In this document: piece after piece, positions 1 to 46,534 of the stretch
How positions within the stretch are numbered: the first letter of the stretch is position 1
How the letters are laid out: the number at the start of each line of letters is the position of its first letter
Source: Akkermansia muciniphila
GTDB taxonomy: Bacteria; Verrucomicrobiota; Verrucomicrobiia; Verrucomicrobiales; Akkermansiaceae
DNA length: 46,534 nt
Direction: 5' to 3'
NCBI GenBank assembly: GCA_945862285.1
Contig: CAMAYN010000006.1
Span: forward strand, 1 to 46,534
Notes under the pieces: generated by a model
What the model was told of the DNA's origin: nothing
Seen by the model: only the letters and a program-made list of their open reading frames with translations
Database searches by the model: none
Position numbers and translations under genes: made by a program

Positions 1-366
1 CGCGAGGGCTTGGATCAACTGCTGAAAGAAGGTTTGGCACAAGCTTTTGAAATTCCGACAAGCATGCAACGCGTGCCCTTGTTAGGCGCGGTGGGGCCCT
101 TGCAATTTGAGGTGTTGCAATATCGGTTAGAGACCGAATATGGCGCACCTTGCCGCGTTGAACCATCGCCGTGGAATTGCCTGCGCTGGATCACCAGAAA
201 AGACGGCGAAGCCATCATTGATGAGCCGAAATTACAAGTACCTTCCGGCGGTGTGATTGCCCGCGACATTTTGGGCCACTGGGTGGTTTTCCTCTCCGAT
301 TCGTGGTTACTTAATTTGTTAGAGCAACGCAATGAAGACTACTCCTTTCAAACCCAACCACTGTGA
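1..366 (+). CDS. prfC: Peptide chain release factor 3, C-terminal part (5' end outside window)
   Basis: RF3 is the translational GTPase that recycles RF1/RF2 from the ribosome after peptide release. Only the last 121 codons are present; the reading frame is open from base 1 (cgc gag ggc ttg), so the gene begins upstream of the window. The remaining part matches the RF3 C-terminal domain: a VGPLQFEVLQYRL segment (E. coli RF3 has a comparable GVLQFDVV segment) followed by the region ending in a short hydrophilic tail. The GTPase domain is not visible. A 136-bp gap with no recognised gene separates it from hemC. Identification rests on the C-terminal domain only. Confidence 0.85.
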   Translation, partial: REGLDQLLKEGLAQAFEIPTSMQRVPLLGAVGPLQFEVLQYRLETEYGAPCRVEPSPWNCLRWITRKDGEAIIDEPKLQVPSGGVIARDILGHWVVFLSDSWLLNLLEQRNEDYSFQTQPL

Positions 367-502
367 TGGATTTTTTCAAAGCTTGCTAGTGATTCATCCA
401 AACGGATGAGAACCCACGGAAACAGGGGGATTGACGAAATGGCATTCGCGAACTACTTTCCGCCCCTCGCGATGGTAAAAGCACCACGGGTAAATTTTTC
501 GA

Positions 503-1429
503 ATGAATCAAGCAGCACGAATCAGGGTTGGAACGAGGGGGAGTGAATTGGCATTGTATCAGGCAAATGCCACGGAAGAACTGTTACGACAGGCATTTCC
601 TGATTGTGAAATCGAACGCGTGATCATCAAAACCACGGGAGATAAGCGCACCGATGTGGCACTGAATGAAGTCGCCAAGGCCGAAGGCAACATGGACAAA
701 GGCGTTTTCACCAAGGAGCTGGAAATGGCACTCGATGCGAATGAAATCGACATCGCCGTGCACAGCCTCAAGGACGTGCCAACCGTACTCGCCGAGCGAT
801 TCGCCATCGCCGCGACATTAGAGCGGGCAGGTGTGCGGGATTGTTTGATCACCCGCCACGACGGCGCATGGGATGATCTCCCTGCGGGTTCACGGGTGGG
901 GACGAGCAGTGTGCGACGTGCCAAGCAGTTGCAATGGTTGCGTCCTGATTGGGAAATTTCCAACTTACGCGGCAATGTGCCAACGCGGGTAAAAAAACTC
1001 GCCGATGGCGACGATTACGATGCCATCATGCTGGCGGAAGCCGGGCTTGCTCGTCTGGGATTTTTGGAAAATCCCGAATCCCCACTGCACTATCATTTAC
1101 TCGACGAAGAAATTTTTTACCCTGCGGCAGGGCAAGGTGCGATTGGTTTAGAAATCCGCGTGGATGACGATGCCATGCGTGCGTGTTGTGAGGCGATTTG
1201 CCATCAGCCGACGATGATTTGTGTCACGGCGGAACGGGAATTTTTGCGATTGCTAGAAGGTGGCTGCCACACTCCTGTCGGTGTCTTTAGTCAACTCGAT
1301 GGCGATGCGTTGCACATGAAAGCGCGTGTCTTTCCTGAATGCGGCGGCGAACCACAGATTGCCGAAGCACATGGTCCCATGGCCGAACCACTGCTTGTGG
1401 CGGCAACCTTATTTAAAAACTTAGTATGA
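503..1429 (+). CDS. hemC: Hydroxymethylbilane synthase (porphobilinogen deaminase)
   Basis: Cytoplasmic enzyme that polymerises four porphobilinogens into hydroxymethylbilane in tetrapyrrole synthesis. The 308-residue length is typical. Visible signatures are RVGTRGSELALYQA at the N terminus, the catalytic aspartate in VHSLKDVPT (D91), the arginine-rich GTSSVRRAKQL segment (about 133-143) and the dipyrromethane-cofactor cysteine in LEGGCHTPVG (C255). The ATG at 503 gives a normal N terminus, though no good Shine-Dalgarno is visible. Its stop overlaps the start of the next gene in an ATGA arrangement, so it is probably translationally coupled to the cobA-hemD fusion that uses its product. Confidence 0.96.
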   Translation: MNQAARIRVGTRGSELALYQANATEELLRQAFPDCEIERVIIKTTGDKRTDVALNEVAKAEGNMDKGVFTKELEMALDANEIDIAVHSLKDVPTVLAERFAIAATLERAGVRDCLITRHDGAWDDLPAGSRVGTSSVRRAKQLQWLRPDWEISNLRGNVPTRVKKLADGDDYDAIMLAEAGLARLGFLENPESPLHYHLLDEEIFYPAAGQGAIGLEIRVDDDAMRACCEAICHQPTMICVTAEREFLRLLEGGCHTPVGVFSQLDGDALHMKARVFPECGGEPQIAEAHGPMAEPLLVAATLFKNLV

Positions 1430-2934
1430 AATTATCAAAAGGAATTTGTTACCTCGTGGGTGCTGGCCCGGGCGATTTAGGTCTGGTGACCCTGCGCGCC
1501 AAGGAGTGCATCGCTGCGGCGGATGTGTTAGTCTATGATGCCTTGAGCAGTGCGATGTTGCTGCTGTGGACGAAGAGCGATTGCGAAAAAATCTTCGTCG
1601 GCAAACGGGCAAAAAATCACGCACTGAGCCAAGATGAAATCAATGCCTTGATTGTCGATCGCACCAAAGCAGGAAAATCCGTCGTCCGTCTCAAAGGCGG
1701 CGATCCGATGATCTTCGGGCGCGGTGGTGAAGAAGCAGCCGAGCTAGCGGCGGCGGGTGTCAGGTTTGAAATTGTGCCTGGCATTAGTTCTACGATTGGT
1801 GGTCCGTGCTACGCGGGTATTCCAGTGACGCATCGCGATCATTGCTCGCAATTGACCATTTTCACCGGACATGAAGACCCCACCAAGGGTGAAAGTTCCA
1901 TTGATTACGCCCAACTCGCCCAAGCACCAGGCACCAAAGTTTTTGTCATGGGCATCGCTCGATTACGGGAAATCTGCGAGCAATTTATGAAATTCGGCAC
2001 ACCCGCTGCGACGCCGATGGCATTGGTGCGTTGGGCGACGACAGCACAGCAATGGACGCTCACGGGAACGGTCGGCACCATGGCAGACATTGCCGAATCG
2101 CAAGGATTTTCCAGTCCTGCCGTGGCTGTGATTGGCGATGTGGTGAAAGAGCGACAGAAAATTCAATGGTTCGATAACAAGCCACTTTTTGGCAAACGCA
2201 TCGTAGTCACGCGCACCCGCGAGCAGGCAGGCACTTTGAGCAAAGAACTCGCCGAACTTGGTGCGGATGTCGTAGAGTTGCCTGTCATTCGCATGGAGCA
2301 TCCCGAAGATAAACTGGGCTTTGCGGAATGTGTATCCACCGCGCACGAGTATGATTGGATCGTCTTTACATCGCCGAATGGAGTGCAGAAATTTTTCGAT
2401 GCCTTTTTTAGCATTCATGATGATGCCCGCTGTCTAGGCAAGCCACGCATCGCGGTCATTGGCCCAGGCACGGCGGCAAAGGTCAAGGAATACCGCATCG
2501 GTGTGGACTTAATGCCCGAAAAACACGTAGCCGAAGGACTGGTAGAAGCATTCCGCGAAGAAAGCATCGAAAACCTAACTATTCTCGTCGTCAAGCCCGA
2601 GCAATCGCGCGATGTCGTATCGCAAGGACTCGCTGATATGGGAGCCATTGTTGACGACTGCATCGCGTATCGCACCGTCGCAGAGACCACTGATCCCACT
2701 GGCGCGGTGGAAATGTTACGTGAGCAAGGTGCAGATGTGATCACTTTCACCTCAGCCTCCACAGTAGAACATTTTTTTGCCCTAGGCATTCCATGGCCAG
2801 AAAACTGCAAGGCAGGAAGCATCGGGCCTATTACAAGTGAAGCACTGCAAAAAGTCGGTCATCCCGCAGATTTTGAGGCGACTGATTTTAACATCCCCGG
2901 CCTCGTCACCGCGATTAAGAAGCATTTGTTGTAG
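1426..2934 (+). CDS. cobA-hemD: Fused uroporphyrinogen-III C-methyltransferase / uroporphyrinogen-III synthase
   Basis: A two-domain 502-residue protein. Residues 1 to about 245 are the SAM-dependent uroporphyrinogen-III methyltransferase (SUMT), with YLVGAGPGDLGLVTLRA near the N terminus and RLKGGDPMIFGRGGEE further on; this makes precorrin-2 for siroheme or corrinoids. From about residue 253 (FGKRIVVTRTREQAG) to the end is the HemD uroporphyrinogen-III synthase domain, which closes hydroxymethylbilane into the asymmetric ring. The four-base overlap with hemC fits sequential steps. Such fusions are known in several phyla. No hemA, hemL or hemB lies in the window. Confidence 0.95.
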   Translation: MKLSKGICYLVGAGPGDLGLVTLRAKECIAAADVLVYDALSSAMLLLWTKSDCEKIFVGKRAKNHALSQDEINALIVDRTKAGKSVVRLKGGDPMIFGRGGEEAAELAAAGVRFEIVPGISSTIGGPCYAGIPVTHRDHCSQLTIFTGHEDPTKGESSIDYAQLAQAPGTKVFVMGIARLREICEQFMKFGTPAATPMALVRWATTAQQWTLTGTVGTMADIAESQGFSSPAVAVIGDVVKERQKIQWFDNKPLFGKRIVVTRTREQAGTLSKELAELGADVVELPVIRMEHPEDKLGFAECVSTAHEYDWIVFTSPNGVQKFFDAFFSIHDDARCLGKPRIAVIGPGTAAKVKEYRIGVDLMPEKHVAEGLVEAFREESIENLTILVVKPEQSRDVVSQGLADMGAIVDDCIAYRTVAETTDPTGAVEMLREQGADVITFTSASTVEHFFALGIPWPENCKAGSIGPITSEALQKVGHPADFEATDFNIPGLVTAIKKHLL

Positions 2935-2953
2935 TGGATTGAGGATGGGAACT

Positions 2954-4276
2954 TCACTCCGTAGCTTCTCCCACTTTCCGATTTTCCGTATAGTAGGCAA
3001 TGAGTCCATCGACGACGGCTTTGGTGTATTCTCGATAGATCGAAAGCTGTGGTTTTCCAGCAACTTCTAACAATCCATCATAGTCGCCAAGCTGGATGCG
3101 TTGGTGAAATAAGGTGGAGTTCATCACGTAGGGCTCAAAGAAAATGACGGGGCATTCGTAGAGGCGATTGGCGATGAGATTCCGCGCCCAAAGGTAAGGA
3201 TTGCCGTTAATATTTCGGGCTCTGGTGCTGTCACTCGCATACGGATAAGGCGGCATGGCGGTGAGATCGACGAATGTCTGTGCCATCACCGCGCCGAGGG
3301 AGGCTTCTTCATCGATGGTGCGCTGGAGAATTTTTTGCGTCATTTCAAAGCGCTGGTCATCATACGATAATTCATCGTCGGTGTAGGCGCCATTGAGGAG
3401 AATGTGAAAGTGATTATCTTCCACCAATTGCGGGTTGGCGGGATCGCCCCAGGCATCGGCATTAAAATGCAAGCACAGCACCACATCTGGTTTGAGTTCC
3501 TGATTGACCTTGGCGGCTCTCGCTCGGATTTCTGCTGTGCGATAAAATAGCATTTCGGCTTGCTTGATGGCGCGGCGTGGGTCAGCGGCGTCGATCGTTT
3601 CCACTAAGGATTCGGGACGTGCTGTGGTCAATGGCTCGGTGCGATCTCTCACTAACGAGACAGTGGCACCGAGTTTCTCTAACTCCGGCTTGAGCAACAA
3701 TGCCACACGCAAGGTCATCTCCCCTTCCATCACCGGCATTGAGTCGCCGATGCGGAACCAGCGTTCTTCCATTTGCGCCCAGTTGCCGCCGATGTGTCCG
3801 GCATCGATGGCGATATGAATGCCGTCAAGCGGAAGATTCTCCTCTGTGATCTGGGGCATTTCTGCGGGGGTGCGCCAAGATTTTTGTGCGGGCTTGGCAG
3901 AACTTTGGTTCGGGGCGAATTCTAAGCGAAAAAATTCATCGGGACGCATGGTTGCCGTATTGATCAAGACGTGATCATCATTGATGTGAAAATATTTCCT
4001 CCATTCTTCACTACAGGTAAAGATGGTGCTGAGCGACATTTCAAATTCACTCCGAGTCATCGTGCCATGATAGACCGCGAGCTTCTCCCACGGAGGAGTT
4101 CCCGCTAGGGGTGAAAGACGAAATGATTTGTCCGTAACCTCGACAACGGTCGAAGAATCGAGAAGGCGACTTTTTTCTTGGTTTTTATAGATTACTATGC
4201 CTGTCACCAATGCAAGAAGCAGTAAGGCCGCGGAAATCGCGCGGGCATGCATGCTGGCGTTTGATGGATTTTTCAT
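2954..4276 (-). CDS. N-acetylmuramoyl-L-alanine amidase (Amidase_3 family)
   Basis: Zinc amidase that cuts the bond between MurNAc and the stem peptide of peptidoglycan. The first 30 residues hold a hydrophobic segment (about 14-31) acting as a signal anchor, so the protein should be periplasmic. The catalytic domain starts near residue 150: HIAIDAGHIGGNW supplies the first zinc histidine, EGEMTLRVALLL the metal-binding glutamate, and CLHFNADAWG the second histidine; FFEPYVMNS near the C terminus is consistent with the catalytic glutamate. The protein is 440 residues long and has no obvious cell-wall binding repeats. It lies 23 bp downstream of a sulfatase on the same strand and may be cotranscribed with it. 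Confidence 0.85.
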   Translation of the reverse strand: MKNPSNASMHARAISAALLLLALVTGIVIYKNQEKSRLLDSSTVVEVTDKSFRLSPLAGTPPWEKLAVYHGTMTRSEFEMSLSTIFTCSEEWRKYFHINDDHVLINTATMRPDEFFRLEFAPNQSSAKPAQKSWRTPAEMPQITEENLPLDGIHIAIDAGHIGGNWAQMEERWFRIGDSMPVMEGEMTLRVALLLKPELEKLGATVSLVRDRTEPLTTARPESLVETIDAADPRRAIKQAEMLFYRTAEIRARAAKVNQELKPDVVLCLHFNADAWGDPANPQLVEDNHFHILLNGAYTDDELSYDDQRFEMTQKILQRTIDEEASLGAVMAQTFVDLTAMPPYPYASDSTRARNINGNPYLWARNLIANRLYECPVIFFEPYVMNSTLFHQRIQLGDYDGLLEVAGKPQLSIYREYTKAVVDGLIAYYTENRKVGEATE

Positions 4277-4299
4277 TGGGGGATTGGGGAAGAGCTATC

Positions 4300-5667
4300 C
4301 TATTTCGCTTGCTTCTTGAGTTCAAGGAAACGTTTTTTCATCGAAGCAAGTTGCTGTGCATGGGCGGCGTCTTTAGCGAGGTCATTTTCTTCGCGCGGAT
4401 CATCGGTGATGTGAAACAACTGCTCGCGCTCAAACTCTGGCCAATAGAAATATTTCCATTCCTTGGTAACGAGTGCCTCGGAGGCAGGGATAAACGTTTT
4501 GTTGTTTAGCGTGGCGTGTTCGTAGAAAAAATCTTCGCGCCATTTGACCGATTCCTTCGCTGCATAAAGCACAGAAAGATCTCGTCCCTGCATCGTAGCA
4601 GGAGCTTTGATGCCCGTGTAGGCGAGAATGGTCGGTGCCAAATCCACATTCAAAGTAAAACGATCATTCGTCTTGCCGCGCACATCCTTCGGCATCCGTG
4701 GATCATCGATGATCAATGGCACGCGGATGCTCTCTTGGTGCGGATACCATTTATCGCCGAGTCCATGTTCGGCATGAAAATAACCATTATCCGTAGTGAA
4801 AATGACTAAGGTATTTTCATACAGATTCAGCTTCTTCAATTCCGCAATCACGCGCCCACAGGTGGCATCTACTTCCGTTGCCAAACGATAATAATTTTTC
4901 ATCATTTCTTGGTATTTTTCCGGTGTGTCAAAGCGCCAACCCCAGCGATGCCGACCTTCGTTTTTCTCGGTAAAAAATTCCGGCAATCGCTTCCATGATT
5001 CCTCGGTGGCATTGACTGGCACGGGAATTTTTACATCTTGATACAGCGCCATACTTTTTTCCTGAGGTAAAAATTGTTTTGGATTATGATCTTCCGCATG
5101 AGTGGCAAAAAACGCCAAGGTCAGGCAAAACGGCTTGTCTTGTGGTCGCGATGCCAGAAATTCCAATGCATCATTTTCATTCTTCTGCGTCACGTGAATC
5201 CTGCTGCCATCTTTTTGCTTGATCCAGTGAACGCCAGAGTAGGAACGCCCGAAGTCATAGCGCTTCGCTGGAAAATCCCCATTATGCCACTTCCCCACAT
5301 GCCCCACGTGATAGCCATTTGCCCGCAGCAATCCCGGATACGTTTCCTCCCACGGCGTAGAGAAAGCTTGGAATGCCTTGTTCCCATGGCGCGACATCCA
5401 CTGCCCAGTGTAGAGCGAGGCTCGGCTCACGCCACAAATGGACGTCGTCACGCAATTATGGGTGAAACGCATCCCGCGAGAGGCGAGAGCATCGAGGTTC
5501 GGGGTCTTCACCACAGGATGCCCAGCGCAACCCAGAGTATCAAAGCGCCAATCGTCGGCATAGAGCACCACCACATTTGGTTTTGCCGCCGCCGCCAACC
5601 ATGAAGGAGCGAGAAAAGAAACCAGAAAAATCAAATACGAGAATGAAATAGATAGGCGCATCATCAT
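4300..5667 (-). CDS. Secreted sulfatase with a CxVSR-type active site
   Basis: Sulfatase-family (alkaline-phosphatase superfamily) hydrolase of sulfate esters, 455 residues, with a signal peptide of about 27 residues. Metal-site aspartates are in [15 protein letters not shown] (about residues 32-46) and [12 protein letters not shown]. The formylglycine site reads [13 protein letters not shown] with cysteine 78: the usual CxPSR motif has valine in place of proline, a variant I recall from environmental sulfatases. VGKWHNGDF supplies conserved Lys/His residues. The C-terminal part ([14 protein letters not shown]) is the standard sulfatase C-terminal subdomain. The natural substrate cannot be read from the sequence; sulfated polysaccharide is an inference. 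Confidence 0.9.
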
Positions 5668-5710
5668 CGAATTTTACGCACAAAACTCGACGACATTACA
5701 GGAAACCTTG

Positions 5711-6526
5711 TCAGTAATTCCGCATAAAACTCTCCTCCCACGGCGCATCCGTCTGTTTGGCATCTTTAACTTCCAACACCGCTTGCGTCGCTCCATTTTC
5801 TTTCGGGAAACGAATCACTCCCGTGACTTTCACCCATTGATTCTCGGCAATCTCTGGCGGTGTTTTTCCAAACTCTAAAATAATCGGCAAAGCGCGCGCA
5901 TCCGCCGCACAACACGTGATGAATAGTCGATATAAACGCCGCCGCGTGCCGTTGGGATTGTTCATTTTCTCCATCACCAATCGACCTTCAATTTCTATCC
6001 CTTTCCCTTCGATCAAGCGAATCATCTCTGGATCACCCATCGCAAAATAAATCTCTAACAAATTAAACTGCAAATCACCCTCGGCATTCTTACGATGCGT
6101 TTTTTCAATCTCCTCCATCGTCAACGGCGGCATATCCTTATAAGAAAATGGCACAATCGGAGTTGGAGCATCGTCGAGCCCCTTACGCACCAGTGCCTCG
6201 AACGAATACATATCCTGCGTCCACATCACCGCCGCTATAACCGGTGCTAGCATCAAGACCAAGGAAGCCAACGGATGCATCTCCGCCGCCTCATGATCCG
6301 CCACATCGCCTGCCCGATGATTATGCCCACAGTCCGCCGACACCCGATAGGTAATCATCACGAAAAGTGACAGCACCGCCAACACTAAGCCGCCCACTAG
6401 ACAGATCGGCTGAAAGTCCGGTGCCAGGTAATGCCGAATCCGCCCCGAACCATAAAAATACAACATCACCCCCGCCCACCCCAACGTGGCCAACGGAAAC
6501 ACAAGGCGCTGTAACGTGTAATTCAT
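5711..6526 (-). CDS. TIGR03943 / YcgQ-like membrane-anchored protein
   Basis: Partner protein of an UPF0718-type permease. I chose the ATG at 6526 (MNYTLQRLVFPLATLGWAG), which overlaps the permease stop by four bases (ATGA); an upstream TTG at 6553 is less likely. The N-terminal part has three hydrophobic segments (about residues 5-25, 33-58 and 80-98), followed by a soluble C-terminal domain of about 160 residues. That part contains ITCCAADARALPIILEFG and WVKVTGVIRF, typical of this family. Members are usually encoded next to such permeases, often with a link to metal homeostasis. Substrate and direction of transport are unknown here. Confidence 0.8.
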   Translation of the reverse strand: MNYTLQRLVFPLATLGWAGVMLYFYGSGRIRHYLAPDFQPICLVGGLVLAVLSLFVMITYRVSADCGHNHRAGDVADHEAAEMHPLASLVLMLAPVIAAVMWTQDMYSFEALVRKGLDDAPTPIVPFSYKDMPPLTMEEIEKTHRKNAEGDLQFNLLEIYFAMGDPEMIRLIEGKGIEIEGRLVMEKMNNPNGTRRRLYRLFITCCAADARALPIILEFGKTPPEIAENQWVKVTGVIRFPKENGATQAVLEVKDAKQTDAPWEESFMRNY

Positions 6527-7512
6527 GGTAGAGTTTGTGACGAGAGATACCATTGAAACAACACCGCCGCACCAAAGATGCTAAGCGCAATCCCTATCGC
6601 CATCATCAAAATAAATCGACCCCGTAACAGCGTTTGATAGAGAAACAACAACTTCAAATCCAGCATCGGCCCCAGAGTTAAAAACGCCAATTTCGCACCA
6701 TAGGTAAATTTCGCCAAAGTCGCCGCAATAAAGGCATCCGAAGAACTGCACAAACTCAACACAAACGCCAACCCCATCAACGCCGCCACTCCTCCCAGCG
6801 AATCACTTGCTAGCGATTCCAACCAATCCGCCGCACTCGGCGCGATCCCGGTATTGAACAAAGCCGTAATCGCCACCCCGATGGTAAAGTACACCGCCAC
6901 ATCCACGAAATCCTTCAACGCTGACCGCATCGCCGCGATCAATCGTGTATCGTCATCCAAAATCTGGAACCCCTGCAATGCCGCCACATCTTGATCCCCC
7001 ACCCCATCTTCCCGCTCCACCGCCTGCAAAATTTCCTTGCGTAACACCATCGCCAGCGACATCCGCATCGTCGCCCAGCCGATCAAACACGCTACCAACA
7101 CGCCCAAGCCGCAACGCAAAACCATCATCACCAAACTCGCATCCAGTAGCTGTCCTTGAATCATCATCTGCTGCCCCGTAAACGCCTGCCATGTACTGTA
7201 AGCCGTGATCGGATTAAAGATCGGTGCCGCCAGCATAAAGGCCAAGGCGCAAGAAACCGGCAAGCCCTTGCTCACCAAGCGACGGATTACAGGCACAATC
7301 GCACATTCGCAAACCGGAAAAATCCCCCCAAGCAACGATGCCATCATCACCGCCAACCACGTCCGCCGCGGCAACCAGCGTTCCAGCAAACCCGGCGGCA
7401 TGTAAATATCAATGAAGCCACTAACGATTGTCCCAAATAAAACAAACGGAATGCCCTCAAAAAGAATGCTCAAAAACGCAAAAGCAAAATTCTGTTGTGC
7501 AGCGGCATCCAT
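6523..7512 (-). CDS. UPF0718 / ArsP-type permease (YcgR/YraQ-like)
   Basis: Polytopic inner-membrane permease of 329 residues with about eight hydrophobic segments in two halves separated by a hydrophilic linker (about residues 165-200). The diagnostic signature GGIFPVCECAIVPVIRRL (about 61-78) contains the CEC-x2-VP motif of this family, and AFMLAAPIFNPITAYSTW follows. Relatives include ArsP, an organoarsenical exporter, but the adjacent TIGR03943 gene points to the YcgQ/YcgR pair instead, so I would not call it an arsenic transporter. It is cotranscribed with, and overlaps by four bases, the downstream partner gene. Confidence 0.85.
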   Translation of the reverse strand: MDAAAQQNFAFAFLSILFEGIPFVLFGTIVSGFIDIYMPPGLLERWLPRRTWLAVMMASLLGGIFPVCECAIVPVIRRLVSKGLPVSCALAFMLAAPIFNPITAYSTWQAFTGQQMMIQGQLLDASLVMMVLRCGLGVLVACLIGWATMRMSLAMVLRKEILQAVEREDGVGDQDVAALQGFQILDDDTRLIAAMRSALKDFVDVAVYFTIGVAITALFNTGIAPSAADWLESLASDSLGGVAALMGLAFVLSLCSSSDAFIAATLAKFTYGAKLAFLTLGPMLDLKLLFLYQTLLRGRFILMMAIGIALSIFGAAVLFQWYLSSQTLP

Positions 7513-7533
7513 GATTTTTCGGGGAACAATCGA

Positions 7534-7767
7534 TTATTGCTGAGCGTGTTCACGAAGTAAGGCTCGAATCGACAAATCTTCGTCGATTTCTGGCCAGTGC
7601 AATCCCATTGGCGACAGCTCAATGTTGGCACGTTGCTCCTCGGTGGCACTTTCTAATCGAGAGTATGCCGCACAAGGGAAGGAAAATTCTAACCCACTCT
7701 CCATGCGAACGATAATTCGTTCGCTTGCGTAGGTTGCCGATGTTGGAGTATCAATCAAAATATTCAT
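7534..7767 (-). CDS. DUF2442 family protein
   Basis: A 77-residue cytoplasmic protein; I chose the ATG at 7767 (MNILIDTPTSATYASE) rather than the upstream in-frame codon, because the chosen start gives a normal DUF2442 domain. The features seen are an FPCAAYSRLESATEEQ segment and GLHWPEIDEDLSI near the end, both characteristic of the family. It overlaps the preceding DUF4160 gene by 17 bp, and the two families are commonly found as a pair. Function is unknown; the pairing has been suggested to be toxin-antitoxin-like, but nothing in the sequence proves this. Confidence 0.8.
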   Translation of the reverse strand: MNILIDTPTSATYASERIIVRMESGLEFSFPCAAYSRLESATEEQRANIELSPMGLHWPEIDEDLSIRALLREHAQQ

Positions 7768-7984
7768 GCCACTTTTTGATAATAAGTTCTTTATGTTCGA
7801 TTGCAAGGTCTTCGGCGCGCGCCAATTCACTTGTTTTCAAGCCAACGGATTCACGTAAAAAAATTTCACCTCCCACGATAAACACCGCTTCACCATTCCC
7901 GCGCCGCACATCAACATGAATCGGCATGTGGTCGTTACTGTAAAAGAAAAATCGGAATCCATCTTTCGTAAATACAGTAGGCAT
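7751..7984 (-). CDS. DUF4160 family protein
   Basis: A 77-residue cytoplasmic protein starting MPTVFTKDGFRFFFYSNDH. The segments FFFYSNDHMPIHVDV and ELIIKKWHEYF match DUF4160 (consensus elements such as RFFFYSNEGNPPHVHV and WHEYF). It lies directly upstream of, and overlaps, the DUF2442 gene, so the two should be translated from one message. Biochemical role unknown. The following rsfS gene is upstream on the same strand, 25 bp away, which would allow cotranscription. Confidence 0.8.
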   Translation of the reverse strand: MPTVFTKDGFRFFFYSNDHMPIHVDVRRGNGEAVFIVGGEIFLRESVGLKTSELARAEDLAIEHKELIIKKWHEYFD

Positions 7985-8009
7985 AAGGGATATCTCTCAG
8001 TTGATCATT

Positions 8010-8378
8010 CTACGCCTGCCATTCCATAGGCTCAGCCTTCGGCCATAATTTCTCTAACGCATAAAAATCCCGCAACTCGGTATGCAGCACGTGAACCATC
8101 ACGTCGATGTAATCCAGCACCACCCAGCGGCTATCGGCATTGCCCTCGGAAAGCGCTGGTTTCACCTCATGCCACTCCGTCACATGCGCTGCCACATCGC
8201 GCATAATCGCCCGCAAATGCGGCATCGACGAGCCAGAGCAAAGCACTACGAAGTCGGTAATGCTCGACTGCCCGCGCACATCCCAAAGTTGGATATTTTC
8301 CGCCTTACATTCATCCGCCGCCTTGGCGCAAGCGCGTGCGAGTTCTTCTCCTTTGATATTGATGCGATTGCTGCTCAT
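8010..8378 (-). CDS. rsfS: Ribosomal silencing factor RsfS (Iojap/YbeB family)
   Basis: RsfS binds ribosomal protein uL14 on the 50S subunit and blocks joining of the subunits when nutrients are scarce. The start at 8378 (MSSNRINIKGEELARAC) gives 122 residues; an in-frame codon at 8402 would add eight residues. Family features are KAENIQLWDVRGQSSITDFVVLCSG in pieces around residues 25-50, DSRWVVLDYIDVMVHVL, and the closing RDFYALEKLWPKA. The gene is often next to nadD; here it precedes the DUF4160/DUF2442 pair instead. Confidence 0.93.
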   Translation of the reverse strand: MSSNRINIKGEELARACAKAADECKAENIQLWDVRGQSSITDFVVLCSGSSMPHLRAIMRDVAAHVTEWHEVKPALSEGNADSRWVVLDYIDVMVHVLHTELRDFYALEKLWPKAEPMEWQA

Positions 8379-8430
8379 AATGATAAAAAATCTTCCCGCC
8401 ATTTGCGGTAGAGAGAGTATTTCACATCAA

Positions 8431-8545
8431 GCCTGGAAATCCTAGAAGCAATTTGGAGAAAAATTCCGCATTGAAACGCGTGAATTGTGGTAGCTCATTT
8501 CCCAAGTTCGGCAATCGATACCAACGGGATTAGGGAATTTTTTGT
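8431..8545 (+). repeat. Dispersed intergenic repeat, copy 1
   Basis: The stretch beginning at 8438 (aatcctagaagcaatttgga, continuing gaaaaa) recurs almost exactly at 11098. Beyond this identical core the similarity continues with small indels for about 105 bp, including aattccgc/aattccag, tgaattgtgg, and a final cgggatt. The copies lie in the same orientation on either side of the PhoD gene. This copy is the more degenerate at its right end. Confidence 0.8.
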
Positions 8546-8720
8546 TCCGCATCAGTCCCAAACATATTGCTCGTCCGTTGTAATTCCGTGCTTCTCCAGA
8601 ACTACTCGGTATTCTCCTTGCCATGGGCCTTTTTCGTTATGGTCTGCATCCCCAATGTAGCAATCTTGTCACCTCGATTTGTTTGTCCTTACGCCAACTC
8701 TCGCCAAGATGTCGCCTGCC

Positions 8721-10982
8721 ATGAAATATCTTATCGCAACACTATCACTATCATCCTGCCTCTGCGCCATTAGCGCCGCCGCAGATCCAAGCTTCGTCCA
8801 CGGTGTCGCATCAGGTGCGCCAATGAGCGACTCCATTGTCCTCTGGTCTCGCGTCACCCCCGCAGACGAACAGCCAGTATCCGTTCATTGGGAGCTTTCT
8901 GCCGACTCCAGCTTCACCACAGCAGTTGACAGCGGCGACATCCTTGCCGAAGCCTCCCACGACTACACCATCAAGGTCATCCCCACCGGCCTCACGGCAA
9001 ACACCACCTACTTCTTCCGCTTCAGCGTAAATGAAGGGACCATCACATCCCCCGTCGGCAAAACCAAGACCCTGCCAGTAGGTCCTACCAGCCAAGCGCG
9101 TTTCGCCGTTTTTAGCTGCGCAAACATCACCGCAGAATACTTCGATGCCTACGCCAAAGCCGCACACGTAGGCGACTACGATGCCATCATCCACGTGGGC
9201 GACTACATTTACGAATACGCCCGCGGCGGCTACGTCGCTGCCGAAGATAACTTCGCTAAATTCGGCTTCGAGCCAGCAAAAGAATGCGTCTCCCTGAGCG
9301 ATTACCGCCTGCGCCACGCTCAGTACAATCGCCAACCCAGCCTCCAAGCCGCCCGCGCCTCCGCCCCGCTCATCTGTATCTGGGACGACCACGAAACCGC
9401 CAACGATGCCTACGCCGCTGGTGCTGAAAACCACGATCCCGCCACCGAAGGCACATGGACAGACCGCGTCAACGCCGGCCTTCAGGCATACTACGAATGG
9501 AATCCCGTGCGCGAGCCTGCCAGCGGTGACCGCAAGCAAGCCTACACCACCTACAACTACGGTGACTTGCTCGCCCTCCACATTCTCGAAACCCGCCTCG
9601 TCGCCCGTGATAAGCAACTCGACCTCGCGCCCACCCAAGCACAAGTCGTCGCTCGCATTACGGAAATCCTCAGCAGCCCCGCGCTCACTGTGCAATACGC
9701 CACCACCTACTCACTCACTCCGCCAAGCGGCCCTACCGATGCCGCAGGCATCCAGGCATTCAGCGCCGCCCTCGGCCCCATCATCCTCAATGAAATGGTC
9801 ACCGCTAACGTCACTGAAATGTATGCGGGCAATCGCAACCTCCTCGGTGCCACCCAACTCGGCTGGCTGCAAGGGCAACTCGCCACCTCCACCGCCACCT
9901 ACCAAGTCCTCGGTCAGCAAGTCCTCATGGGCAACATGACCATGCCCGCAGAGCTGCTCATCGAACTGGCGAACAACACCGTCAACCCCACCACCATCGC
10001 CAAGTATGCCACCCCCATCTTCAAGCTCGCGAACGGCATCCCCCTCACACCTGAGGAGCAATCCGCCTACGACAACGCCACTCCCCTCCCCTACAACTCC
10101 GATGCATGGGACGGCTACGGCAAAGAACGCGAGACCATCCTGCAAACCGCACTGTCACTGAACAAAAAACTCGTCGTCTTTGCGGGCGACACCCACAACG
10201 CATGGGCCAATCAGCTCAGTACTCTGTCACCTACTGGCCTCACACCATTTGCCGCAGGCACCGTAGCTGGCATTGAGCTCGCTACCCCCGGCGTTTCCTC
10301 TCCCGGCATTGAAAAATACTTCCCAGGTCAAGAAAACGTCCTGCGCGACCTTTTCCTCGGCTACAGCCCAGGTTTAAAATTCGCCAACCTGAATAACCGC
10401 GGCTACCTCGATGTCACCTTCACACCCACCGCCGTTGAAGGCAAATTCTACTTCAAACAACGCAGTGGCGACAACGAATGGCAAATCCAGCCCATTTCCT
10501 CCGCTGACGCGAAAGCCCTCACCATTGGCGCACCCAGCTTCACCAGCGAGACCGATGCCGACCTCGACGGCCTCAACAACTGGCGCGAACTGCTCTCCGG
10601 CACCAACTCCACCATCGCGGATACCGATGGCGACGGCATCAACGACAGCAATGAGTTCGCCAACGTCCTCTTTGGCCTCGATCCCCGCACCCCGAACAAC
10701 CTCCAGGCCGTCTTCGGGCAAATTGAGCAACGAGGCAAAGATGCCGTAGTTGCCAACCCCTCCTTGTTTAGCCTCTACAACGCCACCAGTATCCAAGACC
10801 TACGCGGCAAAGGCAACCTGCTCATCCAAGCAATCAACAACAAAGTTACCCTCCGCCTACCCGTGCAAAAATCCACCGATCTTCATGGATGGACTCCGTC
10901 CGGCGAGCTATTTTTGGAAATGGATCAAAGCACCTTCCCTGGCAAGCAATTCTTCCGCCTAGACCCCATCATCGCCGAGTAA
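8721..10982 (+). CDS. PhoD-like alkaline phosphatase with C-terminal type-3-repeat region
   Basis: Secreted phosphodiesterase/phosphomonoesterase of the PhoD family, 753 residues from the ATG at 8721, which gives a clean signal peptide (MKYLIATLSLSSCLCAISAA). Starts at 8709 (ATG) or 8679 (TTG) would only add residues before it. An N-terminal beta domain is followed by the metallophosphatase core: FAVFSCANITAEYF, AIIHVGDYIYEYARGG, CIWDDHETANDAY and VFAGDTHNAWANQL, all with expected metal ligands. At about residues 608-660 are acidic loops TDADLDGLNNW and ADTDGDGINDSNEF, like bacterial thrombospondin type-3 calcium-binding repeats. The coding strand is strikingly C-rich at third positions compared with its neighbours, and the gene sits between two direct repeats. 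Its terminator is at 11008-11042. Confidence 0.92.
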   Translation: MKYLIATLSLSSCLCAISAAADPSFVHGVASGAPMSDSIVLWSRVTPADEQPVSVHWELSADSSFTTAVDSGDILAEASHDYTIKVIPTGLTANTTYFFRFSVNEGTITSPVGKTKTLPVGPTSQARFAVFSCANITAEYFDAYAKAAHVGDYDAIIHVGDYIYEYARGGYVAAEDNFAKFGFEPAKECVSLSDYRLRHAQYNRQPSLQAARASAPLICIWDDHETANDAYAAGAENHDPATEGTWTDRVNAGLQAYYEWNPVREPASGDRKQAYTTYNYGDLLALHILETRLVARDKQLDLAPTQAQVVARITEILSSPALTVQYATTYSLTPPSGPTDAAGIQAFSAALGPIILNEMVTANVTEMYAGNRNLLGATQLGWLQGQLATSTATYQVLGQQVLMGNMTMPAELLIELANNTVNPTTIAKYATPIFKLANGIPLTPEEQSAYDNATPLPYNSDAWDGYGKERETILQTALSLNKKLVVFAGDTHNAWANQLSTLSPTGLTPFAAGTVAGIELATPGVSSPGIEKYFPGQENVLRDLFLGYSPGLKFANLNNRGYLDVTFTPTAVEGKFYFKQRSGDNEWQIQPISSADAKALTIGAPSFTSETDADLDGLNNWRELLSGTNSTIADTDGDGINDSNEFANVLFGLDPRTPNNLQAVFGQIEQRGKDAVVANPSLFSLYNATSIQDLRGKGNLLIQAINNKVTLRLPVQKSTDLHGWTPSGELFLEMDQSTFPGKQFFRLDPIIAE

Positions 10983-11007
10983 AATCCCCACGACCACCAA
11001 TCCATCG

Positions 11008-11042
11008 GGATGCCACCTTACAAAGTGGCATCCCCTTTTTTT
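11008..11042 (+). terminator. Rho-independent terminator of the PhoD gene
   Basis: A perfect 10-bp stem, gggatgccac (11008-11017) and gtggcatccc (11026-11035), with an 8-nt loop, followed by one C and six T residues. It begins 26 bp after the phosphatase stop codon. Confidence 0.93.
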
Positions 11043-11090
11043 GAATTGCGCTTCAACACACTTCCCTATCGCAAAGAATTTTCCCATTAA

Positions 11091-11195
11091 GCCCATAAAT
11101 CCTAGAAGCAATTTGGAGAAAAAATTCCAGCCCACCACGCCTGAATTGTGGAAATGAAATCCCAAGGCCGACATTCAATCCTATCGGGATTGAGG
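11091..11195 (+). repeat. Dispersed intergenic repeat, copy 2
   Basis: Direct-orientation partner of the repeat at 8431. The core at 11098 matches copy 1 for about 26 bases; further shared blocks are tgaattgtgg, cccaag and cgggatt. In this copy the right end forms a hairpin: caatcc (11176-11181) pairs with ggattg (11187-11192). Confidence 0.8.
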
Positions 11196-11279
11196 ACCAA
11201 AGCCTAGGGTTGGTGATAGGAACGATGACCTACCCTAGGTTGTCTTCCACCCAGAAATTGAAAAACCCCAACGCGGGTT
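11176..11279. repeat. Structured three-hairpin element with CCTAGG palindrome
   Basis: Three consecutive inverted repeats: caatcc/ggattg (11176-11192); a 41-bp imperfect palindrome whose outer arms are cctagggt (11203-11210) and accctagg (11232-11239) with further inner pairing; and aaccc/gggtt (11264-11279). I recall similar three-hairpin intergenic repeats from genomes of Planctomycetes, Verrucomicrobia and neighbours, but cannot confirm family membership here. It may be a REP-like mobile element. Confidence 0.6.
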
Positions 11280-11561
11280 GCGGAAATGGTATGATGATTC
11301 TCCCATCTATATGACACTCCACTTTGCCTTTCCAAGTGGCTTTTGACCGAGGGCTTGGTGGGCTTCTTTCATTTTTTCTTTTGTGATGATTGACATGGCT
11401 AAGGCTATGTGAGCCGATACTTGGGTCAATTCTAAAGATGTTGGCGAATCGTCAATTTGCGGGAGAGCACGGGATTTGCTTTGAGAATATTTTGTTTCCA
11501 CGAAATGATTCGCGTTGATTAATCAGTTGCATGTTTGGTAAATCATCGTAACATTTTCGCC

Positions 11562-11741
11562 GTGAAAAGTATGAGATTTTTGCTATTAATCGGAATTTGC
11601 TGCTCTGTTTTTTCTTGTGCGCAAAAAGAACAAGAACGTGTCGCCGTGCCACCGAAATCCAGTGAATCGCCCATGCCATGGAATCGCGGGCAGGCTGGTG
11701 AGGGTAGCGGTCAATTTGGTGGCATGTTGCAGCGTCGCTAA
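11562..11741 (+). CDS. Mini-lipoprotein, copy 1
   Basis: A predicted lipoprotein of 56 residues from the ATG at 11571 or 59 from the GTG at 11562 (the wider limit is given). The N terminus MRFLLLIGICCSVFSCAQ is a lipoprotein signal with the likely acylated cysteine in VFSC-AQ. The short mature part contains ERVAVPPKSSES, a WN pair and ends GSGQFGGMLQRR. The gene 35 bp downstream encodes a clear paralogue with the same pattern. The mature chain is hydrophilic, Gly/Pro-rich and probably unstructured. I recognise no family; an outer-membrane or periplasm-facing role is all the signal supports. Confidence 0.75.
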   Translation: MKSMRFLLLIGICCSVFSCAQKEQERVAVPPKSSESPMPWNRGQAGEGSGQFGGMLQRR

Positions 11742-11776
11742 ATCGGGTTCATCTGCTTAGGGACTCAATCATCTAT

Positions 11777-11953
11777 ATGAATCTGCGAAAAATTTCAGCC
11801 ATGGTGGCCATGGGGGTGATTGTTTCTTGTGCCGACAGTCCACCAGAACGCGTCGCCGTTCCTCCCAAATCAAACGAATCAAGCAAGGCCTGGAATGATA
11901 TGCAGAAAAATGATGGCAGCGGCCTTTTTGGCGGTATGCTGAATCAACGGTAG
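11777..11953 (+). CDS. Mini-lipoprotein, copy 2
   Basis: A 58-residue predicted lipoprotein. The signal MNLRKISAMVAMGVIVSC ends in a lipobox IVSC, with the mature protein starting CADSPPERVAVPPKS. It shares with copy 1 the block ERVAVPPKS, then N/S-ES, a WN pair, and a C terminus GSG-x-FGGML-x-x-R. Conservation of these blocks in reading frame, with divergent signal peptides, supports both genes being real and derived by tandem duplication. It ends 32 bp before the convergent galK gene, with no visible strong terminator. Function unknown. Confidence 0.75.
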   Translation: MNLRKISAMVAMGVIVSCADSPPERVAVPPKSNESSKAWNDMQKNDGSGLFGGMLNQR

Positions 11954-11985
11954 GGGGACGAACTCGAAGCATTGCTTCTTGGACG

Positions 11986-13140
11986 TTACGCAAGAATCAA
12001 GTGTGCGCCTTGTGAAGGACGGGAGGAAAAGATTTCCGCATTGATTCCCGTTCGTTGTTTGTATTCGCTCGCCATTTTCTCCATAATTTCCGCAGCGCGA
12101 CTGCTTTCGCAGAGTGTCACGGTGCTGCCACCAAAACCACCACCGGTCATGCGTGAGCCAATCACACCACCTTTTTGTCCGATACTTTGGGCGATTTCTA
12201 CCATGTGATCCAGCTCCACGCAACTGACGGCAAAGTCATTTTTCAGGGATTCATGTGATTCATACATGAGCTTTCCTAATGTTGTGTAATCACCCGCCGC
12301 AAGGGCCGTGGCGGCATTTTGCGTTCGGGAAATTTCGCCGACAACGTGTCGCGCACGAAGTTGCACTGGTGTGCCCATTTTTTCCCAATTTGCTGCAACA
12401 TCAGCCATGGAAACATCGCGCCATGATGGCTTACCAATCAGCGCGAGCGCGTCTTCGGTATGCTTGCGGCGCAAGGCGTATCCCCCATCAGAAAGCTCAT
12501 GATGCACACGAGTGTTGGCGATAATCACGGTGAGGTCAGGATTTTCAAAGGGCACCATCGATGGCTCGCCACTGCGACAATCGATCATCACCAGCTTGTC
12601 TTTCTCGCCGAAGGTAGAGGCAAATTGATCCATGATCCCGCACGGCACGTGAGCGAAATCGTGTTCGGCTTTTTGGCTCAGCAAGGCTTTATCTTTTTTA
12701 TCCAAAGTGATGCCACAAAGTCCTTCTAAAAGTGTGGCAACGGCGCATTCGAGAGCCGCAGAAGATGACAAGCCCGCTCCACCAGGCACCGAAGAAACAA
12801 CGTAGGCATCAAAGCTCGGCGGGACGAGTCCTCGTTGATAAAAACCATGAATCACACCGCGAACGTAATTCCCCCATTTGGGTTCCGTGACTTCGAGTGG
12901 TTGACCAAGGGGAATAACGACATCTGGCATGCCTGCGCTGGAGAATTTTGCCTGCGAAGTTCCATTCCGCGCTGCGGCGATCACGATGTAGCGATCTAAC
13001 GCAAAAGGCATGACAAAGCCATCGCAGTAGTCGATATGTTCACCGATGAGGTTGACTCGGCCAGGTGATGCGGCGATGACATCTGCTTGCTTGCCTAACG
13101 CTGCTTGTGCTTTTTTTGTAAGATCTTGAAGATTCTCCAT
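11986..13140 (-). CDS. galK: Galactokinase
   Basis: GHMP-family kinase that phosphorylates galactose to galactose-1-phosphate in the Leloir pathway. The ATG at 13140 gives 384 residues and puts the substrate motif SPGRVNLIGEHIDYCDGF at about residue 27, as in well-studied galactokinases; an upstream in-frame TTG at 13194 would add 18 residues. Other signatures are the ATP loop PGGAGLSSSAALE and the third GHMP motif MTGGGFGGSTV. HDFAHVPCGIMDQFAS contains the catalytic aspartate region. No galT or galE lies nearby, so the rest of the pathway is elsewhere. Nearby carbohydrate-degrading genes fit use of galactose from polymers. Confidence 0.95.
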   Translation of the reverse strand: MENLQDLTKKAQAALGKQADVIAASPGRVNLIGEHIDYCDGFVMPFALDRYIVIAAARNGTSQAKFSSAGMPDVVIPLGQPLEVTEPKWGNYVRGVIHGFYQRGLVPPSFDAYVVSSVPGGAGLSSSAALECAVATLLEGLCGITLDKKDKALLSQKAEHDFAHVPCGIMDQFASTFGEKDKLVMIDCRSGEPSMVPFENPDLTVIIANTRVHHELSDGGYALRRKHTEDALALIGKPSWRDVSMADVAANWEKMGTPVQLRARHVVGEISRTQNAATALAAGDYTTLGKLMYESHESLKNDFAVSCVELDHMVEIAQSIGQKGGVIGSRMTGGGFGGSTVTLCESSRAAEIMEKMASEYKQRTGINAEIFSSRPSQGAHLILA

Positions 13141-13212
13141 GCGCGGAGAGAATGAATCAACGGCACGATGCAGTGCAACAACGAAGTGTGACAAACAAGG
13201 ACTGACGAGGCA

Positions 13213-14052
13213 TCAGCCACCAATCGATTTGATGAGTTTTTGCACGAGGGTAACTTCACCCGTTTGTCCCGATTTTTGAAAGGCGAGTTCGAGATTTCGT
13301 AGTACCCGAAGAATCATTTCACCGGTAGTGGCTACGGAGGTAAGCGCCAAGGCCACGTCACGATTCATGCTACTGTGGCGCTCCATTAGCTCACGAATGT
13401 CATGCAGTTGCCCTCGATTATAACAATCCATCAAGTAGCTACGGCCTTCATTTTCGATTCGACATAGAAAATGCCCCGGGAAATTCACTCCCTCTGCCGC
13501 GAGATCATGCCGTCTTGCGACAAGTAAAAAAATCAGAGCCAAGCCAATCGGGTTAGATCTTCCGTTAGAAATACTCCATGCCAAATCGGCGTTCCGTGGG
13601 TCGTTATAATGCTCACTATTGCCAGACAATTTTCCGCTTTCAAAAAGAAACAAGCGTAGTCCCTCGATGCCCGCTTCCTCGACGATGGGCGCGGATTCCT
13701 CGGCGAGTAAGTCTAAGGTATCTGACAATGAAGGACGCAACGTCACTCCATCGTGCAAGTAGTCCGAGAGTTGTCGCAAGCATCCTTCAAGCCCTTCCCA
13801 ATCATCTTCCATAGCCATCCAACCGCCTGCGGGCACATACCACTCCCGCAGTAATTCCTCTTCGCGAGAAGGACGCAAAAGATGGGAAAGAAGCGTGCGC
13901 TCCTGATCGGTAAGCGGGTGCTGGCACTCGGCAAGGACTTCACTTACGTCACCACCGTAGTCGCGCAATTTGGCAGCGATGACATTCCTTACTTGTGGCG
14001 TCTCATCATCTAACAATCGCACCAGTGACTCAAATTCCGTCGTAGTTGGCAT
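13213..14052 (-). CDS. SirB1-family transglutaminase-like protein
   Basis: A 279-residue cytoplasmic protein. The N-terminal 80 residues look helical and repeat-like. The core at about residues 140-215 carries the SirB1/Transglut_core2 pattern: NSEHYNDPRNADL, SNGRSNPIGLALIFLLVARR, and GVNFPGHFLCRIE, followed by LMDCYNRGQ. In this group the usual transglutaminase cysteine is not conserved, so an enzymatic role is not implied. The C-terminal third has a helical repeat character similar to TPR. It lies 72 bp upstream of the galK ATG on the same strand and could be cotranscribed with it. Confidence 0.8.
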   Translation of the reverse strand: MPTTTEFESLVRLLDDETPQVRNVIAAKLRDYGGDVSEVLAECQHPLTDQERTLLSHLLRPSREEELLREWYVPAGGWMAMEDDWEGLEGCLRQLSDYLHDGVTLRPSLSDTLDLLAEESAPIVEEAGIEGLRLFLFESGKLSGNSEHYNDPRNADLAWSISNGRSNPIGLALIFLLVARRHDLAAEGVNFPGHFLCRIENEGRSYLMDCYNRGQLHDIRELMERHSSMNRDVALALTSVATTGEMILRVLRNLELAFQKSGQTGEVTLVQKLIKSIGG

Positions 14053-14136
14053 GTAGAAAATATAACTTCAGTCGCGAAATGGGCAAGAGTAAGAAATTTA
14101 GTAAAAGGATAATTGCGTAAAAAATACTGCGAATGA

Positions 14137-15702
14137 CTATGGTTGGAAAAGCAGATCATTCACGAATTCGTTCGTTTTGAAGCTTTTCACATCTTTTATT
14201 TTTTCTCCAGCTATCGTCAGATCCTTAAAGATGATGTTGTGGATTCTTGCATTCGACTGACCAAAAATAAGTTGAGGTTCCCCGATGACACTAGGAGCAG
14301 CTATCGAAATATTTTGGAATAGAATTCCAGCGACATCGCCGGCTTTCGATTGAATTGATTGCTTGGCATAAGGTGGCGGCACGGTCATACAGAGAAAGAA
14401 TTGCTGAAGTGTCGGGCGAGGATCTTCAATGTTGATATTGCGGAAAATGATGCCTTGCCCTCCTTGTCCATGATTTTCCCCACGCATGTTAAAGACGCGG
14501 CCGCCACTCCAGTGATGCCACTTAGCGCGGGAGTAAATCACGTCACAATCTTCCACGATTAATTGCCGATCTGTGAGGTTTGGCACACTACTGAGAACAA
14601 AGGATGATCCGTTTGCATCGTTCCACAATACGCATCGGCGAATTCCTAAACCATTGACGTAGAGGGAGTCATCTTGCGTGCGCAAAAAGCAATCTTCAAT
14701 GAGGGTGTTGCCGAAGGGGTTGATGCCATCCCCATTGGCACGCCAGGTAAAAATTTTTGTCCATTTTACTTCATTGGGATGGCCCGCCGCGTACGGGTGA
14801 ATGAGCATCAACGAGTGCGTAGCAGAATCGGCGATAGTAATACCCTCTACCCGAGTGTCCGTAGTGCCTACGATTTCGATGGGACGATACCGACCATGTT
14901 CTTTCTCTGAAAGCGCTGGACGAACGTAAGCCGGGTGCTTTAGCCGAGCACCAGAAAGGGTGCCATGCCCGAAGATCCGGATGTTTTTGCCCTTACCCCA
15001 TTTTGTGTTAGAGAATGTGCCATAGACGATGGCATCGCCGGGAATGTAATAGTTGCGATCTCCATGCACGGGATAGGCTACACCTACATCGTGAACACCA
15101 GGCAAGAAATAGAGCGTTTTCCAAGATCCATCGGAAGGTGGTATTTCACCGGGTTTTACTGTTTTTACATCGGGATCTGAAAGTGACGGTTTTCCTTCGA
15201 GTGGTGGATTGGCAAAAAGTGAAATGGTATGAATTGGTGGGCCTTGGTACCCTTTGCCTGTATTTTGTTGATCCATCTGTCCGTCAAGATCCACGGCGAC
15301 AAGACAAGGTTTATCGAGTCGAATCAGTGCCGCGCCGTCTTTTACGGAACATGTAGAAGCCTTGCGCAGAGGGTGAACTACAGCGGTTTGAATCGGCTTG
15401 CCATTGCGGCGAGTCACTTCGATTTCAGCAGCGCCGGACATTTCAAAATTGACGTATGTATGTGACCAGCCAGCCAAGGTATCGAAATAGGCATCGGTTT
15501 TTTTCTGGATGGCTTTGCACTCGGTTTTCCATGCAAAAGCCTCTTGCCATACGCCACCGACCGAGCGTATGCGCACGCGGTAATGTTCCGATGGCGCGAG
15601 TCCCGGCACGTGTGGATCGACCATGACTGTTTCGCTTGGCGTGAGAGCCGCGCACAAGGACGTGACGAGGAATACTATAGAGATGATGATTTCACGATTC
15701 AT
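14137..15702 (-). CDS. Secreted right-handed beta-helix glycoside hydrolase (GH28/GH49-like)
   Basis: A 521-residue secreted protein with a signal peptide (MNREIIISIVFLVTSLCAAL). Residues about 25-190 form a beta-rich N-terminal domain like that before the beta-helix in GH49 enzymes. The rest is beta-helix: NIRIFGHGTLSGARLKHP, VEGITIADSATHSLMLI, and GDGINPFGNTLIEDCFL followed by TQDDSLYVNG, whose DD pair matches the catalytic aspartates of GH28/GH49 enzymes. The class-defining substrate cannot be settled from sequence; dextran-like, pullulan-like or pectic chains are possible. It likely acts outside the inner membrane on polysaccharide. Confidence 0.75.
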   Translation of the reverse strand: MNREIIISIVFLVTSLCAALTPSETVMVDPHVPGLAPSEHYRVRIRSVGGVWQEAFAWKTECKAIQKKTDAYFDTLAGWSHTYVNFEMSGAAEIEVTRRNGKPIQTAVVHPLRKASTCSVKDGAALIRLDKPCLVAVDLDGQMDQQNTGKGYQGPPIHTISLFANPPLEGKPSLSDPDVKTVKPGEIPPSDGSWKTLYFLPGVHDVGVAYPVHGDRNYYIPGDAIVYGTFSNTKWGKGKNIRIFGHGTLSGARLKHPAYVRPALSEKEHGRYRPIEIVGTTDTRVEGITIADSATHSLMLIHPYAAGHPNEVKWTKIFTWRANGDGINPFGNTLIEDCFLRTQDDSLYVNGLGIRRCVLWNDANGSSFVLSSVPNLTDRQLIVEDCDVIYSRAKWHHWSGGRVFNMRGENHGQGGQGIIFRNINIEDPRPTLQQFFLCMTVPPPYAKQSIQSKAGDVAGILFQNISIAAPSVIGEPQLIFGQSNARIHNIIFKDLTIAGEKIKDVKSFKTNEFVNDLLFQP

Positions 15703-15839
15703 TTAATTTTTATGCATCAAGGTTCCTGAAATGCATTCCCTGAGACATATTGCAAAATTGAACTATCTCAAAAGTAAATGATTCGTTGCGATGAGACAAA
15801 ATAATTCGCGTTACGCTAAAATTTCTACAAACAATCCTG

Positions 15840-18314
15840 TTACGCGCTTGGCGTATCGGAGGATGGTTCTGAGGGGCGGATTACAGGAGTTTTTGGCGGT
15901 GTTTGCGGTATGAGTGGCTCGATTTGGCTGGATTCTACCCATCCGCAAGTTTCGGTGGCGAAGGATACGTAGGTCCATTTGCCTGTGCGGCGCACAATGC
16001 GGCAAAGGCTCCCTGCGGGGGCGTTAATCACTTCTGCGGAGGTGCGTGCGGCATCGGCACGGGCGACTACTTTATCGCCAACGATGACTCCTTGTTCTTT
16101 GTATGCCGCAAATTGGGAGTCGCTAGGGTAAAAATTCCAAGCAACTAAACTCGCCATCATGGTAAATGGAGCGATGATTAGCGCACTTATCGCAACGATG
16201 CGGAACTTGCTGCCACGCGCGGTGGCGGGGAATACGAGAATCGATAAAACGATCGTCCAAAGAGAAATCCAAGAGGCGTTTTTGATCCATGGCAGTGGGT
16301 ATTGAATCAGGGTGTATTGGTAGTCGGGACGCTTGATGGTCAGTGAACCAAATTGGCGTTCTAGGAAGCGGAGGTTTTGCCGAGCTTCTAGAAATGAGGG
16401 ATCTAGCATCAATGCTCTGCGATAGTAGAGAGCGGCGTAACCCGGCGAACCCATGCGGTAGCAGGCGTTGCCAATGTTATACAAAGTGGTGGGAGTGAGT
16501 GATTCGTAGGAGCCGGCAGCGAGCCAAGAGTCGATGGCTTGCTTGTATTGTCCCTTTTGATATAAGTCGGCGGCTTCCGTTGCAGGTGCAGGTGAAGCCG
16601 TAGCCTCTGGTGTTTTTGGTGCTGGGGCTTCTTGGGCTTGGAGTGTGCCGAAGATCGTGATGGCGATGAGGAACGTGATGAGTGGTAGGACTTTTTTGAG
16701 TTGTGCGAGGATAGCTTTTTTCTGCGTTGTCGGGAGTGGGGTGGCGGATGATGCTGGGCGGAAACATTGGAGATCGCGCTCTTTAAGGATGGCTTGAAGG
16801 TCAGGTTCGTTGGTCAAGGGATGCCATTTTTCGATGAATCGTCCAGCCTCGCGCAGGAATGCTTCGGCAGGCTGAGAGGATAAATCTTTCCACTCTTGGC
16901 GTTGTTGTTTGACGTGAGCAGGAACGATGGAGCGCGGGTGAATCCGACGAATGTAAATGGCCATGAGCAAAACAAGCAAAACGGCGATGGGAAGAATATG
17001 CCAGAGGTGCGCAATATAGGCGGGACGTATGGGTTGCAGGATGGGAGCGTTGGCGATGAGGCCAAGGATATCGGTCATGCGTTCGACAGGAATGTCAGCC
17101 GCAGGAGGAGCTGATGGATTAAGGAAGGAATTGCCCGCAGTGGAGGGAAGCAGTGTGAGCGGGATGGGCGAGCTACGGAGGGTCTCGTAGGCTTTTTTTT
17201 CTGGGTTAAAGAAAGTGAAATCAAAGGGAGGAATGACGGCTTGGCGTTGGGTAGGGCGCATGAACTGGGTGAAGCGAATCATACCGCGATGGTAACGGCG
17301 TTCTTCGCCAAGCTCGCTGCGGGTGGGGTCGTAGATTTTCCAGCCTTCGGTATCGCTGAGAACCGGCGGGTCAAGGGAGTCAAGGTTGCCGGAGCCGGAA
17401 ATTTCCATCTCGACATTTACGGGATCGCCCTCACGGACTTCTGTTTCTGCTACGCCAATGTCCATGGTGAAGTTACCAACAGCATTGGAAAAGGAACTCG
17501 GCGCATTTGGTGGGAGAGCTTGGGCATTAATGCCCAGTGGGGATGCAGTAATATTAAGCGGAACGAGATCCGTTTGTGAACCGAAGGGGCCGAAGCTATT
17601 CAATTGCGTGATAAGACGAATTTTTGCTGGGCCGATAGTGACATTTCCGGCCTTGATGGCGCTGAGGTTGCTAGGATAAGAAGCGACTTGGCATTCTTGC
17701 CCAAGAAGCATGGCTGCCCCAGGAAGCGGACGAGGCTCGAAACGCCAAGCGGTTAGGCCATCGCGCTCAAAATCCGGAATACCCCATTCTTCAATGTCGA
17801 TGTCAGCGGGGAAGTAAATTTTCAGTTCTACGGGAACGATTTCACCCTCGTAGGGATTTGTTTTGGCAGCGCGGAAGAAAGCGGCGTAACGAATGGAACG
17901 ATTGCCCAGAACAACCTGTTGGGTGGTGAGTTCGATGGGGGCAATGACTTGAAAAGTAATTTCAGACGTTGTGATTTCCTTGTTAGGAAAGCGCAAAGAA
18001 ATGGCGGGAATGGTGTAGGCACCTTCTTTCGACGCGCTGACGATATATTTATAACTGTAGCCGATGTTTCTTCCTGGCAACATGACGGTAGATGGGCCAA
18101 AGCCGTAGGTTTGCAGCGAAATATTCGGCACAGGACTGATAGGAAGTTCTTCCAGTGGTCGAGCATTGCTGAGCGTATATTCGAGGATGGCTTTTTCTCC
18201 CGGCAGCAGGTAACTACTGGAAAGACTGACATCGAGCTTTTGCGCGCTAGCCGGCATGAGCAGAGCAGCGAGGCAGAGGAAAAGTAGGGTAGAAAAATGG
18301 GTCAGGTGATTCAT
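15840..18314 (-). CDS. BatD-BatE fusion protein
   Basis: Last gene of the Bat operon, 824 residues from the ATG at 18314 (an in-frame TTG at 18350 overlaps the previous gene). After a signal peptide (LLFLCLAALLMPASAQ) comes the BatD 'oxygen tolerance' region of repeated beta domains, with a membrane segment around residues 440-460. A second hydrophobic segment near residue 555 is followed by a BatE-type part: TPR units (ADLYQKGQYKQAIDSWL, TLYNIGNACYRMGSPGYAALYY), two more membrane helices, and a bacterial SH3-like end (GSLCRIVRRTGKWTYVSF). Bat proteins were linked to aerotolerance in Bacteroides. Here two normally separate proteins are joined. Confidence 0.85.
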   Translation of the reverse strand: MNHLTHFSTLLFLCLAALLMPASAQKLDVSLSSSYLLPGEKAILEYTLSNARPLEELPISPVPNISLQTYGFGPSTVMLPGRNIGYSYKYIVSASKEGAYTIPAISLRFPNKEITTSEITFQVIAPIELTTQQVVLGNRSIRYAAFFRAAKTNPYEGEIVPVELKIYFPADIDIEEWGIPDFERDGLTAWRFEPRPLPGAAMLLGQECQVASYPSNLSAIKAGNVTIGPAKIRLITQLNSFGPFGSQTDLVPLNITASPLGINAQALPPNAPSSFSNAVGNFTMDIGVAETEVREGDPVNVEMEISGSGNLDSLDPPVLSDTEGWKIYDPTRSELGEERRYHRGMIRFTQFMRPTQRQAVIPPFDFTFFNPEKKAYETLRSSPIPLTLLPSTAGNSFLNPSAPPAADIPVERMTDILGLIANAPILQPIRPAYIAHLWHILPIAVLLVLLMAIYIRRIHPRSIVPAHVKQQRQEWKDLSSQPAEAFLREAGRFIEKWHPLTNEPDLQAILKERDLQCFRPASSATPLPTTQKKAILAQLKKVLPLITFLIAITIFGTLQAQEAPAPKTPEATASPAPATEAADLYQKGQYKQAIDSWLAAGSYESLTPTTLYNIGNACYRMGSPGYAALYYRRALMLDPSFLEARQNLRFLERQFGSLTIKRPDYQYTLIQYPLPWIKNASWISLWTIVLSILVFPATARGSKFRIVAISALIIAPFTMMASLVAWNFYPSDSQFAAYKEQGVIVGDKVVARADAARTSAEVINAPAGSLCRIVRRTGKWTYVSFATETCGWVESSQIEPLIPQTPPKTPVIRPSEPSSDTPSA

Positions 18315-18343
18315 GGTGCGAGAAAGTGATTTTTGTGAGTGGG

Positions 18344-20323
18344 TTACCAATTTTTTTCTGGTTCACGGTATTCTATGCCGCCAGGTGCGACGGCTCCGCG
18401 TTGGATATCGGCATTTTCTTTGAGCTTTCGGAGGGCTTTTTCCTGTGGTGTTTCGCCTTGTTTGCCGTCTTTGCCGTATTCATTTTTGGGATCGGGCTTC
18501 TCACTTGGTGGAGGGCCATTACTGGGATTTTTGTTTTTGTCGCCATTTTTCCCTTTGCCGTCTTTGCCCTTTTGGTCGCCGTTTTTCCCCTCTTTCCCAT
18601 TCTCGCCACCTTCATCGCCTTCTCCCTCACCTTCTTGATCACCGTCTCCCTGTTCTTCCCCCTCGCCTTCGCCCGTGCCTCCCATCATTTGCTGCATTTC
18701 CTGTTGCTGTTCTTCCATTTTTTGGCGGAGTTTCTTCAAATAAGTTCGGGCAATTTCGCCGTTATGGGACGCAGAGGCAGATGGATCCAGAGTATCAGCG
18801 GATTGAGTATGGCGAACGGCATCGGCCCAGTTCAGCATGATGGACTCTAGCTTGCGAAACGCATCAGATGAAGTATTTCCCGAAGTTTCTGTGTCTGCGA
18901 GCCATGCATCAAGTTGTTTTTTCAGGGCCGCATCAAACATGGCCTGCGCGTCTTTTTCTGCTGGATAGGGCTGCTCCGTGAGGGTCTGCCAGCCTAGTTG
19001 AAAAAGGGTATTGCCCATGCCTTGGTGGGCATTCGTCCGAGCACGAGTGTCTGACGATTCTAGTGCATTGGAGTAGGCTTCGCGAGCTTTCGTGTATTCC
19101 TTAAGTCGGTAATGTGCGGTGGCTTTTCCTAGCATGATGCTGGAGTATTTTTCTGTGCTAGGTGTTTCCTTTTTTGCTAAGGATTCGTAGCTTTGTGCGG
19201 CGGCGGAATAATCGCCCGCAGCGAGTGCCGCATTTGCCTCGCGAATGCTGGCTTCCGCCGCGTGTATGGGATGGAGGAGAACCGACGGGATGCAGCAGAA
19301 AAGGAACAAAGCGCTAGCCGCACGCGGGCGAAGGGTTTGCCAGCGAGTGCCCACAAGAATGGAGAAAAATAGCAAGGCAATGGCGGGGATGATAAACCAT
19401 GGGAAGAGTTCTTTGGCGACTGTTTTGCTTCCCCCTTTGCGCTCGAAGGCATCCAGATCAGCTACGGCGGCCGTGACCATGGAGGGGATATTCGAGGCGC
19501 TGGCAGCAATGGCAAATCTTCCGTTCGTGCGGGCGGAAAATTGTTCCAAAGCGGATGTATTGAGGCGTGTGATCACGATGTTTCCCTGATTATCGCGAAA
19601 CTTGCGATCGGGTTGTTTTTCATCTTCAATCGTGCCTCCCTGTGATGTGCCTATGCCGATGGTGAAGGTGTAAGTACTGGATTTTTTAATATCGTCCACC
19701 GTTTGCATGAGTTCAGCTTCATGTTCTTCACCATCGCTAAGAATGATCATCCCGTTATTTGCCTGAGCCGTTTCTTTCAGAGTTTGAACGCCAAGCTCTA
19801 TGGCTGCGGCAAGGTCTGAACCACCGCGGGGAATGGAGTCAAAGTCGATCTGCTCGATGGTTTCACGCAAGGCATTATGATCATGAGTGAGTGGCGCAAA
19901 GAGGTAGGGATACCCTGCAAAGGCGACGAGAGCGAGCCGGTCGTTAGGCAGGGAGTCAAGCAATTCATAAAGCAGCACTTTTGCTTGCGCGAGGCGAGTC
20001 GGCTTGAGGTCGGTCGCCCCCATGGAACGTGAAATATCAAGCACAAGAACGATATTGCGCCCCTTCGTGGAAGTAACCTCCGATTTGGTGACGATTTGTA
20101 GTCGAGCTATACCTGCAATGAGAAGAATCGATGAGAGAATGAGACAGGATAAGGATACCCAGCGTGGCCATGGCGAAGAACGACGAATCAAGCTTGGGCG
20201 GAGGCGCGGCGCGACGAGATTCGCCCACATGCTGGTATTGCGTGTGGCCATAAACAACGCTAGAGCAAGCACCAGCAAAGGGACGATGAGCAGAAAGAGG
20301 GTGTAAGGATTATCTAGCTTCAT
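18344..20323 (-). CDS. BatB-BatC fusion: VWA membrane protein with TPR and charged tail
   Basis: A 659-residue protein. Two N-terminal membrane helices (about 7-25 and 55-73) precede a von Willebrand A domain with a full MIDAS start (VLVLDISRSMG, about residues 91-101) and later PRGGSDLAAAIELG and MIILSDGEEHE. A third helix follows near 315. From about 355 there are TPR units (ANAALAAGDYSAAAQSYESL, ALESSDTRARTNAHQGMGN) as in BatC. The tail from about 545 is low-complexity, rich in Gly, Glu, Lys and Asn. It overlaps batA by four bases (ATGA). VWA proteins of this type are thought to assemble envelope complexes. Confidence 0.88.
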   Translation of the reverse strand: MKLDNPYTLFLLIVPLLVLALALFMATRNTSMWANLVAPRLRPSLIRRSSPWPRWVSLSCLILSSILLIAGIARLQIVTKSEVTSTKGRNIVLVLDISRSMGATDLKPTRLAQAKVLLYELLDSLPNDRLALVAFAGYPYLFAPLTHDHNALRETIEQIDFDSIPRGGSDLAAAIELGVQTLKETAQANNGMIILSDGEEHEAELMQTVDDIKKSSTYTFTIGIGTSQGGTIEDEKQPDRKFRDNQGNIVITRLNTSALEQFSARTNGRFAIAASASNIPSMVTAAVADLDAFERKGGSKTVAKELFPWFIIPAIALLFFSILVGTRWQTLRPRAASALFLFCCIPSVLLHPIHAAEASIREANAALAAGDYSAAAQSYESLAKKETPSTEKYSSIMLGKATAHYRLKEYTKAREAYSNALESSDTRARTNAHQGMGNTLFQLGWQTLTEQPYPAEKDAQAMFDAALKKQLDAWLADTETSGNTSSDAFRKLESIMLNWADAVRHTQSADTLDPSASASHNGEIARTYLKKLRQKMEEQQQEMQQMMGGTGEGEGEEQGDGDQEGEGEGDEGGENGKEGKNGDQKGKDGKGKNGDKNKNPSNGPPPSEKPDPKNEYGKDGKQGETPQEKALRKLKENADIQRGAVAPGGIEYREPEKNW

Positions 20324-21375
20324 GAGGATGCTGCAATCACCGATGGTGGTGGGGTTAGTGCTTGTGTGATAGCGGAGGCAAGGGCAAAAAGTAACGATGG
20401 AATCAGGAACCAGAGAAAAAGTTCACGATCTTCAGAGACAGTGTAGCTTTTGCTTTCGGTTTTTTCGAGTTTATCAATCGTGCGGAATGTATTTTTCAGT
20501 TCGGCATTGGTCTGCGCCCAGTAGCTCTCCCCTTTCGTCAGACGAGAAACTTCTTGTAAGGTTGGGAGGTCAAATTCTTGACGCGGAAAACGATGGATGT
20601 TCGTGCTTACGCGTCCGTCTTTGGTGCCAAGAGCGACAGTATAAATTTTGATCCCAAGGTCTGCGGCGTATTTCGCAGCATCGACGGGGGCGATTTTTCC
20701 AGAGTTGCTGGCACCATCGGTAATGAGAACGATGATTTTTGATTTCGCATCACGCGCGGTGAGTCTTGTTCCTGCGGCACTAATGGCGGAACCGATGGCG
20801 GTGCCTTGCTCGCGCACAGTACCATCACCTCCACCGTAACGATTGTGGGTAAGTTTTACTCGTTCAAGACCGTTGAGAAGCCACTCGTGGTCGAGCGTGA
20901 TCGGGCTGATGTGATAGGGCTGCCCTGAGAAAACGACAAGGCCAATTCGATCATCAGGACGATTACGAACAAAGCTATTGACGACAGATTTTGCGGCATT
21001 CAGGCGTTGTAAGGGACGGCCATCTGCTGTGAGGAAGTCGTCAATTTCCATGGAGAGAGAAACGTCAAATGCGATCACAATATCAATGCCAGAAGCGGTG
21101 CGGTTGAGGTAGTCGATGCGCCACACGGGACGAGCAAGGGCAAAAATCGCGAAGATGAGTGAGAGAATGGCGAGTGGAATACTGAAGGAGCCAGGGCCTT
21201 GGCGGAGTTTTTGCCCTAGGGAAACGAGATATTGCAAAGAAGAGAAAATGAGTGTTGCCTCTGCTCCCCGCCCGCGACGCAGGAAAAATAAGGCAATAGC
21301 TGGCACGAGCAACCAGAGCCAGTAGGGTGTTGCGTAGCGAAAATGTTGGAAGAAAGACATCATAGGGGACATCAT
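20320..21375 (-). CDS. batA: BatA-type von Willebrand A domain membrane protein
   Basis: A 351-residue membrane protein: helices near residues 17-30 and 60-82, a VWA domain with MIDAS sequence VIAFDVSLSMEIDDF (about 97-111), VREQGTAIGSAISAAG and IIVLITDGASNSG, then a C-terminal helix around 318-337. The ATG at 21375 overlaps the upstream gene by four bases and its own stop overlaps batB-batC by four, so translation is coupled on both sides. An internal ATG pair at about codons 5-6 could also serve. Paralogue of the batB part of the next gene. Confidence 0.88.
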   Translation of the reverse strand: MMSPMMSFFQHFRYATPYWLWLLVPAIALFFLRRGRGAEATLIFSSLQYLVSLGQKLRQGPGSFSIPLAILSLIFAIFALARPVWRIDYLNRTASGIDIVIAFDVSLSMEIDDFLTADGRPLQRLNAAKSVVNSFVRNRPDDRIGLVVFSGQPYHISPITLDHEWLLNGLERVKLTHNRYGGGDGTVREQGTAIGSAISAAGTRLTARDAKSKIIVLITDGASNSGKIAPVDAAKYAADLGIKIYTVALGTKDGRVSTNIHRFPRQEFDLPTLQEVSRLTKGESYWAQTNAELKNTFRTIDKLEKTESKSYTVSEDRELFLWFLIPSLLFALASAITQALTPPPSVIAASS

Positions 21376-21869
21376 GTAAGAGATGGCGGCATAGTCGTAG
21401 CTAAAGTATGGATACGATCGATGAGACTACGAGCTTGATTTTTTATAGGAATGACATCGATGGGCGCGGATTTTGGCGCATATTTGCTGCGTGCAAGTAA
21501 GTCAAAAAATTGATTCATTTCCTCACGAAATGGCTCGGGGATGAAGTCGAGCGCATCGTGGCGGGCGAGAAATTCTTCATGAGTCTCGAAAATCGATGAA
21601 TCCCCGCAAACGGCGGCGAGGTAACGGCGAAAAATGAGCGAGGTGCTGCTAATTGTGGCGGTTTGCAGAGCGGCACAAGCTTCCTGATAGGCCAGATCGG
21701 TAGGAGAATGGGTAGAAGAGCGTTTTTTTCTAAATTTCCAGAAAACTAGAGCTACAATGAGTAAACAAGCAGCAACGATCCACACCCAAGTGGGAATCGT
21801 AGGCGACGGAAGCAGAGAGCGGACATCGGGGATGTCGCGAAGATCGAGCTTGGGAGTGCTTTCTGCCAT
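21372..21869 (-). CDS. DUF4381-family membrane protein of the Bat operon
   Basis: A 165-residue protein with one membrane helix (TWVWIVAACLLIVALVFWKF, about residues 27-46) followed by a basic stretch and a soluble helical C-terminal domain including FRRYLAAVCGDSSIFETHEEF. Proteins like this (DUF4381) commonly sit between the DUF58 gene and batA in Bat/MoxR operons. It is only 10 bp downstream of the DUF58 gene and overlaps batA by four bases. The molecular role is unknown; a scaffold or adaptor role in the Bat complex is an inference from position. Confidence 0.75.
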   Translation of the reverse strand: MAESTPKLDLRDIPDVRSLLPSPTIPTWVWIVAACLLIVALVFWKFRKKRSSTHSPTDLAYQEACAALQTATISSTSLIFRRYLAAVCGDSSIFETHEEFLARHDALDFIPEPFREEMNQFFDLLARSKYAPKSAPIDVIPIKNQARSLIDRIHTLATTMPPSLT

Positions 21870-21879
21870 CGAGAAAAAA

Positions 21880-22773
21880 TTAGGAAGAACGTTTGCGGAT
21901 GCGTCGTTTCAGGAGCGCGTGAAGGGAGGAACTCGGGTCTGCGTCGGTTTGCAGTTCGGTGAAGTCGATACCGTGCTTTTTGAAAGTTTGTACGACTCCT
22001 TCATGTTGACGGCGCATGAGTTTTCCGTATGCCATGCGCAGATTGGCGTTTGAGGTATTAATGGAGGTCTGCCAGCCAGTTTCTGGGTCTTCAAGAGTAA
22101 CACGCCCCGCTTGCGGAAGCTTGCGTTCGAGCGGATCTGTGACACGCAGGGCAATGGTATCGTGCTTGGCCGCAAGTTTCCCCAGCGGCTTATCAAGATT
22201 TTCGGTTAGAAAATCAGATATCAGAAATACGAGGGATTTGCGGTCGAGCGCACTGATGAGGGTATCAGTGGCGGCGGTGAGCGATGTCCCTTGAGTCTTG
22301 GGTTGTGCGGTAAGGATCTCGCGAATGAGACGAAGCAAATGGCGAGTGCCTTTGGCGGGAGGAATAAAGAGCGTTGTCTCAGCAGCAAAAAGGATCAGGC
22401 CACATTTATCGCCGTTATGGAGGGCTGAGAAGCCTAGGATCGCGGCAGCCTCGGCGGCGAGTTCACGCTTCGAGTAGCGCACGGATCCATAGATGGAAGA
22501 ACCGCTGACATCAACAGCAAGAACGACGTTGAGTTCCCGTTCTTCACGAAATTTCCTGATAAATGGCGTGCCCATGCGAGCTGTGACATTCCAATCAATG
22601 AAACGGATTTCATCGCCATGTTGGTATTCGCGAAAGTCATCAAAGTCGAGCCCTTGTCCTTTGAACGAAGATTGGTATTCTCCCGAAAATGATTCGCGTA
22701 CAAGTTTACGGGCTTTGAGTTCGAGTTTGCGAACGCGAGCCATCATTTCCTCGATTTGTTCGTCGGTGGTCAT
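21880..22773 (-). CDS. DUF58 (VWA-like) protein of the MoxR/Bat operon
   Basis: A 297-residue soluble protein. The family hallmark is FDDFREYQHGDEIRFIDWN (about residues 42-60), followed by FREERELNVVLAVDVSGSS, a MIDAS-like DxSxS start, and SLVFLISDFLTENLDKPL. DUF58 proteins are consistently encoded next to MoxR ATPases and are thought to be their clients or partners. It starts 15 bp after the moxR stop and is followed after 10 bp by the DUF4381 gene, so it belongs to the same transcript. Confidence 0.92.
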   Translation of the reverse strand: MTTDEQIEEMMARVRKLELKARKLVRESFSGEYQSSFKGQGLDFDDFREYQHGDEIRFIDWNVTARMGTPFIRKFREERELNVVLAVDVSGSSIYGSVRYSKRELAAEAAAILGFSALHNGDKCGLILFAAETTLFIPPAKGTRHLLRLIREILTAQPKTQGTSLTAATDTLISALDRKSLVFLISDFLTENLDKPLGKLAAKHDTIALRVTDPLERKLPQAGRVTLEDPETGWQTSINTSNANLRMAYGKLMRRQHEGVVQTFKKHGIDFTELQTDADPSSSLHALLKRRIRKRSS

Positions 22774-22788
22774 GGATGGGATGTAAAT

Positions 22789-23772
22789 TTAGGGCACCGG
22801 AACTTTGGCCATCAGTCGCTCTATAATCGTATCGGTATTGATATTTTCCGCCTCAGCCTCATAGGTAACTAAGATGCGATGGCGCAGAACATCGGGAATC
22901 ATGTCTTTTATATCTTGCGGGGTCACGAAAGCTCTTCCTGCCATGAATGCGCGTGCGCGGGCACTGAGCGCGAGATTGATAGTGCCGCGAGGTGAAGCAC
23001 CAGAACGAATGAGGTTTTTCAAGGGAGCATCGTAATCGTGCGGATTCCGCGTGGCGTTGATAAATGTGACAATGTACTTACGAATTGCGGGATCGATGTA
23101 GATTTGATTGACTAGGTCGCGCGATGCCGCGATTTGCTCTGGATTCGCGACGGTTTGGGTGTTGTACGTCGGAGCGGAGGTGGCCATACGATCAAGAATG
23201 GTCAATTCCTCTTCCGGGGTGGGATAACCTACGGTAACTTTGAGTAAAAAGCGGTCAAGCTGAGCTTCTGGGAGTTGATAGGTGCCTTCTTGATCGATCG
23301 GATTTTGGGTAGCGAGGACGAGGAAAGGCTGAGGGAGCTTGTAGGTGGTATCGCCAAGAGTGACTTGCCGTTCCTGCATGGCCTCGAGTAGTGCCGACTG
23401 AACCTTCGCAGGAGCGCGGTTAATTTCGTCGGCGAGGATGAGGTTATTAAAAATCGGACCAAGCTTAGGCGCAAAAGAGGAAGATTGTGGTTGATAGACC
23501 ATCGTTCCAATCAGATCTGCGGGGAGTAGATCAGGAGTGAACTGGAAGCGGGAAAATGTCGTATGAAGACAGCCTGAAAGAGCCTTTACGGCAAGGGTTT
23601 TCGCCAATCCTGGCACACCCTCAAGCAGCACGTGACCATTGCAAAGCATGGAAATGAGGAGTCGATCAACTAAGCGATCTTGGCCAACGAGGACTTTTGC
23701 CATTTCGGATTTTACGGCATGAATCCAATGCGAGGATTCGGCGATGCGTGCTTGCGTTTCTTCTAGGGTCAT
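22789..23772 (-). CDS. moxR: MoxR-family AAA+ ATPase
   Basis: First gene of the Bat operon, 327 residues. The Walker A loop is EGVPGLAKT (about residues 55-63), the Walker B is LILADEINRAP, and the sensor-1 region VLATQNPIDQEGTYQLPEAQ is intact, as is the RFLLKVTVGYP stretch. The C-terminal lid has SARARAFMAGRAFVTPQDI. MoxR ATPases act as chaperone-like factors that activate or assemble VWA-domain proteins, matching the four VWA or Bat genes behind it. The promoter should lie in the 265 bp upstream (23773-24037). Confidence 0.95.
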   Translation of the reverse strand: MTLEETQARIAESSHWIHAVKSEMAKVLVGQDRLVDRLLISMLCNGHVLLEGVPGLAKTLAVKALSGCLHTTFSRFQFTPDLLPADLIGTMVYQPQSSSFAPKLGPIFNNLILADEINRAPAKVQSALLEAMQERQVTLGDTTYKLPQPFLVLATQNPIDQEGTYQLPEAQLDRFLLKVTVGYPTPEEELTILDRMATSAPTYNTQTVANPEQIAASRDLVNQIYIDPAIRKYIVTFINATRNPHDYDAPLKNLIRSGASPRGTINLALSARARAFMAGRAFVTPQDIKDMIPDVLRHRILVTYEAEAENINTDTIIERLMAKVPVP

Positions 23773-24037
23773 GTGCTATGTATTTTTTGAACGAATCTAA
23801 CTATGCCTTATAAACGGCGCAGAGCAACTGGTTTGTGCTGCTGAATCGACTTTTTCGACGTTTACCCAAAGAACTATCTGGAGGCGCAAGCGAGATTGAT
23901 GCGAGATTCCAAGGAGATATTTATCGAAAATATCACCCGAGCAAGACCACTCAAAGCTCAAGCCACACATCCATCAACGCGTAGCTGGTTACATTTTTTA
24001 GAAAAAAATCAGCAAAAGCATCGATTCTTGCCCCAAA
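23773..24037. other. Intergenic region upstream of moxR
   Basis: About 265 bp between moxR and the dCMP deaminase gene. A plus-strand frame is open from about 23840 to a stop overlapping the deaminase 3' end, with a plausible start only at a TTG near 23895; it reads like RDSKEIFIENITRARPLK and matches nothing I recognise. I do not call it a gene. No terminator or clear promoter boxes were identified. Confidence 0.4.
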
Positions 24038-24517
24038 TCAATCGGATGAAGCGGGCATACAAGAATCTTTGATGGTATTTGTGAAAAAAGAAACGCGGGG
24101 GTAATTCGTAATTTGCACCAAGGTCAGGCCGTAAGTTTGGGAGAGTTGCGGCGCGTGGGAGTCGGGGTAATTTTCATCGTAGTAAATTTCTTTCACTCCG
24201 TAGGCACATAGCATCTGCATGCAACTGGTGCAGGGCATTGTCGTTGTTGCGACAATTTTTGCCTCGCCACGGCGGAATAGACTGCACAGATTCACCTCTG
24301 CATGCAGCATGAATGGCTTTCGCATATCGCGATCCTGCCAAAACCCGGGTGGAGCGTCGAAGCCAGGCGCAAGTCCATTGTAGGCCGTGGCAATGACCCG
24401 ATTATCGTGATCAAGCGCCGCCGCACCTACTTTCCGGTAAGGATCTTCCGACCGCAAACTTGCCACATGTGCCAATGCCATGGCGTATTGTGGAATGGAT
24501 AACCGGTCGGATGTCAT
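24038..24517 (-). CDS. dCMP/cytidine deaminase-family zinc enzyme
   Basis: A 159-residue zinc deaminase of the deoxycytidylate deaminase type, which makes dUMP for thymidylate synthesis. The zinc and catalytic motifs are FMLHAEVNL (His and catalytic Glu) and TMPCTSCMQML (two Cys). The N-terminal SEDPYRKVGAAALDHDNRV and AYNGLAPGFDAPPGFW are typical of dCMP deaminase relatives. Length is normal for the family. Nucleotide specificity is inferred from this pattern; a ComEB-like or modified-base deaminase cannot be excluded. It is followed upstream on the same strand by the YlbF-family gene 51 bp away. Confidence 0.85.
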   Translation of the reverse strand: MTSDRLSIPQYAMALAHVASLRSEDPYRKVGAAALDHDNRVIATAYNGLAPGFDAPPGFWQDRDMRKPFMLHAEVNLCSLFRRGEAKIVATTTMPCTSCMQMLCAYGVKEIYYDENYPDSHAPQLSQTYGLTLVQITNYPRVSFFTNTIKDSCMPASSD

Positions 24518-24568
24518 GCAAGCTGGTGTGTGGCTGAGGAAGATGAGGTAAGTCGATTGCGCAACAGG

Positions 24569-25024
24569 TTACGCATCACAACTTCCGCTACCGCAACCAC
24601 CACCGCCGCTTCCGCAGCCCCCACCGCAGCAACCGCCACTAGAGGCAGCGGCAATCTCATCGGCAGTTGGCACATGGCCTAATTGAATGGTGAGGCTTAG
24701 GTACTTACTTACCGATTTTTGTAAAGTTTCTAGCTCGCGTTGTGCTTCGAGGTAGGAACGTGCCACATCGTTGGCGAGCAGAGCATCGCGAGCTTCTTCA
24801 AAGTCACGAATTTCGCGGCTAGTAAGCTCTATGCCGGAGTATTGTTTGTGATGCAATTCCTCACCGAGTTGGTTGACGTTTTGATATTGCAAACGTGCGG
24901 CATCATTATTGAAAAAATCTTCCAGCTTTTGGGTAAGACCAAGAAAGTGGCTATCGCTGGCGATTGCGGCACAAAGGTCGCGTGTTTTCACCATCACATG
25001 AGAATCATCATTAAGAAAGGACAT
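24569..25024 (-). CDS. YlbF/YmcA-family protein with Cys/Gly-rich tail
   Basis: A 151-residue protein. Residues 1-125 are a helical YlbF/YmcA domain (AIASDSHFLGLTQKLEDFF, DVARSYLEAQRELETLQKSV). In Bacillus the YlbF-YmcA-YaaT complex binds iron-sulfur clusters and affects RNA processing and development. Here the last 24 residues form a tail GGCCGGGCGSGGGGCGSGSC with six cysteines, a plausible metal or Fe-S site. The tail could also be a flexible disulfide-forming region. The ATG at 25024 follows a 115-bp gap containing the PII terminator. The role in this organism is not known. Confidence 0.8.
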   Translation of the reverse strand: MSFLNDDSHVMVKTRDLCAAIASDSHFLGLTQKLEDFFNNDAARLQYQNVNQLGEELHHKQYSGIELTSREIRDFEEARDALLANDVARSYLEAQRELETLQKSVSKYLSLTIQLGHVPTADEIAAASSGGCCGGGCGSGGGGCGSGSCDA

Positions 25025-25078
25025 GGGTGTAACTAAGCGTGTAACACGGATTTGACAAGCGAAAGACTTTGTTTTTTG

Positions 25079-25115
25079 TAAAAAAAATCGCCGTCCCTCA
25101 TGAGTGGGACGACGA
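25079..25115 (-). terminator. Rho-independent terminator of the PII gene
   Basis: Read on the minus strand, a 10-bp stem with one G-U pair (tcgtcgtccc, 25115-25106, with gggacggcga, 25097-25088) and an 8-nt loop is followed by eight T residues. It lies 25 bp past the glnB-like stop codon. Confidence 0.92.
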
Positions 25116-25139
25116 AATGAAAATGGCTGAAAAGGTCAA

Positions 25140-25511
<372 letters not shown>

Positions 25512-25649
25512 TTAAGCAAAAGGTGTGCCAACTTATGCTTTTTTTCTGCTAACCTTGATCAAAATAGTATGCCTTTCGGAAATGGCAAGCTCGAAATCGC
25601 AGATTTTTGCAAGAAATTACGTGAATTTCATTCATGCCTACCATTTTCC

Positions 25650-26060
25650 TCAGAAAGGAATTTCATCCTCTTCGTCGAAGTCACTTTCATTGCGGAGTTC
25701 GGCAGGACTTGGCTCTGATGAGGTTTGGGAGGCGCGTTGGGAGACAGGAGAACTTGCTGTGCTCGCAGCTCGGGGCTTACTCTGTGAAGCAGACGCATTT
25801 TCGGCAAGCTGGAGCTTCCAGCAGGATAAACTTACGAAATGACGCCCGTTGTATTCATTGCCGCGCAGATCGAAATTCACTACCACATCATCGCCGACAG
25901 AAAATGAATCGAGCATAGAGCATCGATCTTTAACGAGTTCGAATTTCAGTTGTTGCGGGTATTTTTCATCGCTATTAATCACAAATTCTCGCTTGGTGAA
26001 GCCGCTGGGAAAGGATTGCATGTCGTGGATGACTAAAAGTGAACCGCGTGTTTCGTACAT
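25650..26060 (-). CDS. DUF3127 OB-fold protein with SSB-like acidic C-terminal tip
   Basis: A 136-residue protein from the ATG at 26060 (MYETRGSLLVIHDMQSF). The DUF3127 core covers about residues 1-85, with TKREFVINSDEKYPQQLKFEL, SFSVGDDVVVNFDLRGNEYNG and SCWKLQ, an OB-fold pattern. The rest is a Ser/Ala/Pro-rich flexible linker ending in FDEEDEIPF, resembling the DDDIPF tip with which bacterial SSB recruits repair and replication proteins. This architecture (OB fold, linker, acidic tip) is SSB-like, so a DNA-associated role is plausible but unproved. An in-frame codon at 26126 gives a longer, unlikely N terminus. Confidence 0.85.
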   Translation of the reverse strand: MYETRGSLLVIHDMQSFPSGFTKREFVINSDEKYPQQLKFELVKDRCSMLDSFSVGDDVVVNFDLRGNEYNGRHFVSLSCWKLQLAENASASQSKPRAASTASSPVSQRASQTSSEPSPAELRNESDFDEEDEIPF

Positions 26061-26131
26061 GAGGGGGATGATGCATTGACAAGCATGGGTGTCAACGGCA
26101 TTTTGTTTTCCGCCAATTTGAGGCATCGATT

Positions 26132-26524
26132 ATGGATAAAAGTGTTTGGCAAAATCTCCTCTCATTTTCGCCGCAGGATGTGGTGAAAATCATTGTTACT
26201 GCATTACTAATTGTGCTGGTTACCAAAGTGCAGGTAGTGAGTGATCGCCTTTCTTCCTTATTGATTGCACTACCTTTCACGTCATTGATCGCGATGGTAT
26301 GGATGCAGATGGAACATCAGTCGGCACAGCGAATCGCGAATCATGCAGAAGGAACATTTTGGTTTGTTTTACCGACCATGCCAATGTTTTTGGTCATCCC
26401 ATGGATGCTTCGTCATGGCTGGTCGTTTTGGCCTACGATGCTAGCAAACTGTGTGATGACGATCGTGCTTTTTTGGATAATGGTACTGATTATGCGTAAA
26501 TTCGGCATCAACTTAATGCCCTAG
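26132..26524 (+). CDS. DUF3147-family small membrane protein
   Basis: A 130-residue integral membrane protein with four hydrophobic segments (about residues 16-32, 40-58, 74-92 and 98-122). The pattern KIIVTALLIVLVTKV, SSLLIALPFTSLIAMVWM and FWFVLPTMPMFLVIP matches DUF3147/GlpM-like proteins. It is transcribed divergently from the DUF3127 gene, with 71 bp between their starts. Function unknown. Confidence 0.75.
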   Translation: MDKSVWQNLLSFSPQDVVKIIVTALLIVLVTKVQVVSDRLSSLLIALPFTSLIAMVWMQMEHQSAQRIANHAEGTFWFVLPTMPMFLVIPWMLRHGWSFWPTMLANCVMTIVLFWIMVLIMRKFGINLMP

Positions 26525-26565
26525 GTTTGATGCATTCTTTATTGAATTTTTTCTTTTCCTGTGAG

Positions 26566-26593
26566 TTGACAATTTTCCGCTTGGAGATATTTT
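26566..26593 (+). promoter_or_regulatory. Candidate sigma-70 promoter of cytochrome c gene
   Basis: A consensus -35 box TTGACA at 26566-26571 is followed after 16 bp by a weak -10, TATTTT (26588-26593), about 45 bp before the cytochrome c ATG. The -10 lies in a T-rich stretch, so the exact box is uncertain. Confidence 0.45.
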
Positions 26594-26637
26594 TTTTTTG
26601 CATAGCTTTACAACTTATCGATACGCACTGAAAAATT

Positions 26638-27102
26638 ATGAAAGTAACACTATTATTTGCCTCCCTTTTGGGAATGTCCGTTCAAGCACTTGCTGACGAT
26701 GCTGCAAAAGCCAAATTGATGGAAATTGGTAAAACCAATTACGTCACATGCTCTGCGTGCCATGGCCCTGAGGGCAAAGGCGTCGTTATGGGTCCGACAA
26801 TGAAGATGGGACCAAGTTTTGACGGGTCAAAAATCGCCACAGGCGATCCAGCCATTTTTGCTCTAGTTCTGCTGAACGGCATCCAAAAAGAAGGCGCAGA
26901 ATATATTGGACCTATGGCTGCTATGGGCGCGACGATGGATGACGAAAAATTAGCAGGCGTTATGACCTACGTGCGAAATTCTTTCGGCAACAGTGCCGGA
27001 GTGGTCACTGCGGACGATGCAAAAAAATATCGTGAACAATGGAAAGGCATCTCTGGTCCTGTGACGCGTGCGAAGCTGACCGAACTTGCTGCAAAGAAAT
27101 AA
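26638..27102 (+). CDS. Periplasmic monohaem cytochrome c
   Basis: A 154-residue class I c-type cytochrome. The signal peptide is MKVTLLFASLLGMSVQALA. The haem motif CSACHG places the two haem cysteines at 38 and 41 and the proximal histidine at 42. A likely distal methionine lies in YIGPMAAMGATM, and VMTYVRNSFGN is the conserved C-terminal helix of such domains. The last 40 residues extend beyond the cytochrome fold. Similar small cytochromes donate electrons to oxidases or dehydrogenases; no partner is adjacent. It is a single-gene unit with a terminator 37 bp downstream. Confidence 0.9.
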   Translation: MKVTLLFASLLGMSVQALADDAAKAKLMEIGKTNYVTCSACHGPEGKGVVMGPTMKMGPSFDGSKIATGDPAIFALVLLNGIQKEGAEYIGPMAAMGATMDDEKLAGVMTYVRNSFGNSAGVVTADDAKKYREQWKGISGPVTRAKLTELAAKK

Positions 27103-27139
27103 TTTCCTCGCTGCTCATTACAACATTGACCTTCATAAC

Positions 27140-27172
27140 ACCCGCTAGCATTCCGCTAGCGGGTATTTTTTT
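27140..27172 (+). terminator. Rho-independent terminator of cytochrome c gene
   Basis: Perfect 10-bp stem acccgctagc (27140-27149) / gctagcgggt (27155-27164), 5-nt loop, then one A and seven T residues. Confidence 0.95.
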
Positions 27173-27196
27173 GATGATCAGCCCTCGGAATATTCC

Positions 27197-27230
27197 AATA
27201 AAAAACCACATCTCCTGAGAAGATGTGGTT
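27197..27230 (-). terminator. Rho-independent terminator of rplI
   Basis: Read on the minus strand, aaccacatct (27230-27221) pairs with agatgtggtt (27213-27204), with a 7-nt loop and a T-rich tract from the A run at 27199-27205. It lies 28 bp after the rplI stop and faces the cytochrome terminator. Confidence 0.88.
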
Positions 27231-27258
27231 GATTTGTAAAAAGTTACCTTGAGAAAAA

Positions 27259-27741
27259 TTACGCCTCAGTTTCTGCTTCACCAGATTCTTTTGGGGCAAC
27301 AACGTTGATGGTAAGAATGGTGGAAACTTGTGGATGAACGCGTACGTTAACATCGGACTTGCCAGATTTTTTGATCGGCTTCTCAAGCTCGATACCATGA
27401 CGATCAATAACGATGCCGGCAGCTTCGAGCTCGCGATGGATGTCGATGGAAGTCACGGAACCGAATGCTCTGCCGTCTTGGCCAATTTCTAGTGTAAACT
27501 TTGGACGAAGTTTGGAAATCTTCGCAGCAACTTCTTGGGCAACTACGAGTTCTTCTTCTTCACGCTTCGCGCGGATGGCTTTCAGAGCGTTGACGTGGCG
27601 GAGGTTCGCACGGGTGGCCTCGAAGGCTTTCCCTTGCGGAATGAGGAAGTTGCGGGCGTAGCCGGCGCGGACTTTTACTACGTCCGACTCGGCGCCGAGA
27701 CCTTCGATTTTTTCTTTGAGAATGACTTGTGCGTTGGCCAT
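27259..27741 (-). CDS. rplI: Large-subunit ribosomal protein bL9
   Basis: Ribosomal protein bL9 of 160 residues. The N-terminal RNA-binding domain has the signature GLGAESDVVKVRAGYARNF followed by LIPQGKA. A long central helix (ANLRHVNALKAIRAKREEEE) leads to the C-terminal domain with FGSVTSIDI and DVNVRVHPQVSTILTINV. A short acidic tail extends past the usual end. Often found with rpsF, ssb and rpsR; those are not adjacent here, so it appears to be a single-gene unit. Confidence 0.97.
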   Translation of the reverse strand: MANAQVILKEKIEGLGAESDVVKVRAGYARNFLIPQGKAFEATRANLRHVNALKAIRAKREEEELVVAQEVAAKISKLRPKFTLEIGQDGRAFGSVTSIDIHRELEAAGIVIDRHGIELEKPIKKSGKSDVNVRVHPQVSTILTINVVAPKESGEAETEA

Positions 27742-27876
27742 GATGCGATGTTTGCTGTTGTGGGGGGGCGGAACTTGGAGGAATGAAGGTAATCAGTCAA
27801 GAATTTTTTTTGGGAAATCAACGCGACGAACGAAATCCTAATTTGTTCTCGGTTTGCGCGCCAATCACGGTTCTTT

Positions 27877-28404
27877 TTATTGTGCTGAAGTTACTAAAAC
27901 ATTGGCGCCATTGAGCAAAAGAACCGCCCCGTTCACATAGGCCGCAAAGCTCAACCATGCTTGATAGGCGAGCATGAGAAGCCCCGCCATGAAATGAATT
28001 CTCATGAAGGCGCACATTAACCAAAATGACACGACCCATAAGAACAAGATCTGCATCAAGGCAAAGTCGGCACGGCCTATATCAAAAAAGATCCAACTCC
28101 AACTCGCTTGCAAAACAAGATGAATCGCATACGGAACGATGACTTTTTCAACAAGAAATTCATCTCTTTTAGACCAAACCAGACATACTGCAAGCGCCAG
28201 GAAAACGTAGAGAACCATCCACACTCGCCCATACCAAACCGCATCTAGCGCGAGGTCGGGCAGTTTGATTTTTTGATAGATTTCACTCGCATTACGCGAT
28301 GCTAGTGCAGCAAAAAGACCGAAAACGGTGTGTAACATGAGTGATAGAATGAAAACACCAATTCCACTGATGAACGATAGGCTTTTACTTTGAGAGTGAC
28401 TCAT
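27877..28404 (-). CDS. tspO: TspO/MBR-family membrane protein
   Basis: A 175-residue protein with five membrane helices. TspO signatures are WYGRVWMVLYVFLALAV, LVLQASWSWIFFDIGRADFA and LMLAYQAWLSFAAYVNGAVL. TspO proteins bind porphyrins and cholesterol-like ligands and respond to oxidative stress or light; the proline of the canonical WTPNGPVFGP stretch is not clearly visible, so this is a divergent member. The sequence between the start and helix 2 is longer than in many bacterial TspO proteins. A link with the heme genes at the left of the window is possible but they are far apart. Confidence 0.82.
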   Translation of the reverse strand: MSHSQSKSLSFISGIGVFILSLMLHTVFGLFAALASRNASEIYQKIKLPDLALDAVWYGRVWMVLYVFLALAVCLVWSKRDEFLVEKVIVPYAIHLVLQASWSWIFFDIGRADFALMQILFLWVVSFWLMCAFMRIHFMAGLLMLAYQAWLSFAAYVNGAVLLLNGANVLVTSAQ

Positions 28405-28529
28405 TCAATGCTGTTTTTCTATGTGTGGGAGGAACAATCTACGGCATTTACGAAGCTCCTACAAGATCATTTCCGATCTTTTTTATTACCTATGCTAGAC
28501 AGATTCATTCTTTAGTACACTATCTGCGC

Positions 28530-29603
28530 ATGCAATCATTACGTATTTTATGCGCAGGTGCCGGACACATGGGGCGGTCTCACGCGCTCGCCTACCATCA
28601 GATGGATGGATTTTCTCTTTGCGGAATTGTGACACGCACGGAAGCATCACGAGCGGCACTGATGGAAGAAATTGGCAATAGCTGTTCTGGCTTTAATGAC
28701 TTCTACTCCGCTCTGAAGGAAACTAAACCGGATGCGGTATCAATTTCCACTTATCCGGATACCCATGCGCCCTACGCCATTGCGGCCTTAGAAGCGGGGT
28801 GTCATGTATTTATTGAGAAACCTTTGGCGGAAACTGTCGAGGAGGCCCAACAGATCGTGCAAAAGGCTCGCGAAACGGGTAAAAAGCTCGTAATTGGCTA
28901 CATTCTCCGCCATCATCCGAGCTGGGTAAAATTCATCGAAATCGCACAATCGCTAGGAAAGCCCTTAGTCATGCGCATGAACTTGAACCAGCAATCCTTT
29001 GGCGCGAACTGGAATACGCACAAGGCGCTGATGTCATCGATTTCACCTATCGTTGATTGTGGCGTTCACTATGTGGATGTCATGTGCCAGATGACGCGCT
29101 CGAAGCCCGTGTGTGTTTCTGGAATTGGCGCACGCCTTACCGAAGAAATCCCCGATGGAAAAATCAATTATGGCCAGCTTCAAGTGACCTTCGAGGATGG
29201 TTCCGTAGGTTGGTACGAAGCGGGTTGGGGTCCAATGATGAGCGAGGTGGCATTTTTCGTCAAAGACGTGGTCGGCCCGAAAGGATGTGCGAGCATTGTT
29301 GCAGATAAGGCAGGAGCGGAAGGGGCGAGTGCTGATGTCAATGCCCATACTCAAACACAGGCGATACGCGTTCATCATAGCAATCTTGATGCTAAGGGGA
29401 ATTTCGCAAAAGCCGATGACGTGATCCGCCTTGATGATGAACCGAATCACGATGAACTTTGCTTCCGCGAGCAAGCATTCTTCCTCAAATCAATCCGCGA
29501 AAACATCGACCTCAGCGACCACATGGAAGATGCGATTCAATCCATGCGCATCGTTGCCGCTGCTGATGAAAGCTTCCGCACTGGTCGCACGATTGCGCTG
29601 TGA
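28530..29603 (+). CDS. Gfo/Idh/MocA-family NAD(P)-dependent oxidoreductase
   Basis: A 357-residue enzyme from the ATG at 28530 (MQSLRILCAGAGHMGRSHAL); the longer in-frame extension upstream has no family similarity. The Rossmann glycine motif is LCAGAGHMGRSHA. The hallmark EKPLAETVEEAQQ lies near residue 98, with YILRHHPSWVKF and the catalytic-type DCGVHYVDVM further on. Such enzymes oxidise or epimerise sugars, inositols or amino-sugars. Substrate is unknown; sugar catabolism would fit the neighbourhood. It is alone on this strand between divergent and convergent genes. Confidence 0.92.
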   Translation: MQSLRILCAGAGHMGRSHALAYHQMDGFSLCGIVTRTEASRAALMEEIGNSCSGFNDFYSALKETKPDAVSISTYPDTHAPYAIAALEAGCHVFIEKPLAETVEEAQQIVQKARETGKKLVIGYILRHHPSWVKFIEIAQSLGKPLVMRMNLNQQSFGANWNTHKALMSSISPIVDCGVHYVDVMCQMTRSKPVCVSGIGARLTEEIPDGKINYGQLQVTFEDGSVGWYEAGWGPMMSEVAFFVKDVVGPKGCASIVADKAGAEGASADVNAHTQTQAIRVHHSNLDAKGNFAKADDVIRLDDEPNHDELCFREQAFFLKSIRENIDLSDHMEDAIQSMRIVAAADESFRTGRTIAL

Positions 29604-29688
29604 ACACCTCTGCCCCTCGCCTTGAGAGATCTGGCTCATGCGGTTTTGCCGAGCGATCTTGCATGTAAAAATCAACTTACTATCTCTC

Positions 29689-29841
29689 TCAAGCATGAGA
29701 GTGACCGCCAACGTGATTGATCATTTCGATCATTGCATTTTTTCGGAGTCCAAATCTTCTCATGCTTTCTCTGATAAAGAGGTAGATGATGAAAACCAAT
29801 GCAAGTGCCAATACAAACGCGAGTAAATTTGTCTTCCACAT
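29689..29841 (-). CDS. Small single-pass membrane protein, 50 residues
   Basis: An ATG-started frame on the minus strand encodes one strong hydrophobic segment (LLAFVLALALVFIIYLF, about residues 6-22) followed by a basic stretch with RESMRRFGLRKNA and a His-rich end (HVGGHSHA). The positive charge after the helix predicts an outside N terminus and cytoplasmic C terminus. No Shine-Dalgarno is strong. It lies convergent to the Gfo/Idh/MocA gene and divergent from the SHD1-hydrolase. I know no family for it. The transmembrane pattern makes a chance frame less likely, but it remains unproved. Confidence 0.6.
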   Translation of the reverse strand: MWKTNLLAFVLALALVFIIYLFIRESMRRFGLRKNAMIEMINHVGGHSHA

Positions 29842-29941
29842 TCACTGCGAATTGTTTCGGTTCATGCGACGGGGGCAATGTTTTTCAATTGTTGTTTGGT
29901 CGTGAATATATATTGACAAAATGTATTAATCAACAATACAA

Positions 29942-30988
29942 ATGCGTGTGAAAATTCTCCCCTTTCTTTTATTTGCTGCAGGTATTTCTTTTGTTGATGC
30001 TAGGATATGGACTGATGTAAACGGTAGGGAAATCGAGGCGGATTTAGTTAGCGCAGACACGGATATTGCCACTCTCAAAAAAGCCGAAAAGGAGTTCAAA
30101 TTTCCCATTGCGAAATTAAGCGAATCAGACCGCGCCTATGTTAAAGAGTGGATGGAAAACGATGGAGATGTCGCAGACTCCGAAAAAGATGATGATACAA
30201 CAGGGGCAAAAAAAGACAGCCCAACACCACCGAAGCCCAGTCCAGAATCTTTACAATTTGATGGCCAAGAACTGAAAACAGGCGGCTACGCCAATGTCTA
30301 TTCTTACGATTACAATGCCGAAACAGTAGAAATGCTCAAAAAGAAATTAAAACATGACGACACGGGCTATAAACTAGGCATCGCTGTTCCTAATGATTTT
30401 GATCCATCAAAACCGCAAAAAGTATTTGTCGTATCTACGGCCGTAAACAATGAGGCTGAAGGTCGCAATGGGAATTTAGGGAAAATGGGGATGTATGCAA
30501 AACACGCGATCAACAAAGGATGGATTTGTATTTCTTGCGACTCAAACAATGGCTATCCGAAAAATACGACGGCGATCGAATGGTGCTTTAATAAATTGAA
30601 TCAAGTGTGGCCCAATTGTAAGACATGGCAGTATGCGACAGGCGGTTTCTCTGGTGGCTCGAAATCATGTTTTGGCCCATGCGCCTACTTGTTGAAAAAT
30701 AAATACCCAACATTGGGTGTGTTCATGGCCGGATGCAATGAAGATGCAAGCCAAGGTCATCGAGAGACCTACAAAAACGGTAAATCCGACTACAAAAAAT
30801 TGCGTATTTTCTTAAGCACAGGCGACAAAGATGGTCTCGTCAAAAACGAACAAACCGCAGGGGTAATTGCCAGCTTGAAATCAAACGGCATGAAGAACAT
30901 TCGTAGTGAGGTCTTTGATGGCGGGCATAGCATGAATAAAGAGCATTTTGAGCAAGCGCTCGATTGGTTTGTAACCGGAGACAAGTAA
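29942..30988 (+). CDS. Secreted SHD1-domain alpha/beta-hydrolase
   Basis: A 348-residue secreted protein. The signal peptide is MRVKILPFLLFAAGISFVDA. Residues about 21-65 (RIWTDVNGREIEADLVS, FPIAKLSESDRAYVKEW) resemble the SHD1/SLA1-like module found at N termini of many secreted planctomycete and verrucomicrobial proteins. A Lys/Glu/Pro linker leads to an alpha/beta-hydrolase part with the nucleophile elbow GGFSGGS (about 235), a likely Asp in STGDKDGLV and His in DGGHSMNKEHF. It may be an esterase or peptidase-like hydrolase; substrate unknown. A TTGACA box at 29913 lies too close to the start to be a simple promoter. Confidence 0.8.
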   Translation: MRVKILPFLLFAAGISFVDARIWTDVNGREIEADLVSADTDIATLKKAEKEFKFPIAKLSESDRAYVKEWMENDGDVADSEKDDDTTGAKKDSPTPPKPSPESLQFDGQELKTGGYANVYSYDYNAETVEMLKKKLKHDDTGYKLGIAVPNDFDPSKPQKVFVVSTAVNNEAEGRNGNLGKMGMYAKHAINKGWICISCDSNNGYPKNTTAIEWCFNKLNQVWPNCKTWQYATGGFSGGSKSCFGPCAYLLKNKYPTLGVFMAGCNEDASQGHRETYKNGKSDYKKLRIFLSTGDKDGLVKNEQTAGVIASLKSNGMKNIRSEVFDGGHSMNKEHFEQALDWFVTGDK

Positions 30989-31162
30989 AGCGGATTACTC
31001 AATGCGATGGCATTTCGTCATTGATGCCCATAAGACTCTTTTTCTTCCCTCTTCAGTAAGGAGAAAGATCCTAAAATCCACAAATTTTTCTATTATTTCA
31101 AAAATTAATGAAAAAATTGCTTGTGCTACTTGCGCAGTATTATTTTGCGCGTAGTTTTCTTC

Positions 31163-32371
31163 ATGCCCACATTACAAGAACCATTTCCTCAATATTTGTC
31201 TGATCAAATCATTGCAGATCCTTCAAAGCGCTCCTACCCAGAGTTCAATCTTGTTGGTTTGTTAGATACCGTTTTCACGCCCACACGCGGCTGTAAAGTC
31301 TGCATCTTGGTGGACTTTGAATCGCCGCAAGAATTGATAACCAATTTTCATTTTCTTACCCAAGATGGGTATGCCGTGCAAAAGAAAGCTCACGAGCATT
31401 TTTACCAAGGATTAAAAACCGGAGCCTTAGAGGAATTGCAAATGGAAGGCGGCGAAATGTTTGCTTACAAAATCACTCACGGATCCAATCTCGATCTCGC
31501 CGATGAAGTTTGGGACACAGAGGGAAATCAGCTTTCGCTTGATAAAGATATTTACAGCAACTACGACATCATCCTGTGCATTTCCACGTATTCTGCCACT
31601 GCGCCTTTGACGGCGAAGGCGAAAGAGTTCGGTTTCCGCGGTGCTACCCTTCATGGCCTCAATGATGTGATTCTTAGCACTGGCCTCGCAGTGAATTATC
31701 ACGATGTTTCTCGCGATGCAGAGAGATTCCGCCTTGCTATGACGAAAGCCGACTCCATCGAAATCGACTTCGCTCTTGAAGATGGGCGAGTGCTCACGGC
31801 ATGGCTTGGTCTGGATGGGCAAGAGGCACAAAAATCCCACGGACTCTGCAATGGCCTTACCCCTGATGTCGCTAACCTCCCCGCCGGTGAGGTTTATTTT
31901 GTGCCCACTGATGCACGTGGTCAGTTCCCGATGAAATATGAGGACGGCACTCTCGGCGTATTGGAAGTTGTTGATCGCTGCATTATCTCTTCCACTTTGA
32001 TCGAAGGAAATCAAACAACCATTGATGTGCACAATGCCAAGCTCAAGGACGATCCTATGACTGGCACTCTTGGAGAACTCGGATTCGGCACACAGGTTTT
32101 GCCCGTTTCTGGTGCCGACATTCAAGACGAAAAAGTTCTTGGAACATGCCATCTGGCCACAGGACGTGATGATCATCTCGGCGGAGATATCGTGCCAAGC
32201 CTTTTCAAAAAACACGAGAACTCAACGCATGACGATATTCTTTTCGCTCCGCACAAGACTCCTAATTTTAACATTAGCCAAGTCAGAATGAATCGCGGCA
32301 AGCAACAAGAAATCATTATCGAAAATTTCCGCCCAAGCGCCTACGTGCTTCGTGCCATGCGTGGTGAGTGA
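31163..32371 (+). CDS. Aminopeptidase-T-like (M29-related) protein
   Basis: A 402-residue cytoplasmic protein from the ATG at 31163. The C-terminal half follows the M29 layout: LPAGEVYFVPTDARG and LGELGFGTQVLP carry the two metal-binding glutamates expected for the family, and LGTCHLATGRDDHLGGD the histidine region. The terminal HWD-type metal ligands of M29 enzymes are not obvious; the aligned stretch reads PNFNISQVRMNRG. It may therefore be a divergent peptidase or a non-peptidase relative. Only 20 bp separate it from the methyltransferase gene, indicating one transcript. A TTG at 31121 is an alternative, poorer start. Confidence 0.7.
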   Translation: MPTLQEPFPQYLSDQIIADPSKRSYPEFNLVGLLDTVFTPTRGCKVCILVDFESPQELITNFHFLTQDGYAVQKKAHEHFYQGLKTGALEELQMEGGEMFAYKITHGSNLDLADEVWDTEGNQLSLDKDIYSNYDIILCISTYSATAPLTAKAKEFGFRGATLHGLNDVILSTGLAVNYHDVSRDAERFRLAMTKADSIEIDFALEDGRVLTAWLGLDGQEAQKSHGLCNGLTPDVANLPAGEVYFVPTDARGQFPMKYEDGTLGVLEVVDRCIISSTLIEGNQTTIDVHNAKLKDDPMTGTLGELGFGTQVLPVSGADIQDEKVLGTCHLATGRDDHLGGDIVPSLFKKHENSTHDDILFAPHKTPNFNISQVRMNRGKQQEIIIENFRPSAYVLRAMRGE

Positions 32372-32391
32372 ATTGATTCAGAAATTGCGTA

Positions 32392-33132
32392 ATGGAAAAT
32401 ATCTACGAATCATCTCGCCTGTTAGATGAGTATCTACTTTTCCATTACGGATCTCTCGACGAGGCTCTGTCTGACAATGGCATTTCCTACCCATTATCGA
32501 TGAAAGAAGCTTGGGGGTTTCCCTCTCGCACTGCGCGAGGCTTCTCGAAGAGCAAGGTTGATCGCGGCTTAGACCTCGGCTGCTCGGTAGGAGCTTCTAC
32601 ATTTGCCATGGCGGAGAATTGTCGAGAAGTGATCGGTATTGATTACTCTCATTCCTTCATCGCCGCGGCGGAACGACTACGTAATGGGCATCAGATTCCC
32701 TATCAGCGAATTGATGAGGGTCATGTCACCACACTCTTACACGCTAGTCTCAAGTTAGATTTTGAGATAAAAAATATCATCTTTGAACAGGGAGATGCGC
32801 ATCATCTACGCGAAGATTTAGGAACTTTTGATCGAGTCCACGCTGCCAATTTGTTATGTCGATTATCGAACCCGAATTTGCTTTTGGAACGATTTCCCTC
32901 TCTACTCCGAGATGGCGGTGAGTTGCTAATAGCCACACCCTGCACTTGGTTAGAAAATTTCACCCCATCAATCCATTGGCCCTCGGGTTCGACCTTGGAT
33001 TGGCTCAAAAGCCATTTATGGAAAAGCTTCGATCTCGCCAGAACATGGGACGAACCATTTCTCATTCGCGAAACAGCACGGAAGTTCCAATGGTCAACAT
33101 CACAGGTTTCCCTGTGGCGACGTAAGGCCTAG
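32392..33132 (+). CDS. Putative 4-mercaptohistidine N1-methyltransferase (ovothiol pathway, OvoA C-terminal type)
   Basis: A 246-residue SAM-dependent methyltransferase. The N-terminal YESSRLLDEYLLFHYGS is the distinctive start shared with the methyltransferase end of ovothiol synthase OvoA (family TIGR04345). The SAM site is GLDLGCSVGASTFAMAE (about residues 61-77) with the acidic residue in IGIDYSHSF; PSLLRDGGELLIATP follows. In OvoA the methyltransferase is fused to a sulfoxide synthase; here it stands alone and no synthase gene is in the window. It is cotranscribed with the M29-like gene, and its 3' end overlaps convergent menH by 33 bp. Confidence 0.82.
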   Translation: MENIYESSRLLDEYLLFHYGSLDEALSDNGISYPLSMKEAWGFPSRTARGFSKSKVDRGLDLGCSVGASTFAMAENCREVIGIDYSHSFIAAAERLRNGHQIPYQRIDEGHVTTLLHASLKLDFEIKNIIFEQGDAHHLREDLGTFDRVHAANLLCRLSNPNLLLERFPSLLRDGGELLIATPCTWLENFTPSIHWPSGSTLDWLKSHLWKSFDLARTWDEPFLIRETARKFQWSTSQVSLWRRKA

Positions 33133-33864
33133 CGTTTCATCGCAAAAGCGGATGAGACGATGGCAAAAACCCTCGACATTTTCCCACGGCAGACGATGTC
33201 CACAATCGGGGAAAACTTCATGCTGAATTGCGGGAAGATTGGCGCATGTCTTGTTGGCGAGAGTCGAAAATTTTTGATCATTTTCCCCCGTTAACCACAG
33301 CAGAGGCATGTGATTTCCTGCCAAATCTTCGCGTAGATCATCTTGCATACCCAGTGACCACTGCACAAAAGACCTTGCTACGGGACCTTTCCTCGATTCT
33401 AAATTTCTGCGATCTCCCCAACCATTTTCCTTTTTTCCACGCAACACGTCTTGTGCTGACCATTGCTCTAGCAACTCGTCCCATGGTGTATGTAGGCACC
33501 GTAGAGACCACTCAGCGTCACTCTCTCGCCGCTTGCGTTTCTCCTCCTCATCGGCAAGTCCTGGATGTGCCGAAATCACCACGCCACCAAACCACGGCGA
33601 CTTCTTATCCAAAATCGCATGCAAGGCAATTCTACCGCCCATCGAATACCCAACGATGATATGTCGCCCTTCACAAGCGGCGACTTCCGCATTCAATGCC
33701 GCTGCCGTTTCTTGTAAAGTTAAGGATTGGCAGTTATGAAAACGCCATAAATCCACAGCCCTTGTCGCATACCCTGCAGCCGCCATGATCTTAGTATGGA
33801 ATCGCCAATCAACGGCCATGCCAAAGGCTCCATGCAGAAACCAGATTGTCGTGTTATCTTTCAT
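33100..33864 (-). CDS. menH: MenH-type alpha/beta-hydrolase (SHCHC synthase)
   Basis: A 254-residue enzyme from the ATG at 33864 (MKDNTTIWFLHGAFG), or three residues longer from 33873. MenH removes pyruvate from the MenD product to make SHCHC in menaquinone synthesis. Motifs are WFLHGAFGMAVDW, the nucleophile elbow VGYSMGGRIALH and the catalytic histidine in PDCGHRLPWE. The start lies inside the end of menD (about 11-bp overlap), strongly supporting the MenH assignment over a generic hydrolase. Its last 33 bp are shared, antisense, with the methyltransferase gene. Confidence 0.88.
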   Translation of the reverse strand: MKDNTTIWFLHGAFGMAVDWRFHTKIMAAAGYATRAVDLWRFHNCQSLTLQETAAALNAEVAACEGRHIIVGYSMGGRIALHAILDKKSPWFGGVVISAHPGLADEEEKRKRRESDAEWSLRCLHTPWDELLEQWSAQDVLRGKKENGWGDRRNLESRKGPVARSFVQWSLGMQDDLREDLAGNHMPLLWLTGENDQKFSTLANKTCANLPAIQHEVFPDCGHRLPWENVEGFCHRLIRFCDETLGLTSPQGNL

Positions 33865-35428
33865 TGATGGCATCCCATTTTTTCCAAAAGAGCGAGCTTT
33901 GTTGCTCATCTGGGAAAATTTCACAAAGGGTCACACCGTGAATCTCATCTAACAATTCAAGATCATTCACGCTACGTAGCGGAACATACGCAGCCCCCCA
34001 CATTGCCGCTGTCTCCTTCATGGTTTGGGTGTGGCCTTGTAGCATCCAATCTCGTGCTGAAGGCTGCATCTTTGCCAATCGTGGTAAACGTTCGAAAATT
34101 TTCCCACCAGAATTATTAATCACCACAAGCACTCTTCCCGCGCGCTCACATTGATGTAAGAAATGTAATGCCGTGGCATCATACATCGCCGTGAGATCTC
34201 CCACCATACACCATGCATTAGCTTCATCTGCCGTCCAGCCGAGCCATGTCGCGAGTTGCCCATCGATGCCATTCACCCCGCGATTTGCCTTCACCCGCGT
34301 CATTGCTTGCGACTCTTGAGCAAAGAGATTCCATTCACGAATCGGCATGCTATTTCCTAAAAATAAACTTTCCGCAAATCCCGCATATCCAGAAATTGTT
34401 CTCACCCAGGCCGCTTCACTTTCGGGATACGACTGCAACAATTCATCGCGAATCGCCGCACGCCGAAGTCGCAAGCGCAACCAATCTTGTGGATCAGCAC
34501 ATTTTTCTAAATGCCCGATGGCCTTCAAAGCCTTGCCACAGTGATGCGGCCACGCTAGCCAAGTATGCGAACTTTCTCTCGCCAAACCAGCGTAGGGGAT
34601 TCGGCTCACCGACCACACGTCCACCTCTGGCATATCTTCTAAATCCCGCCAAAAACGCCCCGACGGCACACCACCAATCCGTATAACCTTGCCCGGTGGA
34701 TGCGCGCGCAACAACCGATCGCCATCGGCAATGGCGCGATGCCCCAGAGCTTCTCGCAAGCCACTCGTTGCCTCCGCGATAACTGGCACGCCCCAATCTT
34801 CCAGAAAATGCCACACATCTTCTTGCTCATCCTCGCGTAGTCCACTGACGATCGCTACAATGCCATTTTCATGCCCTTCGCGAATCCATCGCGACAGCCC
34901 ACCCACATCAAGTCGCGCCGCTTTTCGTTCAGCTAAAACCGGCACATCCGTAAAATCAATTTCCGCTGGGGAAAAATCCTCCTCAAGTTCGATATTGCAG
35001 TGAAATGGCGCACAGAAACTCCAATCTAACGGACATCCGCTCTCCGCATGCACGCCGAAAATCCCGCGCTGGTCAATGCTCTGCGGTGCCCCCGTGCCAC
35101 GAAATCGCTCAGGCCGATCCGCCGTCATTGCTAGCAATGGCAGCCCTTGATAATGCGCCTCAATCACCGCTGGCAGAAGTTCTGCCACCGCCGTACCACT
35201 CGTCGTAACTACCGCACATGGTGATCCGGACATACAACGACCTAGCGCAAAAAATCCCGCCGCTCGCTCATCGAAATGCGTCCAACAACGCACCAGCCCT
35301 GCGTCCTTCGCCCGCGCTAGCACATCGAACAAAACAGCATTTCGTGCACCCGCACAAAGCACAAATTCCTTAACCCCCGCAGCCATTGCTGCCTTCACGC
35401 TATTGACGGCTATTTCCCATGAATCCAC
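33854..35428 (-). CDS. menD: 2-succinyl-5-enolpyruvyl-6-hydroxy-3-cyclohexene-1-carboxylate synthase (MenD)
   Basis: Thiamine-diphosphate enzyme of menaquinone synthesis joining isochorismate and 2-oxoglutarate, 524 residues from a GTG start at 35428. Signatures are VTTSGTAVAELLPAVIEAHY (with the cofactor-activating glutamate), TADRPERFRGTGAPQSIDQ, LFLGNSMPIREWN and the diphosphate/magnesium region CMVGDLTAMYDATALHFLHQ. It is somewhat shorter than many MenD proteins (about 550). menH overlaps its end. menF, menC, menE and menB are not in the window. A terminator for the upstream small gene at 35490-35520 lies just ahead, so menD probably has its own promoter in a short space. Confidence 0.93.
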   Translation of the reverse strand: MDSWEIAVNSVKAAMAAGVKEFVLCAGARNAVLFDVLARAKDAGLVRCWTHFDERAAGFFALGRCMSGSPCAVVTTSGTAVAELLPAVIEAHYQGLPLLAMTADRPERFRGTGAPQSIDQRGIFGVHAESGCPLDWSFCAPFHCNIELEEDFSPAEIDFTDVPVLAERKAARLDVGGLSRWIREGHENGIVAIVSGLREDEQEDVWHFLEDWGVPVIAEATSGLREALGHRAIADGDRLLRAHPPGKVIRIGGVPSGRFWRDLEDMPEVDVWSVSRIPYAGLARESSHTWLAWPHHCGKALKAIGHLEKCADPQDWLRLRLRRAAIRDELLQSYPESEAAWVRTISGYAGFAESLFLGNSMPIREWNLFAQESQAMTRVKANRGVNGIDGQLATWLGWTADEANAWCMVGDLTAMYDATALHFLHQCERAGRVLVVINNSGGKIFERLPRLAKMQPSARDWMLQGHTQTMKETAAMWGAAYVPLRSVNDLELLDEIHGVTLCEIFPDEQQSSLFWKKWDAINER

Positions 35429-35489
35429 ATGGCCAACTTGCTCTCATCCCATCCATCAAGCAAGTGAAAATACGATTTTGACACATCAC

Positions 35490-35520
35490 AAAAAAAGCCC
35501 GTGCCGCAGTTACGCGACAC
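35490..35520 (-). terminator. Rho-independent terminator downstream of the Cys-rich peptide gene
   Basis: On the minus strand a 7-bp stem with one G-U pair (gtgtcgc, 35520-35514, with gcggcac, 35507-35501) and a 6-nt loop is followed by gggc and seven T residues (A run 35490-35496 on the plus strand). It starts 33 bp after the peptide's stop codon and separates it from menD. Confidence 0.85.
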
Positions 35521-35553
35521 AGACTGAGTCGATCAAGTCAGTGGGGAAAATGA

Positions 35554-35673
35554 CTATTGCTTCGCGCAAACGCATTTCTCGCATTTGCACTTCTTGCATT
35601 TGCAGCCTTCTTCAGCAGCGCTGACCATGTTGGCAAATCCACACAGGAGAATCATAAAAAATATCGTTTTCAT
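35554..35673 (-). CDS. Very small secreted cysteine-rich peptide (39-residue precursor)
   Basis: An ATG-started frame encoding a signal peptide (MKTIFFMILLCGFANMVSA) followed by a mature chain of about 20 residues with the core CKCKKCKCEKCVC: six cysteines alternating with lysine. This is metallothionein-like or disulfide-rich and should be exported. No family is recognised. Support comes from the signal peptide, ATG start, cysteine spacing and a terminator placed just behind the stop. The antisense strand also carries an open frame with a hydrophobic start (from 35557), which I take to be a shadow of the Lys/Cys codons. Possible roles are metal binding, redox or an antimicrobial/signal peptide; none is shown. 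Confidence 0.65.
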   Translation of the reverse strand: MKTIFFMILLCGFANMVSAAEEGCKCKKCKCEKCVCAKQ

Positions 35674-35837
35674 AAATCGTATTGTTATTCCAATGTCGTA
35701 GATAATCTATCTGCGGACAAAATCATAAATACGCCATTCACACGAAAAATCAAAGGAATTTTTTCTCAGCCCGATTTTCAACTCGTTTCCAGAAAACCCA
35801 TACCTCTCACTACTCGCGACGCACTGACCTAAGATCA

Positions 35838-35853
35838 CTGCGCATTAGCGCAG
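35838..35853 (+). promoter_or_regulatory. Hairpin upstream of sulfatase start
   Basis: A perfect inverted repeat, ctgcgc (35838-35843) and gcgcag (35848-35853) with a 4-nt loop, ends 14 bp before the first ATG of the sulfatase gene. It could be an operator or an mRNA hairpin covering the ribosome-binding region. There is no T tract, so it is not a terminator. Confidence 0.4.
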
Positions 35854-35867
35854 CTCGAAATAGCATT

Positions 35868-37457
35868 ATGATGGAAAAAATCATTCCCATGCCCAGGCAA
35901 ATCTATCATACAGACATTATGAAAACAGTAACGTTCTTGGATAGCCCTTGCGAAGCGAAAGTGACATTCCTCCAACCATCTGGATCGTCACTTGATTCCC
36001 GTGGCTTCATTTCATCGAGCCATTACATATCTTTTTTCCTCTGCCTTTTCCTATGCCTTTCTTATTCCTACGCGGATCCTTCCACAAAGCAGCAACCCAA
36101 TATCATTGTCGTTTTGGTCGATGATATGGGCTGGTCAGATCTTTCATGCTTTGGCGGCAAGGATGGGAAAACCGAGCACATCGATCAGCTTGCTAACGAG
36201 GGCTTACGATTTGAAAATTTTTATGTCAATTCTCCCATTTGCTCCCCTTCTCGTGTGGCATTCTCAACAGGGCAATACCCACAGCGATGGAAAATCAGTT
36301 CTTATTTGGATCATCGGAAACTCAATCACAAACGAGGTTTGGCACAATGGCTTGATCCTTCGGCACCCATGCTCGCGCGCGAACTTCAGAAAAACGGCTA
36401 CTCTACGGGACATTTCGGAAAGTGGCACATGGGAGGACAACGCGATGTTACCGACGCGCCCTTACCTACAGCGTATGGTTTTGAGCAAAGCATCGTCAAT
36501 TTTGAAGGCATCGGCGCTAAATTCCTGCCTCTCACAATGAAACCCGGTGACTTACAAGCAGGCCGCATTTGGCAAGATGCGGAACGACTGGGGCAGCCAG
36601 TCACTTGGATGCAGCGCTCTGAAATCACTGGTGGCTTCGTCGAGGCAGCACTTTCCTTTATCGCAAAATCTCGATCAGCAAAAAAACCATTCTATATCAA
36701 TCTCTGGCCAGACGACGTTCACTCACCTTTCTTTCCTCCTCTCCATCGATGGGGGGAGAGCAAACGCGCGTTGTATCTTTCCGTGCTGCATACCATGGAT
36801 GAGCAACTCGGTAAACTTTTCGCTTACGTTCGCAATGACGATGAATTGCGAAAGAATACCTTGATCGTATTTTGCTCGGATAACGGTCACGAACCCGGGG
36901 CTGGATCGAGCCATCCATTGAGAGGAGGGAAAACATGGCTCTATGAAGGCGGCATTCGCTCCCCGCTCATTGTGTGGTGCCCCGGCCTGATGAATCCAGC
37001 ATCGATAGGGAAAACGAACCAAAATTCTATGTTCAGTGCAATTGATCTCAATCGTTCCCTCTATGCTCTGACATCGACGGCGCTACCACGCAGCCACATA
37101 ATCGACGGCGAGGATGTGAGCGCAACATTGTTAGGAAATCGCACCGCATCGCGTCTTTCTCCCCTGTTTTTCCGACGGCCACCCGACCGCCCAGGCAATG
37201 ATCCTAAATGGGGTATGGGAGACAATCCTGATCTCGCTGTGCGCCATGGTGTGTGGAAATTCCTCGTGAATTTCGATGGATCAGAAGCACAACTTTACCA
37301 TATCCAAGATGACCCCTGCGAGTCCAAAAATCTTCTACAACAATACCCCGACATCGCAAAGGATCTTCAAACCCGCTTGTTTGCGTGGAATCACCAACTC
37401 CCGAAAGATTCAGGTATCTCTGATTTTTCTGAATCGAATCATTCCAAAAATCAATAA
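35868..37457 (+). CDS. Secreted sulfatase with CxPSR active site
   Basis: A 529-residue sulfatase from the first ATG; several in-frame starts exist (35871, 35889, 35919). The hydrophobic export segment ISFFLCLFLCLSYSYA lies unusually far in (about residues 54-69), leaving an odd 50-residue extension, so the true start is uncertain. Domain features: PNIIVVLVDDMGWSDLSCFG (metal aspartates), SPICSPSRVAFSTGQYP with the formylglycine cysteine at 125, HFGKWHMGG, LIVFCSDNGHEPG and HPLRGGKTWLYEGGIRSP. The canonical CxPSR motif contrasts with the CxVSR of the other sulfatase. A PhoD gene follows after 19 bp. Confidence 0.9.
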   Translation: MMEKIIPMPRQIYHTDIMKTVTFLDSPCEAKVTFLQPSGSSLDSRGFISSSHYISFFLCLFLCLSYSYADPSTKQQPNIIVVLVDDMGWSDLSCFGGKDGKTEHIDQLANEGLRFENFYVNSPICSPSRVAFSTGQYPQRWKISSYLDHRKLNHKRGLAQWLDPSAPMLARELQKNGYSTGHFGKWHMGGQRDVTDAPLPTAYGFEQSIVNFEGIGAKFLPLTMKPGDLQAGRIWQDAERLGQPVTWMQRSEITGGFVEAALSFIAKSRSAKKPFYINLWPDDVHSPFFPPLHRWGESKRALYLSVLHTMDEQLGKLFAYVRNDDELRKNTLIVFCSDNGHEPGAGSSHPLRGGKTWLYEGGIRSPLIVWCPGLMNPASIGKTNQNSMFSAIDLNRSLYALTSTALPRSHIIDGEDVSATLLGNRTASRLSPLFFRRPPDRPGNDPKWGMGDNPDLAVRHGVWKFLVNFDGSEAQLYHIQDDPCESKNLLQQYPDIAKDLQTRLFAWNHQLPKDSGISDFSESNHSKNQ

Positions 37458-37476
37458 AGTCACTCTTTTCCCATCG

Positions 37477-38892
37477 ATGAAATACTTCTGCTTAGCCACC
37501 TTATCCTTACTGTGCATCTCCGTTAGCCATTGTGCGGAAATTCATCTCGCGCAAGGACTCCTCTCGGGAGAGCCGACTCATGACTCCGTTATCCTCCAAT
37601 CTCGACTCACCGCCGTCGCGCAGCCCATCGATAGGAAAATTCCCGGAAGCCGCGGCGTAGGGCGTTTTGAAATATCGGCAATGGCGAATTTCTCTTCATC
37701 CACATTTTCCGAATGGCTCAGTGCGACTCCCGAAAATGATTTCATACTCAAGGCAAAAATGGCAGCGCTAAATCCTTCCACGATATACTACTATCGCCTG
37801 ATCTACGGCAAAGATCAAAGTCATACCAAACCAAGTAGTACGGCTTCAAGTAAGACTCTTCCAGCACCCTCAACCATCGCGCCGATGCACTTTATTGTCA
37901 CCAGTTGTTTGAACTACTCCTTTTTCCAAGAATCTGCCAAAAATCAAGACTCGGCGACATCGCAGGATCGCATTTTGGGGTATCCGGCACTTGAATCGAT
38001 TCACCACTGCAAGCCGGACTTTGTGATCTTTAATGGCGATTGCGTGTACTACGATCACCCTGCGCAAACACGCGCCAAGAGCCAAGGGGAACTCCGCCAA
38101 AAATGGCATGAGCAATACGCGATGCCGCGATTTCCGAAAATCTTCGCCCAAACTCCCACATTCTGGCTGAAGGACGATCACGATTATCGTTTCAACGACT
38201 CCGATCCTAAAGGGAATCAGCAACCATCCCATGAACTCGGGATTGCTACATTTCGGGAGCAAGTTCCGGTAATCGATCCTAAGGCACCAGACAGCCCTAC
38301 ATACCGCACACATCGCATCACGAAAGATCTTCAACTTTGGTTTGTAGAGGGACGCGATTACCGCAGTGAAAATCGAATGCCCGACGGGCCAACCAAATCT
38401 CTCTGGGGCATAACTCAAAGAAATTGGCTTCAGCAATCGATCAAAAACTCTAAAGCCACCTACAAAATGATCATTTCACCCACTCCCATGATCGGTCCCG
38501 ATGATGGCTATAAATCGGATAACCATGCCAATCTCAAAGGATTCCACCATGAAGCGCAGTCGTTTTTCGAATGGCTCATCAGTAACAACATCGACCCCAA
38601 AAAATTCTTCCTCCTTTGTGGTGATCGTCATTGGAAATATCACTCCATCCATCCACTCGGATTTACCGAGTTTTCTTGCGGTGCCCTGAATCGCGAAAAT
38701 GCCCGTCTCGGACGCAAACCCGGCGATCCGCAATCGAATGACCCTGCGGGGAAAATCCGCCAACCCTATACCGATCAGCAACCGAGCGGCGGATTTCTCC
38801 GAGTATCCCTCGAAACAACTCCCTCCACTTCACTAAAATTTTTCCACCATGACGATCAAGGCAAAATCCTGCATCAGTTTACCGCACCATAA
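37477..38892 (+). CDS. PhoD-like phosphatase, second copy
   Basis: A 471-residue PhoD-family phosphatase starting MKYFCLATLSLLCISVSHC, a signal peptide with a possible lipid-attachable cysteine. The ATG lies 19 bp after the sulfatase stop; longer in-frame starts inside the sulfatase are rejected. Metal-site motifs: VIFNGDCVYYDHPAQ, TFWLKDDHDYRFND and FLLCGDRHWKYHSI. It lacks the C-terminal type-3 repeats of the PhoD at 8721 and is only distantly similar to it. Pairing with a sulfatase suggests one operon for stripping phosphate and sulfate esters from organic matter, an inference from context. Confidence 0.88.
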   Translation: MKYFCLATLSLLCISVSHCAEIHLAQGLLSGEPTHDSVILQSRLTAVAQPIDRKIPGSRGVGRFEISAMANFSSSTFSEWLSATPENDFILKAKMAALNPSTIYYYRLIYGKDQSHTKPSSTASSKTLPAPSTIAPMHFIVTSCLNYSFFQESAKNQDSATSQDRILGYPALESIHHCKPDFVIFNGDCVYYDHPAQTRAKSQGELRQKWHEQYAMPRFPKIFAQTPTFWLKDDHDYRFNDSDPKGNQQPSHELGIATFREQVPVIDPKAPDSPTYRTHRITKDLQLWFVEGRDYRSENRMPDGPTKSLWGITQRNWLQQSIKNSKATYKMIISPTPMIGPDDGYKSDNHANLKGFHHEAQSFFEWLISNNIDPKKFFLLCGDRHWKYHSIHPLGFTEFSCGALNRENARLGRKPGDPQSNDPAGKIRQPYTDQQPSGGFLRVSLETTPSTSLKFFHHDDQGKILHQFTAP

Positions 38893-39120
38893 ACTTCCCT
38901 GTAGTCACGGAATCAATAGATTTTTTCAATACAAATCGAGATGGTACCGCCAACAATTCCGCTTCAAATCAAAGTGCAGCTACGCGGTGATCCAGGCTTG
39001 TTTTTTTGGGTTTCGGGCATTAGGTTGGTCGTCGCAGATCATTCTGTGGAGGTGAATCGTTGTTACGTTTATGAAGATTGATGATTTTATGGCGCACGAG
39101 CATGTTCTGAGGAGGGTGCT
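38893..39120. other. Intergenic region before the RND permease
   Basis: About 228 bp. A 46-codon frame with ATG at 38941 and stop at 39081 (includes GDPGLFFWVSGIRLVV) matches nothing known to me, and I give it little weight as a gene. A strong ribosome-binding sequence, aggaggg at 39110-39116, serves the permease GTG. No membrane-fusion protein gene is present here. Confidence 0.5.
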
Positions 39121-42100
39121 GTGGAAGGATTAATTCGCTGGTTTACGAAGAATCCCGTCGCAGCAAACTTTCTGTTTTTGACGGTTTGCGTGGCGGGCTT
39201 TGCGAAGTGGTTCACGATGCGGAAAGAGATTTTCCCGGAATTGGTGATCGATGCGGTTTCGATTAGCGTGCCGTATCCAAATGCGGCACCGGAGGAGGTG
39301 GAGACGGGAGTGTGCCAACCGGTGGAGGAGGCGGTGGCAGATTTGGAGGGGGTCAAACGGGTTCGTTCGACGGCGGCGCAGAATGTGGGATCGGTGATTC
39401 TGGAGGTGGAGAGCGGCTATGATGTGGGGGAAGTGAAAGATCGGGTGAAATCGCGGGTGGACGCGCTGGATAGCTTGCCGGAAAATGCCGAGAAGCCGGT
39501 CATCGAGGATGTGATTATTAAAAATCAGGTGATGAGCTTGGCGGTGATCGCGAATACCGATGAGGCGACCTTGAAGCATTTGACGGAGAAAGTGCGGGAC
39601 GATTTGCTCGACTATGATGCGGGGGCTCCCAAAGGATTTACCGAGTGGATGGAGCAGATCGTGCGCGGCAAGCCGAGGATCACGCAGGTGGAGACAGCGC
39701 TGGTGCGGCCATCGGAAATTTCCGTAGAGGTCGATGAGGATCGTCTGATCAAGTATGGTGTATCGCTGGAGCAGGTATCGCGCGCCTTGCAAGCAGAGTC
39801 GCTGGATTTACCGGGGGGCAGTGTGCGGACGCAAGGGGGCGAGATGATGTTGCGAGCGGTGGGGAAAAAGTTGCGTGGCGAGGATTTTATTGATTTGCCG
39901 ATTGCGACGAGCCAGCAGGGGGCGGTAGTGCGCCTAGGCGACATTGCCGATGTGGTGGATGGTTTTACGGATTTGGAGTTAGAGGCGAAGTTTGATGGGG
40001 AAAAAGCCATGCTCGTGAATGTTTTCCGGGTGGGAAATGAGGATACATTATCCTTGGCGAGGATGGTGCGTGCCTATGCCGAGCGAGCAGAGGAGATGCT
40101 ACCCGAGGGGGTGACGGTGCAGGTGTGGAATGACCAAAGTGTGTGGCTGCAAGGGCGGATGGATCTTTTATTTAATGATGGCCTGCAGGGATTGATTTTG
40201 GTGTTGGTGAGCATTTCGTTATTTTTGCGTCCGCGCTTGGCGTTTTTGGTGGCCTTGAGCATTCCGGCGAGTTTTGCCGTGGGGGTGTGGGCGATGCCGT
40301 ATCTGGGCATTTCCATCAATATGATCAGCCTTTTTGCCTTTATCTTGGTGCTAGGCATTGTGGTAGATGATGCGATTGTCATCGGCGAGACGGTTTACAC
40401 GCGGATTGAGGCGGGCGAAGACCCCACGGAAGCGGCATGGAAAGGCACGAGCAAAATGGGCGGCGTGGTGACCTATGGCATTTTAACGACCTGCGTGGCA
40501 TTCACGCCGATGTTGGGTCTCAGCGGGGTGAGTGGGAAAATCTGGCCGAGCATTCCGTGGGTGGTGATTCCTACCTTGCTGGGCTCGTTAGTGCTGACGA
40601 AGTTGGTTTTCCCGGCGCATTTGGCGACGATGAAAAAAATGGTGCGCGGGGCAGAGGCGGGGCGGATTTCGCGTTGCCAGCATTGGTTCGGGGCACGATT
40701 GGAAGATTTTGTCGCGCGGGTGTATCAGCCGTCACTGACCTTTTTGCTGCGCTGGCGCTATGTGGCGATTAGTTGTTTTGTGGCGGTATTGGTATTAACA
40801 GCGGGCTTGGTGGGGCTGGGGCATGTGAAGAGCCAATTTATGCCTGAGGTGGAGGGGGATGTGCTGACTTGCAAGTTGGAAATGCCGCAGGGCGCGCCGT
40901 TTCAACAGACGGAGGCGGCGATCAAGAAGTTGCGGGAGGCGGCGACGAAGCTGAATGCGGATTTCAAAACGAAGACCGGAAGAACGGTGGTAAAACATGT
41001 GCTGGCGAGTGCGGGATCGCAGCCGTTTTTGATCGATATGTCGGCATTAACGCCGCCGATTGCCTCGAATTTGGGGGAGGTGACGTTGGAGTTGTTTCCC
41101 TCGGCCCAGCGCAAGGTGGCGGCAGAGGAATTAGTGCAAGAGTGGCGAAAATTAGCGGGCGATATTCCCGGGGCGGTGAAGTTAGTTTTCCGTGCGGAAA
41201 CGGCGGCGGGCGGCAATGCGATCGATTTTTTACTGACCTCGCGTGACCTCGGGCAGCTTGAGAAGGCGACGGCATACGTGAAGCGGAAGCTGACCGAGTA
41301 CGAAGGGGTGGTGGACATCAGCGATAGTAATACGGCGGGCAAGGATGAGTGGCGTTTGGAGAAACTCACGCCACGTGGAGAAGTGCTCGGCTTGCGTTTG
41401 GCGGATGTGATGGGGCAAATCCGCGATTCGTATTTTGGCAATGAGGTGCAGCGGTTTCAGCGCGGGCGCGATGAAGTGAAGGTGATGGTGCGTTTCCCAG
41501 ATCGAGATCGGCGGTCGCTGTATTCGTTAGAGGAAATGGTGATTCGCACGCCGAGTGGTGGCAAGGTGCCGTTGCTTGAGGTGGCGGAATTTCGCCTGGA
41601 ACGCGGTCCGGCGCAGATTCAGCGCACGGATCGCGAGCGTTCGATCAAGGTAATGGCGGATGTTTTATCCTACGCGAATGCAAATGAGGTCGTGGAGAGA
41701 TTTACCACGGAAGTGTTGCAAAGGATTTCTATGGAATTTCCCGGGGTGAAATATGACTTCGAGGGTGAGCAAAAAGACCAGCGCGATAGTGTGCGGGAGA
41801 TCGGCACGAAGTTTTTGTTTTCGCTATTGTTGATGTATGTTTTGGTGGCGATTCCGTTGCGGAGTTACGTGCAGCCGTTGATTATTCTGGGCGTGATCCC
41901 GTTTGGGATTGTTGGGGCGATCTGGGGGCATATTTTTCTGGGCATGCAGTTGAGTGTAATGTCGCTCGTGGGGGTGGTGGCACTGGCAGGCGTGGTGGTC
42001 AATGATTCCTTGGTGATGGTGGATTTTATCAATGAATACAAGGAGCAAGGCGGCGACGAAATGCGGGCGGCGGTGCTGGCAGGAGGGCGGCGCTTTCGAG

Positions 42101-42327
42101 CGATCTTTTTAACATCGGTGACGACCTTCCTTGGTGTGGCACCAATGTTGATGGAACAGGACATGCAAGCGCGTTTCCTCGTACCGATGGCGGTTTCGCT
42201 AGGATTCGGGAGTTTATTTTCGACGGCGATTATGCTGTATCTGGTTCCCTGCATTTACGTCGTCATGGGCGATGTGAAAGGCGTGATCGGACGATTTTTT
42301 TCTGGAAGCCGTAAACCTAGCTGCTAG
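39121..42327 (+). CDS. RND-family efflux permease (AcrB-like)
   Basis: A 1068-residue inner-membrane proton-driven transporter with the usual two halves of six membrane helices and two large periplasmic loops. The GTG start at 39121 is fixed by aggaggg four bases upstream. The N terminus (LIRWFTKNPVAANFLFLTVC) is typical. Helix 4 holds the proton-relay aspartates in VLGIVVDDAIVIGETVYT; the second half has VGVVALAGVVVNDSLVMVDF. No membrane-fusion or outer-membrane partner lies next to it in the window. Third codon positions are notably G-rich compared with adjacent genes. Substrate (drug, metal or lipid) is unknown. Confidence 0.92.
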   Translation: MEGLIRWFTKNPVAANFLFLTVCVAGFAKWFTMRKEIFPELVIDAVSISVPYPNAAPEEVETGVCQPVEEAVADLEGVKRVRSTAAQNVGSVILEVESGYDVGEVKDRVKSRVDALDSLPENAEKPVIEDVIIKNQVMSLAVIANTDEATLKHLTEKVRDDLLDYDAGAPKGFTEWMEQIVRGKPRITQVETALVRPSEISVEVDEDRLIKYGVSLEQVSRALQAESLDLPGGSVRTQGGEMMLRAVGKKLRGEDFIDLPIATSQQGAVVRLGDIADVVDGFTDLELEAKFDGEKAMLVNVFRVGNEDTLSLARMVRAYAERAEEMLPEGVTVQVWNDQSVWLQGRMDLLFNDGLQGLILVLVSISLFLRPRLAFLVALSIPASFAVGVWAMPYLGISINMISLFAFILVLGIVVDDAIVIGETVYTRIEAGEDPTEAAWKGTSKMGGVVTYGILTTCVAFTPMLGLSGVSGKIWPSIPWVVIPTLLGSLVLTKLVFPAHLATMKKMVRGAEAGRISRCQHWFGARLEDFVARVYQPSLTFLLRWRYVAISCFVAVLVLTAGLVGLGHVKSQFMPEVEGDVLTCKLEMPQGAPFQQTEAAIKKLREAATKLNADFKTKTGRTVVKHVLASAGSQPFLIDMSALTPPIASNLGEVTLELFPSAQRKVAAEELVQEWRKLAGDIPGAVKLVFRAETAAGGNAIDFLLTSRDLGQLEKATAYVKRKLTEYEGVVDISDSNTAGKDEWRLEKLTPRGEVLGLRLADVMGQIRDSYFGNEVQRFQRGRDEVKVMVRFPDRDRRSLYSLEEMVIRTPSGGKVPLLEVAEFRLERGPAQIQRTDRERSIKVMADVLSYANANEVVERFTTEVLQRISMEFPGVKYDFEGEQKDQRDSVREIGTKFLFSLLLMYVLVAIPLRSYVQPLIILGVIPFGIVGAIWGHIFLGMQLSVMSLVGVVALAGVVVNDSLVMVDFINEYKEQGGDEMRAAVLAGGRRFRAIFLTSVTTFLGVAPMLMEQDMQARFLVPMAVSLGFGSLFSTAIMLYLVPCIYVVMGDVKGVIGRFFSGSRKPSC

Positions 42328-42335
42328 ATTGCTGC

Positions 42336-43415
42336 ATGCGAAATAAAGCGATTTCCCTGTTGCAGGAATTAACGGAAGCACACTCAGTGCCAGGATTTGA
42401 GGATGAAGTACGCGCGATTTTTATTAACGAATTAGAAGACTGCGGTGAATTGTCATCTGATGGATTGGGCAGCGTTTTTTGTGAAACTGGAATCGATTCA
42501 CCGCGAGTAATGGTCGCAGGGCACATGGACGAAGTGGGCTTTATGGTGCAAAACATCACGCATGATGGCTTTCTACAATTCGTCGCCCTTGGTGGTTGGT
42601 GGGAGCATTCTTTGTTGTCGCAACGGGTGGAAGTTCTGACGCGCGATGAGAAAAAAATCCTCGGCGTTGTGGCATCTCGCCCTCCTCATTTTTTGCCTCA
42701 AGCACAACGTTCGCAGATCATTCCTATCGATCAGATGTTTATCGACGTTGGTGCATCAAGTCGCGAAGAAGCGGAAAAAGGTTTCGGCATCCGCATTGGC
42801 GACCCCATCGCGCCGGTTAGTGCTTTTACGGAAATGGCGCGGGAAGATTACTACATGGCAAAAGCGTTCGACAATCGGGTAGGTATGGCCGCGGTGATTC
42901 AATGCGGACAGATTTTACGTGGCTCCAGTCATCCGAATCGCTTGGTTTTGGCGGGCACGGTAATGGAAGAAGTGGGCTTGCGTGGGGCAAAAACGGCAGC
43001 AACGATGGCGCGCCCAGATGTGGCGATTATTTTAGAAGGACCACCAGCAGATGATACACCTGGCTTCTCACGCTACGATTCCCAAGGAGCCTTAGGGCGT
43101 GGAGTACAAGTTCGCGCATTTGATCCGACTGCCATCGCTAATCCACGCTTGGTGCGTTTTGCCATCGATGTAGCCAAGGAAGAAGGAATTCGCCATCAAG
43201 TGACAGTGCGCCGCACAGGCGGTACGGATGCGGGGTCAATTCACTTATCGGGTCATGGTGTGCCGACGATCGTTCTCGGAGTGCCCGCCCGCTACATTCA
43301 TTCGCATAATGCGATCATTGACCTGGAAGATTATCTCTCGATGGTGGCGCTAACGAACGCTTTGGTGCGCCGACTGGATCACAATACTGTCACAGGACTA
43401 ACGACTTTTATCTAA
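42336..43415 (+). CDS. M42-family metallo-aminopeptidase (FrvX/PepA-like)
   Basis: A 359-residue dinuclear-zinc aminopeptidase that usually forms tetrahedral dodecamers and trims short peptides. Metal and catalytic residues are seen in MVAGHMDEVGFMVQN (His), YYMAKAFDNRVGMAA (bridging Asp), GTVMEEVGLRGAKTA (Glu-Glu), TGGTDAGSIHLSG (Asp) and ARYIHSHNAIIDL (His). The start is an ATG nine bases after the RND stop, so it may share that transcript. Related members act as glutamyl aminopeptidases or cellulase-like EndoM; an aminopeptidase is most likely. Confidence 0.93.
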   Translation: MRNKAISLLQELTEAHSVPGFEDEVRAIFINELEDCGELSSDGLGSVFCETGIDSPRVMVAGHMDEVGFMVQNITHDGFLQFVALGGWWEHSLLSQRVEVLTRDEKKILGVVASRPPHFLPQAQRSQIIPIDQMFIDVGASSREEAEKGFGIRIGDPIAPVSAFTEMAREDYYMAKAFDNRVGMAAVIQCGQILRGSSHPNRLVLAGTVMEEVGLRGAKTAATMARPDVAIILEGPPADDTPGFSRYDSQGALGRGVQVRAFDPTAIANPRLVRFAIDVAKEEGIRHQVTVRRTGGTDAGSIHLSGHGVPTIVLGVPARYIHSHNAIIDLEDYLSMVALTNALVRRLDHNTVTGLTTFI

Positions 43416-43461
43416 ATCATACCGCGATTCCCTGTTTTCTCTCGCATGAAAAAACCAGTTC

Positions 43462-44520
43462 TTGAGTATTTCCGCAGATGATGATACAGATCGCCGCGTG
43501 AAGGAGGATCGAAAAACAGATTTTTATGTAGGGCTTTTTGTTCTGTTAGGTATCGCCTTGCTCACAACGTTGATTATGACTTTTGGGCGATTCAGTGATC
43601 GATTTTCTCAAAGCTACCCCATTTATTTAAATATCGAAAACTCTGCGGGTATCATCAAAGGATCTGAAGTGCGGATGGGTGGGGCAAAAATCGGTAAAGT
43701 GACGGAAACACCGCAATTAAAAGACGATGCCACAATCAGAATCGAACTTGCCATACAGGAGAAATTTCGCATCCCTCAAGGCTCGATTTTATCCATCGAT
43801 TCGGCCTCGATGTTAGGTGATAAAATGATTGTCGTATTACCGCCTAAAAAACTCACCGGGGAATACATCGGAGCAGGTAGCGAGATTGCTGGAGGAGGAC
43901 TTTCTGGTATCGATGCAATTCAAAAAAACGCCGTAGATCTTACATCAGAGGCGAAAAATCTGATGGTGACAGCCTCACAAACATTGGAAAAAATCGACGA
44001 GTCCGTGACCGATATCAAAGTCGCGGCAGGGCATCTATCCAAGACCTTGGAAAAGGTAAATACTTCAGTTCTTCGTGAAGAAAATCTCACTTATGTAAAT
44101 CAAGCGATTGAAGATTTTGCCTCCACGATGGAAAAGTTTGAACAAGCAAGCACCGAACTCAAGCCAACGCTTACCGATGCCCGAACCGCGATTCAATCGA
44201 TCAATGATGCTGCGAAAGGAGCGCAGACTACCTTCAGTAAGGTAAATGATCGGGTCGATGAATTAAAGCCCGCTTTGGCAGAAATCCCCCAAGCAACGAG
44301 AGCCATCGCCCAAGCAGCAGAAAAAGCAGGACAAACGATTGATCGCGTGTCGAAAGGACAAGGTTTAATCGGCACTCTGACCAGCGACGGTGAAGTCTCT
44401 GCCGATGCCAAGGTCTTCATTCGGAATTTACGGGAACGAGGCATTTTACGGTATAAAGATGGCGATGCAGAACATCCCGAAAATGACCCACGGAATCGCT
44501 TTCGGGGTAGTAGGAGATAG
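43462..44520 (+). CDS. MlaD/MCE-domain protein (orphan)
   Basis: A 352-residue periplasmic lipid-transport-type protein from a TTG at 43462 (GTG 43498 is an alternative). One N-terminal membrane helix (FYVGLFVLLGIALLTTLIM) precedes an MCE domain: IENSAGIIKGSEVRMGGAKI, RIPQGSILSIDSASMLGDK and MIVVLPPKKL. The rest is a long helical, coiled-coil-like part with repeated TLEK and AAKGAQTTF-type segments. MCE proteins move phospholipids between membranes together with an MlaE permease and MlaF ATPase; neither is in the window. A 12-codon ATG mini-frame at 43446 overlaps the start in another frame. Confidence 0.88.
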   Translation: MSISADDDTDRRVKEDRKTDFYVGLFVLLGIALLTTLIMTFGRFSDRFSQSYPIYLNIENSAGIIKGSEVRMGGAKIGKVTETPQLKDDATIRIELAIQEKFRIPQGSILSIDSASMLGDKMIVVLPPKKLTGEYIGAGSEIAGGGLSGIDAIQKNAVDLTSEAKNLMVTASQTLEKIDESVTDIKVAAGHLSKTLEKVNTSVLREENLTYVNQAIEDFASTMEKFEQASTELKPTLTDARTAIQSINDAAKGAQTTFSKVNDRVDELKPALAEIPQATRAIAQAAEKAGQTIDRVSKGQGLIGTLTSDGEVSADAKVFIRNLRERGILRYKDGDAEHPENDPRNRFRGSRR

Positions 44521-44570
44521 ATTTAGTTTTTTCGTTTGCGGCAAGTTGCCTTTCAGAATACCATACCATC

Positions 44571-45293
44571 GTGCCGAGGACACAGACATTGTGGGATACA
44601 CAACAAGCGATTGAGCTAGCGGAAGGCGTGGAAATTCGCCTTCGGATCGCGGGCCCTGTGGCCCGGATTTGGGCGTTTTTGTTGGACTTGTTGTTTTTGG
44701 GTATCGGTCTGTTCATCATCGGCTTCTTGATGATGTTTTCTGGATTTTTGGTAGGCTTTACCGTGGCAACAGGGGTTTATTTGTTACTCCTCTTTTTTGC
44801 GATGTGGCTGTATTGGTGGATCTTTGAAGCGAGCCGCTGGGGAGCATCATTTGGCAAAAGAATTTGTGGGCTACGTGTGACGCAAACGACAGGTGCGCCC
44901 ATCACCATTGGTCAAGCGGCGGTGAGAAATTTTATTCGCTTCATCGATGTCCTACCATTTCCCTTTTCCTTGATTGGTCTAGCGTCCTGCTTGACATCGC
45001 AGAGATTTCAGCGTCTCGGAGACATCGCGGCAGGCACATTGGTAATCTATACGCGGGCAGAAGTTATGCCGAAAAGTGGTTCCGTGCCGCAATCGCAGGC
45101 GAAAAGTCCAAACATGTTACTGCGCGCAGAAGAAGCGCGTGCGATAGTAATGTATCGCGAGCGACACCTGTTTTGGTCAGATGCACGAAAGGCCGAATTA
45201 GCCGATCATTTGCAAGGCCTCACCGGCAATCATGGCGCGGAAGGGGTGAAAAAATTACTTGGGATCGCGCAATGGTTACAGGAAAATCGCTAG
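44571..45293 (+). CDS. RDD-family membrane protein
   Basis: A 240-residue protein from a GTG start at 44571. The RDD membrane domain (about residues 25-165) has ARIWAFLLDLLFLGIG with the conserved Arg and Asp, FEASRWGASFGKRICGLRV, and RFQRLGDIAAGTLVIYT with the last conserved Asp. There are four hydrophobic segments. The C-terminal 75 residues are soluble and charged. RDD proteins have been tied to ion or compatible-solute transport in some bacteria, but most are uncharacterised. It lies 50 bp behind the MCE gene. Confidence 0.85.
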   Translation: MPRTQTLWDTQQAIELAEGVEIRLRIAGPVARIWAFLLDLLFLGIGLFIIGFLMMFSGFLVGFTVATGVYLLLLFFAMWLYWWIFEASRWGASFGKRICGLRVTQTTGAPITIGQAAVRNFIRFIDVLPFPFSLIGLASCLTSQRFQRLGDIAAGTLVIYTRAEVMPKSGSVPQSQAKSPNMLLRAEEARAIVMYRERHLFWSDARKAELADHLQGLTGNHGAEGVKKLLGIAQWLQENR

Positions 45294-45306
45294 GACTCTT
45301 CGGTCT

Positions 45307-45546
45307 TTAGAGCGACTTGTGAGAGCCATCGCAAAGGGCACCGTTTTGCGTATGCTTGCATTGGCAGATATAAAAAACCTTTTTTTCCTCTACGACAAGT
45401 TTTACTGGTTGCAGGCCAGTGCCTTTATGAGAACCGTCACACCATGGTTGGCTTGAGGAACGCCCACAGGAACACCACCAGTAGGTGCCTTCTTCTAGCT
45501 CTAAAGCGATGGATTTCAATCCACAGGGAATCGGTTTTTCTGCCAT
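45307..45546 (-). CDS. Dual CDGSH iron-sulfur protein
   Basis: A 79-residue protein from the ATG at 45546 (MAEKPIPCGLKSIAL). It contains two CDGSH motifs, each a 2Fe-2S site with three cysteines and one histidine: CSCGRSSSQPWCDGSH (about residues 24-39) and CQCKHTQNGALCDGSH (about 60-75). Two-motif bacterial proteins are known relatives of eukaryotic mitoNEET-type proteins and are thought to act in electron or cluster transfer. The residue between motifs has the typical CDGSHKGTGLQPVK spacing. It ends close to, and convergent with, the RDD gene. Confidence 0.93.
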   Translation of the reverse strand: MAEKPIPCGLKSIALELEEGTYWWCSCGRSSSQPWCDGSHKGTGLQPVKLVVEEKKVFYICQCKHTQNGALCDGSHKSL

Positions 45547-45607
45547 GGGCAAACTATAATGGCCAATCTCCCAAGCTTGCAAATCAAATTGTCGATTCTT
45601 CTGTAAG

Positions 45608-45641
45608 AAAAAAAGACTTGGAGTAAACCAAGTCCTTTTTT
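45608..45641 (-). terminator. Terminator downstream of rpsT (two-way)
   Basis: The stem gacttgg (45615-45621) / ccaagtc (45628-45634) with a 6-nt loop has A residues at 45608-45614 and T residues at 45636-45641, so it can act in both directions. On the minus strand it follows the rpsT stop by 27 bp. Confidence 0.88.
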
Positions 45642-45668
45642 GTAAATTCGATTGATCGGGAAAAGATC

Positions 45669-45923
45669 TTAGACGAGAGCTTTTGCTGCTTTGCTCTTGA
45701 TGTTCGCCGCCTTGTTCTTGTGGATCAAATTGCTTTTCGCGGCTTTGTCAACAGCGGAAGATAGCAGACTTGCGGCGGTGCTAGCGGCAGCTTTATCGCC
45801 CGTGGAAACAGCTGCTAAGAAATTTTTACGAAGGGTGCGAATGCGGCTTTTCGCAGCGCGGTTACGCTCGGTGCGGACTTCGGTTTGGCGAATACGCTTT
45901 TGTGCAGATTTGGTGTGAGCCAT
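45669..45923 (-). CDS. rpsT: Small-subunit ribosomal protein bS20
   Basis: An 84-residue, lysine/alanine-rich helical protein of the 30S subunit. The start MAHTKSAQKRIRQTEVRTER and core NRAAKSRIRTLRKNFLAAV are standard for bS20, as is NLIHKNKAANIKSKAAKAL at the end. Its own terminator lies 27 bp downstream. Like other bS20 genes it appears to be transcribed alone. Confidence 0.97.
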   Translation of the reverse strand: MAHTKSAQKRIRQTEVRTERNRAAKSRIRTLRKNFLAAVSTGDKAAASTAASLLSSAVDKAAKSNLIHKNKAANIKSKAAKALV

Positions 45924-46110
45924 GGTAGGTGGTCGTTTTGATGATGAAGAATTGAGAAGAATGATCTAGTCGCGGGCGGGGAAGAATGAGTTTTTTTACC
46001 TTTCTGTCAAGAAAAAGAAAAAATATTTTCGGTTATCGCGATTGGTTATTTTGCCCACCAGTTTTCATCGTACCTGGAAAAAAGCTGCCGCATCACCCAA
46101 AATGTTGCTT

Positions 46111-46310
46111 ATGGCATTCGGAAAATTCGGAGTGGCATAAATTATTTGATAAATGGCATTCGGAATATTCGGAATGGCATAAATCGTTTGATAAGTGGCA
46201 TTCGGAAAATTCAGAATGGCATAAATCGTTTGATAAGTGGCATTCGGAAAATTCGGAATGGCATAAATCGTTTGATAAGTGCCGTTCGGAAAATTCGGAG
46301 TGGCATAAAT
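46111..46310. repeat. 42-bp tandem repeat, five copies
   Basis: Five units start at about 46111, 46153, 46195, 46237 and 46279, each running roughly tggcattcggaaaattcgga followed by atggcataaatcgtttgata and an ag/aa step. The period is exactly 42 bp, and copies differ by a few substitutions. Because 42 is a multiple of three and the unit has no stop in several frames, long frames appear on both strands (for example repeats of SENSEWHKSFDKWH). I see these as by-products, not genes. Each unit contains cattc/gaatg arms that could form a small hairpin. Confidence 0.92.
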
Positions 46311-46388
46311 GCTTCCTTGGATGAGACTGTGTCGCAGGGAAATGTGGTCTTTTTGGCTGGGAAGCGGGGACGCCTCCGCCACGGGGGG

Positions 46389-46415
46389 GGGTGCAAGTAA
46401 TTTTGTGTAAATGCA
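46389..46415 (-). mobile_element. Candidate terminal repeat of an IS256-family element
   Basis: The stretch following a run of nine G (46383-46391) reads gtgcaagtaattttgtgtaa, similar to the TAATT-x-TGTGTAAA type ends of IS256-family elements. Together with the transposase end at 46434 it marks the likely boundary of an insertion sequence extending rightwards out of the window. The other end is not visible, so this is a partial call. Confidence 0.45.
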
Positions 46416-46433
46416 TTTGTGATGAAGGAAAGG

Positions 46434-46534
46434 TTATTTGTTATGATTCTTAGATTGGTTAGGGATGCGGTCTGCGAATTCGATGGTGAAGTAGCTCAGG
46501 GCACTGGGCCAGTTGGTGATGGTTTGGGTCCATT
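46434..46534 (-). CDS. Transposase C-terminus, IS256/mutator type (partial)
   Basis: The final 33 codons of a minus-strand gene that continues past the window's end. The fragment contains WTQTITNWPSALSYFTIEF and ADRIP, followed by a basic tail ending at a TAA at 46434. The pattern W-T-x-x-I-x-NW-x-x-AL-x-x-F-x-I-x-F-x-x-R-P resembles the C terminus of IS256-family (mutator) transposases. The DDE core cannot be seen, so completeness is unknown. Confidence 0.65.
   Translation of the reverse strand, partial: WTQTITNWPSALSYFTIEFADRIPNQSKNHNK

Follow-up and report, generated by a model that had tools for sequence, protein, structure and literature searches.

The closest described system is CutF of Rhodobacter capsulatus, an exported protein with a Cys motif and a proline-rich C terminus that is followed by a short gap with a stem-loop; according to the published account, copper that binds to the nascent chain holds up its export, and the start of the downstream gene is thereby opened (PMC9973294). 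The CutF-like genes surveyed in that account were filtered for products shorter than 150 aa with a signal peptide, PP in the last 15 residues and a same-strand gene within 1000 nt; nearly all of them came from Pseudomonadota and Bacteroidota, and those of the Cys type are described as lying mostly upstream of copper-homeostasis genes (PMC9973294). CruR of Bordetella is presented as a system of similar parts that employs Rho-dependent termination and responds with the opposite sign (PMC9426467). Among the open-access papers listed, we saw no report of a CutF-like gene followed by a metallothionein, or of the peptide family described below, which is no proof of absence.

Metallothioneins are small proteins with at least a quarter Cys, CxC and CxxC spacing and a metal-binding part free of aromatic residues, the named ones including the prokaryotic SmtA/BmtA and MymT and the eukaryotic MT. 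To our knowledge, the known bacterial metallothioneins are cytosolic.

Here we describe a 39-residue, Cys-rich gene, termed gene B, in a window of Akkermansia muciniphila DNA (the window being the whole stretch analysed, 46,534 nucleotides). From sequence and genome context, gene B probably encodes a small exported metallothionein-like peptide; in the six relatives it is the second of an adjacent pair, behind the gene of a putative CutF-like sensor, termed gene A. Its features are collected in Table 1. The ORF, its translation and its minus-strand placement (35673-35554, MKTIFFMILLCGFANMVSAAEEGCKCKKCKCEKCVCAKQ) agreed with the original prediction on re-reading the sequence. The product divides into a predicted signal, MKTIFFMILLCGFANMVSA, and a mature part, AEEGCKCKKCKCEKCVCAKQ; the signal, called from its hydrophobicity and A-x-A-like end, has a Lys near the start, a hydrophobic core and a predicted cleavage between VSA and AE. 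The predicted mature part consists of 20 residues with six Cys within thirteen, and a seventh Cys, C11, lies inside the signal. Genes as short as this are readily overlooked by annotation.

Table 1 Features of the gene B locus in the window.
Feature	Position	Strand	Basis
Gene B, 39-aa Cys-rich ORF with signal-like start	35554..35673	(-)	ORF call and homologues
Predicted Sec signal peptide MKTIFFMILLCGFANMVSA, residues 1-19	35617..35673	(-)	Hydrophobicity; predicted cleavage site
Putative metal-thiolate site: the Cys core CKCKKCKCEKCVC (residues 24-36)	35566..35604	(-)	Alignment of seven members
Terminator-like hairpin of gene B, between gene B and the menD-like gene	35496..35525	(-)	-19.9 kcal/mol
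Upstream intergenic region, presumably with the promoter, no CutF-like ORF	35674..35867	(-)	ORF reading
menD-like gene, TPP enzyme N domain, downstream, same strand as gene B	33854..35428	(-)	Pfam
Sulfatase, divergent upstream neighbour	35868..37457	(+)	PF00884, 7.9e-41

For the search of relatives, a single-sequence search of 57 genomes gave the congener G009 clearly (E 3e-5) and G010 (E 0.0475), which was accepted after reading, and six other matches were dropped on reading their frames. In the family (260 genomes), a profile of three members added G274 (2.6e-10) and G026 (1.7e-4); a profile of five added G253 (3.5e-5) among 386 genomes of the order, and a profile of six added G423 (5.4e-6), from a different family of the class, among 362 genomes of the phylum; the profile of five found no new member among 384 genomes of the class. 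These six relatives, all in the phylum, are 50-61 aa long, the window copy being the shortest, and in each the signal-like start is kept together with the motif C-x-C-x2-C-(x/xx)-C and a hairpin past the stop. The original prediction of a Cys-rich ORF that begins with a signal and has a terminator of its own was supported, and the ORF is conserved.

Frame reading removed 21 of 26 genomes in the family (profile of three), 10 of 15 in the order, 6 of 7 in the class and 2 of 4 in the phylum, the rejected matches being signal-bearing HMA-like proteins, Cys stretches with Sel1-like regions, likeness in the signal only, and frame accidents. At a limit of E 0.05, a re-scan of the family by the profile of six matched 23 of the 260 genomes, of which six carry gene B and 17 were dropped on reading; since, in addition, a signal-bearing HMA-like protein of G257 matched the profile at E 5.2e-6, profile scores alone do not define the gene B family. 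By the genus and family labels of the search tool, gene B occurs in 2/10 genomes of the genus and 6/260 of the family, with one outside the family; many of the genomes are incomplete, so that absences of genes are soft. A search of genome contigs with the pattern CKCxKCKC (at least 119 stretches) gave no gene B among the matches listed, most of which were frame accidents. No match was found by tblastn, with the low-complexity filter on, in plasmids using gene B of G009 or in phages using that of G423.

With just 39 codons, a sparse distribution and no consensus promoter, gene B might be a chance ORF. The window holds exactly one reading-frame case of at least six Cys in 13 residues, and 300 first-order Markov shuffles of the window gave 18 such stretches (0.06 per window), only one of which came with a Met and a hydrophobic signal-like segment. 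The homologues adjoin gene A, and hairpins lie 3' of gene B in all seven members. The original prediction had made its case depend on conservation of the frame in relatives, and the frame is indeed kept in G009 (63% and 56% in two comparisons) as well as in the further members of the phylum. Over the 39 aligned codons of the window and G009, 15 are identical, 8 synonymous and 16 non-synonymous, and the NG86 values, from this small sample, are dN 0.29 and dS 1.29. Because the frame is conserved, we consider the chance ORF refuted and give it hardly any probability. A 91-aa ORF antisense to gene B (35557-35832, plus strand) appeared by eye unlike the antisense frame of G009.

In the alignment of the seven members, M1, K2, C24, C26, C29, C31, E32, C34 and C36 are invariant, and the Cys part of four members carries one- or two-residue insertions. 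The Cys are conserved across the members while the Lys are not; the description as a Lys/Cys peptide is true for the window's genus, where the core has 6 basic residues among 16, but not for the other five relatives, whose Cys cores are net acidic with one or two basic residues. In composition gene B resembles metallothioneins, with 6-13 Cys in cores of 16-33 residues (37.5-48% Cys) and no Phe, Trp, Tyr or Met in any of the seven cores, which hold one His in total. Like metallothioneins, it is short and Cys-rich with CxC/CxxC spacing and a core without aromatics, whereas it differs in its signal-like start, in having no profile over cut-off and in being known here from sequence. No curated metallothionein profile exceeded its cut-off for a gene B member, the nearest being PF12749 (Metallothio_Euk), which reached E 0.0056 for the G009 member, with a score of 17.1 bits where the cut-off is 22. 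The statement that no named family shows this pattern holds for Pfam and NCBIfam, which claim 0/7 members at curated cut-offs.

A small, signal-bearing, Cys-rich product that is cationic in the window's genus could also be a disulfide-stabilised secreted peptide, such as a bacteriocin or another antagonistic peptide, and a disulfide knot had been offered in the original prediction beside metal binding. The core Cys counts are 6 in the window and 13, 10, 9, 9, 9 and 12 in the others, and both number and spacing vary; four of the seven counts are odd, which speaks against a knot. The cores of the other five members are net acidic, and nothing that looked by eye like an immunity, transporter or maturation gene lies alongside gene B. 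We therefore disfavour the knot and regard a disulfide-stabilised peptide as unlikely. AlphaFold gave no confident fold of gene B (pLDDT 56), and a PDB profile search with gene B gave no match.

Bufferins (BufA with the MNIO BufB) are small Cys-rich metallophores of the periplasm according to their NCBIfam description, and the window's genome holds a single MNIO (L168 4589-5458), which scores above the cut-off of the NCBIfam model for BufB, the bufferin maturase. Gene B could accordingly be the precursor of a RiPP metallophore that is matured in trans by this MNIO. However, the MNIO lies on another contig, where a CKGKDGC-repeat gene that looks like its own precursor is found 1.5 kb off (L168 6938-7324), no MNIO or adjacent maturase was recognised by eye beside any gene B locus, and no gene B member matches a BufA model. 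Gene B further differs in its CxC spacing, bufferins having a single Cys per repeat. Since the separate BufB-like locus has its own precursor-like gene, we regard a bufferin-like origin of gene B as distinctly improbable. The region L168 3715-7324 (G000:C12) of the window's genome, with the BufB-type MNIO, the signal-bearing CKGKDGC-repeat protein and, by eye, ORFs for a BufC-like protein and a sigma factor, is itself likely a bufferin locus.

In 6/6 other loci, including those of G253 and G423, which had been found by gene B profiles alone, gene A lies directly upstream of gene B on the same strand. This ORF is small and Cys-rich, opens with a signal-like segment and carries PP or PPP just before its stop; the residues that directly precede the stop codon are PPLPPPES, PPSPPPRVC, PVPPPPQWG, PSSPPPKYS, PPFPPPKDACV and HPPRC. 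The gaps between the two genes measure 75 nt in G009, 77 in G010, 81 in G274, 69 in G026, 70 in G253 and 50 in G423. We framed a mechanical rule (signal-like start, at least four Cys, a Pro run in the last 15 residues) after five A genes were known and ran it on 1,353,545 bases, overlapping copies included. Requiring PPP, the rule returned five of the six A genes and one other ORF; requiring PP, it returned all six and 13 other ORFs. With neither PP nor PPP did it find a gene A-like ORF in the window, and gene A profiles found none in the window's genome (92% complete) with E limited to 0.05; a second search that allowed E values as high as 10, and had no positive control, was likewise empty.

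Gene A passes the CutF-like filters at all six loci, the signal being judged by hydrophobicity only. It shares with the CutF-like sensors (CutF, CruR/DUF2946, CopL) its short length, signal-like start, Cys motif, terminal Pro run and a gap of 50-81 nt to the next gene. Among the differences, gene A precedes a Cys peptide, whereas the known targets are an oxidase, a TonB receptor and an efflux part, and no gene A stands at the window locus. Furthermore, nothing in Pfam or NCBIfam, DUF2946 included, matched gene A over cut-off (best DUF6764, E 0.038); it is therefore described here as built like CutF, and family membership is not claimed. Hairpins in the six gaps were weak, scoring only a little better than shuffles (z -0.58, -2.11, -1.56, -1.11, -2.03 and -0.65), and no clear Shine-Dalgarno sequence was seen before gene B for them to hide. 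By analogy, we read gene A of the relatives as a putative CutF-like nascent-chain metal sensor.

The original prediction had also placed a terminator behind gene B, and a strong hairpin is present there, but its stem begins 28 nt past the stop, not 33. The stem (35525-35496) has 13 pairs, 7 of them G-C, a loop of 4 and the tail TTTTTTGTGA; random 110-mers of the window reached -12 kcal/mol in 6 of 400 cases. It is the strongest of three terminator-like sites in 34000-37500, where the shuffle mean is 3.7; as the number of sites is not above shuffles, stem length rather than mere presence carries the weight. Hairpins of -19 kcal/mol or better by the strict rule stand 3' of gene B in six of seven members, that of G253 passing with a poor T tail; in G010 the hairpin fails the rule (-2.3), and a longer-loop hairpin of -29.4 kcal/mol is present.

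A short ORF rich in Cys codons, then a terminator-like hairpin, then the menD-like gene on the same strand, is also the order expected if gene B were a leader peptide that attenuates the downstream gene through its Cys codons and hairpin; G010, G253 and G423 likewise have their next gene on the gene B strand. In G009, G274 and G026, however, the next gene is convergent, so that there is nothing to attenuate there, and what is conserved lies at the protein level (signal, Cys spacing). Other genes lie 5' of the menD-like gene in the seven congeners whose stretch was read; its neighbourhood is not conserved within the genus and hence gives no information on the age of gene B. We find attenuation highly improbable.

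No sigma-70-like promoter was found just upstream of the window's gene B. Among the seven upstream stretches, TTTTTAACC is common to three (a 9-mer shared that widely arose in 1 of 500 shuffle sets), and ATAGAAT is also common to three (111 of 500 shuffle sets). This sharing suggests that gene B may have a promoter of its own, which TTTTTAACC may mark. In three genomes TTTTTAACC sits 15-20 nt before the gene B start, within the A-B gaps (L165, L166, L167).

The A-B pair corresponds to the published CutF-like architecture, and on this ground gene B is read as an exported metallothionein-like metal binder, whose expression would usually be metal-responsive. Metal binding is indirectly suggested by the metallothionein-like composition together with the CutF-like gene beside 6/6 relatives. 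Removal of the Sec signal would leave about 20 residues with six thiols (9-13 in the relatives) in CxC/CxxC spacing, and the mature peptide would act in the periplasm or outside the cell. There its thiols may bind a soft metal as a thiolate cluster, and the metal so bound would be buffered or detoxified. A soft metal is indicated by the density of thiols, by the missing aromatics and by the partner gene that resembles a sensor; copper comes first, most likely as Cu(I), with Zn, Cd, Hg and Ag as further candidates. The anatomy would also fit an exported Cys peptide of another role, for example a redox buffer, an iron-sulfur or zinc carrier or an envelope cross-linker, the metal being our proposal; the CutF-like partner nevertheless points to metal, mostly copper by the contexts given in the published survey (PMC9973294), and we allow such other roles a small but appreciable share of probability. 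At the seven loci no metal-transport or metal-enzyme gene was recognised beside gene B, by eye and, for the window flanks, by Pfam.

As for the regulation of the metallothionein-like peptide, in the relatives gene A, presumably co-transcribed with gene B, would sense extracytoplasmic metal and set the translation of gene B; in the window, where gene B stands without gene A, it would be controlled in some other way. What is observed here is the ORF with its relatives, the conserved Cys, the adjacency of genes A and B and the hairpins; export, expression, co-transcription, binding of metal and its identity, sensing and benefit are inferred from these. Tentatively, and with less than even confidence, we propose a two-gene metal response, patchy in the phylum, in which an exported sensor switches on an exported metallothionein with no separate protein regulator and from which the window's gene B has been freed. 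If true, an exported metallothionein and a CutF-like sensor would together make up a very small defence against metal beyond the cytoplasm, and the CutF mechanism would gain a target that is both new and simple, in a phylum other than Pseudomonadota and Bacteroidota.

Several other Cys-rich or metal-related genes were seen in passing. Elsewhere in the window (5711-7512), an ArsP_1 permease adjoins a DUF1980 protein, a pair that is often tied to metal homeostasis. Proteins of genus g9 (L039 1501-2093; L207, L208, L209, L217, L019 and L020) join a signal to a gene B-like Cys-rich linker, and the region behind the linker in L039, the one tested, is an HMA metal domain (Pfam HMA, 2.2e-12). Those of genus g3 (L189, L191, L192 and L193) show by eye a signal, a Cys stretch and then Sel1-like repeats. 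In G683, from another family of the order, a 133-aa Cys-repeat protein (L205 1413-1814) has CKCE and CxxC units, opens with a signal-like segment and is followed by a terminator-like hairpin; it has no gene A upstream and was kept outside the gene B family by judgement. Longer signal-bearing proteins with CDKCKGDKCKG or CEKGKCDKDKKE repeats occur at L130 4147-4581, from Verrucomicrobia bacterium (V1-690), and at L022 from about 1492.
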